Below are positions 1 through 58,379 of a stretch of DNA of 58,379 nucleotides, piece by piece. The stretch spans positions 1 through 58,379 of the forward strand of contig CABZCN010000008.1 in assembly GCA_902524245.1 (NCBI GenBank). Reading direction: 5' to 3'. The notes under the pieces were generated by a model. That model was not told the origin of the DNA, ran no database searches, and was given only the letters and a program-made list of their open reading frames with translations. Numbering within the stretch: position 1 is the first letter of the stretch; each line of letters opens with the position of its first letter. Source of the stretch: an uncultured Alphaproteobacteria bacterium (GTDB lineage Bacteria; Pseudomonadota; Alphaproteobacteria; HIMB59). Both the position numbers and the translations under genes were made by a program.

Positions 1-1395
1 ATTATCTTTGTATCCTATTGCATTAATAATCATAATGTTAGATATAATATTATTTATTACTATTGATTTAGTTTTTTTAAACCCACTTCCACTACAACAA
101 TCACATTTATTGTAGAATGTTTCATAGATACTTTGTCCGATTCTTTGTCTTGATATTTCCATTAAGCCAAACTGAGAAATTTTAGTAATTTGAACTCTAG
201 ATTTATCTTTATAGAACAGCTCTTTGATTCTTCTTTCAACTTTTAAGTTATTAGCATTAATATTCATATCGATAAAATCGATTACTATTAATCCTGCAAT
301 GTTTCTTAATTGAATTTGTTTAAATATTTCATTACTTGCTTCCAAATTTGTATTCAAAGCAGTTATTTCAATATTTTTTTCCGAAGTAGCACGACCTGAA
401 TTTATATCTATACTTGTGAGAGCTTCTGTCGGGTTTATTACTAGATATCCTCCTGACTTAAGATATATATTTTCTTCAGTCAAAAAATTTATAGGATTTT
501 TAATACCATAATTCTCAAAAAGAGGAAGCTTGTCTTTGTAGTGAATGATCTTTTTATTTGAATTAACACTAAAGTCTTTCTCCAATTTTTTGTATAACTT
601 CATTGTTTTTAAGTCGGAAAATACAATCTCCTCTATAGTTCTTTGATTAAAATCTCTTGCAACTTTTATAATAGGAGTATCGAGTTCTGTTATCAATATG
701 GGTGCTTTTGATTTTAAGGTATCCTCCCTTATTCTAGTCCATAATTTTCTTAAATAATTAAAATCTGCTATTATATCATCGTCTTCTGCTGAAATTGCAT
801 TAGTCCTAATAATCAAAGACATACCCTCAGGTAAATTAAAATTATCATGTATTTTTTTTAATCTTTTTCTATCAAGTGGGTTTGAAATTTTTTTAGAAAC
901 GCCACCCGAAGATGAATTATTTGGTAACAAAACACTGTATCTTCCTGGTAAAGATATAAACGTAGTTACTGCAGCACCTTTAGTGCCTCTTTCCTCTTTA
1001 ACTATTTGTATTAAAAGAACTTGGTCTTTTTTTATTACATCTTGAATTTTATATTTCCTGTAGAAGGATAAAAAGTGCTTTTTATTTTCTTTTTCATCAT
1101 CAATATCGTTATTTTTTTCATTTTCTCTTACAAAGATTTTTTCGTTATGAGGTATTTTAAAGTAACTTGGGTGAATTTCATCAAAAGGTAGAAAAGCTTT
1201 TTTATCGGAACCAAATTCAATAAACGCAGCTTGAAGTGATGGCTCTACTCTAGATATGGTGCCCAGATAAATATTATTTTTTTTACTTGTTGCTAAATCA
1301 TCTGAATAGTCAAAATATTTGATTTCTTGCCCGTCAGCTGCAACGATACATAATTCGCTATTGATACTACCATCAATAAAAATTCTTTTAGACAT
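1..1395 (-). CDS. rne: Ribonuclease E/G (partial, C-terminus outside window)
   Basis: This endoribonuclease performs mRNA decay and rRNA/tRNA processing. The gene starts at the ATG complementary to 1393-1395 and runs off the left edge after about 465 codons. The N-terminal S1-like RNA-binding region has GTISRVEPSLQAAFIEFG near residues 45-62, followed by VKEERGTKGAAVTTFISLPG. The catalytic part near residues 365-400 keeps both metal-binding aspartates (VIDFIDM and DKSRVQITKISQFG) and the EISRQR motif. The zinc-link, usually CPxC, reads CDCCSGSGF here, so the cysteines are kept but proline is lost. It diverges from mrcA across a 54-base gap. In many alphaproteobacteria an amidase gene lies between the two; it is absent here. 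The degradosome scaffold tail, if any, lies outside the window. Confidence 0.95.
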   Translation of the reverse strand, partial: MSKRIFIDGSINSELCIVAADGQEIKYFDYSDDLATSKKNNIYLGTISRVEPSLQAAFIEFGSDKKAFLPFDEIHPSYFKIPHNEKIFVRENEKNNDIDDEKENKKHFLSFYRKYKIQDVIKKDQVLLIQIVKEERGTKGAAVTTFISLPGRYSVLLPNNSSSGGVSKKISNPLDRKRLKKIHDNFNLPEGMSLIIRTNAISAEDDDIIADFNYLRKLWTRIREDTLKSKAPILITELDTPIIKVARDFNQRTIEEIVFSDLKTMKLYKKLEKDFSVNSNKKIIHYKDKLPLFENYGIKNPINFLTEENIYLKSGGYLVINPTEALTSIDINSGRATSEKNIEITALNTNLEASNEIFKQIQLRNIAGLIVIDFIDMNINANNLKVERRIKELFYKDKSRVQITKISQFGLMEISRQRIGQSIYETFYNKCDCCSGSGFKKTKSIVINNIISNIMIINAIGYKDN

Positions 1396-1449
1396 GTTTT
1401 TAAATCCTTTTGATATGATAAAATATTAGTAATTTGGTTATTAAATAAA

Positions 1450-3741
1450 ATGAAACTTTTTAGATATTTACAGTACATTTTTCTACTATCTGTATTAGGC
1501 ATATCAATAATAATTCTATATTTGTGGAATATCGAAAAAGATTTGCCTGACCACAATATATCTCAATATTTTCCAAATGAAATAACAAAAATTTATGATG
1601 AAAAATATGAATTAATGTACCACGTTGGTAATAGAGATAGGTTTTACTTAGATTATGAAGATATACCTAAAAATATGATAAATGCAATTATTTCAGCAGA
1701 AGATAAAACATTTTTCCAACATAAAGGATTTGATATTAAAGGAATAGCCAGTGCTTTTGTAATTAATCTAAAAAATATTTACTCTAAAAATAATAATAAT
1801 TATGTTGGTGCTTCAACAATTACACAACAATTAGTTAAGAATATTCTCCTTAATAGGGATCAAACTATTTCAAGAAAAATTAAAGAATTAATTTTATCAC
1901 TTAGAATAGAGAGAGATTATTCAAAAGAATTTATAATAGAACTATATTTAAACGAGATTTATTTTGGAAGGCGTTCATATGGTATTGCTTCTGCTTCATT
2001 TAACTATTTTAATAAATCAATATTTGACTTAGATATACATGAATACGCATATTTAGCAGCACTTCCCAAGGGTCCAAATAATTATGATCCCAAGAAAAAT
2101 TATAATAAGGCTTTAGATAGAAGAAATTATGTTTTAAAACAAATGGAATTAAATAAATTCATAACCTTAGATCAATTTAATTATTACTCAAACCTTAAAA
2201 TAGAGCTTTATCAAAGAGACGTTAAAAAATATAAATCCGACTACAAGACTGATTTTATATTGAATTATCTTAATTCAAATTCTTTTAATGAAAATGCTTT
2301 TTATATTCAATCAACTATAGATCAAAAACTCCAAAAAATTTCTGAAAAATCTCTTATAGATAATTTAGCTTTATTTGAAAAAAAATATAAAAGTTGGGTA
2401 GGGAGTTATAAAAATCTTGAAGAAATATTAAAGTTCAAGAATGATTACTGGCATATTGCAAAAGTTATAAACAAAAATTCTAAATTTATAGAATTATTAA
2501 TAATAGACTCAAACAAAGTAATTAGATTAAATAATGAATATAATTTATACGGCCCTAATAAACTTACACCAACTGATTACCTAAATTTAGATGAATATTT
2601 GTTTGTTACTAATATTGAGAACTCTTTTTATGCAGTTCAAATTCATGAAATTAATGGATCTGTAATTATAATGGACCCATTTAATGGAGATATTATCGCT
2701 ATGGTTGGAGGTGTAAATTACAATATAAGTAATTTTAATAGAGTAACTCAAGCATATCGACAACCAGGCTCATCTATAAAGCCTTTCATATATGCTCAAG
2801 CATTAGAAACAAAGAATTTTTTGCCAAATACTAAAATCTTGGACTCAAATATTCTTTTAGATCAAGGTAATAATCTTCCAGTTTGGGTACCCAAAAATTA
2901 CTCAAATAAATCACATGGTGAATTAACATTTAGAAGAGCATTAGAAACTTCTAACAATTTAGTTACACTAAAAATTGGTCTAGATTTAGGAATAAATTCA
3001 GTTAATGAATTTTTAGATAAAATAAATTTCTATGATAATCAAATTGCTGAAGACGTCTACTCGACTCTTCTTGGGGCTGTTGAAAACAATCTTATAAATA
3101 TAGCTAAGTCTTATTCAATATTTTTAAACGGAGGTTATTTAGTTGAGCCATCAATAATTAAAAAAGTTGTTTCAAACGAAGGGGAATTAATTATTAATAA
3201 TGAATATTTCAAATGTAATTATTGTTCATTTTCAATCGACGATAGATCATATAGACTACCAAAAATCTCCTCACAGAAGGAAAAAGTAATATCCCCACAA
3301 ACTTCTTTTCAAATATTAAATATTCTCGAAGGAGCTATTGAAAGAGGAACCGGGAAATCCTTAAATAAAATTGATTATCCAATAGCTGGAAAGACAGGCA
3401 CCACAAATGAAAGTAAAGATTTATGGTTTTTTGGTTTAACTCCTAGATATGTAATTGGAGTTTATGTTGGTTACGATACACCTAAATCAATAGGATATAG
3501 GGAAACGGGATCCTCTGTTGCTTTACCTATTTTTAAAACAATAATTGAAAATTATCTTTTATATAATAAAAATACAAATGACAAATTTATATTACCTAGT
3601 GACTTAATTGTAAAAAAAGTTAATAAAGATGACGGAGAGATTTCTGATGGACAAAATACAATTATTGACTATTTTACAAAAGAACAGTTAGAAATATTAG
3701 ATGATATTAATAAAATTGAAAGTATTGGTGGGATAAATTAA
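1450..3741 (+). CDS. mrcA: Penicillin-binding protein 1A, bifunctional peptidoglycan synthase
   Basis: Class A PBP that polymerises glycan strands and cross-links peptides in the periplasm. One N-terminal membrane anchor spans about residues 8-27. The GT51 transglycosylase domain has the catalytic glutamate E84 in EDKTFFQHKGF, then GASTITQQLVKN (120-131), RKIKE with E146, and ELYLNEIYFG. The transpeptidase domain has SxxK with nucleophile S441 (GSSIKPF), SNN at 501-503 and KTGTT at 648-652. At 763 residues it is of normal length for the family, with no frameshift. The stop codon overlaps the prfB start by one base (TAATG), so the two genes are probably cotranscribed, the usual alphaproteobacterial order. 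Confidence 0.96.
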   Translation: MKLFRYLQYIFLLSVLGISIIILYLWNIEKDLPDHNISQYFPNEITKIYDEKYELMYHVGNRDRFYLDYEDIPKNMINAIISAEDKTFFQHKGFDIKGIASAFVINLKNIYSKNNNNYVGASTITQQLVKNILLNRDQTISRKIKELILSLRIERDYSKEFIIELYLNEIYFGRRSYGIASASFNYFNKSIFDLDIHEYAYLAALPKGPNNYDPKKNYNKALDRRNYVLKQMELNKFITLDQFNYYSNLKIELYQRDVKKYKSDYKTDFILNYLNSNSFNENAFYIQSTIDQKLQKISEKSLIDNLALFEKKYKSWVGSYKNLEEILKFKNDYWHIAKVINKNSKFIELLIIDSNKVIRLNNEYNLYGPNKLTPTDYLNLDEYLFVTNIENSFYAVQIHEINGSVIIMDPFNGDIIAMVGGVNYNISNFNRVTQAYRQPGSSIKPFIYAQALETKNFLPNTKILDSNILLDQGNNLPVWVPKNYSNKSHGELTFRRALETSNNLVTLKIGLDLGINSVNEFLDKINFYDNQIAEDVYSTLLGAVENNLINIAKSYSIFLNGGYLVEPSIIKKVVSNEGELIINNEYFKCNYCSFSIDDRSYRLPKISSQKEKVISPQTSFQILNILEGAIERGTGKSLNKIDYPIAGKTGTTNESKDLWFFGLTPRYVIGVYVGYDTPKSIGYRETGSSVALPIFKTIIENYLLYNKNTNDKFILPSDLIVKKVNKDDGEISDGQNTIIDYFTKEQLEILDDINKIESIGGIN

Positions 3742-4833
3742 TGGATAAATACGAATTATTAAATTTAGTCAATGAAATAGACTCTTTAATAAATCTTACA
3801 AGGAGGAGTCTTTGACTACGAAAAAACAATTAAAGAAATTGAAAAATTAAACGAAATAATCACTAACCAAGAAAATTGGAGTAATATTAATTTAATTAAT
3901 AAATCCCAAGAAAAATTAAAACAAAATACAAATGTCATAAACGATTTTAATTTTATATTTAATCAGTTTAAAGAATTTAAAGAGTTTATTGAAATTTATG
4001 ATTCTCTTAATGATAAGGAAATTAATGAGTTAGTTGAAAATATCAATAATTTAAAAAAACAATGTGAGAAAATTAAAATTAAATCTCTTTTAAACAAAGA
4101 TACTGATGATTGTAATGCTTTTATAGAAATACATGCTGGAGCAGGAGGCACTGAAAGTCAAGATTGGGTAGAAATGTTGTCTAGAATGTACCAACGTTTT
4201 GCAGAAAAAAACGATTACAAATATAAAATTATAGATTATCAAAGAGGAGAGGAGGCTGGTCTCAAAAATTTGACTATGATAATATCTGGCTTTAAAAGCT
4301 ATGGTTATTTAAAGAATGAGTCAGGTATACACAGGTTAGTAAGAATCTCTCCTTTTGACTCAAACAAGAGAAGGCATACAAGTTTTTCCAGTGTTTGGGT
4401 ATATCCAGAGATAGATAAGGATATAGAAATCGAAATCAATAATAAAGATTTAAGAATTGATACATTTAGAGCTTCTGGCGCAGGAGGTCAGCATATTAAC
4501 ACTACTGACAGTGCGGTAAGAATAACACATTTAAAACATAATATTGTAGTACAAAGTCAAAGTGAAAGATCACAACATCGTAATAGGGACACTGCAATGA
4601 AGATGTTAAAATCTAGATTATATGAGATAGAATTAGATAAAAAAAATGAAGAAAAAAAAAAGGAAGAGAGTAATAAAAAGCAGATTGGATGGGGAAACCA
4701 GATAAGATCTTATGTGCTTCATCCATATAAAATGGTCAAAGATCTTAGAACAAATTATCAGACATCGAATGCTGAAAACGTTCTTGATGGAGAAATATCT
4801 GAATTTTTGGAGTCAACATTAATAGATGCATAA
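3741..4833 (+). CDS. prfB: Peptide chain release factor 2, expressed by programmed +1 frameshift
   Basis: RF2 terminates translation at UGA and UAA. The coding sequence is join(3741..3812, 3814..4833), about 363 residues. The first reading frame begins at the ATG at 3741, overlapping the mrcA stop, and ends at an in-frame TGA at 3813-3815. Skipping one base after the CTT codon continues into the long frame beginning DYEKTIKEIEKL. The anticodon-like tripeptide SPF is in VRISPFDSN, and the peptidyl-tRNA hydrolysis motif GGQ is in SGAGGQHIN. A plain ORF call from 4174 would miss the N-terminal third. Downstream the AsmA-like gene overlaps the end by 8 bases. Confidence 0.96.
3801..3816 (+). promoter_or_regulatory. 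prfB programmed +1 frameshift site
   Basis: An internal Shine-Dalgarno-like AGGAGG (3801-3806) is followed after three bases by CTT TGA C, the same geometry as the classical RF2 autoregulatory site. Low RF2 lets the ribosome pause at TGA and slip +1 on CTT; high RF2 terminates. Codon 24 is the shift codon. Confidence 0.95.
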
Positions 4834-5857
4834 ATCCTATTTTTTAAAATTATTAACTCTATTATTTTTACCATTTCAAACATTAGCTTATGATTTCAGT
4901 TTTCAGAATGATGACAATTTATTACAAATTGATTTTGAAGGTAATCAAGTAAAAGAAATTAAATTTGACATAAAAATTAATGGTCAGAGAAACTTTGGAA
5001 TAATAAATTACCATAATAATGAGATTTATATTCTTTTAAATACTGATCAAATATCATTTGATAATTTTAAAAAAGTTTTTCCTAAACCACAAAAAAATAA
5101 AAAATTATCAAAGAAAATTAACTTCAATTGGGAAATATCTGAAATGACAATTTCAGATGAATACTCTCTTTTTTCTAATAAACTTAATTTCATTTATGAT
5201 AATGGTTTTGAGTCAATGATGTTTTACGACAGTAAAAAAGAATTTGAATTATCAATTCTTCCACAATTAGATGGAAATAAACAAATTTATTTATTTTCAA
5301 AAAATGCTGGACAATTTTTTTATGCTCAAAAAATATCTAAAAATATGAATGGTGGAGCTTTAATTGGTAAAGGTTCTTTTAGAAAATTTGATGACTACGA
5401 TTTAAATATAAAAGTTAAAGATTTTAGTATTGATAAAAATTCAAAGTTCTACAATTTACTTTTTACTTCTAGAATGTTAGATATTTTTTCAGTTTTACAA
5501 AATTCTCAAGATGAATTCAATTATTTAGAAGTACCTGTTAAGAAGAAAGGTAAGATTTTTAGTTTTGATCATGCGATGATGCTAGGTGGAACAGTTGCTT
5601 TTTCTTTTAAAGGTGAGGCTAATCCTTCTAAAAAAACTGCAACAGTAAATGGCACTTATGGTCCATTATATTTATTTGAAAAGAATTTTAAAAATGTACC
5701 TTTTTTAAGTGAGTTATTTGGAAAAAATGTTGAGGAAAGTCTATTGGCCGCTGATTTTAAAGTAAAAAAGAACGGTATCAAAACAGATTTTATATTTAAT
5801 CCTCTATCTATATTAACTCCTGGAAAAACAAGAAACTTTTTTGATATTTGGGAGTAA
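4826..5857 (+). CDS. AsmA/YhdP-like C-terminal domain protein, exported
   Basis: 343 residues with a signal peptide of about 21 residues ending in LAYD, so it is predicted to be periplasmic or envelope-associated. The C-terminal part resembles the end of large alphaproteobacterial AsmA-like (DUF3971/YhdP) proteins: a glycine-containing beta segment GTYGPLYLF, a FLSELFG segment, and a terminal NPLSILTPG motif. AsmA-family proteins are large beta-groove proteins implicated in lipid transport between membranes; that family normally exceeds 800 residues, so this is a strongly shortened version. The start overlaps prfB by 8 bases, suggesting translational coupling. The family call rests on the C-terminal motif and is moderately sure. 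Confidence 0.6.
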   Translation: MHKSYFLKLLTLLFLPFQTLAYDFSFQNDDNLLQIDFEGNQVKEIKFDIKINGQRNFGIINYHNNEIYILLNTDQISFDNFKKVFPKPQKNKKLSKKINFNWEISEMTISDEYSLFSNKLNFIYDNGFESMMFYDSKKEFELSILPQLDGNKQIYLFSKNAGQFFYAQKISKNMNGGALIGKGSFRKFDDYDLNIKVKDFSIDKNSKFYNLLFTSRMLDIFSVLQNSQDEFNYLEVPVKKKGKIFSFDHAMMLGGTVAFSFKGEANPSKKTATVNGTYGPLYLFEKNFKNVPFLSELFGKNVEESLLAADFKVKKNGIKTDFIFNPLSILTPGKTRNFFDIWE

Positions 5858-6304
5858 CTATTTTATTATTTTAATTTGATCATTTATTGAAATCTCCCCA
5901 GACATCAATATTTCACCACGTACTCCACTTTTAAATGCTAAAAGTTTAACTAGATTTTTTACTTCTAATTTATTTTGAAGATATTTACACGGTTGACATA
6001 ACTCATGTATTTTAAATACTACATTATTAATTTGTATTTTTTTATTTAATAAGTTGTTCAAGTTAATACCTGATGTAATTATATTTCTTCTAAAATCTTT
6101 ATAATCTAACTTTTTTTTTATTTTTTTATTAAAATCATCAATTTTTTCAGACTCTATAAAAGTTACCTGTTCGTAACTATTCTTAAAATTTCCATAATAT
6201 CTGTCATTAACAATACCCTTATTTTTGTTTAAGATTGCTTGATTTATATAAAAAGTATTTTCTCCATCAAGATTGCTAATATTGATTGCTTTAATTTTAC
6301 CCAT
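5858..6304 (-). CDS. MOSC domain protein
   Basis: 148 residues matching the MOSC (molybdenum cofactor sulfurase C-terminal) beta-barrel: RRNIITSGINLNNLL followed by IHELCQPCKYLQ, where the conserved cysteine sits in C-x-P-C. Stand-alone MOSC proteins are thought to handle sulfur or molybdenum-cofactor ligands, with substrates mostly unknown. The stop codon directly abuts the stop of the upstream convergent AsmA-like gene, leaving no spacer. It diverges from the small membrane protein at 6335. Confidence 0.8.
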   Translation of the reverse strand: MGKIKAINISNLDGENTFYINQAILNKNKGIVNDRYYGNFKNSYEQVTFIESEKIDDFNKKIKKKLDYKDFRRNIITSGINLNNLLNKKIQINNVVFKIHELCQPCKYLQNKLEVKNLVKLLAFKSGVRGEILMSGEISINDQIKIIK

Positions 6305-6334
6305 TTTCTAATATATTTACCTTAGTTTATATTT

Positions 6335-6607
6335 ATGGAAGATAACACAAATTTATACAGCCAAAGAAATATACTAATTCGTAATTTTCTTATTTTTTCA
6401 AGATTGGCACCTTTTGTTACCAGTTTTATAGGTTCTGTGCTTATTAATAAGATCTTTTTAAAAACACCACATTTAATTAATTTAGATTTTATTTTAATTT
6501 TTATATCTCTCTACTTAGTTTTATACGTATTTATTTCCCATACTAAGTCTTTATGTGAGCAACTTGCTATTGTTAACCAAAAAATAAATTCACATAGCGA
6601 CGAATAA
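6335..6607 (+). CDS. Small two-helix membrane protein, unknown
   Basis: 90 residues that I do not recognise. A polar N-terminus is followed by two hydrophobic segments at about residues 18-40 and 48-68 and a short hydrophilic tail, so it probably sits in the inner membrane. It diverges from the MOSC gene with a 30-base gap and precedes umuD by 65 bases, which contain the umuD control region. Length, start and lysine-rich AT codon use fit a real gene. Confidence 0.6.
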   Translation: MEDNTNLYSQRNILIRNFLIFSRLAPFVTSFIGSVLINKIFLKTPHLINLDFILIFISLYLVLYVFISHTKSLCEQLAIVNQKINSHSDE

Positions 6608-6663
6608 TAAGTTTTGTTTTAAAATTTTTTTTATTCCTTTAGGGTCTATTATAGTTTATAAAA

Positions 6664-6678
6664 GAACAAAATATGAAC
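6664..6678. promoter_or_regulatory. LexA operator (SOS box) over the umuD start codon
   Basis: GAAC-N7-GAAC, a perfect direct repeat: GAAC at 6664-6667 and 6675-6678, seven bases apart. The reverse complement is GTTC-N7-GTTC, the established LexA box of alphaproteobacteria. It overlaps the ATG at 6673-6675, so bound LexA would lie just downstream of a likely promoter (TATTAT at 6647-6652). This makes SOS control of umuDC likely. Confidence 0.85.
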
Positions 6679-7110
6679 AAAAACATCCAAGTAAAGACTG
6701 ATAAGGATAACAACCTTGAGTCTGTACCTTATGTTTTGTCTAAGATTTCAGCTGGATTTCCATCTCCAGCTGATGATTATATAGAAAATAATCTAAGCTT
6801 ATCAGAACTATTGATCAAAAATCACCTATCAACTTTTCTAATGAGAGCTAGTGGTGACTCCATGGTAGATTCTGGAATTAATGATGGCGACATATTAGTT
6901 GTGGATAGGAGCTTAGAAGCTAAAAGCAGAGATATAGTAATAGCTATATTTGAGGGAAGCTTAACTGTCAAAAGACTAGTTATCAGGACAGATGGCTCTG
7001 CTATCCTAAAAGCTGAGAACCCATTGTATAAAAATATATTAATATCAGAATATGCAGAATTAGAAATATGGGGAGTTGTTACTAGTGCTATTCATCAATT
7101 TATCAAATAA
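6673..7110 (+). CDS. umuD: DNA polymerase V accessory subunit UmuD
   Basis: 145-residue member of the LexA/UmuD S24 self-cleaving family; the RecA-stimulated cleaved form UmuD' joins UmuC to make translesion polymerase V. The cleavage region reads SAGFPSPADDY, so the scissile bond is predicted between A27 and G28 (E. coli UmuD uses Cys-Gly). The serine-lysine dyad is S63 (GDSM) and K100 (TVKRL). The ATG at 6673 is inside the LexA box. The stop overlaps the umuC start by one base (TAATG), a coupled operon. Confidence 0.95.
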   Translation: MNKNIQVKTDKDNNLESVPYVLSKISAGFPSPADDYIENNLSLSELLIKNHLSTFLMRASGDSMVDSGINDGDILVVDRSLEAKSRDIVIAIFEGSLTVKRLVIRTDGSAILKAENPLYKNILISEYAELEIWGVVTSAIHQFIK

Positions 7111-8384
7111 TGAATATAGTAGCCCTAGTAGATTGTAATTCATTTTATGCCTCGTGTGAGACTATCTTTAAACCCAATTTAAGTAAAAAACCTATTGTGG
7201 TTTTATCAAACAACGATGGATGTGTCATAGCTAGAAGTTCTGAAGCTAAGAAATTAGGAATTAAAATGGGGGTACCCTTCTTTGAGATAAAGCAAATAAT
7301 AAAAAAATATCCAGTGCATGTGTTCTCATCAAATTATAGTTTATATGGAAATATCTCATCTAGGGTAATGGGAGTATTAAAAGAGCATTGCGATAGATTG
7401 GAAGTTTATTCTATAGATGAAGCTTTTTTAATATTGAATAAATTTTCAGAGAGAAGTTTTGCTTCAAGAGCAGAAGGAATAAAAAAAATAATAAGGAAGT
7501 GGATAGGCATACCTGTAAGTATAGGAATAGCCAACAATAAAACCTTATCAAAAGTAGCAAACCATCTAGCTAAAAAAGATGAACTAGGATCCCAAGTAGT
7601 AGAAATTATAAATCAAAAACAAATAGAAATATCCCTGAAGGTATTAGGGGTGGGTGATATTTGGGGAATAGGAGCTAGGATAGAGAAATTTCTTCAAAAA
7701 AATAGTATCTACACCGCATACGATCTATACAAAACAGACCCAAGGTGGGTTAGGCAACACCTAGGAGTAGTGGGAGAGAGAACCTATAGAGAACTACATG
7801 GTGAAATATGTATACCAATAGTAGAGAGATCTGAACCAAAAAAACAATGTCGAGTATCAAGATCTTTCGAAGGTTATGTAACAAGTTTTCATGATTTAGA
7901 GAAAAGAATAATATCTTATGCTACTAGAGCATCAGAAAAGATTAGATCTGATGGTTTGCAGGCAAAAAAAATTACTACATTTATTCGTTCAAATAAATTT
8001 AATAACAATAATAAACAATACCATGCAGCAAGGACTTATGATTTTATTTCTCCATCAAATGACTTATTTGAAACGATTAAATTTGCTATAAAGGCGTTAA
8101 AATCTATTTATCGACCAGAAATTAAATATAAAAAAGCAGGTGTTTTACTCTCAGACTTAACTCCAGAGGGAGAATACAATAGAGATTTATTCTTTCATCA
8201 ATCAGAAGAGAGTATTTTAAAAAAGATTAGGGTAAACAAGGTATTTGATAATCTAAATAACAGATACGGAAGCGGGACTATTTGTGTTGCCAAAGAAAAC
8301 TACGAAAAGTTTTATATAACTAGACGACAAAACTTAAGTCCCGCATACACATCAAATTTTGATGATCTACCTAATGTAAATTAA
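7110..8384 (+). CDS. umuC: DNA polymerase V catalytic subunit UmuC
   Basis: Y-family translesion DNA polymerase of 424 residues, normal for UmuC. Active-site carboxylates are D8 in LVDCNSFYASCE and D103-E104 in YSIDEAFL. The little-finger region and a C-terminal extension (VLLSDLTPEG, then a KVFDNLNNRYG segment) match UmuC rather than DinB. It is translationally coupled to umuD and presumably SOS-induced through the shared LexA box. The last four bases (TTAA) are also the stop of the convergent TrpB2 gene. Confidence 0.95.
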   Translation: MNIVALVDCNSFYASCETIFKPNLSKKPIVVLSNNDGCVIARSSEAKKLGIKMGVPFFEIKQIIKKYPVHVFSSNYSLYGNISSRVMGVLKEHCDRLEVYSIDEAFLILNKFSERSFASRAEGIKKIIRKWIGIPVSIGIANNKTLSKVANHLAKKDELGSQVVEIINQKQIEISLKVLGVGDIWGIGARIEKFLQKNSIYTAYDLYKTDPRWVRQHLGVVGERTYRELHGEICIPIVERSEPKKQCRVSRSFEGYVTSFHDLEKRIISYATRASEKIRSDGLQAKKITTFIRSNKFNNNNKQYHAARTYDFISPSNDLFETIKFAIKALKSIYRPEIKYKKAGVLLSDLTPEGEYNRDLFFHQSEESILKKIRVNKVFDNLNNRYGSGTICVAKENYEKFYITRRQNLSPAYTSNFDDLPNVN

Positions 8385-9742
8385 TTTACAGCAGGTATTG
8401 ATGCCATAGACTCTTCAAAAGCTTCAGTATCAAATTTATCTTCAGCAAGATTGCCTGAAAAATAATCCATATATGCTTGCATATCAAAATGACCATGCCC
8501 ACAAAGATTGAACAAAATAGCTTTTGATTTGCCCTCGGCTTTACACTTAAGAGCCTCATCAACAGCACCTTTAATCGCGTGAGTAGCTTCAGGTGCAGGC
8601 ATAATGCCCTCAGTTCTGGCAAATTGTATACCAGCTTCTAAGCACTCCTTTTGACCGTAAGCTCGAGGTTCCATATGACCATTATGAACTAGATGCGATA
8701 GCATTGGAGACATTCCATGATACCTTAGTCCACCAACATGCGTGGGCGATGGCATAAAATCAGAGCCTAATGTATGCATCTTCAACAATGGTGCAGATTT
8801 TAAAGTATCACCAAAGTCATAGGAATACTTACCTTTTGTTAAAGAAGGACAAGAAGATGGCTCAACTGCAATAGCATGAACATCTTGTTCTCCTCTAAAT
8901 TTTTTTCCTAAAAAAGGATTACATAAACCTGAGAAATTACTTCCTCCACCAGTACACCCTATTACAATGTCAGGATAATCATTGGCCATTTCCATTTGTA
9001 AAAGTGCCTCTTGCCCAATTATAGACTGATGCATTAAAACATGGTTAAGAACACTACCTAAAGCATATTTTGTATCATCATTTGTAGCTGCAACTTCAGC
9101 CGCTTCAGATATAGCAATACCTAGTGAACCTGAACTATTAGGATCCTTTTCAAGTATGGCTCTACCTGAATTTGTCTCATTAGATGGGCTGGCTACAACA
9201 CTACCACCATAGCTTTCAATTATAGCTCTTCTGTAAGGTTTCTGATCATAGCTTACTCTTACCATGAATACTTTTATCTCTATTCCAAATACTGCCCCAG
9301 CATAACTTAATGCTGTTCCCCATTGACCTGCACCGGTCTCGGTTGCTATTTTTTTTACACCTGCTTCTTTATTATAAAAAGCCTGAGCTAATGCAGTATT
9401 CGGTTTATGACTACCTGAAGGACTTGCTCCTTCGTATTTGTAATAAATTCTGGCTGGCGTATCTAATGCCTTCTCTAAAGCTCTAGCCCTTACCAGTGGC
9501 GTAGATCTCCAACGACTGTAAGCCTCTAAAACTGGCCCCGGTATATCAATATATCTCTCTTGGGTAACTTCTTGCATTATTAATTCCATTGGAAATAAAG
9601 GGGCTAAGTCATCTGGACCTATTGGCTGTTTTGTTCCTGGATTTAATGGTGGGCTCATAGGCTCTTTTAAATCCGCTCCCAGGTTGTACCACTGTTTTGG
9701 CACATCACTGTCTTTTAAAAAAAATTTACTATCCTCACTCAT
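8381..9742 (-). CDS. TrpB2-type tryptophan synthase beta-like PLP enzyme
   Basis: 453-residue fold-type II PLP enzyme of the TrpB2 subfamily. PLP lysine K113 is in GSHKPNTA, the substrate loop is ETGAGQWG, and the phosphate-binding GGGSNF is in the middle. The extended N-terminus distinguishes TrpB2 from TrpB1. TrpB2 enzymes condense indole with serine (EC 4.2.1.20) and often stand alone without trpA, as here; a role in salvaging free indole is the usual proposal. The gene ends on the same TTAA as umuC and follows the EamA transporter by 44 bases on the same strand. Base composition looks slightly richer in GC than its neighbours. Confidence 0.88.
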   Translation of the reverse strand: MSEDSKFFLKDSDVPKQWYNLGADLKEPMSPPLNPGTKQPIGPDDLAPLFPMELIMQEVTQERYIDIPGPVLEAYSRWRSTPLVRARALEKALDTPARIYYKYEGASPSGSHKPNTALAQAFYNKEAGVKKIATETGAGQWGTALSYAGAVFGIEIKVFMVRVSYDQKPYRRAIIESYGGSVVASPSNETNSGRAILEKDPNSSGSLGIAISEAAEVAATNDDTKYALGSVLNHVLMHQSIIGQEALLQMEMANDYPDIVIGCTGGGSNFSGLCNPFLGKKFRGEQDVHAIAVEPSSCPSLTKGKYSYDFGDTLKSAPLLKMHTLGSDFMPSPTHVGGLRYHGMSPMLSHLVHNGHMEPRAYGQKECLEAGIQFARTEGIMPAPEATHAIKGAVDEALKCKAEGKSKAILFNLCGHGHFDMQAYMDYFSGNLAEDKFDTEAFEESMASIPAVN

Positions 9743-9786
9743 AATGAAGAATTTTATTGTATTTGTTAGGTAAAAAGTAGGATTAT

Positions 9787-10698
9787 TTATTCACTATAAA
9801 ACCTATTTAAGGCCGCTTCCTTATTAATTAAGGGTAAAAGTTGTGCTACGAGCACACCAATAAGTATAAAAAAACACCCAAAAATTTGAATATTTGTCAA
9901 AAATTGAGAAAGAATAACCCAAGCTGCTAACGATCCAAATACCCCTTCAAGAGAAAATGTAATTGCTGCTGTAGAGGGTTTTACATACCTTTGACCAAAA
10001 ACTTGTAGAGTATAAGCAATCCCACTTGACATTACACCTACATATAAAAGCTCAAAGATTTCTTTTGATATCCCTTCAATAGTAGGATTTTCAAAAATAA
10101 ATATAAATGGCAAACTATAAAAAAAACATAATAGAAATTGTGATGATGCCAAAGTAAATGGTGCATTTATAATGTCAAAGTATTCATCAATTAAAATGCA
10201 GTGTATTGCAAAAAATAAAGCACATACAATTACAAGTATATCAGCAAATTGTGCTTCAAAACTATTTTCAAGAGTTAAGTAATAGGAGCCTACAAGGCAT
10301 ATTGATACAGATAACCAAATACTCCAGTGTATTTTCTTTTTTAAAAATAATCTCGATATAATAGGAACAAATGGAACATATAATATAGTTAAGAAAGCAG
10401 CATTCCCTACTTTAGTAAACTGTAGAGCGTATTGTTGAAGATAAGTTCCTAATAATAAACTTAAACCAGTTAAAAGAACTACGAATATAAATTTTTTTTT
10501 ATTTTTAAGATTTTTAATTTTATTTATTTCATAAAAAGCAAAAGGTAAAACTATTATCCCACCAATTAAAAAACGCATATTTGTAAAAGTTAGTGGACCA
10601 ATAAATTCCATTCCTGTAGTTTGAGCCACAAATGCAGTACCCCAAATTATTGATGCTACTATGAGACATAAAGTAGATAAGAAATGTTTGGAGTTCAT
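9787..10698 (-). CDS. EamA/DMT-superfamily transporter
   Basis: 303 residues with about ten hydrophobic helices in two homologous halves, typical of EamA (drug/metabolite transporter) permeases. The first half begins near SIIWGTAFVAQ, and the second has GVMSSGIAYTLQ and AAITFSLEGVFG, the characteristic end of the second repeat. The substrate is unknown; homologues export amino acids or metabolites. It lies 7 bases downstream of tRNA-Asn on the same strand and upstream of TrpB2, so it could be read from the tRNA promoter. Confidence 0.85.
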   Translation of the reverse strand: MNSKHFLSTLCLIVASIIWGTAFVAQTTGMEFIGPLTFTNMRFLIGGIIVLPFAFYEINKIKNLKNKKKFIFVVLLTGLSLLLGTYLQQYALQFTKVGNAAFLTILYVPFVPIISRLFLKKKIHWSIWLSVSICLVGSYYLTLENSFEAQFADILVIVCALFFAIHCILIDEYFDIINAPFTLASSQFLLCFFYSLPFIFIFENPTIEGISKEIFELLYVGVMSSGIAYTLQVFGQRYVKPSTAAITFSLEGVFGSLAAWVILSQFLTNIQIFGCFFILIGVLVAQLLPLINKEAALNRFYSE

Positions 10699-10705
10699 AA
10701 AAAAC

Positions 10706-10780
10706 TGGCTCCGCAGGTAGGATTCGAACCTACGACCTGTCGGTTAACAGCCGAATGCTCTACCGCTGAGCTACTGCGGA
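10706..10780 (-). tRNA. tRNA-Asn (GTT)
   Basis: A 75-base cloverleaf on the minus strand with encoded CCA. The acceptor stem TCCGCAG pairs with CTGCGGA; the anticodon loop CTGTTAA gives GTT; the T-loop GGTTCGAATCC is standard. Confidence 0.97.
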
Positions 10781-10883
10781 ACGTTGCATCAAACTACAAT
10801 AATTTTTTAATTTTTCAATTAGCATTTTTTAATTCAATTTTAAAAATAATTTTCAATGATATTAGGGTTTATTTGGATATAAT

Positions 10884-11147
10884 ATGTCGATGGAAAAAAT
10901 TATTTCACCTTGTATATCAATATGCAAAACAGATCCAACTACCGGATATTGTTATGGCTGTGCTAGAACTTCTGAAGAAAAAGCAATATGGAAAGATGAA
11001 AATACGACAAATGAATGGAAAATAAATAATATTTCCGAGTTAAAAAATAGACTTTCTGGTTGGCAATTATCATCATTTGAGAAGTCATATGATTTTAAAT
11101 TAAAAAACGGAATCTCTTTAGCTAAGCACAAAATGATGAATAAATGA
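10884..11147 (+). CDS. DUF1289 family small cysteine protein
   Basis: 87 residues with the DUF1289 signature: SPCISICKTDPTTGYCYGC, cysteines C10, C14, C23 and C26, followed by RTSEEKAIW. The four cysteines suggest a metal or Fe-S site; the function is unknown. A second in-frame ATG at 10890 lies 6 bases after the annotated start and would also leave the domain intact. The end overlaps the next gene by 4 bases. Confidence 0.85.
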   Translation: MSMEKIISPCISICKTDPTTGYCYGCARTSEEKAIWKDENTTNEWKINNISELKNRLSGWQLSSFEKSYDFKLKNGISLAKHKMMNK

Positions 11148-11566
11148 AAAAAATTAAAGGCTCGTGTCTTTGCAAAAAAATTACCTTTGAGATTAAAAAT
11201 GAATGTAGATACTCAGTTTTTTGCCATTGCCAGATGTGCCAGGCTTCAAATACTGAATTTAGTTCTTATACAAAAGTAAAAAAAGAAAATCTAAATTTTA
11301 AAAGTAAAAAAACTTTAAAATGGTTTGTTTCTAGTAAACATTATAAAAGAGGTTTTTGTTCAATTTGTGGAAGTTCATTATTTTTTCAAAAAAAATCTTC
11401 AGATGATTATATCTCAATATCAACAGGTACCTTAAATAAAAATATACCTTCTATCGGCCATATTTTTTACAAATATAAAAAATCAAAAATTAATTTTTCT
11501 AAATTAAAAAAATTTCCTCAATCTGCCCAAGGATATTTTGATAAGTTTATTTACAGAATTAAATGA
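11144..11566 (+). CDS. GFA/CENP-V domain protein
   Basis: 140 residues of the GFA (glutathione-dependent formaldehyde-activating enzyme-like) zinc-binding family. Zinc ligands are visible as C8/C10 (GSCLC), C27/C29/C32 (CHCQMC) and C72/C75 (FCSICGSSLF). Most members have no proven formaldehyde activity, so only the fold is claimed. It overlaps DUF1289 upstream and the hydrolase downstream by 4 bases each, so the run 10884-14577 is probably one transcript. Confidence 0.85.
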   Translation: MKKIKGSCLCKKITFEIKNECRYSVFCHCQMCQASNTEFSSYTKVKKENLNFKSKKTLKWFVSSKHYKRGFCSICGSSLFFQKKSSDDYISISTGTLNKNIPSIGHIFYKYKKSKINFSKLKKFPQSAQGYFDKFIYRIK

Positions 11567-12381
11567 ATTACTCATTAACAATCAAGATTATCTTAATATT
11601 ACTATTTATATACCTTTTAATTATTTTTTATGTTTATACAAAACAAAGATCTCTTCTTTATGTTCCTCAAATTGATAATTATGATGATGAATTACTAATC
11701 ATTCCTGCGGAACAAGTATTTATTGAAAATAGCTCAAATATAAAATTAAGGTCAATTTTTTATAAACATCCATCTAATACTAAAACTACATTACTGATGT
11801 TTCATGGTAATGCTGGTCCTATTGAAAATAGATTTTATAAAATTAACAAGTTATCAAAATATGACCAAAACATTTTACTTATTTCTTGGAGATCATATAG
11901 CGGTAATGATGGTGAACCTACTGAGGATGGTTTATATGATGACGCTAAAAGTGCTATAAAATGGCTTGAAGAAAAAGATATTTTTAAAAAGGACATCATT
12001 ATTTATGGAGAATCTTTAGGAACTGCTGTGAGCATAGAAATAGCTCAGAATAATAATTTTAAGGGTCTAATCCTGGAGGCGCCATTTACTTCAATGATTG
12101 ATGCAGCTAAATTTCATTATCCATACCTTCCTGTTTCAATCATGCTTAAAGATAAGTATTTAAGTGATAAAAAGATTAAAAACGTTATTTCTCCAATATT
12201 TATTATGCACGCCACAGGCGATGATATTGTTCCGTTTAGAATGGGTGAAAAAATGTACGAATTAGCAAATTCACCAAAAAGTAGCTATTTCATTGATGAG
12301 AATGAACATTTAGTAACATATGATGAAAATTTAATGAATAAAATGGACGAGTTTTATGAAACTATAATTAATGATGAATAA
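11563..12381 (+). CDS. Membrane-anchored alpha/beta hydrolase
   Basis: 272 residues similar to the BEM46/ABHD13-type serine hydrolases. An N-terminal membrane helix (about 7-26) is followed by the oxyanion segment LLMFHGNAGP, nucleophile S151 in YGESLGTA, acid D220 or D221 in HATGDDIVP and H249 in DENEHL. The substrate is unknown; an esterase or thioesterase acting at the membrane is plausible. It is coupled by overlap to the GFA gene and to the acyl-CoA synthetase gene downstream (11 bases), which hints at lipid metabolism. Confidence 0.82.
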   Translation: MNYSLTIKIILILLFIYLLIIFYVYTKQRSLLYVPQIDNYDDELLIIPAEQVFIENSSNIKLRSIFYKHPSNTKTTLLMFHGNAGPIENRFYKINKLSKYDQNILLISWRSYSGNDGEPTEDGLYDDAKSAIKWLEEKDIFKKDIIIYGESLGTAVSIEIAQNNNFKGLILEAPFTSMIDAAKFHYPYLPVSIMLKDKYLSDKKIKNVISPIFIMHATGDDIVPFRMGEKMYELANSPKSSYFIDENEHLVTYDENLMNKMDEFYETIINDE

Positions 12382-14077
12382 ATTTAATAATCTTCCAGAA
12401 CTATTTTATTTTCAAGCAGATAAGAACAAAAATAATCAACACTTACTAAAACTCGACTCAAACAATCAAGTTGTCTCAATGAGTTGGTTAGAGACAAAAA
12501 ATCTAACAAAGAAAATACATAATTTTTTAGCAAACAAATATTTAGTTGAATTAGAGAGAGTTTTATTGGTTTCAGAAAATAGACCTGAATGGATGGCCTC
12601 TGATATCGCTATAATGTCTAATAAACTAATTTGTGTCCCCAACTATACAACTTATACATCAAGAGATTTTGAGCATATTTTAAATGACTCTCAGCCTGTT
12701 GGTTTAATAGTTTCCAATAAAAATTTACTTCAGACTATTTTAACTGCCAGCGAAAAAGTTAAATATAATTTCAAATTTATCTTATGTTTTGATTATTTTG
12801 AAAATAATTCAATTTCAAATTTAGTATTTTTAAATGACTTAACAGATGACAATAATGATAATAACAGAGAAAAAATTAAAGAAATTAAGCGTAAAGATCC
12901 AGCTTGCATTATTTACACTTCAGGTACACAAGGATTACCAAAAGGTGTTATTTTAAGTCATGGGGGCATATTAAGTAATTGTGAAGGAGCGTATGAACTT
13001 CTTAAAACTATAAAGAGTCCAGATTTAACCTTTCTTACTTGGTTACCTTTATCTCATTCATATGAACATGCAGTTCAATTTGTTCAGATTATTTTAGAAG
13101 CAAAAGTATTTTATAATAAAAGTATTGAAACACTTCTACCTACAGTAAAAATTGCACAACCTCATATAATGACTGCTGTTCCAAGATTTTATAATAATCT
13201 CCATGCAAAAATGAAGATTAATCTGAAAAATCAGTCTAATTTTAAACAAAATTTATTTAATAAGACTATCCAGCTAGGAACAAAAAAATTTAAAAATATT
13301 AAATTAAGTTTTAGTGAAAATATAATTAACTTAATATTAGATAAATTAGTCAGAAAAAAAGTAAAAAATAATTTTGGTGGCAGATTAGAGGCTTTTATAT
13401 CAGGTGGAGGACCTCTTGATAGTCAAGTAGGGGAGGCGCTTAATGCCCTTGGTTTAAAGACTTTACAAGGTTATGGCTTAACAGAAACCTCACCAGTTGT
13501 AAGCTGCAATTTATTAAATAAAGTAAAAGTTGATACAGTTGGTCCTATATTTCCTGGAGTTGAAGTTAAATTAGCAGAAGATGGTGAAATATTAGTTAAA
13601 GGAGAGAACCTTATGCTGGGCTATTGGAATAATAAAGAAGCAACTGAGCAAACAATAAAAGATGGTTGGCTCCATACGGGTGATATTGGTGAATTTGATG
13701 AGGACAATTATCTTAAAATTACAGATCGTAAAAAGGATATAATAGTTTCTCTAGGAGGTGATAATATTGCACCATCTAAGATTGAAAATCTATTAACTTT
13801 ATCTCCTGAGATAGAACAAGCCTGTGTCTTTGGTGAACAAAAGAATTATATTGCAGCATTATTAGTATTGAACTCAGAGAGTAAATCTAGTGATGAAGAT
13901 ATTCAAAGTTATATTGATGAAGTAAATAAAGACTTAACTCAACCAGAAAAAATAAAAAAGTTTATTTTTATCGATGAGCCTTTTAGTATTGAAAATAACC
14001 TAATGACTCCCACAATGAAAGTTAGGAGACATGAAGTACAAAAAAAATATCAAAATCAAATTGATCAATTATTTTAA
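12371..14077 (+). CDS. Long-chain acyl-CoA synthetase (FadD15-like)
   Basis: 568-residue AMP-forming adenylating enzyme that activates fatty acids to acyl-CoA. Motifs in order: P-loop-like YTSGTQGLPKGVILSH (the usual TTG is TQG), WLPLSHSYEH, GYGLTETSP, TGDIGEFDEDNYLKITDRKK and VSLGGDNIAP. The pattern fits the FadD15/plant LACS type rather than E. coli FadD. It ends one base into the exonuclease start (TAATG). Chain-length preference cannot be read from sequence. Confidence 0.88.
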   Translation: MMNKFNNLPELFYFQADKNKNNQHLLKLDSNNQVVSMSWLETKNLTKKIHNFLANKYLVELERVLLVSENRPEWMASDIAIMSNKLICVPNYTTYTSRDFEHILNDSQPVGLIVSNKNLLQTILTASEKVKYNFKFILCFDYFENNSISNLVFLNDLTDDNNDNNREKIKEIKRKDPACIIYTSGTQGLPKGVILSHGGILSNCEGAYELLKTIKSPDLTFLTWLPLSHSYEHAVQFVQIILEAKVFYNKSIETLLPTVKIAQPHIMTAVPRFYNNLHAKMKINLKNQSNFKQNLFNKTIQLGTKKFKNIKLSFSENIINLILDKLVRKKVKNNFGGRLEAFISGGGPLDSQVGEALNALGLKTLQGYGLTETSPVVSCNLLNKVKVDTVGPIFPGVEVKLAEDGEILVKGENLMLGYWNNKEATEQTIKDGWLHTGDIGEFDEDNYLKITDRKKDIIVSLGGDNIAPSKIENLLTLSPEIEQACVFGEQKNYIAALLVLNSESKSSDEDIQSYIDEVNKDLTQPEKIKKFIFIDEPFSIENNLMTPTMKVRRHEVQKKYQNQIDQLF

Positions 14078-14577
14078 TGCAATTATTTGCAGCCATAGAT
14101 TTTGAAACAGCCACAAGTGAAAGAACATCAGCATGTGCGATTGGATATGTAATATTTAATAAAACTAAAATAATAAAAAAAGTCTCCCATTTAATAAGAC
14201 CACCTAAACCTGAAGTTCATTTTACAGATATTCATGGTTTAACATGGGATATGTTAAAGAAAGCTAAAACATTTGATAAAGTTTGGCGCCAAATTAAGAG
14301 TGAATTATTAGCTGTTGATTACTTTTTTGCACATAATGCTCCTTTTGATCGATCTGTCCTGCACTCATGTTGTTATTTTTATAATATCGACCTACCTGAA
14401 CAAGAATTTAAAGATACTGTTGCAATCGCAAGAAAATATTGGGAATTTGAAAACAATAAACTAAATACAGTATGTAAAAATTTAAGAATTCCATTAAATC
14501 ATCACGATGCTTTATCAGATGCTAAAGGATGTGCTTTGATAGCTATTGAGGCTTTTAAAAAAGGATATTTTATTTAA
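14077..14577 (+). CDS. DnaQ-like DEDDh 3'-5' exonuclease
   Basis: 166 residues with ExoI D8/E10 (AIDFETA), ExoII D91 (HNAPFDRS) and ExoIII H143/D148 (HHDALSDA), so the DEDDh active site is complete. Short stand-alone members act in DNA repair or RNA trimming; it is smaller than DnaQ proper and lacks other domains. It overlaps the acyl-CoA synthetase stop by one base and converges on the MFS gene with an 8-base overlap. Confidence 0.85.
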   Translation: MQLFAAIDFETATSERTSACAIGYVIFNKTKIIKKVSHLIRPPKPEVHFTDIHGLTWDMLKKAKTFDKVWRQIKSELLAVDYFFAHNAPFDRSVLHSCCYFYNIDLPEQEFKDTVAIARKYWEFENNKLNTVCKNLRIPLNHHDALSDAKGCALIAIEAFKKGYFI

Positions 14578-15763
14578 TTTTATTACCTATAAAGCTCATA
14601 GAAGAAAAAATAATTATTAAGGCAAGGCTCATATAGATCAAGGTGTTTATCGAATTTGTCTCATCCAATATCAATCCATATAAGAAAGGGGATGCTGCTG
14701 AGGCCAAAACACCAAAAAATGTTAAAAGGGCCCTTATTGCACCTAGGTTTTTGACTCCATACATTTCTGCCCACAAAGAATTAGACATATTTTCAGTAAA
14801 GCCATTTGATAATCCAAGACCTGCCATGTAAAGATATAATACAAATATATGATTTGAAAATAACATCACAATAAATATTAAAGCCATGGGAATTAAGTGA
14901 AATGTGATTACACTCCTACCAGAAAATTTATCGACTAATAAACCAGAAACTAATGAACCACCAATTCCACAGATTGCATAAAAAATAAAACTTTGTGCAA
15001 TATCTAACATTGTCCAATTATTTAATTGCCCGATAAAAACTTGATGAAATAAAAAACCAGTTACTGTAAAGGACATAAATAATGTAAGAGGTAAATAAAG
15101 ATAAAATTTAAGATCTGTTAAGACATCTCTTCTTCTCCATGAAAATGAATTTTGTATATCTTCATTCTCAAACCCAGTTTCACTTTTAAAATTATTTTTA
15201 TTTAATAGGTAGTATAAAAATACTCCGAAAAATATTATTATAAATACAGATGAACTAAACCAGGTAATTCTCCAGCCAAAAGTTAATATTAAAATTACTA
15301 CTACAAATGGATAGATCATCTCACCAAAAGAAAAACCAAATCCAGATATAGCTAATGCTTTTCCTCTATTAGCTTTAAAGTATCTTGCCATTGTTGTTCT
15401 TGAAGTGTGTCCCATAAGCCCTTGTCCAAAAAGTCTTAAAAAATAAATTACAAAAAAAAGAAGAATTACATTAAACACAATACTTGCAAAAAAACATGTT
15501 AACGAAAGACCTAATACAATTGCTAAAGTATATTTTTTAAGGGAGACCGTATCTATAAGTTTGCCAGCCCATATAATAGTTAACGCACTTAAAATTGTAG
15601 CTATTGAATACAGACTGCCAAATTGAGTATTACTTAAGTTAAATGTTTCTCTAAAATCTTCACTAAAAAGAGAGATAAAAAATGTTTGTCCAAATCCTGA
15701 TGCGAATGCTATTAGAAAGCCAAATATTAATAAATTTGAATTTTTATTTATAAAATTAATCAA
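14570..15763 (-). CDS. MFS transporter
   Basis: 397 residues with twelve predicted transmembrane helices. The motif-A region after helix 2 reads AGKLIDTVSLKKY, and a related loop in the second half reads GLLVDKFSGRSV, supporting the major facilitator fold. The substrate is unknown. It is transcribed towards the exonuclease gene and diverges from the AhpD-like gene. Confidence 0.82.
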   Translation of the reverse strand: MINFINKNSNLLIFGFLIAFASGFGQTFFISLFSEDFRETFNLSNTQFGSLYSIATILSALTIIWAGKLIDTVSLKKYTLAIVLGLSLTCFFASIVFNVILLFFVIYFLRLFGQGLMGHTSRTTMARYFKANRGKALAISGFGFSFGEMIYPFVVVILILTFGWRITWFSSSVFIIIFFGVFLYYLLNKNNFKSETGFENEDIQNSFSWRRRDVLTDLKFYLYLPLTLFMSFTVTGFLFHQVFIGQLNNWTMLDIAQSFIFYAICGIGGSLVSGLLVDKFSGRSVITFHLIPMALIFIVMLFSNHIFVLYLYMAGLGLSNGFTENMSNSLWAEMYGVKNLGAIRALLTFFGVLASAASPFLYGLILDETNSINTLIYMSLALIIIFSSMSFIGNKIK

Positions 15764-15825
15764 AACAAGAGGGATATTATGATTTAATGACTATATATCA
15801 ATTATAATAAAGAAAGGGACTACTG

Positions 15826-16233
15826 GTGAGCACAATTAAAAGAACTGATGATGATAATCATCCAATTATAAAGGAAGTCTATGAAGATATTAAACAATCA
15901 AGAAACACAACTTATATAGGTAATTTTTGGAAATATTTAGCATTCGACCCTCAATTACTAAAAAATGTTTGGAGTGATGTTAAAGATTTAATGGTTAAAC
16001 AAACCACAATCCCCAATAAAACTAAAGAGATGATTTATATGGCAGTCTCTATAACAAATAATTGCTCCTATTGCACACACTCCCACACAGCTGCAGCAAA
16101 AAAACTTGGGATGACTGAAGAAGAACATTCAGAATTTTTAAATATTGTAGCTCTTGCAGCAAAAACAAATCAACTGGTCAATAGTATACAAGTGCCAGTA
16201 GATGAAATATTTGATGAAGACATAGAAAAATAA
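15826..16233 (+). CDS. Carboxymuconolactone decarboxylase / AhpD-like protein
   Basis: 135 residues with the AhpD-type redox motif NNCSYCTHSHTAAAKKLG (CxxC followed by histidine), typical of peroxidase-associated CMD-fold proteins. The start is GTG at 15826, preceded by an AAAGGGA ribosome-binding site at 15812-15818. The enzymatic partner is unknown; no peroxiredoxin gene is adjacent. Confidence 0.82.
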   Translation: MSTIKRTDDDNHPIIKEVYEDIKQSRNTTYIGNFWKYLAFDPQLLKNVWSDVKDLMVKQTTIPNKTKEMIYMAVSITNNCSYCTHSHTAAAKKLGMTEEEHSEFLNIVALAAKTNQLVNSIQVPVDEIFDEDIEK

Positions 16234-16237
16234 TCCA

Positions 16238-16339
16238 ATGGAATTTTTAATATGGTTTTGGAATGCAGGTGAACTTCTGATGATTATAGGTATTGGGATT
16301 ATTATAATTGGATTATTATTTTATAGAAAAAAAAAATAA
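16238..16339 (+). CDS. Possible 33-residue single-helix membrane protein
   Basis: ATG at 16238, TAA at 16337-16339. The product begins MEFLIWFWNAGELL, continues as an isoleucine/glycine helix of about 17 residues and ends in a positive YRKKK tail, so it would be inserted N-out/C-in. It begins 4 bases after the AhpD-like gene and could be cotranslated with it. No strong ribosome-binding site is visible. It is not recognised as a family and might be chance. Confidence 0.4.
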   Translation: MEFLIWFWNAGELLMIIGIGIIIIGLLFYRKKK

Positions 16340-16402
16340 ATTTTTAAGTTATTTATTAAATTATTTTATTTATGATCTCCAGAATTATTATAATATTAAA
16401 TA

Positions 16403-16642
16403 ATGTATTACGATGATGATAATAATGACGATAATACGCTGTTAGGCAGACTTACTGAGCTAAATAGATCCCTAAGTCAAATGATGAGAAACACCAGCGA
16501 AAGAAATATTGTTGAAAAGTTACATACTTACCAACTTGCTATAAAAAAAACTCTAAAAATTATGACTAAAAAACAGCTTAGTACTATTTCCGAGTCCTCC
16601 AATGAATACGAAGATAGATTAGAACGAGGTGACTTTGACTAA
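16403..16642 (+). CDS. Small acidic hypothetical protein
   Basis: 79 residues, not recognised. The N-terminus is very rich in Asp and Asn (YYDDDNNDDN), the centre is a predicted amphipathic helix with alternating charges, and the tail is acidic. It has no signal peptide or membrane segment. It lies alone between the small membrane ORF and the convergent ribA gene (4-base gap). Confidence 0.5.
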   Translation: MYYDDDNNDDNTLLGRLTELNRSLSQMMRNTSERNIVEKLHTYQLAIKKTLKIMTKKQLSTISESSNEYEDRLERGDFD

Positions 16643-16646
16643 ATTT

Positions 16647-17765
16647 TTAGTCTAAATTTTTAAAACCGTAACCTGCTTTTTTTACTCTTGTTTTAAAATA
16701 ATTCTTATTAAATTTATTAATTGTAGGTTTTGTATTAATTTGTTTAGCAATTTTAATGCCAGCTTTTTTAAGAGAAGAAACCTTTGTAAAATTATTTGTG
16801 ATAATATTGACTTTATTTACTTTTAATAACTTAAGTATCTTAGCAGCAATATTAAAATCTCTTTCATCATCTAAAAAACCTATGTTGTGATCAGCATCAA
16901 TAGTATCTAAGCCTTTTGACTGAAGAGAATAGGCCCTCATTTTATTTGCTAGTCCTATACCTCTCCCTTCTTGATCTAAATAAAGGATAATACCTCCTTT
17001 ATTTTTAACCATATAGTTTAAAGAGTTATTTAATTGTTCTCCGCAATCGCATTTTCTAGAGTGAAATATATCCCCAGTAAAACAAGCTGAGTGAATTCTA
17101 AGGTTTGTTGGTTGTTTTAAATTTTTTGGTTTAATTATGATCGCAATATGTCTTCTAGCACCAATATATGACTTAAAAATATTAAAAGTAGTAGATGCAA
17201 CATTTGGTAAGGGCACATTTGCACTTGAAACTAATCTGATGCTATTAGTTATAAATTTATTCTGATTTTTTAACTCTTTATGGTTAAATCTTAATAGACC
17301 AAGTTGTAATATTAGATTATCAATATTTTTATAGTATTTAGAATTAATTTTTTTAAATACAAGTGATGGTATTACCTTCGCATTTTTGGCTATATCTAAA
17401 CAGACATTATGGAAGTCTTTACTTTTGATATAAGGCTCATCTTTAAATAATATTTTATTTTGATCAGATAAAGGGTTAATGAATAAACTTAATAAAGATT
17501 TGTTTGATATTTTTTCATTTATTTTTAAATAAATATTTGTTGATACTTTATTCTCAAATATTGATTTTGCTTTTTGTTTTGTGATTAAAAGATATTTGTC
17601 TTTTTGTAGATATTGATTGAATTGATTTAAAATTTTATTGTCCGAATGTTCAATATTAAAGAACATCCAATAATTTTTATTTTCTTTGATAACTATTGGT
17701 CTTCCGGTTCTAAGCTCATTGATAGCTCTATCAATAAATGTGCCAAAATTTGATTTTAAACTCAT
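16647..17765 (-). CDS. ribA: GTP cyclohydrolase II with degenerate RibB-like N-terminus
   Basis: Converts GTP to 2,5-diamino-6-ribosylamino-pyrimidinone 5'-phosphate plus formate and pyrophosphate, the first step of riboflavin synthesis. The C-terminal half (about 195-372) is complete: zinc cysteines in CFTGDIFHSRKCDCG, DQEGRGIGL, the RAYSLQ tyrosine and TNNFTKV. The N-terminal half begins AINELRTGRPIVI, like a DHBP synthase fold, but lacks the acidic metal-binding and histidine motifs of RibB, so it is probably not a second enzyme; this architecture is seen in other alphaproteobacterial RibA proteins. It diverges from the RibD-like gene across 41 bases. Confidence 0.88.
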   Translation of the reverse strand: MSLKSNFGTFIDRAINELRTGRPIVIKENKNYWMFFNIEHSDNKILNQFNQYLQKDKYLLITKQKAKSIFENKVSTNIYLKINEKISNKSLLSLFINPLSDQNKILFKDEPYIKSKDFHNVCLDIAKNAKVIPSLVFKKINSKYYKNIDNLILQLGLLRFNHKELKNQNKFITNSIRLVSSANVPLPNVASTTFNIFKSYIGARRHIAIIIKPKNLKQPTNLRIHSACFTGDIFHSRKCDCGEQLNNSLNYMVKNKGGIILYLDQEGRGIGLANKMRAYSLQSKGLDTIDADHNIGFLDDERDFNIAAKILKLLKVNKVNIITNNFTKVSSLKKAGIKIAKQINTKPTINKFNKNYFKTRVKKAGYGFKNLD

Positions 17766-17806
17766 AGACTATATATATACTCAATAGCACTTGATACAGA
17801 TGAAAA

Positions 17807-18637
17807 ATGATAACAAAGCATAATATTTCTTCACTATTTGAATTTGTAAAAAAACAAAAAAAATCAAATATCTTAAGAATTGATTTAATTAACAAATCGT
17901 TTGTACTTAGTCAACATTCTAAAACCAATCATATTTTAATTGATAAAAATGGCGTTAATTTTAATTGTAAGATTGAAAAAAAAATAAATGAAATAGCACA
18001 AATTTTGTTACCAATATTGATGATAAAAAAAAAATTCTATATCGGTCAAATTGGGCAAAGCTTAGACGGTAAAATTGCACTTTTAAACGGCAATTCTCAT
18101 TACATTAATGATAAAAATAGTATTTCATACCTTCATAGTCTTCGTTCAGTGTGTGATGCAGTTATAGTTGGTGTAAATACAATAAAAAAAGATAATCCCT
18201 TGCTCACTACAAGAGCAATTAAGGGCTCAAATCCTCAGAGGATAATTATAGATCCGTCTCTAAAATTAACAAATAACTATCAAATATTTAAAGATGGTTT
18301 TTCAAATATCATATTTACACACTCTAATATTAAAAAGAATTTAAAAAATACACAAATTTATAAATTACCTGAAAGAAACTTCACAAATCTTATACACAAA
18401 CATATAAATAATTTAGGTTTTAAGTTCGTATTAGTAGAAGGTGGTTCTAAAACTATATCTAAATTTCTTGAGAATAAATTATTAGATATTATGCAATTTA
18501 TAATAGCACCTACAATAATTGGTTCTGGTATTAATTCTATAAATATAAAACCTATAACAAATTTAAAAAAAGTAATTAGAACAAAAAATAAAATTTATAA
18601 ATTTGGTGAAGAAATAATAGTAAGTTTAGAGTTTTAA
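17807..18637 (+). CDS. RibD C-terminal-type pyrimidine reductase (no deaminase domain)
   Basis: 276 residues. The reductase domain starts near residue 78 with YIGQIGQSLDGKIA, continues with CDAVIVGVNTIKKDNPLLTTR and PQRIIIDPSL, and ends with VLVEGGSKT and IAPTIIGSG, the NADPH-dependent RibD/ArfC fold. The N-terminal 75 residues do not match the RibD deaminase: no HAE or PCxxxGRTPPC zinc motif is present. It could reduce the ribosyl side chain of the RibA product directly, as in archaea and fungi, or a related pyrimidine. It diverges from ribA and converges on the methyltransferase with a 12-base overlap. Confidence 0.82.
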   Translation: MITKHNISSLFEFVKKQKKSNILRIDLINKSFVLSQHSKTNHILIDKNGVNFNCKIEKKINEIAQILLPILMIKKKFYIGQIGQSLDGKIALLNGNSHYINDKNSISYLHSLRSVCDAVIVGVNTIKKDNPLLTTRAIKGSNPQRIIIDPSLKLTNNYQIFKDGFSNIIFTHSNIKKNLKNTQIYKLPERNFTNLIHKHINNLGFKFVLVEGGSKTISKFLENKLLDIMQFIIAPTIIGSGINSINIKPITNLKKVIRTKNKIYKFGEEIIVSLEF

Positions 18638-19414
18638 AGCTAAAAAATCTTTATTTCTTAGAAATAATTTTGATTTATTTTTTTTAACATTTTCCCTTCT
18701 AAAATCTAACCATCTATCTAATGATATCTTATTTTTTTCAAGTACATTTTCACAAAAATCTAAAAACATATTTTGAAATTTTTTATTCTTTGATACATTC
18801 CAACTCGAGTCAAAAACAAATGTTTTATGTGACTTAGAAAACAATTTATTAATTATTTGACTACAGTTTTTACCAACTGCTTTTTGCCCAATACCTTTAT
18901 CTGACTCCTGATCTTTATTAAATAAACTTAAAACGTATTGGTCATTTTTATGTTTTGGTAAAAATTTAAAAAATCCATCATAATTAATTGAAAAATATAT
19001 AACTTTTGTATTTAGATTTTGTTTTTTAAATTCTAAATACCAATTTTTTGGCATTATATCTAAATACGCAGATCCTGTAATAATATCGTATTTTTCGAAT
19101 TTAAAACTTTTTATATTTTTGATTAAATCAAATTTTTTATAATTTATATTTATAATCTTATTCTTATTATTTGTTTTTTTCTTAAATTCTTTAATTGACT
19201 CAAATGATATGTCTATCATATCCCATGATTGTCTTTTTTTAAGTTTGGGGTACAAATATCTATAGTTGGAACCTGTTCCACAACCTAAATCAGCAATAGA
19301 CAATGTTTTGTAGTCTTGAAAATATTTATTAATTTTTTCTATAATTTTTTTATTTCTTGAAACTTTATCAATTTTCTCTCGAAGAAATAGCCAATCATTA
19401 TTAAATTTATGCAT
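18626..19414 (-). CDS. SAM-dependent class I methyltransferase
   Basis: 262 residues. SAM motif I is SIADLGCGTGSNYRYL around residues 39-54, and an acidic motif II follows (WDMIDISFESI). The target is unknown. It overlaps the upstream glycosyltransferase gene by 8 bases and is the last gene of the four-gene unit starting at the MDR dehydrogenase, so its substrate is likely an intermediate of that pathway. Confidence 0.8.
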   Translation of the reverse strand: MHKFNNDWLFLREKIDKVSRNKKIIEKINKYFQDYKTLSIADLGCGTGSNYRYLYPKLKKRQSWDMIDISFESIKEFKKKTNNKNKIININYKKFDLIKNIKSFKFEKYDIITGSAYLDIMPKNWYLEFKKQNLNTKVIYFSINYDGFFKFLPKHKNDQYVLSLFNKDQESDKGIGQKAVGKNCSQIINKLFSKSHKTFVFDSSWNVSKNKKFQNMFLDFCENVLEKNKISLDRWLDFRRENVKKNKSKLFLRNKDFLALKL

Positions 19415-20450
19415 TTTTTATTATCTTGATAAAAAGATCCCCAGATTGTGTTGGTGTTAAAAATTTTCTCTTATTTTGTGTTAATTTTTTTGATAAATCT
19501 GAATTAAATGCATTTTTAGTAATTAATTTTGATAAACTTTTTTCTTTAAAATTATTTAAGTAGATAATTCCATCCTTTTTTAGAGTACTCATAATTGTTT
19601 TAGTTTTATATGTAATAATCATTTTTTTGAGTTGAAGGGCATTAGCAAGTGACATACCAAAACCTTCATATTTACTTACTGAGACATAGAAGTCACACTT
19701 AGAATATAGTTTTGATAGTAAATTAGTCGATACATTACTATGAAACTTAACTTTTTTACTTAATCTATAATTACTTATAATTTTTAGTAATCTATTATAG
19801 TATTTACTCTCTCTAGTTATATCTCCTACAATATTTAATTTTATTTTATCCATGTATCTTAATTCGTTTAACAGATAATGATAATTTTTTCTCTCAATAA
19901 TACTTCCCACAGATAGTAAATTTATATTTTTATCCCTTTTATATTTATATTTTCTTAATTTTTCTATTCCAGGCTCTACAACTTGAATTTTACGCTTATT
20001 AATTTTAAATTTTTCAAAAATTAGTTGTTTTGTATCATTTGAAGTGACAATTATTTTTTTCGTTTTCTTATATAATTTTTTAGCGTTCTTAAGAAAAAAT
20101 TGACTTTGATTACCATTAAATTCTAGATAAAGAGGGTGGTGTATAAGAGCTATTACTACAAATCTATCTAGATAGTTTATTATACTATCAATACACTCAA
20201 AAACTAATCCATCAAAAATTAGTACCGCATTATCAGGTAATTTTTCTAAAGTTTTTTTTAGATTTTTTAAGTCATTTTCTTTAGGAAAGGGAAAGCTGTT
20301 AGCAAGTTTGATAGCATTTAAATTGAATTTAATTTTTTTTGCTCTTTTTAATATATTTTTTTCATAAATGTAACCACCTGTTTTTGTATTAATATCACCC
20401 GGATAAATAAAATAATAAGATTTATTGTGTATTACTGATCTCTTGTTCAT
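19407..20450 (-). CDS. Family 4-like glycosyltransferase
   Basis: 347 residues of GT-B fold. The C-terminal donor-binding domain has LLSVGSIIERKNYHYLL, KVKFHSNVS and the retaining-GT signature YEGFGMSLANAL (E-x7-E type region). The N-terminus has TGGYIYEKNIL, the acceptor-side glycine motif. Soluble, no membrane helices. The start overlaps the PTPS-like gene by 29 bases, an unusually long same-strand overlap, but there is no later methionine that would keep the N-terminal strand. Placed among GTP-derived pyrimidine/pterin genes, a small-molecule acceptor is more likely than a polysaccharide; this is inference. Confidence 0.8.
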   Translation of the reverse strand: MNKRSVIHNKSYYFIYPGDINTKTGGYIYEKNILKRAKKIKFNLNAIKLANSFPFPKENDLKNLKKTLEKLPDNAVLIFDGLVFECIDSIINYLDRFVVIALIHHPLYLEFNGNQSQFFLKNAKKLYKKTKKIIVTSNDTKQLIFEKFKINKRKIQVVEPGIEKLRKYKYKRDKNINLLSVGSIIERKNYHYLLNELRYMDKIKLNIVGDITRESKYYNRLLKIISNYRLSKKVKFHSNVSTNLLSKLYSKCDFYVSVSKYEGFGMSLANALQLKKMIITYKTKTIMSTLKKDGIIYLNNFKEKSLSKLITKNAFNSDLSKKLTQNKRKFLTPTQSGDLFIKIIKNA

Positions 20451-20829
20451 AAGAAGCCCAAGCTACATTTGACTCAGTTAAAATAATTTTAATTTTATGC
20501 AACTTGTTAAAATCTTCTATGTAATCTTTTTGTAATTTATCGCATATTCTGTCAAAAATATCTTTAGCAAGAAATTCCGTAGAGGTAATAATATTTTTAA
20601 ATTCTTCAACTTCGTCTAAATTTTTATAACTATAAAATTTTAATACGTCAGAGAGAATTTCTGTTACAACCCCGAGATCCATAATAATGTTATATTTGTT
20701 AATCTCTTTTGCATAAAACTCTGCATCAACTATGTAGGTCGCTCCATGCATATTCTGTGCTGGTCCAAAAACCTCACCCGGGAGAGAATGTGCAATTAAA
20801 ATATTATTTCGAACAGTAATTGAATACAT
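20422..20829 (-). CDS. PTPS/QueD-fold protein with altered active site
   Basis: 135 residues resembling 6-pyruvoyl/6-carboxy-tetrahydropterin synthases. Visible: first zinc histidine H14 (IAHSLPGE), second H28 in NMHGATY, conserved D51 (MDLGVV) and E119 (LTESNVAWASYE). The catalytic cysteine position is A24, the third zinc histidine of the usual HGH is A30, and the LDH dyad region reads YSYKNLD. It therefore belongs to a divergent subfamily unlikely to perform the standard QueD or PTPS reaction. It is one base downstream of the MDR gene and overlaps the glycosyltransferase gene. Confidence 0.8.
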   Translation of the reverse strand: MYSITVRNNILIAHSLPGEVFGPAQNMHGATYIVDAEFYAKEINKYNIIMDLGVVTEILSDVLKFYSYKNLDEVEEFKNIITSTEFLAKDIFDRICDKLQKDYIEDFNKLHKIKIILTESNVAWASYEQEISNTQ

Positions 20830-20830
20830 T

Positions 20831-21793
20831 TTAATACTTTATAGCATGCATTATGCTTTCTGGATTATTTAATATTGAAATATAATCTTTCTCTAAGTCC
20901 TGAAAGTCACTTTCTGTGTTTATTAATTTAAGAAGCTGGTTATTAGATAAAGCATTAATTGCTAAATTCAATCTCTTTTTATAATCATATTTTTTTGATA
21001 AATACTTTGGAATATTTGAAACTTGAGAACCAATAATTTTTAATCTCTTTGAGTGAAAATTACCTCCTAAATTTATATGACCTTTTCTATTTCCATACCA
21101 ACTAGCCTCAATAAATTTTCCCTCTAAATTTAATTTTTTTAGTGATTGGTTTAATACATCATAATTAGATGTTGTATTAATTATAACATCTAAGTCTTTA
21201 ATTTTTTTAAAATTAATAAATTTTAGTCCTAAAATATTTGCAAATTTCTTCTTTTTAATATTTATGTCAGTAATAAAGACATTTTTAAATTTTAGTAATT
21301 TATAATAGTAGGCAGTCAAAATACCAACAGAGCCCATCCCTATTATCAATATTTTGTTATTTAATTTTGCTTGAGTATCCCAAAAGATATTAATAGCTGT
21401 TTCCATATTTGCTGTTAGTAAATATTTTCGAATATCACCATTACCTTTTAAAATATTCACATTATTTATATCAATCTTAAATAGTGACTGATGGGGGTAA
21501 AGGCAGAATGTATTTTTATTTAAATATTTTTTTGGGCCCTCAACTATTTTACCAACATTAATGTAACCGTATTTAATTGGAAAAGAAAAAGATCCCTCTT
21601 GAAAAGGAGATTTCATTATATCGAACTGATCTTTGCTAATATTACCAGATGCTACTAATCTCTCAGTGCCCTTACTAATTCCTGAATAAAGAGTTTTTAC
21701 AAGAACAGTTTTAGAATTTTTTTTATAGCTTAGTATTTTTTTCTTAATAATTGGTTTATTTTCATTCTTAAGCCATAGAGAATAAGTTTCCAT
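20831..21793 (-). CDS. MDR-superfamily (zinc-type alcohol) dehydrogenase
   Basis: About 320 residues starting at the METYS methionine (21793); a GTG-initiated extension to 21820 is possible but adds a hydrophobic stretch not expected in the family. The GroES-like half has TLYSGISKGTERLVASG and PIKYGYINVG; the Rossmann half has ILIIGMGSVGILTAYYY. The usual catalytic zinc cysteine is replaced (SGISKGTE), as in other non-classical MDR members. The C-terminus ends HAIKY. It is the first gene of the MDR-PTPS-GT-methyltransferase unit and diverges from the creatininase gene by 29 bases. Presumably an NAD(P)-dependent redox step on the cluster intermediate. Confidence 0.8.
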   Translation of the reverse strand: METYSLWLKNENKPIIKKKILSYKKNSKTVLVKTLYSGISKGTERLVASGNISKDQFDIMKSPFQEGSFSFPIKYGYINVGKIVEGPKKYLNKNTFCLYPHQSLFKIDINNVNILKGNGDIRKYLLTANMETAINIFWDTQAKLNNKILIIGMGSVGILTAYYYKLLKFKNVFITDINIKKKKFANILGLKFINFKKIKDLDVIINTTSNYDVLNQSLKKLNLEGKFIEASWYGNRKGHINLGGNFHSKRLKIIGSQVSNIPKYLSKKYDYKKRLNLAINALSNNQLLKLINTESDFQDLEKDYISILNNPESIMHAIKY

Positions 21794-21822
21794 AATAATT
21801 ATATAAATGTTAAATATCACTT

Positions 21823-22581
21823 ATGCTATCAAAGTTTTGGTCCGATTTAACATCAGCAGACATTAGTAAATTAGGTAAAAATAAAATACTTATTCTCCCA
21901 TTTTCATCTGTAGAACAACATGGAGAACACCTTCCATCAGGTACTGATAAATTAATATTAGATGGAATTTTAAATACTTTTATTAAGAAATATCCCAAAC
22001 TTAATAAATATTTAATTCTACCAAATATCTCTATAGGTTCAGCGAGTGAGCATAATAGCTTTGAGGGCACTCTATCTTCGAACTCTACAAATTATATTGA
22101 TTATATTATCAGCATAGTTGGTGAGTTATGTATTCGTAGATATAAAAAATTTATCTTTTTAAATAGTCATGGCGGACAAATTAGTCACTTAGATATAGCT
22201 GCTAAAGAAATTAAAAGTAGATATAAAGCTGTCGATATTGTTAAGGCACATTATTTTCTATTTAAAGGTTTTGAAAAAATTATTCCAAAAAAAGAATTAC
22301 TTTATGGATATCATGGAGGTGAATTTGAAACATCAATAATGCTCCACCTTTATCCAGAGTTGATAAAATTAAATAAAATTAAAAGAAACAAACTCTCATC
22401 TGACTTTAAATCTAAAAAAATAATTTCTTATGAAAGAACAATTAAAAGAGCTTGGAATACAAAAGATTTGTCCAAGACAGGTATAATTGGCAATCCTACA
22501 AAATCCACTGCAGATAAAGGAAAAAGAATTCTAGATCTTACATCAAGAACCTTAAAAAAAATAATTGATGAAATGAAGTAG
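21823..22581 (+). CDS. Creatininase-family amidohydrolase
   Basis: 252-residue metal-dependent hydrolase. Ligand residues appear as E31 and H33 in SSVEQHGEHLP, D42 in GTDK, H116 in NSHGG and E167 in HGGEFETS. The family includes creatininase, the mycofactocin peptidase MftE and archaeal ArfB, a deformylase of a GTP-derived pyrimidine in riboflavin/F420 synthesis. The neighbouring GTP cyclohydrolase II and RibD-type reductase make an ArfB-like substrate the most attractive guess. The stop codon is immediately followed by the tRNA-Cys 3' end on the other strand. Confidence 0.85.
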   Translation: MLSKFWSDLTSADISKLGKNKILILPFSSVEQHGEHLPSGTDKLILDGILNTFIKKYPKLNKYLILPNISIGSASEHNSFEGTLSSNSTNYIDYIISIVGELCIRRYKKFIFLNSHGGQISHLDIAAKEIKSRYKAVDIVKAHYFLFKGFEKIIPKKELLYGYHGGEFETSIMLHLYPELIKLNKIKRNKLSSDFKSKKIISYERTIKRAWNTKDLSKTGIIGNPTKSTADKGKRILDLTSRTLKKIIDEMK

Positions 22582-22655
22582 TGGAGGCCCACCCCGGAAT
22601 CGAACCGAGCTACAAGGATTTGCAGTCCTCTGCATAACCAATCTGCCAGCGGGCC
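22582..22655 (-). tRNA. tRNA-Cys (GCA)
   Basis: 74-base cloverleaf on the minus strand with encoded CCA. The acceptor GGCCCGC pairs with GTGGGCC, including one G-T pair; the anticodon loop CTGCAAA gives GCA. It abuts the creatininase stop codon. Confidence 0.96.
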
Positions 22656-22676
22656 ATAAAAATTAACATAACACTT

Positions 22677-23375
22677 TTATTGATATTTGTAATCGGGATT
22701 AGTGCCAGATGTGTATTCTATACCATCAATTACTACTTTTGGCCAAGTACCAATTCCAATAAGTTTGGGTCTTGACTCCAGATAATCTAAAATACCTTGA
22801 ATCTTTTCAAAATCGCTCATAAATTTTTTTAACTTTGGAAAGTTATCTAAAATTTTATCATCTAATAGCAATGCTAGTGAGACATGATGATAAACATTAA
22901 AGTCACAATAAAATGCTCTTTCTCCTAAAAAAAAATTACCTTCATATTTACTTAGTAACTTTTCAAAATTTGTAAAAGCTTTGGGTAAAATTTCATCTAA
23001 AAGATTTTTTTTATTCTTTAAGTGCATTTCACCAACCCAAACATTTATTGTTGGATTTAAAGGAAAAAATAAATCATGGGCAGACTCAAATATTGAGTCA
23101 GCATATGCTACCATTTCCTCATTATTGGGGATATTGTTTGTAAGTTTAGCTATATATCTTGAGATAGTATTGCTTTGCCATATTTCAATTTTCTCATCTA
23201 TAACAAGCAAAGGTAATTTATGAAAAATCACCTCTTTTTTGACATCAACCCATGGTTTTTTAAAATAATCCCATGCCATTTCATATGAATATTCGATACC
23301 CGCAGTATGTAGCATCATCCTTGGAGCCTCACACAAAGCTCTAAGATTGAAATAGATTAACTGTAGTTTAGACAT
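22677..23375 (-). CDS. Glutathione S-transferase
   Basis: 232 residues. The thioredoxin-fold N-terminal domain has QLIYFNLRALCEAPRMML with the catalytic-tyrosine pattern of sigma-like GSTs, a HKLPLLVIDEK cis-proline region and IWQSNTISRYIA for gamma-glutamyl binding. The helical C-terminal domain contains FFLGERAFYCDFNVYHH. Conjugates glutathione to electrophiles or acts as a peroxidase; substrate unknown. It is transcribed from a 39-base divergent spacer shared with the glutamine synthetase-like gene. Confidence 0.87.
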   Translation of the reverse strand: MSKLQLIYFNLRALCEAPRMMLHTAGIEYSYEMAWDYFKKPWVDVKKEVIFHKLPLLVIDEKIEIWQSNTISRYIAKLTNNIPNNEEMVAYADSIFESAHDLFFPLNPTINVWVGEMHLKNKKNLLDEILPKAFTNFEKLLSKYEGNFFLGERAFYCDFNVYHHVSLALLLDDKILDNFPKLKKFMSDFEKIQGILDYLESRPKLIGIGTWPKVVIDGIEYTSGTNPDYKYQ

Positions 23376-23414
23376 AAAGTTTATATTAATATTTTTATAT
23401 TATAAATATATGTC

Positions 23415-24800
23415 ATGAAAACTAAAAATTATTTATCTGAAGCACATAATTTTTTGAAAAGAAATACACAAGTAAAATCATTCGATATTGTAATGCATGA
23501 TTGTAATGGTGTAGGTCGTGGAAAAATAATTAGAAGAAATGAGTTATTAAATTTGTATAAGTCAGGTAGGCAATTTCCTCTTTCATTACTTGGAATGGAT
23601 ATTACTGGTGAGGATACACCTGAAACAGGATTGATTTTAGAGCAGGGTGATGGTGACATAAAAGCTTGGCCTATACCATCATCACTTAAGTTATTGCATA
23701 ACAGCAAACCACCAAGAGGTGAGTTATTCATGAACATGTATGATATTGATGGTAATAAACTATTAACTGACCCACGAAATGTTTTGGAAAATAAAATACA
23801 AGAATTAAAAAAAGATGGTATCTCTTGTTTTGGAGCATTTGAATTAGAATTCTTTCTGGTTTCAAATGAACTGGATGAGTATGGAAAACTTAAGCCAGCA
23901 AAATCTATAATTGGAAAAAAAGCTTCAATTAAAAAAACAGATGTTTACTCAGTTGATCACCTTCATGGTATGATGCCACTAATAGATGATATATATAAAG
24001 CCACAAAACTTGCAAAAGTAGATGCCGAAACTATTATTTCAGAATACGCACCTGGTCAATATGAACTTACTCTTAAACATCAAAGCTCATTATTGAAAGC
24101 AGCTGATGATATTTTAAGATTAAAGAGAATTATTAGAGCACAAGCAAGAGCGCATGGTGTGACAGCATGCTTTATGGCAAAACCGATGGAGAATATAACT
24201 GGTTCTGGTATGCACTTTCATATTTCATTGTATGACAAAAAAGGCAAAAATATATTTGCTGAGAAGAACAAAGAAAAAATTAGCAAGAAACTTAATTATG
24301 CTCTTGGAGGACTCTCAAAATATATGGGTGAGAGTATGTTAATATTTGCTCCAAATGCAAATAGTTGGAGAAGATTTGTATTAGGCTCTTATGCTCCCAC
24401 TAGACCCAATTGGGGTATAGATAATAGATCTGTGGCTTTTAGAATACCCACCAGCAACTCTCATAATAGAAGAATTGAACACAGAGTTTCTGGTGTAGAT
24501 GCAAATCCATATTTAGTTGCATTAACGGTTGTTTCAGCAATTAAAAAAGGATTAACTAATAAAATAAATGCTGACAAACAGACTACTGGTAATTCATATT
24601 TAAAAAAATCATCTAGTAAGAATAAAATTCCAACAGATTGGAACTCATCAATTAATTTATCTAAAAAATCATTATTCTTAAAAGAAACTTTAGGACCTGA
24701 ACTCCATAAAGCTTTTATCGCTATAAAGGAGATGGAGTATAATAAAGTTGCAAGTGCTGTTACTGAGTTGGATATTGAATTATATTTAGACTCAATTTAA
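23415..24800 (+). CDS. Glutamine synthetase-like gamma-glutamyl ligase (PuuA/GlnT type)
   Basis: 461 residues. The beta-grasp N-terminus (DIVMHDCNGVGRGKIIRR) is followed by a catalytic domain with AFELEFFL, EYAPGQYELTL, GSGMHFHISL, ANSWRRF and RSVAFRIPTSN plus RIEHRVSGVDANPYLV. These match the glutamate-amine ligases of the PuuA/GlnT branch rather than housekeeping GlnA, which has an adenylylated NLYDLP tyrosine motif that is absent here. It probably ligates glutamate to an amine or ammonia with ATP. Its stop lies one base before the convergent DUF1501 gene. Confidence 0.87.
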   Translation: MKTKNYLSEAHNFLKRNTQVKSFDIVMHDCNGVGRGKIIRRNELLNLYKSGRQFPLSLLGMDITGEDTPETGLILEQGDGDIKAWPIPSSLKLLHNSKPPRGELFMNMYDIDGNKLLTDPRNVLENKIQELKKDGISCFGAFELEFFLVSNELDEYGKLKPAKSIIGKKASIKKTDVYSVDHLHGMMPLIDDIYKATKLAKVDAETIISEYAPGQYELTLKHQSSLLKAADDILRLKRIIRAQARAHGVTACFMAKPMENITGSGMHFHISLYDKKGKNIFAEKNKEKISKKLNYALGGLSKYMGESMLIFAPNANSWRRFVLGSYAPTRPNWGIDNRSVAFRIPTSNSHNRRIEHRVSGVDANPYLVALTVVSAIKKGLTNKINADKQTTGNSYLKKSSSKNKIPTDWNSSINLSKKSLFLKETLGPELHKAFIAIKEMEYNKVASAVTELDIELYLDSI

Positions 24801-24801
24801 A

Positions 24802-25950
24802 TTATGATTTGAATAAATTTTCAGAATAATTTTTTATATTTTGTTCCCAAAAAACTTCTCTTTTTATTTTTTCAAAATCAGTATCAAATACACTTGACAT
24901 GGCAGAAGCATATATTGATCTGGCATCAATAGTGCTGTTAAGATCTCTTCCTTCAAATAAACTATTTTTTTTTAAACCTGGCCAATCAGTGAAAACTTGA
25001 GATTTTTTCAATAGTCCTCCTGCCATTAAAATAGCTGAACCATAACCATGTTCTGTTCCGTTTCCACCATTTTGTTCTACTGTTCTTCCAAATTCTGTGA
25101 GCGTCAATATTAATGTATTATTAAAATCACTTCCCATACCAGTATGGAGGTTTTTAATAATTAAATCTATATCATGAAGATTATCTGCATGTTCACCATT
25201 GTCTGTCCCTTGAGCTGTATGTGTATCAAAGCCCTCGATATCGAAAACAGCCACTTTTGGACCAAGAGGATCTTTTAAAATTTTAGCTGTTCTTTTTGAT
25301 AGGCTATCTAGAGTTTCATCTCCACCTTGCATAGTAAGAGGTCTATTCATTATTACATTGTAAACCTCCTGTAGTTTGTCATGCTCAATTCCATCATAGG
25401 CTCTTGTTATTCTTTCAATAACCTCTCTTTTTGGAAGGTGCATCCAAGTAGGAAAATAATTGTTATTTCCCTCAACACCTCTCAGTAAAAGGGGCATTGG
25501 TAAACTTAAGGCGAGACTTGAACCATATAGACCTGATGATTTCATTCCCCTTCCTAGCCAACCTGTTTTTTTGGTGTAAGCTTTTAAGGCACCTGTTTCC
25601 ATTATATTTTGTCCATCAAAATGAGATCTTCCTGTATAGGGCACATTTGTTGCATGAATTACAGCTGCTAAATTTTGAGACCATAAACTATGAAGTGTTT
25701 TTAATTTAGGATGCAAAGAAAAATCTGAATTAAGTTTTAATTTATTGTTTAAAATTAAATCAGATCTGTATTTGTTGATAAGGATGTCATTCACTGGTAC
25801 AGCAGTTAAACCGTCCATTCCTCCTCTGAGACTTATAATTACAAGATTTTTTTTAGTATTTGAAATAGACCCATAAAGTGGGATATTAAAATTTGAAAAG
25901 AAAATAGTTGCTAAACTACCTTTTAAAAAACTTCTTCTAGTACAATTCAT
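24802..25950 (-). CDS. DUF1501 family protein, Tat-exported
   Basis: 382 residues. The N-terminus has a twin-arginine motif RRSFLKGS (residues 5-12) followed by a hydrophobic stretch, so it is likely exported folded through Tat; tatABC is encoded at 45128-46372. The body has ISLRGGMDGLTAVPVND, the FDGQNIMETG segment and LTEFGRTVEQNGGNGTEHG, characteristic of DUF1501, which is distantly related to alkaline phosphatase/sulfatase folds. The activity is unknown. It overlaps DUF1800 by 4 bases, the standard pairing of these families. Confidence 0.88.
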   Translation of the reverse strand: MNCTRRSFLKGSLATIFFSNFNIPLYGSISNTKKNLVIISLRGGMDGLTAVPVNDILINKYRSDLILNNKLKLNSDFSLHPKLKTLHSLWSQNLAAVIHATNVPYTGRSHFDGQNIMETGALKAYTKKTGWLGRGMKSSGLYGSSLALSLPMPLLLRGVEGNNNYFPTWMHLPKREVIERITRAYDGIEHDKLQEVYNVIMNRPLTMQGGDETLDSLSKRTAKILKDPLGPKVAVFDIEGFDTHTAQGTDNGEHADNLHDIDLIIKNLHTGMGSDFNNTLILTLTEFGRTVEQNGGNGTEHGYGSAILMAGGLLKKSQVFTDWPGLKKNSLFEGRDLNSTIDARSIYASAMSSVFDTDFEKIKREVFWEQNIKNYSENLFKS

Positions 25951-27404
25951 ACTCTCATTACCTCGGGACTATTTGCAAAAATAGCAAACCGATCAGCATA
26001 AAATACTGGATCTTTCATTAAATTAAGTAAATTTTCTGGTTGATCAAAATTCTTTTCAATTACATTTAAAAAATAATCCTGATCATAAATTACATTAGAT
26101 TTGGTGATGTCAGCAAATCTTCTAGCAGCCGCTAGTCTACGAATAATTAACTCAGGTGACAGCCATTCATCTTCAAGATCAATAAAACCATTAGGTTGTT
26201 TAGCTCGATAAATGGGATGACCAATTTCCCACAGTATATCCTTAACCAGCCTATGACTTCTACTAGGTCTAGATCCATTAAACTCAAAACCTTTGGGAAA
26301 CAAGTAAATATAATTTAGTCCTAACATCCTTGAGTTTTGTAAAAGCCACAATTCTGGCATTGAAAATTTTTGATAATTTGAACCATAATCAAATACTGCC
26401 TCCATAGTTGATTTGTGAACTTCAATTAAATTGCCATCATTTTGTTTCCAATTTTTGACAATACTTGCAATCATTTCATCTGTTGGTTCATCACAAATAT
26501 AATGCTGGCATAGCTTTCTTGCTACATGCCTAATAGTAGCTGGGTGGTTAGCTAGATCTTTAATTACTATTCCTAACTCTTTTCCTTGATTAACAGTATT
26601 AAAGTCTTTGATGTCGTAAATTTTTCCTAAAATTTTATACGGTCCTTGTTCATGATATTCAGGTTGAAATTTAATAGGACCTGCCTCTAATTTTTTATTA
26701 TTCCATAAGTGTCGCCAACCTGTCATAACCTTTGCCATCTCGATTACATCTTCTTGAGAGTATTTCCCTTCAGGTGAGAGTGTATGGAGTTCTAGTAGTT
26801 CTCTTGCATGATTTTCATTGAGACCTACATTTTCATTATCACTATCTGAATTTTCCCTCAAACCTTCTATTGAGTTAGGTCCTATATTCTCTGCGTTATC
26901 AAGGTGATGAAGCATGCACCATGATGTAGTCACTGAATAAACTAAATCTTCAAAAGTATTCACCATATTAGGTCGAATAATCTCTCGCTGATAAACACCT
27001 GTAGAAAAACTTGCTAAAAAATCCTTTTCACTAATCGCAAAAAAGTTACCCCAAAAATGCCACATTCTCTCAAACGCTGGTGAGTTTGAAGCTAGGGCCG
27101 TAGAATGTCTCACAGATAACTCTAATGGCTCAAAAAATTTCTCTCCTGTAATTACTCTTAAATTATCTTTTTCTTTTTCATAAGCTAGTCGGTCATTTTT
27201 ATATTTTTCTCTTAAAACTTCACGGTCTTCATAAACCCATTTGCCATATCTGTCTCGTTGTTCTTCAAGATTAGGAAGTTTTTTTTCCCAAACAAATTTT
27301 GGCACAGTATCAAATTGTTGTTTAGCCCAATTTAAGGGATCTTCGTTTATTTTTTCATTGGGACTTAAACCAAAAGCAACTTTTCTGAAAAAGTTTTTTT
27401 TCAT
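25947..27404 (-). CDS. DUF1800 family protein
   Basis: 485 residues, helical, with the family hallmarks FGLSPNE at the start, MWHFWGNFFAIS, LNENHARELLELHTLSPEG and AKVMTGWR, and the later PAELWLLQ-like region. No clear signal peptide: it begins MKKNFFRKVAFG. The function is unknown, but the family is nearly always paired with DUF1501. Its start lies one base from the end of the PanB-like gene and its end overlaps DUF1501, so it belongs to the operon starting with the desaturase. Confidence 0.88.
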   Translation of the reverse strand: MKKNFFRKVAFGLSPNEKINEDPLNWAKQQFDTVPKFVWEKKLPNLEEQRDRYGKWVYEDREVLREKYKNDRLAYEKEKDNLRVITGEKFFEPLELSVRHSTALASNSPAFERMWHFWGNFFAISEKDFLASFSTGVYQREIIRPNMVNTFEDLVYSVTTSWCMLHHLDNAENIGPNSIEGLRENSDSDNENVGLNENHARELLELHTLSPEGKYSQEDVIEMAKVMTGWRHLWNNKKLEAGPIKFQPEYHEQGPYKILGKIYDIKDFNTVNQGKELGIVIKDLANHPATIRHVARKLCQHYICDEPTDEMIASIVKNWKQNDGNLIEVHKSTMEAVFDYGSNYQKFSMPELWLLQNSRMLGLNYIYLFPKGFEFNGSRPSRSHRLVKDILWEIGHPIYRAKQPNGFIDLEDEWLSPELIIRRLAAARRFADITKSNVIYDQDYFLNVIEKNFDQPENLLNLMKDPVFYADRFAIFANSPEVMRV

Positions 27405-27405
27405 C

Positions 27406-28191
27406 CTATTTAATTTTATTTAAAAAATTATCTAGTTCTTTCTCTTCCATTTTTATTAAATGTTTATCTTCAGGATATTGTCCGTTCTTAACATCATCAA
27501 CAAACATTTTAAATCCATCAATCCTTATTTTTTGTAACTCATCTTCTTTAGATAATATATCTACATATTTTTTTGCATGTCTTGGGTAATGACCTTTATT
27601 AGTACCAAGTATGTCATTACAAAAAAGATACTGCGTATCACAAACATCTCCACAGCCCATTCCCATGGTAATCATTTTTGTATTTTTCGTAATATAATCT
27701 GCTAATTCAACAGGGACTACTTCTACTTCTACACAAGCTGCACCTGCGCTTTCAAGATCTTTGACGTTTTGATAGACTTTTAATGCTTCTTCTGCAGTTT
27801 TGCCTACTGCTCTAAAATTAGTCCAAGTTGAGAGGTTAGGCACCAAACCAACATGAGCTGTTATAGGAATTCCTTCCTTTGCCATTGCCTCAATAAAGTT
27901 AATTGAGTGTGAACAATAAATAGCATCTGCTCCCATTTCCATTATTTCAAAACCTTTTTTTATTGCCTCTTGAGGAGAACTCACCAACCCATGTTTAAGA
28001 CCAACAGATAAAAATGCTGTTGGAGCAACATTTCTTACATCCTTGAAATGATGATCGGGTTCACAGGAAATTATTTCAATTCCTGCTTTATAGGCAGCTT
28101 CTGCCTCTTTTGCTGTATCAATATGAGTTTGAGGCCACTTCTTTTTCCCTTTTTGACTCCATAAATCAAAAACGGTAGTTCTTTTAGCCAT
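27406..28191 (-). CDS. PanB-like protein lacking the PanB metal ligands
   Basis: 261-residue TIM-barrel protein resembling ketopantoate hydroxymethyltransferase along its whole length: TVFDLWSQKGKKK at the start, AHVGLVPN (H113), EVEVVPVELADYIT with the catalytic-glutamate region, and NGQYPEDKH at the end. The Mg-binding positions differ: the GDS region reads CEPD (43-46), the ADLP region SVGL (62-65), and the KxEGG region CSHS (93-96). It is therefore unlikely to be the biosynthetic PanB and probably acts on another 2-oxo acid or carbonyl substrate. It overlaps the desaturase gene by 8 bases. Confidence 0.78.
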   Translation of the reverse strand: MAKRTTVFDLWSQKGKKKWPQTHIDTAKEAEAAYKAGIEIISCEPDHHFKDVRNVAPTAFLSVGLKHGLVSSPQEAIKKGFEIMEMGADAIYCSHSINFIEAMAKEGIPITAHVGLVPNLSTWTNFRAVGKTAEEALKVYQNVKDLESAGAACVEVEVVPVELADYITKNTKMITMGMGCGDVCDTQYLFCNDILGTNKGHYPRHAKKYVDILSKEDELQKIRIDGFKMFVDDVKNGQYPEDKHLIKMEEKELDNFLNKIK

Positions 28192-29176
28192 TGTTATTAG
28201 ATGGAACAGCTACATTTAATTCGTAAGAAGGGTCTTTTGCCTGTTTAAATATAGTAGGTATTATTTCAGAGTAAGCACCCCAGAGACCTTTCTTGGCTGG
28301 TGGCATCTGATCTTTAACTAATTGGTGCAGTTTAGGCAAGTTATGCGAAGGCACAGTTGGGAACATATGGTGTTCAATATGATATTCCATCTGCCAATAT
28401 AAAAAACTGAAGATCGGGTTTAAATGCATTGTTCTAGTGCTATATCTGTGATCTTTAATATTATCTTTTAACCCAGTGTGTTGAGTTAATCCAAAAAGTC
28501 TTTTGAGTGTTATCCCATAAAAGTTTGGAAGTAAAAAATATAAAACCGGTAACCAAGACTGAAAAGCAATTGATATTGTTATTAATAAGATCCAAATACC
28601 AACATGTAATCTTGAGGAGTTTATACATTTTTGATGTTCTTTTTCAGGAATAACTTGTTCCATTACTTCTGTTTTTTTGCCTAAAGCATGAAGAATAGTT
28701 TCGTATTGAGTTGTTTTTTTAAAATTAATTATGTCAAAGAAAGGTATGAATAAACTGAAAAAGTAAAAAACATCGGTTGGTCTTCTAATTGCAATTTCAA
28801 AATCAAGAGGATCATCAAAGTAAGTATAACCATGATGACGAAAATGTGACCATCTCCATCTTACTGGTTCAAAACCATTCATATAACTACCAATTTGATA
28901 AAAAAAGTTATTCCAATAGTTCGTTTTAAAAGCTGTTTTATGTCCAGTTTCGTGCCAAATAGGATCTGCGCAATTCCATATATTTCCATAAATTAAAAAA
29001 AATAATAAAGACCACCAAGTACCCCATGTCATATAAGCTAAAACACCGAATACAGTTAAAGACCCAAAGAAAATAAACATGTGTTTAAAACCTTGATAAT
29101 CCGACTTCTTAAGAAGCTTTACAAATTCTTCTTTATCAACGTCACAATGATGCCATTTGTCTAAGTCAACTTTCAT
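28184..29176 (-). CDS. Membrane fatty acid desaturase-type di-iron oxygenase
   Basis: 330 residues with at least four membrane helices and the three histidine boxes of membrane di-iron enzymes: HETGH (75-79), HFRHH (111-115) and HIEHH (266-270), the last inside a typical YHIEHHMFPTVP. A QHTG motif lies at about 232-235. The reaction could be desaturation or hydroxylation of a lipid or other hydrophobic substrate; electron donor is not adjacent. It is the first gene of a tight operon with the PanB-like, DUF1800 and DUF1501 genes. Confidence 0.87.
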   Translation of the reverse strand: MKVDLDKWHHCDVDKEEFVKLLKKSDYQGFKHMFIFFGSLTVFGVLAYMTWGTWWSLLFFLIYGNIWNCADPIWHETGHKTAFKTNYWNNFFYQIGSYMNGFEPVRWRWSHFRHHGYTYFDDPLDFEIAIRRPTDVFYFFSLFIPFFDIINFKKTTQYETILHALGKKTEVMEQVIPEKEHQKCINSSRLHVGIWILLITISIAFQSWLPVLYFLLPNFYGITLKRLFGLTQHTGLKDNIKDHRYSTRTMHLNPIFSFLYWQMEYHIEHHMFPTVPSHNLPKLHQLVKDQMPPAKKGLWGAYSEIIPTIFKQAKDPSYELNVAVPSNNNG

Positions 29177-29216
29177 TTACAAAAAAATACCATAAACTAA
29201 AAAAAAATAAATAAGG

Positions 29217-29639
29217 TCAGACAAAAGATCCTATTGCACCAGCTATGGCAAGAATCAGGCCCAATCTAGATAAAGACCCAGAATTTTTAATATATTTTTG
29301 ATTGGGGGATAGGTTTTTTTTAGCTGATACATATAAATGCATATTTAAAAATATGGCTGTTATTAGAATTAAGCTAGCTCCAAATAATTTCATATGAAAA
29401 GTCCAACCTAAATTAAATGAGCCGTATATTACCAATAGCAAAATAATTCCAGTAACCCACATTGTGATGATAGCTAATAAAGATAAAAATGCTAAAACCT
29501 TAAAACCTTTGGCCAAATGAGGCTCAGGCACTTTACCTTCTTTTTTATATATAGATTGTATAACAGCACTACCAATACCTCCTCCTCCAGCAATAAACAG
29601 AGATATAAGATGAAGAAACTTACAAATGTATATAATCAT
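29217..29639 (-). CDS. Four-helix integral membrane protein
   Basis: 140 residues with four hydrophobic segments (about 3-22, 48-72, 80-101, 121-139). The first helix has a glycine run (IAGGGGIGSA) and a histidine near its start, a pattern of small heme- or copper-related membrane families such as CopD/DUF2269-like, but the assignment is tentative. It lies 40 bases upstream of the desaturase on the same strand and could supply it electrons; this is speculation. Confidence 0.6.
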   Translation of the reverse strand: MIIYICKFLHLISLFIAGGGGIGSAVIQSIYKKEGKVPEPHLAKGFKVLAFLSLLAIITMWVTGIILLLVIYGSFNLGWTFHMKLFGASLILITAIFLNMHLYVSAKKNLSPNQKYIKNSGSLSRLGLILAIAGAIGSFV

Positions 29640-29690
29640 ACAAAAAAAATATCATAATTTAATATTTATGAGTTAATATATTTTTAAAAG

Positions 29691-30662
29691 TTGATTAAAA
29701 AAAAGATTGTCACAATAGTCGGTGCTGGCGTCATTGGCGCTGGATGGGCTGCTAGAATGCTAGCATGTGGTCTAATAGTTAACGCTTATGACCCAAGTGT
29801 TAAGGCAAGAAAGCAACTATTATTAAATACCAAAACAGCTTTAAAGAGCCTTCAAAGATTAGGTTTAAATAAAAATGCAAAACTTAGTAATTTGAAAATT
29901 TATTCTGATCTCAAAGAGTCTCTTCATTCAACCACCTTTGTCCAAGAAAATGCTCCAGAGAATGAAAAGTTAAAGAAGAAACTTCTTAAAGATATAGATA
30001 AATTATTGCCAAAAAATATAATCATTGCGTCTAGTTCATCAGGACTTTTGCCTACAAGAATTCAATCTTTATGTAATTATCCAGAAAGAGTTTGTATAGG
30101 ACATCCATTTAACCCTGTATATTTATTACCTCTTGTCGAGTTGGTATCAGGAAAGCAAACAAAGAAAAACACAATTATCAGAGCTAAGAGGTTTTACGAG
30201 GAAATAGGAATGAAGCCTTTGATTGTAAAAAAAGAAATTGAGGGCTATATATCTGATCGCTTACAAGAGGCTCTTTGGAGAGAGGCACTTCACATAATTA
30301 AAGATGGTATTGCTTCGACTAAAGATGTTGACGATGCGATTGTTTATGGACCTGGATTACGATGGTCTTTTATGGGTGTTTGTCTAACTTTTCATCTTGC
30401 AGGAGGGCAAACTGGTATGAAACACATGTTAGAGCAGTTTGGACCTGCTCTTAAATTACCTTGGACTAAATTAAAGGCGCCAAAACTTGATGCAAAACTA
30501 AAAAAATTAATGATTTCAGGCACAAAAAAACAGGCAGGAAAATACACTATTAAAGATCTAGAGGTGCAAAGAGATATTTTTTTGATTGAAATCATGAAAA
30601 CTTTGAATAAATATCAAAGAAATAATTTTCCTAATTGGAATAAAACATTTAATAAATTTTAA
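29691..30662 (+). CDS. L-carnitine dehydrogenase / 3-hydroxyacyl-CoA dehydrogenase-like
   Basis: 323 residues. The N-terminal Rossmann domain has VGAGVIGAGWAARM, and the HPFNPVYLLPLVE loop carries the catalytic histidine. The C-terminal part GPGLRWSFMG, FHLAGGQTGM and EQFGPALKLPW matches carnitine 3-dehydrogenases, which oxidise L-carnitine to 3-dehydrocarnitine with NAD+. The start codon is TTG at 29691. The stop is one base before the gamma-butyrobetaine hydroxylase gene, supporting a shared carnitine pathway. Confidence 0.86.
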   Translation: MIKKKIVTIVGAGVIGAGWAARMLACGLIVNAYDPSVKARKQLLLNTKTALKSLQRLGLNKNAKLSNLKIYSDLKESLHSTTFVQENAPENEKLKKKLLKDIDKLLPKNIIIASSSSGLLPTRIQSLCNYPERVCIGHPFNPVYLLPLVELVSGKQTKKNTIIRAKRFYEEIGMKPLIVKKEIEGYISDRLQEALWREALHIIKDGIASTKDVDDAIVYGPGLRWSFMGVCLTFHLAGGQTGMKHMLEQFGPALKLPWTKLKAPKLDAKLKKLMISGTKKQAGKYTIKDLEVQRDIFLIEIMKTLNKYQRNNFPNWNKTFNKF

Positions 30663-30663
30663 T

Positions 30664-31806
30664 ATGAGCGAAAATCTTTCAATTAAAACAATCGATAAAA
30701 ATAACAAGTCTATTTTGGTCGATTGGAGTGATGGTTTTAAAAGTAAATATAATTTCTTATGGTTGAGAGATAATTGTCCCTCTGAAGTGCATCCAACAGC
30801 TCGTGAACGAACTTTTAATTTGCTTGATGTATCTGAAGATATTCACCCAAAAAATTACTCTCTAAATAGTGATGGTAATCTTGAGATTGAATGGAGTGAG
30901 GGAGGGCATAAAAGTGTTTATGAGAGAGATTGGTTGAGACATAATTGTTATTCTTTAAAACACAGTCGAGAGTACGTTTCACCATATAGGATTTGGGATA
31001 AATCCATGCAAGATACATTTACTGATATTCAAATAGATTACAGCGAAATAATTAGTAGTGATGATGGTTTAAAAAAGTGGTTACAGCAACTACATTTTTT
31101 TGGTATTTCAATTGTTAAAAATGCTCCAACAGATGTAAATTCTGGTTTTGATATCCTGAAAAATATAAGTCACACTCGAGAAACTTTTTTTAAAACACCA
31201 TTCGAGGTCATTGATATACCTAACCCTAATAATTCAGCTTATACTGCTGCAGGTCTAAGAAATCATATTGATTTACCATATTATGAGATAGCTCCAGGAT
31301 ATCAGTTTCTTCACTGCTTAATAAATAATGCTACTGGGGGTGAGTCAGTTGCTGTAGATGGTTTTAAGGTAATTGATTATTTAAAAAATAATCACCCAAA
31401 TGATTATGAAGTACTACTTAATACGTCTGTAAAATTTGTAAATAGAGACTACACAACTAATACAATTAGAGTGATGCATAAACCTATAATAACTCTCGAT
31501 CACAATAATGATTATAATGATATTAGGTTCAGCGTTGCCTACATGGGAGTTATGGACTGCCATCCTGATCAAATGGATCATTTTTACTCAGCATACAGAA
31601 AGCTTTTAAGCTTACTTCATGACCAGAGGTTTGAAATCAACTTTCGTATGCAAGCCGGAGATATTTTTAGTTTTAATAATCGAAGAGTGTTACATGGTAG
31701 AAAAGAATATGATGCCAATTCTGGAGAAAGGCACCTTCAAGGTTATTATATGGACAGAGATGAAATCTTGGGTCGCTTAAATTATATTGAAAATTTAAAT
31801 CCTTAA
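30664..31806 (+). CDS. Gamma-butyrobetaine dioxygenase-like Fe(II)/2-oxoglutarate oxygenase
   Basis: 380 residues. The N-terminal DUF971-type domain has WLRDNC and is followed by a TauD-like double-stranded beta-helix with iron ligands H201-x-D203 (RNHIDLPYYE) and H344 (VLHGRKEYD), plus a late arginine in GERHLQGYY for 2-oxoglutarate. Family members hydroxylate gamma-butyrobetaine to L-carnitine. Of the zinc ligands known in human BBOX1 (C38, C40, C43, H82), the equivalents here appear as C38, S40, H43 and H82. Operon with carnitine dehydrogenase: together they would convert butyrobetaine through carnitine to 3-dehydrocarnitine. Confidence 0.85.
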   Translation: MSENLSIKTIDKNNKSILVDWSDGFKSKYNFLWLRDNCPSEVHPTARERTFNLLDVSEDIHPKNYSLNSDGNLEIEWSEGGHKSVYERDWLRHNCYSLKHSREYVSPYRIWDKSMQDTFTDIQIDYSEIISSDDGLKKWLQQLHFFGISIVKNAPTDVNSGFDILKNISHTRETFFKTPFEVIDIPNPNNSAYTAAGLRNHIDLPYYEIAPGYQFLHCLINNATGGESVAVDGFKVIDYLKNNHPNDYEVLLNTSVKFVNRDYTTNTIRVMHKPIITLDHNNDYNDIRFSVAYMGVMDCHPDQMDHFYSAYRKLLSLLHDQRFEINFRMQAGDIFSFNNRRVLHGRKEYDANSGERHLQGYYMDRDEILGRLNYIENLNP

Positions 31807-32069
31807 ATTTAATAAAAATTAAAATAAAAAATTCAAGAGTTTTTTAAAGATTACAGCAATATAAATAAAAAAGTTTATTAGATTAGTTATGTTAACAGGT
31901 AAAAGAAGCAATAGATAATGAGAAAATTTTGTTAAGTAATGTCTTAAATTTCTTACTTTGGTGGCTTCATCTTTTTAACCTCCATCCTTAAACCTATCCT
32001 CTAGGTGATTCTATCTTATCAAATAAATCGGATTTTGTATTTTTTAATTTGTGAATATTATGGAAAACT
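31807..32069. other. Longest gene-free stretch; no convincing feature
   Basis: About 263 very AT-rich bases between the dioxygenase stop and the convergent hypothetical gene. On the minus strand an open stretch without a start codon ends SDLFDKIESPRG then stop, followed by a mini-ORF MEVKKMKPPK preceded by a purine-rich AAGGA. This may be the tail of a decayed gene. I saw no terminator hairpin, tRNA or riboswitch I could support. Confidence 0.4.
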
Positions 32070-32648
32070 TTATTTTACACAATGTTCATTGTCCCAAAAT
32101 TTATTAACCTTTGGCATTATCAATGGTAGTTTAGCAATAACAGTAGGTCCAAATTTTTCTATATCTCCAGTTGCAAGAACGTAATTACCCATATTAATTT
32201 TATTGAAAACTTTAATGTAGTATGAACCTGGTTCGTAAATTACTGTACTTTTAAAATCTTCACCTATTTGTGGTCCTATCCAATACCATTTTTTACCATA
32301 GGGCTCATACCATTCCCACCACTCAAAATTTTGACCATCAACTTCCTCGATGACACTTAACTCAAGGTCTTTACCTTCTAAAATACTAAATGAGAACTTT
32401 CTAAATGTATTACAATCATCAATTTTTGGAACAGTAATACCAACATAAAAATTAAATTTCTGATCAGAATTTATTGAGTAATAATGTGGATCACCATTTA
32501 ATTTAGAGTATATTGCTTTTGATATTTCCGGTTTTTCTATTAGATATGCCTCATTAGGTTTATTTGGGTTTGAGTCATTAATTACAGGTTGATGAGCATA
32601 GGATAATGAATAAAAAGTAATTAAAATAAAAACACTAAAAAATTTCAT
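32070..32648 (-). CDS. Exported hypothetical protein
   Basis: 192 residues with a signal peptide of about 18 residues ending SLSYAHQ, so periplasmic or outer-membrane associated. The remainder is beta-rich and aromatic, with WWEWYEPYGKKWYWIG in the centre and GSYYIKVFNKINMGNYVLATG, a pattern like PPC-type beta-sandwich domains of secreted proteins. Two cysteines (DDCNTF and HCVK at the C-terminus) could form a disulphide. I do not recognise a specific family. It converges on the gap described at 31807 and diverges from pcm. Confidence 0.65.
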   Translation of the reverse strand: MKFFSVFILITFYSLSYAHQPVINDSNPNKPNEAYLIEKPEISKAIYSKLNGDPHYYSINSDQKFNFYVGITVPKIDDCNTFRKFSFSILEGKDLELSVIEEVDGQNFEWWEWYEPYGKKWYWIGPQIGEDFKSTVIYEPGSYYIKVFNKINMGNYVLATGDIEKFGPTVIAKLPLIMPKVNKFWDNEHCVK

Positions 32649-32730
32649 AGTTTAATTTACACTATTATTTTATATGAGGCGAATATGATCTATGAAAAAC
32701 AATTAATTTTGTTATAAATCAAACTTTATC

Positions 32731-33393
32731 ATGAATTTTGAACAAGCAAGATCAAATATGGTTCTTAACCAACTAAGAGCTAATCGTATTAGAAACTCAT
32801 CTTTAATCGAAAAAATTGAATTATTTCCAAGAGAAAACTTGTATCCAAAATCTTATAAACATTTGGCTTACTCTGATAAGATTATATTTTTAGATGATGG
32901 TCGCTTTATTCTACCTCCTTTAACATCATTTCATTTATTACAAGCTTTGGGAGAGATTGATGATGAAATTATTTTAGAAATTGGTTCTGGATTTGGTACA
33001 TCAACATCTATTATTAATAAATTTTCCTCTAATATTGACTGTATAGAGACTTCTATGCAAATGACTGAAGTTTTCAAAAATAGTATTAAAGAAGGTTTAT
33101 TCAATGCCTCTTTATTAGATTTAACGATAGAGGAATTTTTCAATAACAAAAAGCCAAATATTAAAAAATATCAAAAGATAATTATTAATGGTTCACTTGA
33201 TGAAGAGCCCATAAATATAATTAAAAATGCATCAGATAATGCAGAAATAGTTTGTATAATTGATAACCATGATTTTAAACATAAGATTGTTAAATATATA
33301 AAAGTAGGAGGCAAATCGAATAAGTTTGTTATAGATGAAGCTTCTTCTTCTTATATTTATAAATATGTTCAATCCGAACCATTTGTTTTTTAG
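32731..33393 (+). CDS. Protein-L-isoaspartate O-methyltransferase-like
   Basis: 220 residues. The N-terminus ARSNMVLNQLRANRI and ELFPRENLYP matches the alphaproteobacterial PCMT paralogue found near tolC/valS. SAM motif I is LEIGSGFGTSTSII. The isoaspartate-repair activity of this paralogue is uncertain. In many alphaproteobacteria the order is pcm-tolC-popZ-valS; here valS follows 3 bases after the stop, so tolC and popZ are absent from this place. Confidence 0.8.
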   Translation: MNFEQARSNMVLNQLRANRIRNSSLIEKIELFPRENLYPKSYKHLAYSDKIIFLDDGRFILPPLTSFHLLQALGEIDDEIILEIGSGFGTSTSIINKFSSNIDCIETSMQMTEVFKNSIKEGLFNASLLDLTIEEFFNNKKPNIKKYQKIIINGSLDEEPINIIKNASDNAEIVCIIDNHDFKHKIVKYIKVGGKSNKFVIDEASSSYIYKYVQSEPFVF

Positions 33394-33396
33394 CAA

Positions 33397-35994
33397 ATGG
33401 ATGAATTTCAAAATAAAAAAGAATATGAAAATGAAATTTATCAGCTTTGGTTAGACAAAGAATGTTTTAAACCTAAATACAATTTTGATAAAAACTTTTC
33501 TATTTGTATACCCCCCCCAAATGTAACAGGGTCGTTGCATATGGGACACGCACTTAATAACACTATTCAGGATATTTTAACAAGATATCACCGAATGAAT
33601 GGATTTAATACTCTTTGGCAACCTGGAACAGACCATGCAGGCATAGCGACACAAATGGTTGTGGAAAGAAACTTAGCTGAGAAAAATATTTATCGTAAAG
33701 ATCTCAGAAGAGAAGAGTTCATTGAAAAAATATGGGAGTGGAAAGAATATTCAGGTTCCACAATCATAAATCAATTAAAAAGGCTTGGTAGTTCATGTGA
33801 TTGGTCAAGGGAAAGATTTACGATGGATGAGGGATTATCGTCTGCAGTTAGAAAGGTCTTTGTTAAATTATATACTGAGGGTTTGATATATAAAGATCAA
33901 GCTCTTGTTAATTGGGATACCAAATTTAAAACAGCTATTTCTGATTTAGAAGTTGTTCCTACAGATGTAAGTACCCAAATTTACTATATAAAATATCCTA
34001 GCTCTAATTCTGAGAGTATAACTGTAGCAACAGTCAGGCCAGAAACAATATTTGGTGATGTTGCTATAGCAGTTAATCCTAATGACAGTAGATATACTTC
34101 ATTAAAAAAAGAAACTTTTACTATTCCTTTAACCTCAAGATCTATTCCACTTATATTTGATGAATATTCTGATCCCGAAATGGGAAGTGGCGCTGTTAAA
34201 ATTACCCCAGCACATGATTTTAACGATTTTGAAATTGGTAAAAGACACAACTTAGAATTATTAAATATTTTAAACGAGGATGGATCATTGAACGAAAACT
34301 GTCCTAAAGAATTTCAGGGATTAGATCGATTTGAGGCAAGAAAAAAAGTTGTTCACTTACTCAAAGAAAAAGGTTTTTTAGAAAAAATTGAAGATTATAA
34401 AACTACAATACCATATGGTGATCGCTCGAACACTGTTGTCGAACCTTTTTTAACTCATCAGTGGTTTTGTAATGCTGAAGAGTTAGCAAAACAGGCTATG
34501 AAAGTTGTCAAAGACGGTGATACAAAATTTTTTCCCTCAAACTGGGAGAAAACATACTTTCAATGGATGGAAAATATTAGACCATGGTGTATTTCTCGAC
34601 AAATATGGTGGGGACATCAAATTCCAGTTTGGTATGGTCCTGATGGAAAAGAATTTTGTGCAGAAACTGAAGAAGAAGCAAAAAATATAGCTGTAGACTT
34701 TTATAAAGCGGATAAAATAATTTTAAAAAGAGATCAAGACGTCTTGGACACCTGGTTCTCCTCAGCTCTTTGGCCTTTCTCTACATTGGGATGGCCCAAC
34801 AAAGAACAAACATTAGATACATTTTACCCTAATTCTGTACTAGTTACGGGTTTTGATATCATCTTTTTCTGGGTTGCTCGCATGATGATGATGGGAAATA
34901 AATTTATGTCAGAAACACCTTTTAAAACTGTTTATGTTCATGCTCTTGTTCGTGATGAAAAAGGTCAAAAAATGTCAAAATCAAAAGGTAATGTCATAGA
35001 TCCTCTAGAAATAATTGACAAGTATGGCGCAGATACACTTCGCTTTACTCTAACATCATTAAATACACCTGGAAGGGATGTAAGGTTAAGTGAGCAACGT
35101 ATAGCTGGTTATAGAAACTTTGTTACTAAAATCACCAATGCCTATAAGTTTGCAGAATTTAAAGGAATTTATCCGTTTACAGATAGTGATAAGGTTAATC
35201 CTAAACATATTTTTAATATTTGGATTATAAATGAGTTTCAAGAGTTATATAAAAAAGTTCAAGAAAATTATGAGAAATACTATTTTCATGAAGTAGCTAA
35301 TCAACTATATCATTTTACATGGCATACTTTTTGTGACTGGTATATTGAACTTTCTAAAAATCTTTTAGATGACAGTCAATTTAGAGATGAAACCAAACAA
35401 ACTTTTCATTTAGTATTTAATTCTTTATTGCAACTTTTACATCCAGTGATTCCTTTTATCACTGAAAAATTGTGGGGTAAAAATAATAAAGATATCTTGA
35501 TGAGTCATCAGTGGAACTATGTTGATCTAAAAACGGAGAGTGAACATGTATCTAAAACAAAGTTATTTATTGATTTTATAGAGGAATACAGGTCAATAGA
35601 AAAACTTTTTGAAATCAAAAAAGAAGATACTGTAGAAATTTTTTCTAAAAACCAATTAATTCAAACAATTTTAGAAGATAATAAAAAAACATTCGAATTT
35701 TTAACAAGAAAAAAACTTTCATCATCCCATAAAGACAATAGTGTTACTTTACCTTTTAAAGAGTTTGATTTTGAAATTTCCACTAGCCAAATTGATAAAT
35801 CTAAAATCAAAGAAAAACTTCAAGAAAATAAAAGCTCTTTGGAAAAAGAAAAAAATACGATTGATAAAAATTTATCAAATGAAAATTTTGTATCAAAAGC
35901 TCCAAAAGATCTCATTGATCAAAATAAAGAGAGACAAAGTTCAATTAATATGGAATTGTCTAAAATTGATAGTATATTAATTAATATTCAATAA
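33397..35994 (+). CDS. valS: Valyl-tRNA synthetase
   Basis: Class I synthetase of 865 residues. The HIGH motif lies in PPPNVTGSLHMGHAL, the CP1 editing domain includes TVRPETIFGDVAIAVNP, and the second signature is KMSKSKGNV. The C-terminus is a lysine/glutamate-rich coiled coil that contacts tRNA. The PPP before the HIGH motif is encoded by a run of eight C residues, striking in this AT-rich sequence. It follows pcm by 3 bases and overlaps ilvD by one base (TAATG). Confidence 0.97.
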   Translation: MDEFQNKKEYENEIYQLWLDKECFKPKYNFDKNFSICIPPPNVTGSLHMGHALNNTIQDILTRYHRMNGFNTLWQPGTDHAGIATQMVVERNLAEKNIYRKDLRREEFIEKIWEWKEYSGSTIINQLKRLGSSCDWSRERFTMDEGLSSAVRKVFVKLYTEGLIYKDQALVNWDTKFKTAISDLEVVPTDVSTQIYYIKYPSSNSESITVATVRPETIFGDVAIAVNPNDSRYTSLKKETFTIPLTSRSIPLIFDEYSDPEMGSGAVKITPAHDFNDFEIGKRHNLELLNILNEDGSLNENCPKEFQGLDRFEARKKVVHLLKEKGFLEKIEDYKTTIPYGDRSNTVVEPFLTHQWFCNAEELAKQAMKVVKDGDTKFFPSNWEKTYFQWMENIRPWCISRQIWWGHQIPVWYGPDGKEFCAETEEEAKNIAVDFYKADKIILKRDQDVLDTWFSSALWPFSTLGWPNKEQTLDTFYPNSVLVTGFDIIFFWVARMMMMGNKFMSETPFKTVYVHALVRDEKGQKMSKSKGNVIDPLEIIDKYGADTLRFTLTSLNTPGRDVRLSEQRIAGYRNFVTKITNAYKFAEFKGIYPFTDSDKVNPKHIFNIWIINEFQELYKKVQENYEKYYFHEVANQLYHFTWHTFCDWYIELSKNLLDDSQFRDETKQTFHLVFNSLLQLLHPVIPFITEKLWGKNNKDILMSHQWNYVDLKTESEHVSKTKLFIDFIEEYRSIEKLFEIKKEDTVEIFSKNQLIQTILEDNKKTFEFLTRKKLSSSHKDNSVTLPFKEFDFEISTSQIDKSKIKEKLQENKSSLEKEKNTIDKNLSNENFVSKAPKDLIDQNKERQSSINMELSKIDSILINIQ

Positions 35995-37706
35995 TGGTTG
36001 ATAAAAGCAAATTACCAAGTAGACATGTTTCTGTAGGTCCTAAAAGTGCACCACACAGAGCTTTTTATTATGCTATGGGCATTACCGAAGAACAGATTAA
36101 ACAACCTTTTGTCGGTGTAGTAACCACATGGAATGAGTCTGCCCCTTGCAATATTTCACTTTCTCGCCAAGCTCAATCAGCCAAAAAAGGTGTGTGGGAT
36201 GCAAAAGGTACACCAAGAGAATTTACCACCATTACTGTTACTGATGGTATTGCTATGGGTCATGAGGGAATGAAATCTTCTTTAACTAGTAGGGAGATTA
36301 TAGCTGACTCAACTGAACTTTCTGTAAGAGGGCACTGTTATGATGCCTTAGTTGGTTTAGCTGGGTGTGATAAATCTTTGCCAGGTTTAATGATGGCAAT
36401 GTTAAGACTTAATGTGCCATCTGTATTTATGTACGGTGGATCTATATTACCAGGTGTTTATAAGGATAAGGACGTAACAATAGTAGATGTTTTTGAAGCT
36501 GTTGGAAAACATTCAACAGGAAAGATTTCAGACCAAGAACTCCATGACATTGAGTGTGTTGCCTGTCCATCTGCTGGATCCTGTGGCGGACAGTTTACCG
36601 CAAATACCATGGCATGCGTTTCAGAGACTATTGGTTTAGCTCTTCCAGGTTCTGCTATGACACCAGCTCCTTATGAAAGTAGAGATAAATATGCTTATGA
36701 AAGTGGAAAAGTAGTTATGGAATTAATTGAAAAAAACTTGAGACCTAGGGATATTGTTACAAAACAATCACTAATAAATGCGGCTGTGGTTGTTTCAGCA
36801 TCAGGTGGATCAACCAACGCAGGTTTACATCTGCCTGCTATGGCTCATGAAGCTGGTATTGAATTTACTTTGGAAGATGTCTGTAATATTTTCCAATCAA
36901 CACCTTATATAGGTAATTTAGCCCCGGGGGGGAAGTATGTAGCTAAAGATTTATATGAAGTTGGTGGCGTTCCTGTTCTAATTAAAGCACTCATTGATGG
37001 CGGGTTGATTGATGGATCATGCATGACTGTTACTGGAAAAACGTTAGCTGAAAATGTAAAAGATGTGGAGTTACCAAAAAATCAAGATGTTGTTTATCCT
37101 GTAAGTAGCCCAATTACTAAAACAGGCGGCGTGGTAGGTTTGAAAGGTTCACTTGCTCCTGATGGTGCGATTGTAAAAATAGCTGGACTTAAAAAGTTAC
37201 AGTTCAAAGGAAAGGCAATTTGCTTTGATAGAGAAGAACATGCTCTAGACGCTGTCTTAAATGGTAAAATTAAACCTGGTCATGTTGTGATTATAAGATA
37301 CGAGGGCCCAAAAGGAGGGCCAGGTATGAGAGAAATGCTATCTACCACTAGTGCACTTTATGGACAAGATCTTGGCGAAGAGGTAGCTTTAATTACTGAC
37401 GGAAGGTTCTCTGGAGGTACACGAGGTTTTTGTATCGGCCATGTAGGTCCAGAGGCTTATGATTGTGGGCCTATAGCGTTAGTTGAAGATGGTGATGAAA
37501 TAGAAATTGATGCAGAGAAAAATATACTAAATTTGAATGTAGACGAAAAAACGTTATCCGATAGAAAAACTAAATGGGTTAATAAAGAACCAGAGTTTAT
37601 GTCAGGTACTTTATGGAAATATATGAAAACTGTTGGACCTGCAAACCTAGGGGCAGTTACACACCCTGGTGGTAAATTAGAAAAAAAGACTTATTCAGAT
37701 ATTTAA
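35994..37706 (+). CDS. ilvD: Dihydroxy-acid dehydratase
   Basis: 570-residue Fe-S dehydratase of valine/isoleucine synthesis, converting 2,3-dihydroxy-acids to 2-oxo acids. Cluster cysteines are in SAPCNIS, AGCDKSLPG and CPSAGSCGGQF. The length matches the shorter DHAD class rather than the 616-residue E. coli enzyme. A conserved loop usually PSGKYV reads APGGKYV here, encoded by CCCC followed by seven G. Coupled to valS; converges on xth with a 12-base overlap. Confidence 0.96.
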   Translation: MVDKSKLPSRHVSVGPKSAPHRAFYYAMGITEEQIKQPFVGVVTTWNESAPCNISLSRQAQSAKKGVWDAKGTPREFTTITVTDGIAMGHEGMKSSLTSREIIADSTELSVRGHCYDALVGLAGCDKSLPGLMMAMLRLNVPSVFMYGGSILPGVYKDKDVTIVDVFEAVGKHSTGKISDQELHDIECVACPSAGSCGGQFTANTMACVSETIGLALPGSAMTPAPYESRDKYAYESGKVVMELIEKNLRPRDIVTKQSLINAAVVVSASGGSTNAGLHLPAMAHEAGIEFTLEDVCNIFQSTPYIGNLAPGGKYVAKDLYEVGGVPVLIKALIDGGLIDGSCMTVTGKTLAENVKDVELPKNQDVVYPVSSPITKTGGVVGLKGSLAPDGAIVKIAGLKKLQFKGKAICFDREEHALDAVLNGKIKPGHVVIIRYEGPKGGPGMREMLSTTSALYGQDLGEEVALITDGRFSGGTRGFCIGHVGPEAYDCGPIALVEDGDEIEIDAEKNILNLNVDEKTLSDRKTKWVNKEPEFMSGTLWKYMKTVGPANLGAVTHPGGKLEKKTYSDI

Positions 37707-38462
37707 ATCTATAAGAATAGGGCAATGATCAGAGGGTCTATCCATATCACGGTATTCTTTTAATACTTTTAGTTTCATTATTTTACTTTTCAAAAATGGA
37801 GATAAAAGAAAGAAGTCTATTCTTATTCCTTCCTCTTTTCCAAATTTGTAAGTTTTATAATCAAAAAAAGTATAACTTTGTTTTTTTGGAGTGGTCTTAA
37901 ACACATCAATTAGATCTAGATTTATTAATTTATAGAATTCTTTTCTGGACTCAGGTTGTGCTAGAGCATCATTTTTATATTTTTTAATATCATGAGCATC
38001 TTCATCATCTGGAATGACATTAAAATCTCCCATTAATAAAACTTCATATTCTTTTTTAAGTATTTCTATTTCTTTATAAAGTAATTTCATCCATTCAATC
38101 TTATTTGTAAATTTGTCTGTATCTATAGGATTTCCATTAGGGAAATAACAATTGAGGATTGCTAAATTTTTATCTTTAATAATAACTGTATTGTTTCTTG
38201 CTTGTGTCATATTTAACCTTTTTAAGGGATTTTCATTTAATAAAATCTCACTTTTACAAGAAACACTTACCCCATTATAGCTTTTTTGAGTTTCAGCCAC
38301 TGTTTTCAATGAAAATTGATTAAAAAAATTTTCTACGTATTCTTTATCTAATATCTTCAGTTCTTGTAAGCAAAATATATCTGGAGCTTCTGTTTTTATT
38401 ATTTTTTCTATAAGTGGTTCTCGAGCTCTTAAAGAATTTACATTCCAACTAATTATTTTCAC
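37695..38462 (-). CDS. xth: Exodeoxyribonuclease III / AP endonuclease
   Basis: 255-residue exonuclease III-family base-excision repair enzyme. Motifs: SWNVNSLRAR with the metal-site asparagine, CLQELK (glutamate), LMGDFNVIPDDEDAHD, and the terminal RPSDHCPI with the catalytic Asp-His pair. The end overlaps ilvD; upstream erpA is 2 bases away on the same strand, so erpA-xth is likely one unit. Confidence 0.94.
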   Translation of the reverse strand: MKIISWNVNSLRAREPLIEKIIKTEAPDIFCLQELKILDKEYVENFFNQFSLKTVAETQKSYNGVSVSCKSEILLNENPLKRLNMTQARNNTVIIKDKNLAILNCYFPNGNPIDTDKFTNKIEWMKLLYKEIEILKKEYEVLLMGDFNVIPDDEDAHDIKKYKNDALAQPESRKEFYKLINLDLIDVFKTTPKKQSYTFFDYKTYKFGKEEGIRIDFFLLSPFLKSKIMKLKVLKEYRDMDRPSDHCPILIDLNI

Positions 38463-38464
38463 AA

Positions 38465-38791
38465 TTAAACGCTAAATGATGTGCCACAGCCGCAAGAATT
38501 TTTAGCATTAGGATTTGAAATTGAGAAACTAGAGCCTATCAATTCATCTTTATAATCTAATTCAGACTCATTTATGAAAGTCATAGAATTTTTATCGATC
38601 AAAATTTGTAAATCTTTAAAATTAAATACATGATCTTTGCTTTCATTAATTACATTTTCACTTTTAAACACGTACTGGAATCCAGAACATCCACCACCTT
38701 TGACTCTGATTCTAAAATATTTCATATTTTGATCTTTTAGAACTTCTTGAATTTTATTTATAGCTTTATCTGTTATATTAATACTTCCCAT
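38465..38791 (-). CDS. erpA: A-type iron-sulfur carrier protein
   Basis: 108 residues with the three conserved cysteines: KGGGCSGFQY and NSCGCGTSF near the C-terminus. ErpA/IscA proteins deliver Fe-S clusters to apoenzymes such as the nearby DHAD. The start codon CAT at 38789-38791 touches the start codon of dgt; the two form CATATG with no spacer. The ErpA versus IscA name is from synteny. Confidence 0.9.
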   Translation of the reverse strand: MGSINITDKAINKIQEVLKDQNMKYFRIRVKGGGCSGFQYVFKSENVINESKDHVFNFKDLQILIDKNSMTFINESELDYKDELIGSSFSISNPNAKNSCGCGTSFSV

Positions 38792-39901
38792 ATGTTCAGT
38801 AATTTATCAGCTTTACCAGAAAATTCAAAAGGAAGACTTTACGATGAAATAAATGATCATCGATCACTCTACGAAAGAGATAGAGACAGGATTTATCATT
38901 CAACAGCCTTTAGAAAACTAAAAGATAAAACACAAGTATTTATGTTTGAAAAAGGTGACTATTATAGAAATAGACTAACACATACTCTTGAGGTATCTCA
39001 AATAGCAAGATCTATAAGTAGAAAATTGTCTTTAAATGAAGATCTTACTGAATGTATAGCACTATCTCATGATTTAGGTCATAGTCCTTTTGGTCATGTG
39101 GGCGAAGAAATAATTACTCAAGAATTAGATGCAAATTTTAACCATAATTATCAATCTTTTAGACAAATTACATTATTAGAAAAGAGATATATAAATTTTG
39201 ATGGTTTAAATTTAACTTGGGAAACAATAGATGGCTTAATAAAGCATAATGGAAAAATACAAGAAACAAATAGAAACTACGACTTATCAAAAAATTTTAA
39301 ATTTGATTTAAATAAGAATCCCTCATTAGAGGCTCAAATCGCATCCTTGTCTGATGATATAGCTTACATAGCTCACGATTTCGATGACGCTTTAAGATCA
39401 GGTATTCTGACAATATCAAGTTTAGCTGAAAATAAAGAACAATTTAATTTTATAGATTTTTCATACATTGCAAACTTAGATAAAAGTATTGCAAGAAATT
39501 ACTTTTCAAGGTCCATTATGAACTACTTAATTTTGGATCTTCTTAACGAAACTGAAAATACTCTTTCTAATAATTCACAAATAAGATCAATTGAAGATGT
39601 TATAATAAACACAAATTTTTTGGTTAAGTTTAGTCCTCCAGTATTAGATAAAGTAAAATTTCTTAAAAATTTTCTATTTGAATTTTTTTACACATCTGAT
39701 TTTGTATATAAAAATAGAACGCAAGCTGAAAAAATTTTAGTATCTATAATAAAATTATTAAATAATGATACTTCTATGCTACCATCTAAATGGAAAGAAA
39801 AATTACATTCTGATACAGATAAGCAACAAATTATAGTCGATTATGTATGTGGTATGACAGATCAGTATGCTATAAATTTCTATAAAAAATATGTTACATA
39901 A
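38792..39901 (+). CDS. dgt: Deoxyguanosinetriphosphate triphosphohydrolase-like protein
   Basis: HD-domain dNTPase of about 369 residues. I place the start at the ATG at 38792 because family members begin about 15-20 residues before SKGRLYDEINDHRSLYERDRDRI; an upstream ATG at 38747 would lie inside erpA. The HD residues are in NRLTHTLEVSQ and SHDLGHSPFGHVGEE. It hydrolyses dNTPs and affects nucleotide pools. The end overlaps argS by 11 bases. Confidence 0.92.
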   Translation: MFSNLSALPENSKGRLYDEINDHRSLYERDRDRIYHSTAFRKLKDKTQVFMFEKGDYYRNRLTHTLEVSQIARSISRKLSLNEDLTECIALSHDLGHSPFGHVGEEIITQELDANFNHNYQSFRQITLLEKRYINFDGLNLTWETIDGLIKHNGKIQETNRNYDLSKNFKFDLNKNPSLEAQIASLSDDIAYIAHDFDDALRSGILTISSLAENKEQFNFIDFSYIANLDKSIARNYFSRSIMNYLILDLLNETENTLSNNSQIRSIEDVIINTNFLVKFSPPVLDKVKFLKNFLFEFFYTSDFVYKNRTQAEKILVSIIKLLNNDTSMLPSKWKEKLHSDTDKQQIIVDYVCGMTDQYAINFYKKYVT

Positions 39902-41540
39902 ATTAAAAAAATCTCTTTTTGAAATATTAATTAAAATTGATAAGAACGTTAGTATTAATTTTGAAGATGTTGAAGTTGAAACACTTTTTGACCAAAAAGG
40001 TGATTTTACAACTAATGCTGCTCTAAAATTTTCAAAAATATTTAGAAAAAATCCAAATCAATTAGCAGACATTATTTTAAAGGGTATAAATTTAAATAAT
40101 TTTGAAAAAGTAGAAATTGCTGGACCTGGTTTTATAAATTTTTTTCTTAAGGATGAAAGTTTTAATCCTCAATTATTCAATTATGAAAAAGAATTTACAG
40201 AAAATGAAAAGGTAAATATCGAATTTGTATCTGCAAATCCAACAGGCCCATTACACTTAGCACATGGTAGAGGTGCAGTTGTTGGGGATATTTTATCTAA
40301 TTTATTTGAGTATTTTGGACATCCTGTAACTCGTGAATATTATGTAAATAACACAGGTAATCAAATTAATGAATTTCTATCTTCAATACTTTGTTCAATT
40401 TCACATACTAATAATCTCAATCTTAATGAAAAACAATTTTACAAAGGTGATTACATTAATGATATAGCAAAGAACTGTTACGAAAAATTTAAACCTTTAT
40501 TTGATAATAAGCTTAGTTCCGATGAGAAAAACAATATAGTAAATTATGCTATAGAAAATCTTGTCAATCAGACGCTTCAAACACTTGGCACAGCGGGGAT
40601 TAAATTCGATCAAATTTCATATGAAACAACCATTATGGCCAAGGGTCATCTCCCATTAATTCTTGAAAAATTTAAGCAAAAAGATCTAACATACGAAGGT
40701 CAATTAAATGCACCCAAAGATTTTACGGGCACTTTAAAGGATAATCAGCTAACAATATTTAAATCAACTCTTTTTGAAGATGATGAAGATAGAGCATTAA
40801 CTAAAAATGATGGCACTCCCACTTATTTTGCAAATGATATTGCTTATCATGAGGATAAATTTAAAAGAGGATTTAATAAATTAATAAATATATGGGGCGC
40901 TGATCATTTAGGATATCTCAAAAGATTGTCATCAGCGATAACTTCTTTACACCCAAAAATTGATTTTTCAGTTGTTTTTTGCCAAATTGTCAATTTAAAA
41001 CGCGATAATAAAATACAAAAACTCTCAAAAAGAGAGGGTAACATTTTTGAACTTAAAAATTTAATAGATGAAATAGGAATTGATAATTTTAGATATTTTA
41101 TGTCTTACAGAAAAAATGATACTCACATGGATTTAGACATAGATTTAATTAAGAGAGAGAATAAGGAAAATCCAATTTATTATATTCAGTATTCTTATGC
41201 TAGAACACAATCCATTTTAAATAAGGTAAATAAAGTCGTTGATACACCCGTTATAATTACTTCAGAATTAAAAAATTTATATAAAAAATTATTGGAGTGG
41301 GATAATGTAGTAAAATCTGCATATTTAAAAAAAGAAGTTCATTTAATAGCACACTACTTAGAAAGCTTGTCCTCATATTTCCATACATTATGGTCCTCTT
41401 CAAAAAATAAACCATCAGTAAAATTTTTAGATAATGAGAATAATATTTCCTCTAATCTAATTAAGTTATTACATAATTATCAAAATGTCTTAGACGAAGG
41501 ATTAAAAATTTTAGGCATAAAGCCTAAATTACAAATGTGA
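39891..41540 (+). CDS. argS: Arginyl-tRNA synthetase
   Basis: 549-residue class I synthetase. The HIGH motif is in NPTGPLHLAHGRGA; the second signature is degenerate (KLSKREG), usual for ArgS. The C-terminal DALR anticodon-binding domain has YYIQYSYARTQSIL. It overlaps dgt at its start and a 48-codon membrane ORF at its end (GTGA). Confidence 0.95.
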   Translation: MLHKLKKSLFEILIKIDKNVSINFEDVEVETLFDQKGDFTTNAALKFSKIFRKNPNQLADIILKGINLNNFEKVEIAGPGFINFFLKDESFNPQLFNYEKEFTENEKVNIEFVSANPTGPLHLAHGRGAVVGDILSNLFEYFGHPVTREYYVNNTGNQINEFLSSILCSISHTNNLNLNEKQFYKGDYINDIAKNCYEKFKPLFDNKLSSDEKNNIVNYAIENLVNQTLQTLGTAGIKFDQISYETTIMAKGHLPLILEKFKQKDLTYEGQLNAPKDFTGTLKDNQLTIFKSTLFEDDEDRALTKNDGTPTYFANDIAYHEDKFKRGFNKLINIWGADHLGYLKRLSSAITSLHPKIDFSVVFCQIVNLKRDNKIQKLSKREGNIFELKNLIDEIGIDNFRYFMSYRKNDTHMDLDIDLIKRENKENPIYYIQYSYARTQSILNKVNKVVDTPVIITSELKNLYKKLLEWDNVVKSAYLKKEVHLIAHYLESLSSYFHTLWSSSKNKPSVKFLDNENNISSNLIKLLHNYQNVLDEGLKILGIKPKLQM

Positions 41541-41683
41541 AAAATCTTAAAATAGTAATAATTATTTTTTTTTTAATACTGATTTTATTATTTTCCTATC
41601 TGTTATTTGATAATTACTTGAAGTATATTTTTTTTGATAATTTTATAACTATTACTGCTGATGAATTTGATTTTATAAAATGA
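41537..41683 (+). CDS. 48-residue membrane protein in the SPOR-protein slot
   Basis: GTG start at 41537 overlapping the argS TGA, TGA stop at 41681-41683 overlapping the nagZ ATG: coupled at both ends with four bases each. The product is MKNLK followed by a helix of about 19 residues (IVIIIFFLILILLFSYLLF) and a short acidic tail. Alphaproteobacteria usually have a SPOR-domain septal protein between argS and nagZ; this could be its remnant keeping only the membrane anchor, or an unrelated small gene. No SPOR repeat is present. Confidence 0.6.
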   Translation: MKNLKIVIIIFFLILILLFSYLLFDNYLKYIFFDNFITITADEFDFIK

Positions 41684-42696
41684 ACTTTCCAATAATTATA
41701 TCCATTAAAAGTATTTCTTTATCTAAACAAGAAAAAAAATTTATTTCGAAGATAAAACCCTTTGGGGTAATAATTTTTGCAAGAAATATCAGTAATATTT
41801 CTCAAATATCAAAGTTAAATGTATCAATTAAATTATTAAGTAAAAATACATTTATATTTATTGATCAAGAGGGTGGCATTGTAAATAGATTTAAAAAATT
41901 TAAAGAATTTAATTTTTTAGATAATTTTGAGCTTTATAAAATTTATTTAAGATACCCTTCTTTATCAAAGCAGTTAGTTTTTTTGAAATCCTTAATAACA
42001 TCTTATTATCTAAAAAAACTAAATTTTGATATTAACACTGTTCCAGTCCTAGATTTACCAATTAAAAATACAATCTTAATGATTAAAAAAAGAACTTTTG
42101 GACCAAATATTAATGTCAATATAATTTTGCAGAAAATATTAATAGATAATTTAAGTTACTTTGGACTAATTCCATTAATGAAACATATCCCAGGTCATGG
42201 TGTAACAAATAAAGACTCACATTTAACTTTGCCAATAACAAAATTAAGTAAATCTTCTCTTCAAGATCACATTAAAATATTTAAATATTTTAATAAAATA
42301 CCTTTAGCAATGACTGCACATATTAAATATCTGTCTTGGGATAAAAATAACATCGCTACTTTTTCAAGTTATATTATTGATAATATCATTAGAAAAAAAA
42401 TTGGGTTCAAAGGTTTAATTATATCTGATGATTTAGAAATGAATGCTAATATTTATAATATTAAGGATGCTATTAAGTTAGCTAACTTTTCTAAATTAGA
42501 TATTATTTTAGATTGTAGCTCTGATTTGGATAAATATAGTAAAATTATAAATTCGTTTAATGTTTCAAATAATTATATAAATGTTCATAATTCCAATAAA
42601 CTTCAGCAATATAAGAAAAAATTAGACTTTAAATCTATTAATATTAATCACTATCATGAATTGTATAATCAGTTGTTAAAAATAAATGGATTCTAA
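41680..42696 (+). CDS. nagZ: Beta-N-acetylhexosaminidase
   Basis: 338-residue glycoside hydrolase family 3 enzyme for peptidoglycan recycling. The substrate loop reads KHIPGHGVTNKDSHLTLP with the catalytic histidine, and the nucleophile aspartate is in ISDDLEMNAN. The N-terminal FGVIIFARNI and FIDQEGG match. Length is normal. It overlaps scpA by 11 bases. Confidence 0.92.
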   Translation: MNFPIIISIKSISLSKQEKKFISKIKPFGVIIFARNISNISQISKLNVSIKLLSKNTFIFIDQEGGIVNRFKKFKEFNFLDNFELYKIYLRYPSLSKQLVFLKSLITSYYLKKLNFDINTVPVLDLPIKNTILMIKKRTFGPNINVNIILQKILIDNLSYFGLIPLMKHIPGHGVTNKDSHLTLPITKLSKSSLQDHIKIFKYFNKIPLAMTAHIKYLSWDKNNIATFSSYIIDNIIRKKIGFKGLIISDDLEMNANIYNIKDAIKLANFSKLDIILDCSSDLDKYSKIINSFNVSNNYINVHNSNKLQQYKKKLDFKSININHYHELYNQLLKINGF

Positions 42697-43420
42697 CCTA
42701 AATATAGATATCAAAGACTACAATGGACCTTTAGATGTTCTTTTAGAACTTGTTCATAAAAATAAATTTGATTTAAAAAATCTACCAATACTTAGTCTTT
42801 GTAACCAATATATTGCTTTTATTGTAGATTTAAAAAAGGTTAGCATAGAGATAGCATCAGAATATTTACTAATGGCTGCTATTATGGTTTTTTTAAAATC
42901 TAAATACCTAGTAAATAAAGACAAAGAAGAGGATGTTAAAAAAGTAACAAGATTTCTTACAAATCGATTAACGATATTAGAACTTGTAAATAAAAATAGT
43001 ATTAAGTTATTCGAGCTTCCTAAATTCAAACAGGAATTCTTTCCAAATACACAAAAACATAAATTAAAAATTGAAAAAAACTTTGTAATTAAAGACAAGC
43101 TTATTGATCTTTTAAAAGCTTATGCAAATATTCATAAAAGAAATCAACAATATACTTTAAAGTTTAGCTCTACTAAATTATTTACGATCAAGGATGGTCA
43201 GAATGTAATTTCTAAGGAAATTCTATCTAACCAAGATTGGTTTACATTGAAGAGTTTACTACCTGATAATTTAAAATCGGATATTTTGAATAAATCATTT
43301 TTTTCTAGTACATTTAATGCCAGCCTTCACATGGCAAAAGAAGATAAAAATGAAGAAAAAAAAATAGTAATTAAGCAATCTTTGCCATTTTCTGATATAT
43401 ATTTAAAAAAAGATGAGTGA
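42686..43420 (+). CDS. scpA: Segregation and condensation protein A
   Basis: 244-residue kleisin of the SMC-ScpAB complex. The N-terminal SMC-binding helix has YNGPLDVLLELVHKNKFDL, then LSLCNQYIAFI and ASEYLLMAAIMVFLKSK; the C-terminal winged-helix region is short. Overlaps nagZ and scpB, so all are translated from one mRNA. Confidence 0.92.
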   Translation: MDSNLNIDIKDYNGPLDVLLELVHKNKFDLKNLPILSLCNQYIAFIVDLKKVSIEIASEYLLMAAIMVFLKSKYLVNKDKEEDVKKVTRFLTNRLTILELVNKNSIKLFELPKFKQEFFPNTQKHKLKIEKNFVIKDKLIDLLKAYANIHKRNQQYTLKFSSTKLFTIKDGQNVISKEILSNQDWFTLKSLLPDNLKSDILNKSFFSSTFNASLHMAKEDKNEEKKIVIKQSLPFSDIYLKKDE

Positions 43421-44063
43421 AACTTCACAAAAAATTGAAGCTTTAATATTTGCATCAAGTAAGCCAGTTTCAGAAAATGAAATTAAAAAAAGACTGGATA
43501 TTCATGAGGATATTTCTGAAGTCATGTCTAATTTAGAGACTGCTTATCAACATAGAGGTATAAATTTAAAAAAAATATCGAATAAGTGGATTTTCTTAAC
43601 AAATACAGAGGTTAGTGAGATTTTTCATGAAAAAAAAGAAATACAAAAAAGACTTTCAAAACAAGCAATAGAGACATTGGCTATAGTTGTTTATCATCAA
43701 CCTATAACAAAATCAGAAATTGAAAGCATTAGAGGAGTTGTGATAGGGCAAGGAATATTTGATCAATTAATGGAGTTTGGCTGGATAGCACCAGGAGGTC
43801 GAAAAGAAGTTCCAGGTAGACCTATTCTTTGGGGCACTACTGAAGACTTTCTTTTACATTTTGGTTTAGGCACATTAGACAATCTTCCTGGAATAGAGGA
43901 AATGAAAAACTCTGGAATATTGGATGAAAATTTTGCTTCAATGAATATTCAAGAGGTTTCAGATGATTTAAATAAGGATGAAGCCTTCATAGATGATGAC
44001 GATCAAGCAGAAACTCTTGATGAGTTTTCAAAAAGTCAATTAACGCAAAATAATGATACTTGA
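43413..44063 (+). CDS. scpB: Segregation and condensation protein B
   Basis: 216-residue kleisin partner with two winged-helix domains: KIEALIFASSKPVSENE at the start and LSKQAIETLAIVVYHQPITKSEIE followed by IRGV. The GRPILWGTTEDFLLHFGL motif is typical. The acidic C-terminal tail is disordered. It overlaps the ABC ATPase gene by 11 bases. Confidence 0.92.
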   Translation: MSETSQKIEALIFASSKPVSENEIKKRLDIHEDISEVMSNLETAYQHRGINLKKISNKWIFLTNTEVSEIFHEKKEIQKRLSKQAIETLAIVVYHQPITKSEIESIRGVVIGQGIFDQLMEFGWIAPGGRKEVPGRPILWGTTEDFLLHFGLGTLDNLPGIEEMKNSGILDENFASMNIQEVSDDLNKDEAFIDDDDQAETLDEFSKSQLTQNNDT

Positions 44064-45099
44064 TGTGAGAGATCTTCACCATTCTTTCGGTGAGATAAAT
44101 GCTATAAATAAACTTAGTTTTTCAATAGAGCATAATTCGATTGTTTCAATTTTGGGTCCCTCCGGCTGTGGAAAAACCACATTAATTCGATTAATAGCTG
44201 GTTTGGAAGAAATTCAAAAGGGGCAAATATCTTTTGAGGGTAAATTAGTTGCAAATGAAAAATTTAATACTCCCCCAGAGCAAAGATCAATCTCTTACGT
44301 TTTCCAAGACTTTGCATTATTTCCTCATATGAACGTAAAAGAAAATATTAGTTTTGCAGCAAGCACTAAAGTAAATAAAAAACAGTTGATTGACCAAGTA
44401 ATACAATTAGCTAAAGTTGAAAATTTTCTGGATAAATATCCTCATGCTCTTAGTGGAGGAGAACAGCAAAGAGTAGCATTAGCAAGGTCAATAGCTGTTC
44501 AACCACGACTATTACTTTTAGATGAACCTTTTTCTGATTTAGATACTAATTTAAAAAAGGAAATTATTGATGACACACTGCACTTAATCAATAGCTTGGA
44601 CTCCTCTGCTATTGTAGTAACACACAATGCCGAAGAGGCTATGTTTCTTAGCAATGTTATTATTGTAATGGAAAAGGGAAGAATAGTTCAGATAGGAAAA
44701 CCTCGTGAAATATACTTTAATCCTTCTAATGTTTATGTTGCCTCTTTGTTTGGAGAGGTTAATATTTTTATGACAAAGATTTTAAATAATAAATGTGAAA
44801 CTCCTTTAGGTATACTAGATACAAAAGACTTTAAAGATAACCAACAAGTAAATGTAGTAGTTAGACCTGAGGCTATTAAATTAAATGTTGAAAAGTCTCC
44901 TTTAACTAGTCCTAACTCAGGAGTTGTTGTTGACTCTAAATTTCTTGGAAATAGCGCTATGATTCATATGACAGTGAACGATAGTAATAATAAAAAACAC
45001 CACATACATAGTAAGTTAATTGGAGAGTTTTTACCTGCTCCTGCTAGTTCAGTTTCTTTTTCACTAGATCTAAACCACGTATTTATTTTTCCTAGATAA
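44053..45099 (+). CDS. ABC transporter ATP-binding protein (FbpC/PotA-like)
   Basis: 348 residues. Walker A is GPSGCGKTT, the Q-loop QDFALFPHM, the signature LSGGEQQRVALARS, Walker B LLLLDEPFSDLD and the switch histidine VTHNAEEA. The C-terminal TOBE-like domain (VRPEAIKLNVEKSP) matches the iron/polyamine/thiosulfate importer group. No permease or binding protein is nearby, so it is orphaned between scpB and tatA, or serves a transporter encoded elsewhere. Confidence 0.87.
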   Translation: MILDVRDLHHSFGEINAINKLSFSIEHNSIVSILGPSGCGKTTLIRLIAGLEEIQKGQISFEGKLVANEKFNTPPEQRSISYVFQDFALFPHMNVKENISFAASTKVNKKQLIDQVIQLAKVENFLDKYPHALSGGEQQRVALARSIAVQPRLLLLDEPFSDLDTNLKKEIIDDTLHLINSLDSSAIVVTHNAEEAMFLSNVIIVMEKGRIVQIGKPREIYFNPSNVYVASLFGEVNIFMTKILNNKCETPLGILDTKDFKDNQQVNVVVRPEAIKLNVEKSPLTSPNSGVVVDSKFLGNSAMIHMTVNDSNNKKHHIHSKLIGEFLPAPASSVSFSLDLNHVFIFPR

Positions 45100-45127
45100 G
45101 ACATCAATAATGTAGTAGATTACGAAA

Positions 45128-45322
45128 ATGGGTACATTTAGCATATGGCATTGGATAATTGTTTTAATTATCGTTCTTTTATTATTTGGAAAAGGTAAAA
45201 TACCATCTTTAATGGCAGATATGGCAAAAGGAATTAAGTCTTTCAAGAGCAATATGGCTGAAGATGAAAAACCTGCTAACCCAGATCAAGACAATAAAGA
45301 CAATCAAAATAAGGACCAGTAA
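45128..45322 (+). CDS. tatA: Twin-arginine translocase subunit TatA
   Basis: 64 residues: one membrane helix ([20 protein letters not shown]) with the F20-G21 hinge, then an amphipathic helix and acidic tail. Forms the translocation pore with TatBC. It ends one base into tatB. Confidence 0.93.
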
Positions 45323-45624
45323 TGTTTTCTTTAGGTTGGATGGAGATATCCATCATCCTAATCATAACTGTAATAGTTGTAGGACCTAAGGAAATACCTA
45401 CTGTTATTAAATTTATTAAAGGAATAACCTCAGGCCTAGGAAAAATTTCTAGAGAGTTTAAATCTACTGTAAATGAGATATCTCATTTAGAGGAGGTGAA
45501 AGATATTAAAAAGGATATTTTAGATACAAAAGAGTCAATTGTAAAAGAAGGGAAAGAATTAGACGAATTTATTGAAAAAAGCAATGATGAAATAATGAAA
45601 GGAGAAAAAAATGACCGAAGTTGA
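45322..45624 (+). CDS. tatB: Twin-arginine translocase subunit TatB
   Basis: 100 residues with an N-terminal helix [20 protein letters not shown] containing E8 and then G21-P22, the TatB pattern, and a long charged amphipathic region. It overlaps tatC by 14 bases. Confidence 0.93.
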   Translation: MFSLGWMEISIILIITVIVVGPKEIPTVIKFIKGITSGLGKISREFKSTVNEISHLEEVKDIKKDILDTKESIVKEGKELDEFIEKSNDEIMKGEKNDRS

Positions 45625-46372
45625 AAGTTCAATGAATTTCTTCGATCATATAAAGGAACTAAGACAAAAACTAATTTATGTCATAATTTTTTTCATTATT
45701 GCATTTATAGTTTCTTTTTATTTTTCTCAATCAATATTTGAATTCCTTGCTAAACCGTTAACTTCAATCTTAGGAGATGGCAATGGATTAATTTATACAG
45801 CTCTTCAAGAGGCTTTTTTAACAAACGTTAAAGTTGCTTTTTTTACAGCCGCTTTTATTTCATTTCCTTTTTTATCTATTCAGATTTGGTCTTTTGTATC
45901 CCCAGGATTACTTAAAAAAGAGAAACAAATTTCATTACCAACTTTAATTGCTATCCCATTTTTGTTTGTTTTAGGTGCCGCTGTTGTCTATTACGTGATA
46001 TCACCCATAGCTTGGAAGTTTTTTTTAAGTTTTCAAACCTCACAAGCAGACGGTATCAATATTACTCTTCAAGCAAAAATGAATGAATATTTGTCACTTA
46101 TGATGACATTTATTTTTGCTTTTGGACTTGCTTTTCAATTACCTGTTATTTTACTTTTACTTGTTAAATTTGGTGTTCTCACTATAAGTCAATTAATTTC
46201 ATTTAGAAAATATGCAATTGTTTTGTCATTTGTATTTGCAGCAATAGTAACACCACCTGATCCATTTTCACAAATTTCTCTAGCGTTACCTATAATAATT
46301 TTGTATGAAATATCTATCCTTGTATCTAAATTTATGGCTAAGCGACAGATTAATAAGGATGAGAATAATTAA
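45611..46372 (+). CDS. tatC: Twin-arginine translocase subunit TatC
   Basis: 253 residues with six membrane helices. The cytoplasmic N-terminus MNFFDHIKELRQKLIY is the conserved signal-peptide recognition segment; SFPFLSIQIWSFVSPGL and the late TPPDPFSQ are TatC hallmarks. It recognises RR signal peptides such as that on the DUF1501 protein. Confidence 0.95.
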   Translation: MTEVESSMNFFDHIKELRQKLIYVIIFFIIAFIVSFYFSQSIFEFLAKPLTSILGDGNGLIYTALQEAFLTNVKVAFFTAAFISFPFLSIQIWSFVSPGLLKKEKQISLPTLIAIPFLFVLGAAVVYYVISPIAWKFFLSFQTSQADGINITLQAKMNEYLSLMMTFIFAFGLAFQLPVILLLLVKFGVLTISQLISFRKYAIVLSFVFAAIVTPPDPFSQISLALPIIILYEISILVSKFMAKRQINKDENN

Positions 46373-46383
46373 TAGAAATTATC

Positions 46384-47643
46384 ATGCATGATATTACTTT
46401 TATAAGAGAAAATCCTGATTTATTTGATGAATTGTTAAAAAAGAGATTTATTGATCCAAAATCAAATGAAATTATCTCTCTTGATAAAAAAAAGAGAGAC
46501 ATTTTAACTAAATCTCAAGAATTAAGAGCAGAGAGAAAGAATTTATCATCTTCTTTTGCAAATCTTAACGAAGGTGATAAAGCTGATTTACAAAAAAAAG
46601 TACAATTAATTAAAAACAAGATTGATGAACTAGAAAACGATATTTCAACAATAGATGAGCAATTAAAAAATCATTTATCTAGTCTGCCAAACCTCCCACA
46701 TAAAGATGTACCTGTGGGAAAAGATGAAACCTCAAACAAATTAATAAAACAAGTCGGAAAAATTCCCTCATTTAGTTTTACACCGAAATCCCACTATGAA
46801 CTTGGAGAGAATTTAGAAATGATTGATTTTGAGCAAGCTGGAAAAGTATCAGGTACAAGGTTTGTATATTTAAAGAAAAAGATAGCTCAATTAGAAAGAG
46901 CTATAGCTAATTTTATGTTGGATAAACACACAAATGAATTTAATTATATAGAAATTAATCCACCTAACTTAGTTAGAGATGCTGCAGCTTATGGAACTGG
47001 GCAATTGCCAAAATTTTCAGAAGATTTATTTAAAACTAACACAAATCATTGGCTGATACCAACTGCTGAGGTACCTTTGACTAATTTAGTATTAGATACA
47101 ATCGTGTCTGATAAAAATTTGCCCCTGAGGTACACAGCTTGGACACCATGTTACAGATCTGAAGCTGGAGCAGCTGGAAGAGATACAAGGGGAATGATAA
47201 GACAACATCAATTTTCTAAAGTCGAATTAGTAAGCATAACTAAAGAGGATGAATCAGAAAAAGAGTTGGAAAGGATGTTAAATTGTGCAACTTCTATATT
47301 AGATGATTTAAAAATTCCTTATCAAATTATTTTATTATCCTCTGGTGATATGGGCTTTTCAGCAGAAAAAACTTATGATATTGAAGTGTGGTTACCTGGT
47401 GAGGGAAAATATAGAGAGATATCTTCCTGCAGTAATTGTAATTCTTTTCAAGCTAGGAGAATGAATGCTCGTTATAAAGATACAGATCAAAACAAATTTG
47501 TACACACCTTAAATGGATCTGGTCTAGCAGTGGGGAGAACATTAATTGCAATTTTGGAAAACTATCAAAATGAGGATGGCAGTATTAGTATTCCACAAGT
47601 TTTAAAACCATATATGGGGAATTTAGATAAAATCTCTAAATAA
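46384..47643 (+). CDS. serS: Seryl-tRNA synthetase
   Basis: 419-residue class II synthetase. An N-terminal antiparallel coiled coil (about 30-105) precedes motif 2 YTAWTPCYRSEAGAAGRDTRG and motif 3 NGSGLAVGRTLIAILENY. In many alphaproteobacteria surE and pcm follow; here DUF815 converges with an 8-base overlap. Confidence 0.96.
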   Translation: MHDITFIRENPDLFDELLKKRFIDPKSNEIISLDKKKRDILTKSQELRAERKNLSSSFANLNEGDKADLQKKVQLIKNKIDELENDISTIDEQLKNHLSSLPNLPHKDVPVGKDETSNKLIKQVGKIPSFSFTPKSHYELGENLEMIDFEQAGKVSGTRFVYLKKKIAQLERAIANFMLDKHTNEFNYIEINPPNLVRDAAAYGTGQLPKFSEDLFKTNTNHWLIPTAEVPLTNLVLDTIVSDKNLPLRYTAWTPCYRSEAGAAGRDTRGMIRQHQFSKVELVSITKEDESEKELERMLNCATSILDDLKIPYQIILLSSGDMGFSAEKTYDIEVWLPGEGKYREISSCSNCNSFQARRMNARYKDTDQNKFVHTLNGSGLAVGRTLIAILENYQNEDGSISIPQVLKPYMGNLDKISK

Positions 47644-48394
47644 TTATATTCTTACTAGAACAATAATATTTAAAAAATTGGTAAGCAGACCTACCTGTTC
47701 TATTTCCTCTTGAAAAGATCCATTTAAGTGCACTATTTTCAATCTCATTATCAAATTCTATTTTATAAAATTTACAATAATTTTTAATTATTAAGATAAA
47801 ATCTTTCTTACTTAAATTATGAAAACTAATCCATAATCCAAATCGATCAGATAAAGATAATTTTTCTTCAATCCCCTCATCTTGAGATATAGCAGATGAT
47901 CTCTCATTATCTAACATATCTCTCTTCATTAAATGCCTTCTGTTACTTGTGACATATACTAGAAATTCGTAGTTTGAGTTGTAAAAAGATCCTTCAAGAA
48001 ACGATTTAAATTGAATATACCTCCTATCATTTTGTTCAAATGATAGATCGTCAATAAATATTATGATTTTTTTGTCGAACTTATAATTTAAAAAAATATT
48101 TGGTAAATCTGATAAATCTTCACTATTAATTTCTAATGTTTCAAATTTATCATATTTATGAGCAAAATTTTTTAATATACCTCTTATAATACTACTTTTG
48201 CCACTTCCACGTACACCCCATAAAAGACCATGATTAAAAGCTAAACCCTCTATAAAGTTTTTTGTATTTTCCTCTATTTTTTTTATTTGTTTATCAACGC
48301 CATACAAAAGCTTTAAATCAAGGACTTTATTGAATGGTATTTTATCTAAAGAATTTTTTGATCTATTCCAGCAGAGTAAATATTTATTTTTCAA
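47636..48394 (-). CDS. DUF815 AAA+ ATPase
   Basis: 252 residues. Walker A GVRGSGKSS, Walker B IIIFIDDLSFE, then SNRRHLMKRDM and LSDRFGLWISFH, all matching DUF815 (COG2607). The function is unknown, but the gene is regularly beside yajC in alphaproteobacteria, as here. It diverges from yajC by 69 bases. Confidence 0.88.
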   Translation of the reverse strand: MKNKYLLCWNRSKNSLDKIPFNKVLDLKLLYGVDKQIKKIEENTKNFIEGLAFNHGLLWGVRGSGKSSIIRGILKNFAHKYDKFETLEINSEDLSDLPNIFLNYKFDKKIIIFIDDLSFEQNDRRYIQFKSFLEGSFYNSNYEFLVYVTSNRRHLMKRDMLDNERSSAISQDEGIEEKLSLSDRFGLWISFHNLSKKDFILIIKNYCKFYKIEFDNEIENSALKWIFSRGNRTGRSAYQFFKYYCSSKNIII

Positions 48395-48463
48395 TTTTAT
48401 GTTGACTTCATTGATGATTGTGAGATTTTAGTGCTTATTTTATTAATTTAAAGGATTTAAATC

Positions 48464-48727
48464 ATGGAACAACTTGCAGGAATTCTACCACTTATATTAA
48501 TTTTTGTCGTTTTCTACTTTTTACTTATTAGGCCCCAACAAAAGAAATTAAAAGATCACAAAAATATGATCGCAAATTTAAAAAAAGGTGATCGAGTTGT
48601 GACCCAAGGCGGAATTATAGGCAACATCCATTATGTAAATGATGATGGTACTCTCTCTGTAGAAATAGCAGATAACGTACAAGTCAAAGTAGCTAAGGGT
48701 ATGATAGCTGATATAGCAGCTAAATAG
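48464..48727 (+). CDS. yajC: Sec translocon accessory protein YajC
   Basis: 87 residues: one N-terminal membrane helix, then FYFLLIRPQQKKLKDHK and KGDRVVTQGGIIG. Associates with SecDF; the gene is 22 bases upstream of secD. A GG-containing purine run precedes the ATG. Confidence 0.94.
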   Translation: MEQLAGILPLILIFVVFYFLLIRPQQKKLKDHKNMIANLKKGDRVVTQGGIIGNIHYVNDDGTLSVEIADNVQVKVAKGMIADIAAK

Positions 48728-48749
48728 CTTAATAAACTAAATTAACATA

Positions 48750-50207
48750 ATGATTATTTTTAAACAGTGGAGATTATGGGTATCTTTGTTACTGTTAATA
48801 GGAAGCTATATCTTTATTAAACCAAATTTTGAAAGTCAAACATCTGATAGTAAAATTAATTTTGGATTAGATATTCAGGGAGGGTTTTCATATTTACTAG
48901 AATTGAATGAGGAAGAATATCTCAACAATCTTTTAGTTAAAACATCTCAATATATTGAAAATACTTATTCTATTTCATCCGATATAGATAATGGAGAGAT
49001 TGTAATATCTAAAAACCAAAATTTAGATGCTCTTACAAATATTGTTATACAAAATTTAGGTTTAGAAATTAATGAAAAATCAGATAAAGAAAATAGTTAT
49101 ATTTTTTCTAAACAAAGTTTTAATAAATCATTGTCAGATATGACTTTAAATGCGGTCGAGATTGTAAGGTCAAGAGTTGATTTTCTTGGTAATAAAGAAT
49201 TATCTATACAAAAAGTAGGATTAAATAAAATTTTATTAGAAATACCTGGTGATTTGGATAATAACGTCAAAGAAGTAATCTCTAAAACAGCTAAATTAAC
49301 ATTACACCTAGAAAAAAATAATATAGTTGGTTCTAAGACTTTTATAAATGAAGAAACTGGTGAACAAGTTAGAGTTCAAGAAATTCCAAATATAACTGGT
49401 GACTTTATTCAAGATGCGTCACTTCAATATAATCAAAATGAACCAGTCGTTGCTTTTTCTTTTAATAAAGAGGGTTCAGATCTTTTTGCGAAAATGACTT
49501 CTGAAAATGTTGGTTCTAGATTTGCAATAGTTCTTGACGGTTCTTTAATTACTGCTCCCGTTATAAGAGAGTCAATTACTGGCGGTAGTGGTCAAATATC
49601 TGGAGGTTTTACAAATGAAACTGCTAATAATCTTGCAATCATTTTAAAGTCCGGATCTTTACCAACTCAAATAAAAATAATTCAAGAAAAACAAATAGGC
49701 CCGACTCTTGGACAAGAAGGTGTAGAGAAAGGAGTTATAGCATCAATAATAGCTCTTATAGCTATTACTCTTTTTATGATTATTTATTATAAAATATCAG
49801 GATTTTTTACAGTTATCACAATTATTAGTTGTCTGTCTTTACTTTTTGCAATGATGTCCTTATTAAACACAACATTAACTCTACCTGGTGTTATTGGAAT
49901 AGTATTAACAATAGGAATGTGTGTTGATGCAAATGTTTTAATATTTGAAAGAATTCGAGAAAATTTTAAACATAATATCGAAGATCCTAAAAATCATGGT
50001 TTCAATTCTGCTTATGTAACTATTCTTGACTCTAATTTAACAACATTATTTGCAGCTATTTTTTTATTTGCTTTTGGTTTTGGGCCTATTAGAGGTTTCT
50101 CAATTTCATTAATTATTGGAATTATATCCTCTCTAATAGTTACTTACATAATACTAAAATTATTTATTAATATAACTTCAATAAAATACCTTGGACTACA
50201 AAGATGA
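48750..50207 (+). CDS. secD: Protein export membrane protein SecD
   Basis: 485 residues. Periplasmic P1 domain with LGLDIQGGFSYLLEL-type motif (FGLDIQGG), then IRESITGGSGQISGGF, and six helices at the C-terminus including MCVDANVLIFERIREN. Pulls secreted proteins using the proton gradient. It overlaps secF by 4 bases. Confidence 0.95.
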   Translation: MIIFKQWRLWVSLLLLIGSYIFIKPNFESQTSDSKINFGLDIQGGFSYLLELNEEEYLNNLLVKTSQYIENTYSISSDIDNGEIVISKNQNLDALTNIVIQNLGLEINEKSDKENSYIFSKQSFNKSLSDMTLNAVEIVRSRVDFLGNKELSIQKVGLNKILLEIPGDLDNNVKEVISKTAKLTLHLEKNNIVGSKTFINEETGEQVRVQEIPNITGDFIQDASLQYNQNEPVVAFSFNKEGSDLFAKMTSENVGSRFAIVLDGSLITAPVIRESITGGSGQISGGFTNETANNLAIILKSGSLPTQIKIIQEKQIGPTLGQEGVEKGVIASIIALIAITLFMIIYYKISGFFTVITIISCLSLLFAMMSLLNTTLTLPGVIGIVLTIGMCVDANVLIFERIRENFKHNIEDPKNHGFNSAYVTILDSNLTTLFAAIFLFAFGFGPIRGFSISLIIGIISSLIVTYIILKLFINITSIKYLGLQR

Positions 50208-51076
50208 TTAATTTTTACTCTTTTAAAAATAAATCTTATTTAGTCTCCCTTACTCTTATAATACTAACAATAATAATTATTTTTTTTAAAGGTTTGAATT
50301 TAGGAATTGATTTCAAAGGTGGATTGAACTTTGAGGTAAAATCAAACTTAACAACTAATCAGCTTAATAAATACTTTGATTTTATAGATTCTGACAGAGA
50401 AGTCTTAATTAAAAGAGAGGTTGGCAGTGATGTTTTCAGTATCAGAATAGAGTCAGGTGATAATAATCCTGTTTTTATTGATGAAATAAAAAATATAATT
50501 GATCAAAACCCGGATATTGAAATATTACTCTCTGAGTATATAGAACCAACTTTTAGTGAAGAGCTTATAAAAAATTCTATTTATGCTTTAGCATCTTCTT
50601 TGTTGGTAATAGCTGTTTATGTTTGGATAAGGTTTGATTGGCAGTTTGCAGCATCAGGTATATTCGCATTATTACATGACGTTTTTGTATCTATAGGCTT
50701 TATGTCATTATTTAATATTGAATTTAATTTAACAATGATCGCAGCTTTGCTACTAATTGCAGGTTACAGCATAAACGATACTATAGTTTTATTTGATCGG
50801 CTTAGAAGTTTAACTTCAAACGAGGAAAATAAAGATAATTTTGAAACTAATGTTAACAACTCAATTAAATTAAATCTTCGAAGAACTATATTGACAAGTT
50901 TCACAACTATATTGGCATTATTATGTCTAGTTTTTCTAGCACCTGTCAATTTAACTGAAATGCCAATAGTTTTTATTTTTGGGGTTTTGATTGGAACTTT
51001 TTCTTCTTTATTTCTGGTGCTTGGAATAGTGGGGGATTTGAATTATGAAGCAGTGCTTAAAGCAAGAGACTCTTGA
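50204..51076 (+). CDS. secF: Protein export membrane protein SecF
   Basis: 290 residues with six helices. Signature GLNLGIDFKGGLNFEV at the start and AGYSINDTIVLFDRLRS in the second half. Its 3' end overlaps the convergent uvrA by 34 bases, the longest convergent overlap in the window. Confidence 0.95.
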   Translation: MINFYSFKNKSYLVSLTLIILTIIIIFFKGLNLGIDFKGGLNFEVKSNLTTNQLNKYFDFIDSDREVLIKREVGSDVFSIRIESGDNNPVFIDEIKNIIDQNPDIEILLSEYIEPTFSEELIKNSIYALASSLLVIAVYVWIRFDWQFAASGIFALLHDVFVSIGFMSLFNIEFNLTMIAALLLIAGYSINDTIVLFDRLRSLTSNEENKDNFETNVNNSIKLNLRRTILTSFTTILALLCLVFLAPVNLTEMPIVFIFGVLIGTFSSLFLVLGIVGDLNYEAVLKARDS

Positions 51077-53844
51077 TATTTTTTTAAATAAATACCTGTT
51101 TGATTATCTTTATTCTTAATTAGATCCTTTGGTTTACCTTCAAATAAAATATTCCCACCTTTTTCTCCACCCTCAGGTCCAAGATCTATAATCCAATCAC
51201 TCGTGTTAATAACATCTAAGTTGTGTTCTATTACAATTACAGTATTTCCGTAAGAAACTAATTTATGAAGTATCTCTAAAAGTTTTTTTATATCATCAAA
51301 GTGAAGTCCAGTTGTAGGTTCATCTAAAATATAAAGTGTTTTGCCAGTTTGACGTTTTGATAATTCTTTAGATAATTTAATCCTTTGAGCCTCTCCACCG
51401 GATAGTGTTGTTGCTGATTGACCAATAGAAATATACCCTAAACCAACATCTTTTAGTGTTTTAAGCTTTGAATATACTTGTGGATTATTAATAAAAAATT
51501 CTTCAGCATCATCTACTGTCATTGATAAAATATCATTAATATTTTTTTTATTGTATTGAATACTTAATGTTTCCTTATTATACCTTTTTCCGTTGCAAAC
51601 TTCACATTTAACATATACAGGAGCTAAAAAATGCATTTCAATTTTTTTTAATCCATCACCCTCACAACTCTCACACCTACCTCCTTTAACATTAAATGAA
51701 AATCTACCAGGCTTAAAACCTTTAACTTTAGCCTCTGGTAAATTTGCAAACCATTCTCTGATTGGTGTAAAAAGCCCAACATAGGTAGCTGGGTTTGATC
51801 TAGGTGTTCTTCCTATCGGTGATTGATCGATATTTATAACTTTATCAATATTTTCTATACCTTTAATGTCCTCATAAGGGAGTGTTTTTATAATTTTTTC
51901 ATAAATTCTGTTATTAGTAGCTCCATACAAAGTCTCATTAATTAAAGTTGACTTTCCACTTCCAGATACACCAGTAATAGTTATAAACTTACTTAAAGGA
52001 AATTTTACACTCACATCTTTTAAATTATTCCCATTTGCCTTTTTGATTTCAATAAATTGTTTTGATGGAATTTTATTAAGAGTGGGTGGATATCTACCAA
52101 TTAAACCTCTTATATAGCTACTAGTTAAACTATCTTTACTATTTAGTATTTTGTTAAATTCTCCGTTAGCTATAATAGATCCACCATTGATACCTGCATG
52201 CTTACCGATATCAACTACATAATCTGCCTCTCTTATAATATCCTCATCATGCTCAACGACTATTATTGTGTTTCCTAAATCTCTTAAATTCTTAAGAGTA
52301 TTTATTAGTTTTTGATTATCTCTTTGATGAAGTCCTATTGAAGGTTCATCTAATACATATGTAACTCCAGTTAAACCAGACCCAATTTGACTTGCTAATC
52401 GAATTCTTTGAGATTCTCCACCAGATAGAGTAGAACTTTTTCTCGATAAACTTAGGTAATTCAAACCAACTTCATTTAAAAAATTTAATCTAGAAAAGAT
52501 TTCTTTTTTTAATGGAGCTGCTATTAGTTTTTCCTGATCATTTAATTCATTTTCAAATTCATTAATCCACTTCAAAGAATTAGCTATGCTTAAAGAAGTA
52601 AAGTCAGAAATGGTTATGTTATTAATCTTAACGCATAGTGCTTTTTCATTTAGTCTTTTTCCATCACAGTCATGACAAGTTTTTGAGTTTCTAAATTTTT
52701 CAAGCTCCCATTGCCTCCACCAACTTGATGAGCCATCATAGATATCGTCCATAATATTAATTAAACCATCAAATTGTCTTCCACCAAAAAGAACCTCATT
52801 TTGAAAAGATTTAGGTATTTTAGACCAAATAACATTTTCTAATTTTTTTGCATTAAACATTTTTTTTAGCTTTGGAAATATTCGTGATTTTGATCTTTCT
52901 GACCAAAAATTTATTGCTCCATCATTAAATGATAAATTTTTATCTGGTATCAATATATCTTCATCAAAAGTATCTATTTCACCAAGACCGTCACATGTTT
53001 TACAAGCTCCATATGGATTATTAAAACTAAATAATCTGGGTTCTATTTCATCAATACTAAATCCACTTACGGGACACATGAATTTATCAGACAATGTAAT
53101 TATTTCATTATCATCAATATTAAATACCTCTACATTTCCTTCACTTTCTTTTAAACTAATTTCAATACTATTTGCTAATCTATCTCTATTATCTTTTGAT
53201 GGTATTATTCTATCAATTACAACACTAATAGAATGTTTAAAGTTTTTGCTTAATTCGGGTAATTCTTCTTTTTGATAAAGTTTGTTATTAATCAAAAATC
53301 TCTCGTAACCTTTTTTAAAATATTCCTCAAAGAGTTTTTTATACTCTCCTTTTCTCCCTTTAATTAATGGAGACATAATCATTATTTTTTTTGAATTAAA
53401 TTTTAAATTAACTTCATCTATCATTTCTGAGCTAGTTAAGCCTTTGATTGGTTTTCCAGTTGCGGGTGAGTAGGGGACACCAACTCTTGAGAATAGAACT
53501 CTTAAATAATCATAAATCTCAGTTACTGTTCCTACTGTTGATCTAGGATTTTTTGAAGTTGTTTTTTGATCAATTGAAATAGCAGGAGATAAACCCTCTA
53601 TTTTATCAACCTTAGGTTTATCCATCATATCTAAAAATTGACGAGCATAAGCACTTAGTGATTCGATATACTTTCTCTGTCCTTCTGCATAAATTGTATC
53701 GAAGGCTAATGTTGATTTGCCAGACCCACTTACACCAGTTATTACAACTAGTTTGTTTTTTGGTAAATTTAAATTTATATTTTTTAAGTTATGTTCATGG
53801 GCATTATGAACAATAATGTGAGTAAGTGGTGAATGTTTATCCAT
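51043..53844 (-). CDS. uvrA: Excinuclease ABC subunit A
   Basis: About 933 residues from the ATG at 53844; a TTG at 53859 would add five residues. Two ABC ATPase units: GVSGSGKSTLAFDT and GVSGSGKSTLINET as Walker A, LSGGESQRIRLA and LSGGEAQRIKLS as signatures. The insertion zinc module reads CPVSGFS then CKTCDG, so one of four cysteines is serine; the second module (RCESCEGDG, KCEVCNGKR) is intact. Nucleotide excision repair damage sensor. No LexA box is visible upstream. Diverges from ssb. Confidence 0.95.
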   Translation of the reverse strand: MDKHSPLTHIIVHNAHEHNLKNINLNLPKNKLVVITGVSGSGKSTLAFDTIYAEGQRKYIESLSAYARQFLDMMDKPKVDKIEGLSPAISIDQKTTSKNPRSTVGTVTEIYDYLRVLFSRVGVPYSPATGKPIKGLTSSEMIDEVNLKFNSKKIMIMSPLIKGRKGEYKKLFEEYFKKGYERFLINNKLYQKEELPELSKNFKHSISVVIDRIIPSKDNRDRLANSIEISLKESEGNVEVFNIDDNEIITLSDKFMCPVSGFSIDEIEPRLFSFNNPYGACKTCDGLGEIDTFDEDILIPDKNLSFNDGAINFWSERSKSRIFPKLKKMFNAKKLENVIWSKIPKSFQNEVLFGGRQFDGLINIMDDIYDGSSSWWRQWELEKFRNSKTCHDCDGKRLNEKALCVKINNITISDFTSLSIANSLKWINEFENELNDQEKLIAAPLKKEIFSRLNFLNEVGLNYLSLSRKSSTLSGGESQRIRLASQIGSGLTGVTYVLDEPSIGLHQRDNQKLINTLKNLRDLGNTIIVVEHDEDIIREADYVVDIGKHAGINGGSIIANGEFNKILNSKDSLTSSYIRGLIGRYPPTLNKIPSKQFIEIKKANGNNLKDVSVKFPLSKFITITGVSGSGKSTLINETLYGATNNRIYEKIIKTLPYEDIKGIENIDKVINIDQSPIGRTPRSNPATYVGLFTPIREWFANLPEAKVKGFKPGRFSFNVKGGRCESCEGDGLKKIEMHFLAPVYVKCEVCNGKRYNKETLSIQYNKKNINDILSMTVDDAEEFFINNPQVYSKLKTLKDVGLGYISIGQSATTLSGGEAQRIKLSKELSKRQTGKTLYILDEPTTGLHFDDIKKLLEILHKLVSYGNTVIVIEHNLDVINTSDWIIDLGPEGGEKGGNILFEGKPKDLIKNKDNQTGIYLKKYQESLALSTAS

Positions 53845-53908
53845 TAAATTAGATATCAATTAAAGGGCTTTTAATATATATTAATATTACCTTTTAATAA
53901 AAATATTC

Positions 53909-54379
53909 ATGGCTGGATCAGTAAATAAAGTAATTCTTCTAGGTAACTTAGGTAAAGATCCTGATATTAGAGCGACCACAGCTGGATCGAGATTGGCGAG
54001 TTTTTCAATCGCTACCTCTACGAAATACCGAAATAAAGATACACAACAGTTAGAGGATAAGACTGAGTGGCACAGAGTTGTTGTTTTTAATGATAAGTTA
54101 GCTGATATTTGTGAAAAATATTTAAGGAAAGGTTCAAAGATATATATAGAAGGTCAACTTCAAACAAGGAAATGGACTGATAATAATGGTGTTGATAAAT
54201 ACACCACTGAAGTAGTTATTCCAAATTATTCTGGAGTATTAACGATGTTAGATACTCGTTCTCAATCATCTGTTAGTGATGAAAATAATAGTAATCAATT
54301 AGACTCAGCAGCAGATGAAGCAATGGGTGGTTCAGAAACATCTACAGCTGAACAACTCGATGATGACATTCCTTTTTAA
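53909..54379 (+). CDS. ssb: Single-stranded DNA-binding protein
   Basis: 156 residues. OB fold with [16 protein letters not shown] and [19 protein letters not shown], a flexible linker and the acidic interaction tail LDDDIPF. Eight bases upstream of gyrA and divergent from uvrA, the usual alphaproteobacterial trio. Confidence 0.96.
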
Positions 54380-54387
54380 AAAAATCA

Positions 54388-57054
54388 TTGGCTAAAAAGA
54401 AAAAAACTAAAGCAAAACAGTTAGATGTTTTGGATACTAAAATATATCCAAACATAGATATTACAGATGAATTAGAAAAAAGTTATTTAGATTATGCTAT
54501 GAGTGTCATAGTCTCTAGAGCTTTACCCGACGTTAGGGATGGATTAAAACCAGTTCACAGAAGAATACTTTACTCTATGTATGAGTCTTCGTACCATCAC
54601 AATAAACCTTATAAAAAATCTGCAAGAATAGTTGGAGATGTTATGGGTAAATATCACCCTCATGGTGACTCTGCAATATATGAGTCTATGGTTAGAATGG
54701 CACAAGATTTTACAATGCGTCTCCCCTTAATAGATGGCCAGGGAAATTATGGTTCTATGGACGGAGATCCTGCTGCAGCTATGCGTTACACCGAAGCTAG
54801 ATTAGATAAAATCTCATCTTTTATGTTAGAAGAATTAGAGTATGAAACAGTTCAACTTAGGGCAAATTACGATGAGACATTAACAGAACCAAAAGTTTTA
54901 CCATCAAGATTTCCAAATATTTTTGTAAATGGTGCCAGTGGTATTGCAGTAGGAATGGCAACAAATATTCCTCCTCATAATCTTGGTGAAATTATAGACG
55001 CTACTTTAATTCTAGTAGATGAACCAGATACAACTTCTAAACAACTTCATAAGATCGTTAAAGGGCCAGATTTTCCAACTGGAGGAATTATATCTGGCAC
55101 TGCTGGTCTAAGCTCAATGTATGAAACAGGTAGGGGAAGCGTTACAGTCTTATCTAAACTTCATGAAGAGAAAATTAAGAGTAGAAATGCAATTATAATT
55201 ACAGAAATTCCTTACTTGCAAAATAAGTCAAAACTTTTAGAGCGTATTGCTGACGTAGTTAATAATAAAACGATAGAGGGCATTAACGATATTCGTGATG
55301 AGTCGAATAAAGAGGGCGTTAGAATTGTAGTTGAATTAAAATCATCTGCTGTGCCTGAAATAATAAAAAATCAGCTATTTCAATATACTCCCTTAAAAAC
55401 CTCATTCAGCAGTAATATGCTTGCATTGAAAGAGACAAAGCCTTTAACACTTAATTTAAAAGATGGCCTCACTTATTTTATTAATTTTAGAAAAGATGTT
55501 ATTACAAAAAGAACTGTATATAAACTTAACAAAGCAAGAGAAAAAGCTAATATTTTAATTGGATTATCAATTGCTGTTAATAATATTGACTCAGTAATTA
55601 ACCTTATTAAAAAATCTAACACTCCTTCAGAAGCTAAAGAAAAATTATTATCAACAAAATGGGCGGTAAAATCTAATGTTACTCAATACATTAAGTTAAT
55701 AAACCCTTCTTTTAAGCTATCAGGATCTAAGATACAGTTAGACGAGGAACAAGCTAAAGCTATTCTGGAATTAAGACTTCAAAAGTTAACAGCTTTAGAA
55801 AGAGACGATTTATTTAATAATTTAAAATCACTTGTAGAAGACATTGATACATATCTCAAAATATTAAATTCAGATAAGCAATTATTAAAAGTATTAAAAA
55901 GTGAATTGACAGAAATTAAAGATAATTTTTCTACAGATCGAAAAACTGAAATTCAAAAACATGATATTGAAGACATAGACACGGAAGATCTAATAATCGA
56001 AGAAGATGTTGTAGTCACAGTTTCCCATCAAGGTTACATAAAAAGAGTTTTAAAATCCTCTTACAAAGTTCAAAAAAGAGGAGGTAAAGGTAAAAAAGCT
56101 ATGACTACAAGAGATGAAGATTTTCTTGAACAAGTATTTGCTGCCACTACTCGTGATACAATATTATTTTTTACTTCAGTTGGAAAAGTTTATTCCATGA
56201 AAGCCTATGAATTACCTGCTGGCACACCTACATCGAGGGGAAAAGCAATAGTCAATCTTATTCCAATAACAAAAAACGAAAAAATTTCTTCTATTCTTAC
56301 ATTGCCAAAAGATATTGATGATTTTGAGAATTATAATTTAGTTTTTGCTACTAGCCTTGGGAACATTAGAAAAAATAAACTAAAAGATGTTGCAATGAGT
56401 GGTTCAAGAAAATTATCTAGAACAGGTAAGACTTCCATTAAACTTAAAACAGGAGATAGGTTAATTGGTGTAATTTCTGTTATAGAAAATGATGATGTAC
56501 AGCTTGCAACAACAAATGGTAAATCAATTAGATTTGCCACAAAAGATTTAAGAGAGTTTTCAGGATTAGGCTCTGCTGGTGTAAGGGGGATTAAACTAGC
56601 TAAAGATGATAAAGTTGTATCGGTATGTAGTTTACTTCATAATAAAATATCTATAGATGTAAGAGAGTCCTATTTAAAAGCAAAAAATGAGGCTAAAAAA
56701 GATATATCAAAAATAAACAATAAATTTAAAGAACTTGCAAATACAGAAGAATATCTCTTATCAATTACCGAAAATGGTTATGGTAAGTTAAGTTCTGCTT
56801 ATGAATACAGAATTACTAATAGAGGTGGATCGGGAGTTACTAATATTACTGTTACCCCTAAAAATGGAAGAGTTATTCAATCTTTAAAAGTAAATTTGGA
56901 TGATAATATAGCTTTAATTTCAGATACTGGTAAATTATTAAGGTGTAATGTTGGAGATAACATCAGAGTAGTTGGAAGAGTTTCCCAAGGTGTCTCTGTA
57001 TTTAAAGTAGATGCAAATGAAAAAATTGTCTCTGTAGCAAGGTTAGAAGATTAA
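54388..57054 (+). CDS. gyrA: DNA gyrase subunit A
   Basis: 888 residues from a TTG start at 54388. Catalytic tyrosine Y134 is in AMRYTEARL. The quinolone-region [10 protein letters not shown] has serine at the E. coli S83 position (S95) and glutamate at the D87 position (E99). The GyrA box QKRGGKGKK in the C-terminal beta-pinwheel distinguishes it from ParC. One base separates it from coaD. Confidence 0.96.
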
Positions 57055-57055
57055 A

Positions 57056-57544
57056 ATGTCAAAAATTGGTATATATCCCGGTTCATTCGATCCAATCACT
57101 TACGGACATCTCGATATTATTCAAAGGAGTTTAAGTGTAGTTGATGAATTAGTTATAGCTGTTTCGAATAATAAGTCTAAAGATCACCTAATATCTATTG
57201 ATGATAGATTAAATTTAATAAATCAATCAATTCTATCTCTTCCAGAGAAAGATTTATCAAAAATTAAAGTAGAAAAATTTGAAAATTTACTAGTACACTA
57301 TGTAAAATCAAAAAATGCTTCATTGATTATTCGAGGTTTAAGAGCTGTTTCAGATTTTGAGTATGAATTTTTAATGACTGGTATGAATAGATCAATCGAT
57401 AAAGATATTGAAACTATTTTTTTAATGTCTTCAGAAAAATATCATTTTATATCATCAAGATTTATAAAAGAGATACACAAGTTGGGTGGGGATATTTCCA
57501 AAAGTGTACCAAAACCAGTCCTTGATTTCTTGGCAAAAATTTGA
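57056..57544 (+). CDS. coaD: Phosphopantetheine adenylyltransferase
   Basis: 162 residues. Nucleotidyltransferase motif GSFDPITYGHLDIIQRS and the C-terminal ISSRFIKEI segment. It makes dephospho-CoA from phosphopantetheine and ATP. Note that the pathway's panB-like paralogue at 27406 is degenerate. Confidence 0.95.
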   Translation: MSKIGIYPGSFDPITYGHLDIIQRSLSVVDELVIAVSNNKSKDHLISIDDRLNLINQSILSLPEKDLSKIKVEKFENLLVHYVKSKNASLIIRGLRAVSDFEYEFLMTGMNRSIDKDIETIFLMSSEKYHFISSRFIKEIHKLGGDISKSVPKPVLDFLAKI

Positions 57545-57566
57545 AATGTTCACAATTATTCTACAC

Positions 57567-57642
57567 GGGCCCATAGCTCAGCCGGTAGAGCACCTGACTT
57601 TTAATCAGGGTGTCGCAGGTTCGAATCCTGCTGGGCTCACCA
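57567..57642 (+). tRNA. tRNA-Lys (TTT)
   Basis: 76-base cloverleaf with encoded CCA. Acceptor GGGCCCA pairs with TGGGCTC (one G-T pair); anticodon loop CTTTTAA gives TTT; T-loop GGTTCGAATCC. Nine bases before the YtoQ gene start. Confidence 0.97.
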
Positions 57643-57651
57643 CTTAAAACT

Positions 57652-58104
57652 ATGATTAAAGTTTATTTAGCTGGAGAAATTCACACTAATTGGCGTGAAG
57701 ATTTAATTCAATTGTGTAATTTTGCTAATTTGAAGACTCAATTTTTTTCTCCTGTCACCAATCATGAAAATTCAGATAATTGCGGCGTAGAAATATTAGG
57801 ATCTGAGGATAAAAATTTTTGGAAAGATAATAAAGGTGCCAACATTAATTCTATTCGTACAAAAAAAGCTATAAAGGATAGCGATGTAGTAGTTGTAAAA
57901 TTTGGTGAAAAATACAAACAATGGAATGCTGCTTTTGATGCTGGATATGCTTCGGCTCTAAACAAATCAATTATTATTATACATAGTGATGATCATCAAC
58001 ATGCTTTAAAAGAGGTAGATGCAGCAGCTTCTGCTGTAGTGTCTAATAATGAACAAGTAGTTCGTATTTTAAAATATGTCCAAGATGGATCTCTTGAAAA
58101 ATAA
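57652..58104 (+). CDS. YtoQ family protein
   Basis: 150 residues from the ATG at 57652; an upstream ATG at 57610 lies within the tRNA and is rejected. Related to nucleoside 2-deoxyribosyltransferase-like folds: VYLAGEIHTNWREDL, FFSPVTNHENSDNCG, KGANINSIRT and YKQWNAAFDAGYASALNKS. The function of YtoQ proteins is unknown. Confidence 0.87.
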   Translation: MIKVYLAGEIHTNWREDLIQLCNFANLKTQFFSPVTNHENSDNCGVEILGSEDKNFWKDNKGANINSIRTKKAIKDSDVVVVKFGEKYKQWNAAFDAGYASALNKSIIIIHSDDHQHALKEVDAAASAVVSNNEQVVRILKYVQDGSLEK

Positions 58105-58158
58105 TTATGTAAATATAATAAATCGACCAACTGTTTATTTATGGTTATAATCTGAAAT

Positions 58159-58379
58159 ATGCTTGATAAAAGAAAATTTTATATAAATGGTGAATGGGTA
58201 TCTCCATCAAAAAACTCAGATTTTAATGTAATTAATCCAGCTACAGAAGAACCTTATGTAACTATATCTTTAGGTAATGAAGATGACACTAACAAGGCTG
58301 TAGTGGCAGCTAAAAATGCTTTTACGACATGGAAAAATAGCTCTGTAGAGGAAAGAATAACTTTACTTGAAAAACTCTT
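58159..58379 (+). CDS. Aldehyde dehydrogenase family protein (partial, C-terminus outside window)
   Basis: The first 73 codons run off the right edge. RKFYINGEWVSP, NPATEEPYVTISLGNEDD, and AAKNAFTTWKNSSVEERI match the NAD-binding start of ALDH-superfamily enzymes. The catalytic cysteine is outside, so substrate cannot be judged. Confidence 0.9.
   Translation, partial: MLDKRKFYINGEWVSPSKNSDFNVINPATEEPYVTISLGNEDDTNKAVVAAKNAFTTWKNSSVEERITLLEKL

Follow-up and report, generated by a model that had tools for sequence, protein, structure and literature searches.

A block of seven neighbouring genes in a 58,379 nt contig of an uncultured alphaproteobacterium of the HIMB59 lineage (the whole contig is hereafter called the window) rather probably encodes a portable putative pathway that leads from GTP to a methylated and glycosylated 2-amino-4-oxo-pyrimidine or pterin. 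How these genes are conserved, where they co-occur, their order and fusions, the residues lost and the site of the island were all observed directly. A GTP-derived, reduced, glycosylated and methylated small molecule, as proposed in the preliminary description, is the best reading of this evidence. As the putative pathway is common to small-genome marine bacteria and many actinomycetes and no product was found for it, it represents a testable gap.

All seven neighbouring ORFs described earlier at 16647-22581 were confirmed. RibA2 (16647..17765, minus strand) is a GTP cyclohydrolase II (PF00925, 162 bits) that also has an N-terminal stretch of some 170 residues, and RibD_C (17807..18637, plus strand) is a stand-alone reductase (PF01872, 102 bits). 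Four minus-strand genes follow: MT (18626..19414), a class I SAM methyltransferase (PF13649, 32 bits); GT (19407..20450), a Glycos_transf_1 glycosyltransferase (PF00534, 81 bits); the PTPS-like gene (20422..20829; PF01242, 75 bits), whose product lacks the catalytic triad and has one zinc His replaced; and MDR (20831..21793), a BchC-like dehydrogenase with an ORF open from a GTG at 21820, of which the ATG at 21793 is the likely start. The creatininase-family hydrolase CRE (21823..22581, plus strand; PF02633, 181 bits) ends the block, and a tRNA-Cys gene identified by ARAGORN (22582..22655, minus strand) abuts the right edge of the island. In the genus mate G030, the CMD and tRNA-Cys neighbours are present and the cluster is absent. 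A second copy of the initial 20 bases at the tRNA-Cys 3′ end is absent from the window when up to three mismatches are allowed, and thus no att pair is demonstrated for the island.

Distribution and gene order of the block

The PTPS-like and MDR genes were co-present in an identical set of 23 among 190 alphaproteobacterial genomes, without a single discordant genome, and neither was found in the other 167 at 1e-10. This co-occurrence outside the source genome bears out the suggested conservation across other alphaproteobacteria; any restriction to them has to be dropped, because the block spans four phyla, being also present in Actinomycetota, other Pseudomonadota, Bacteroidota and Gemmatimonadota. 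Nine annotated plasmid neighbourhoods (PLSDB) carry it as well. A search of the open-licence PubMed Central literature, a scope that makes the negative weak, found no description of the cluster among the papers listed, and the passages of PMC10308909 and PMC10308929 that matched a few terms contain nothing on it.

To define the composition of the block, two sets of loci were used, 22 alphaproteobacterial loci picked via MDR and 80 loci picked via the PTPS-like gene. The former hold the PTPS-like gene in 21, GT in 21, MT in 20, RibD_C in 18, RibA2 in 8 (one of which, in L047, gave no alignment over the zinc motif) and CRE in 2 loci; this absence of CRE from most alphaproteobacterial clusters speaks against the pathway reading. 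In the latter set, which includes 16 loci (L049-L064) from relatives of the window within its genus or order as well as some loci truncated by contig ends, MDR was found in 75, GT in 74, MT in 71, RibA2 in 55, CRE in 55 and RibD_C in 39, and the PTPS-like gene stood alone, with the other six genes absent, in 4 of the 80. Alphaproteobacterial control windows yielded 0/20 for six of the seven genes and 1/20 for CRE. MDR-PTPS-GT-MT thus form the core that stays constant between taxa, in alphaproteobacteria mostly accompanied by RibD_C, and RibA2 and the creatininase occur in part of the clusters.

MT adjoins GT in 20 alphaproteobacterial loci, and 4-base overlaps link PTPS to GT in 10/20 and GT to MT in 11/20 of them, with starts chosen by script. 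Scanning of 112 loci identified single-frame GT-MT fusions in L076, L092 and L118, the last of which also carries a single-frame CRE-RibD_C fusion.

Conserved and lost residues of the enzymes

The PTPS-like protein has an FGPA..HGAT motif in all rows of its alignment, from which 13 near-copy kin loci (L050-L052 and L055-L064, with L054 kept) and rows of unusual length were excluded. Aligned to 1b66, the catalytic Cys of the K-C motif is replaced by Ala24 in 99/99 rows and the HGH zinc motif is changed to HGA, with Ala30 in 99/99 rows and His14 and His28 kept, where 67 of the 99 rows come from a scan whose pattern spans the FGPA..HGAT stretch and the 21 MDR-picked alphaproteobacterial rows agree. 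The Asp-His pair is also replaced, by Ser in the window and often Asn elsewhere, then by Tyr in most rows, and the family retains invariant glutamates. Thus, while the island protein has its Pfam family in common with PTPS-I/II/III (QueD, biopterin and folate types; COG0720), which are its sequence relatives in the PDB, it differs from them in the replaced catalytic Cys, zinc His and Asp-His pair. The name 6-carboxytetrahydropterin synthase given by annotators is probably wrong for this subfamily; the island protein scores 40.7 bits for NCBIfam QueD, below the cut-off of 89.25. Judged by its residues, this member of the fold family (PF01242) is not a working PTPS or QueD, which refines the preliminary description.

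Searched against the PDB, the family profile matched 3d7j at E 3e-59. This is SCO6650 of Streptomyces coelicolor, a member of the island's PTPS-like family with a solved structure, the entry of which is still titled 'uncharacterized'. Spoonamore is reported to have found in 2006 that SCO6650 is devoid of zinc, the triad and PTPS activity, and that SCO6655 is a GTP cyclohydrolase II stopping at the formylated product due to a Met switch residue; both were reportedly studied as single proteins, and that work is not known to cover the multi-phylum cluster, the fusions or the marine version.

For RibD_C, Pfam gives the RibD_C family only and no deaminase family, and its PDB matches are 2hxv, 6p8c and 2azn. 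A bifunctional RibD was rejected as its identity, as the N-terminal deaminase domain is absent by Pfam; the RibD of the separate riboflavin operon has both the deaminase and the reductase domains. CRE carries E31, H33, D42 and H116 in 45/45 rows and E167 in 42/45, which we take to be the metal-ligand positions of the creatininase family. CRE is thus a creatininase-family protein with the ligand positions kept, as required for a candidate BrbF-type formamidase, and MftE was rejected (TIGR03964, 104.9 bits versus a cut-off of 172). At 1e-15, creatininase homologues were found in 22 of 115 alphaproteobacterial genomes, and none in 5 of the 10 other cluster-bearing genomes of that set, matched by handle. 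BrbF is a riboflavin enzyme of rhizobia that is annotated as creatinine amidohydrolase, is encoded beside MarR and CobW genes, acts directly after GTP ring opening, and performs the same reaction as archaeal ArfB with no sequence similarity to it (PMC9478397). The likeness of CRE to BrbF lies at the level of family annotation and of the fusion that joins a creatininase to RibD_C in L118; BrbF differs in serving riboflavin and in its MarR and CobW neighbours.

MDR has a full MDR fold with polyol dehydrogenases as the nearest matches, the fold match lying among near-tied rows (VIA-align, model), and BchC was rejected as its identity (TIGR01202, 51.9 bits versus a cut-off of 291.25). H110 and H256 are present in 93/93 rows; for Cys-based zinc ligands, no column has Cys in all 93 rows, the best being 78/93 at 324 and 66/93 at 106. 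GT scores 80.6 bits for PF00534 versus a gathering score of 26.4. GT4-type glycosyltransferases have an E-x7-E motif; E262 occurs in 87/87 rows, and the second motif position is Glu in 80, Asn in 4 and Asp in 3 of the 87. The window has N270 there, an Asn for the second Glu that counts against the pathway reading.

RibA2 and riboflavin synthesis

RibA2 keeps the zinc cysteines C228, C239 and C241 and the active-site Y279, and no other intact GTP cyclohydrolase II was found in the source genome. A second riboflavin gene set, for which a check had been advised, exists as a separate ribD-E-BA-H operon in the same genome. Neither of the outcomes named beforehand as contradicting the preliminary description was found, since the genes co-occur elsewhere and this rib operon is present. 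Because RibA2 is the only intact enzyme found, the operon RibBA has lost its zinc cysteines, and ribA is missing at its place in G030, the cell probably relies on the island for making riboflavin. In the genus, RibA2 seems to have taken over from the housekeeping GTP cyclohydrolase II and to have coupled riboflavin synthesis to the island. The data thus suggest that an island gene replaced a housekeeping vitamin gene, in which case the island would be hard to lose. Loss of the other ribA lends indirect support to the predicted conversion of GTP to a diaminopyrimidine by RibA2; the assignment of RibA2 to the modified-molecule pathway is still its best reading, and as a sole role it is improbable for the only intact enzyme found.

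Across all 68 RibA2 rows, window included, the Tyr279 place is occupied by Met, His or Gln in 37, by Tyr in 30 and by a gap in 1. CRE is in the locus for 37/37 rows with Met, His or Gln and for 17/30 with Tyr, and the record titles place each of the 37 non-Tyr rows in Actinomycetota. The link between Tyr279 and CRE therefore rests on one phylum, which weighs against the pathway reading, and the window RibA2 keeps Tyr279 yet has CRE in its locus. By eye, the N-terminal part of RibA2 resembles a worn DHBP synthase; Pfam gave no match to the DHBP synthase family in it.

Proposed pathway and alternative readings

A substrate can be predicted for each enzyme from the gene content and fusions, together with the absence of a deaminase and the loss of PTPS residues. 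Judging from its intact residues, RibA2 would open the GTP ring, and CRE may carry out or assist deformylation, the step that BrbF performs in the riboflavin pathway. RibD_C would reduce the ribosyl chain to ribityl; lacking a deaminase domain, it would leave the 2-amino group in place, giving an intermediate that is pterin-like and not flavin-like. The PTPS-fold protein may bind the ring and close or present it, MDR may oxidise a hydroxyl group, which could be one of the ribityl chain, and GT would attach a sugar. MT would then methylate the product, perhaps on that sugar, because GT and MT are fused in three genomes. Given that RibD_C and RibA2 are found in 39 and 55 of the 80 loci, the first steps may come from elsewhere or be non-universal.

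A role of RibA2 and CRE in riboflavin synthesis alone is a possibility that counts against the pathway reading, and extended to a riboflavin-supply module this would have RibA2, CRE and RibD_C feeding flavin with the other four genes as bystanders. The sole intact RibA2, the missing ribA of G030 and the existence of BrbF as a creatininase-family riboflavin enzyme (PMC9478397) agree with such a module; we nevertheless consider it distinctly unlikely, as RibD_C would be redundant with the operon ribD, MDR, PTPS-like, GT and MT are constant across phyla when RibA2 and CRE vary, and 167 of the 190 class genomes show neither MDR nor PTPS-like at 1e-10. A QueD paralogue acting in a queuosine-like 7-deazapurine pathway could account for the PTPS family membership and the annotated name, and is very improbable given the absent QueD residues and sub-threshold QueD score, and since the annotations of the nine plasmid neighbourhoods, incomplete in PLSDB, mention none of queC, queE and folE.

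It appears rather unlikely that the block belongs to a lipid- or envelope-glycan pathway and that its seven genes make a pyrimidine or pterin head group of a membrane lipid. A CDP-alcohol phosphatidyltransferase and an LPG_synthase_TM protein occur in 53 and 49 of the 80 PTPS-picked loci, respectively, versus 0/20 controls for each, although the controls are alphaproteobacterial and the loci with lipid genes mostly actinobacterial. The phosphatidyltransferase is also present in 7 of the 22 alphaproteobacterial loci (LPG_synthase_TM in 0), and in L121 one frame joins it to a protein annotated as sulfatase. However, neither lipid gene is among the seven of the window, and PF01066 genes number 2-3 in the cluster-bearing genus genomes (n=7) versus 3-5 in the cluster-free ones (n=3), counts that give no support to an extra lipid gene in the source genome.

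Within the preferred reading of a GTP-derived methylated glycoside, we tentatively suggest, as a possibility short of even chances, that the block makes an undescribed, widespread 8-ribityl-pterin-like glycoside via a PTPS-fold enzyme minus its metal site. The product might have a redox or light-active use; the minimal marine block might yield a water-soluble form, and blocks joined by the CDP-alcohol phosphatidyltransferase and LPG_synthase_TM a lipid-anchored one. Acquisition of the block in the HIMB59-type genus might have captured the first riboflavin step. The toxoflavin pathway, in which the methyltransferase ToxA, the GTP cyclohydrolase II ToxB and the RibD-type ToxE lead to a secondary product, resembles the block in combining riboflavin-pathway enzymes with a methyltransferase; it is not known to have a PTPS-like, MDR or glycosyltransferase core. 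Cyanopterin and limipterin are bacterial pterin glycosides, and their synthesis starts from the GCHI route.

Gene layout and a possible insertion site

An ORF check of the window recovered all seven reading frames of the cluster (16647–22581) where the preliminary description had placed them. Pfam searches of the seven proteins gave six families above the cut-off, with the BchC-like dehydrogenase (MDR) staying under it. Among all NCBIfam models, the GTP cyclohydrolase II (GCHII) RibA2 passed the cut-off of the RibA subfamily NF001591, and no cut-off was reached by the PTPS-like protein, MDR, the glycosyltransferase (GT), the methyltransferase (MT), the reductase RibD_C or the creatininase-family hydrolase (CRE). 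Read from MDR, whose start is most likely at 21793, the MDR, PTPS-like, GT and MT genes share a strand and are joined by one gap of a single base and two overlaps; CRE is divergent from MDR, RibD_C is convergent with MT, and RibA2 and RibD_C diverge with 41 bases between them. Directly before RibA2 lies a 79-residue ORF of unknown function (16403–16642), which has a 97% match in the cluster-bearing genus mate G206 and was not found in the stretches L209, L210 and L026. Single cluster members are already known, and in a literature search limited to one open-licence library no paper was found to describe the whole cluster; we rate it as a secondary pathway that borrows enzymes of riboflavin synthesis and adds a new core.

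The cluster-free genus mate G030, an assembly of one contig of 1,410,127 bases which we take to be HIMB59, carries the flank genes of the window: an AMP ligase and an exonuclease, each identified by eye, together with MFS and CMD. Beyond CMD it has a 122-residue ORF without Pfam match, tRNA-Cys, another ORF and a glutamine-synthetase-like gene (by eye). In the window, the cluster occupies the interval from CMD to tRNA-Cys and abuts the tRNA, which looks like an insertion spot. The order mate L026 has the same seven genes in different surroundings, and none of the window flank genes was found around its cluster. Copies of tRNA-Cys were located at 22582–22655 in the window, at 11986–12059 and 13904–13977 in L211 and at 8655–8728 in L209; the gene is flanked by the cluster in the window and by other ORFs in G030 and the genus member G212. 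G206 has two tRNA-Cys genes, and the copy adjoining the cluster has a different 5′ half and the same 3′ half.

Conservation within and beyond the class

When the window MDR and PTPS-like proteins were used as queries against 190 class genomes, each was found in 23 of them (own genome counted) and the two genome lists were identical, which bears out the earlier suggestion that the block is conserved in other alphaproteobacteria. The two genes were adjacent in 22 of the 23 genomes and on separate contigs in one (G035). In the 9–16 kb stretches extracted from the 22 other cluster-bearing genomes, PTPS was found in 21, GT in 21, MT in 20, RibD_C in 18, RibA2 in 8 (including L047, with no alignment across the zinc motif) and CRE in 2, and the set of MDR, PTPS, GT, MT and RibD_C was complete in 16/22 (window queries only). 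Among 20 control windows of 16 kb, drawn from 19 of the same genomes, six cluster genes were found in none and CRE in one. Gene spacing in the class loci is tight, with 4-base overlaps of PTPS with GT in 10/20 loci and of GT with MT in 11/20.

A PTPS-like family profile recognized at least 586 relatives among at least 595 pattern matches from named genomes, and the best 80 were retained as loci, 16 of them (L049–L064) from the window's genus or order kin. Across these best 80, MDR was present in 75, GT in 74, MT in 71, RibA2 in 55, CRE in 55 and RibD_C in 39, and PTPS-like stood without the other six genes in L073, L074 (a short contig), L095 and L116. An MDR tree of 61 rows comprised 41 Actinomycetota, 16 Pseudomonadota, 2 Bacteroidota and 1 Gemmatimonadota besides the window, whose MDR sits on a long branch among rows from Rhizobiales. 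PLSDB gave 20 plasmid PTPS-like matches, and the 12 neighbourhoods examined comprised nine blocks, two lone genes and one unannotated. In the nine blocks, PTPS-like is annotated as 6-carboxytetrahydropterin (or 6-pyruvoyl tetrahydropterin) synthase and MDR as zinc-binding alcohol dehydrogenase (or dehydrogenase), with GT adjoining in 8/9, a RibD family protein in 7/9 and GTP cyclohydrolase II in 4/9. The two lone genes, on Streptomyces plasmids (L129 12001–12426; L135 10001–10399), belong to the same subfamily and have quite different neighbours in the incomplete PLSDB annotation; they perhaps represent a paralogue without the pathway.

RibA2, riboflavin supply and a possible role of CRE

Separate riboflavin genes had been proposed as a check, and a ribD-ribE-ribBA-ribH operon, with its Pfam families assigned, lies on a different contig of the window's genome. 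The operon RibBA (L048 7804–8877) keeps its DHBP synthase (265 bits), and its GCHII half, weak at 60 bits and missing the zinc cysteines, is degenerate as judged from sequence; the half is likewise weak by bit score in the other searched genus genomes where it was found. RibA2 keeps all zinc cysteines and Tyr279. In the PF00925 search, which left out 12 further genus genomes (11 of them <82% complete), RibA2 and the degenerate RibBA were the sole matches in eight cluster-bearing genus genomes (G000, G193, G194, G197, G200, G203, G206 and G207), a different intact GCHII in a 349–364-residue frame was found in G030, G191, G202, G204 and G208, which are cluster-free in that PTPS was absent from the matches, and both RibA2 and a different intact GCHII were present in G212. 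The intact ribA of G030 is flanked by two genes that lie 78 bases apart, with ribA absent, in the window's genome; this genome is 94.6% complete, and a GCHII copy could therefore have been missed. A second, short RibA is also kept in cluster-bearing genomes of the order's other family, and the relatives G199 and G222 have RibA2, close to a contig end in both, without a PTPS match.

One report describes BrbF, a creatininase-family protein of Sinorhizobium, as deformylating the first riboflavin intermediate (PMC9478397). Among 68 cluster RibA2 rows, the place of Tyr279 holds Tyr in 30, Met in 30, His in 6, Gln in 1 and a gap in 1. CRE was present in the locus of 37/37 rows with Met, His or Gln versus 17/30 with Tyr (Fisher p = 4.7e-6), with the events not being independent, because the titles place all 37 non-Tyr rows in Actinomycetota, and window kin make up 15 of the 17 Tyr rows with CRE. 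In SCO6655, a Met switch residue reportedly keeps the reaction from going beyond the formylated product. The residue/CRE pattern supports, without proving, a deformylase role of CRE (CREATININASE). The window has RibA2 with Tyr, yet CRE is present, and CRE is absent from most alphaproteobacterial clusters.

Fusions, accessory genes and conserved residues

Single open frames were scanned in 112 loci as assembled, where sequencing errors are possible. CRE and RibD_C share one frame of 544 residues in L118, with both domains detected by Pfam, and GT and MT share one in L076, L092 and L118. A CDP-alcohol phosphatidyltransferase is in one frame with an FkbM methyltransferase in L046 and, in L121, with a protein annotated as sulfatase, whose seed had no Pfam match at 0.001. 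This phosphatidyltransferase occurred in 53 of the best 80 PTPS loci and 7/22 class loci, an LPG_synthase_TM gene in 49 and 0/22, and neither in the 20 controls, which are alphaproteobacterial windows only. PF01066 genes were no more numerous in cluster-bearing than in cluster-free genus genomes. On these counts, a lipid anchor of the product is possible in other taxa and not indicated in the window's genome.

A cytochrome b561 gene adjoins RibD_C or MT in several alpha- and gammaproteobacterial clusters (L131 15026–15565, L133 14528–15085, L136 13055–13582), a hint that the product may have a redox function. Inositol-monophosphatase-type genes join Roseobacter-type clusters (L066, L067, L075, L081, L093 and L130), some also with an FkbM methyltransferase; in this type GT, when present, lies away from PTPS. 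L081 is titled Aquiluna, an actinobacterium, yet its cluster is of Roseobacter-type form, and the bin may be mixed.

In a family-profile alignment against human PTPS, the PTPS-like protein has Ala for Cys, HGA for HGH, and an altered residue plus Tyr for Asp-His. Invariant in 99 rows, 67 of which came from a scan whose pattern overlaps part of the conserved stretch, were Ala24, His28, Gly29, Ala30, Thr31, Asp51, Asn70-Leu71-Asp72, Glu85 and Glu119; 21 alphaproteobacterial rows chosen via MDR show the same residues. The solved homologue, SCO6650 (PDB 3d7j), is titled 'uncharacterized' and is said to lack both zinc and PTPS activity. In the GT of the window (19407–20450) and of its order kin L026, L049 and L054, Asn takes the place of the second Glu in the E-x7-E motif.
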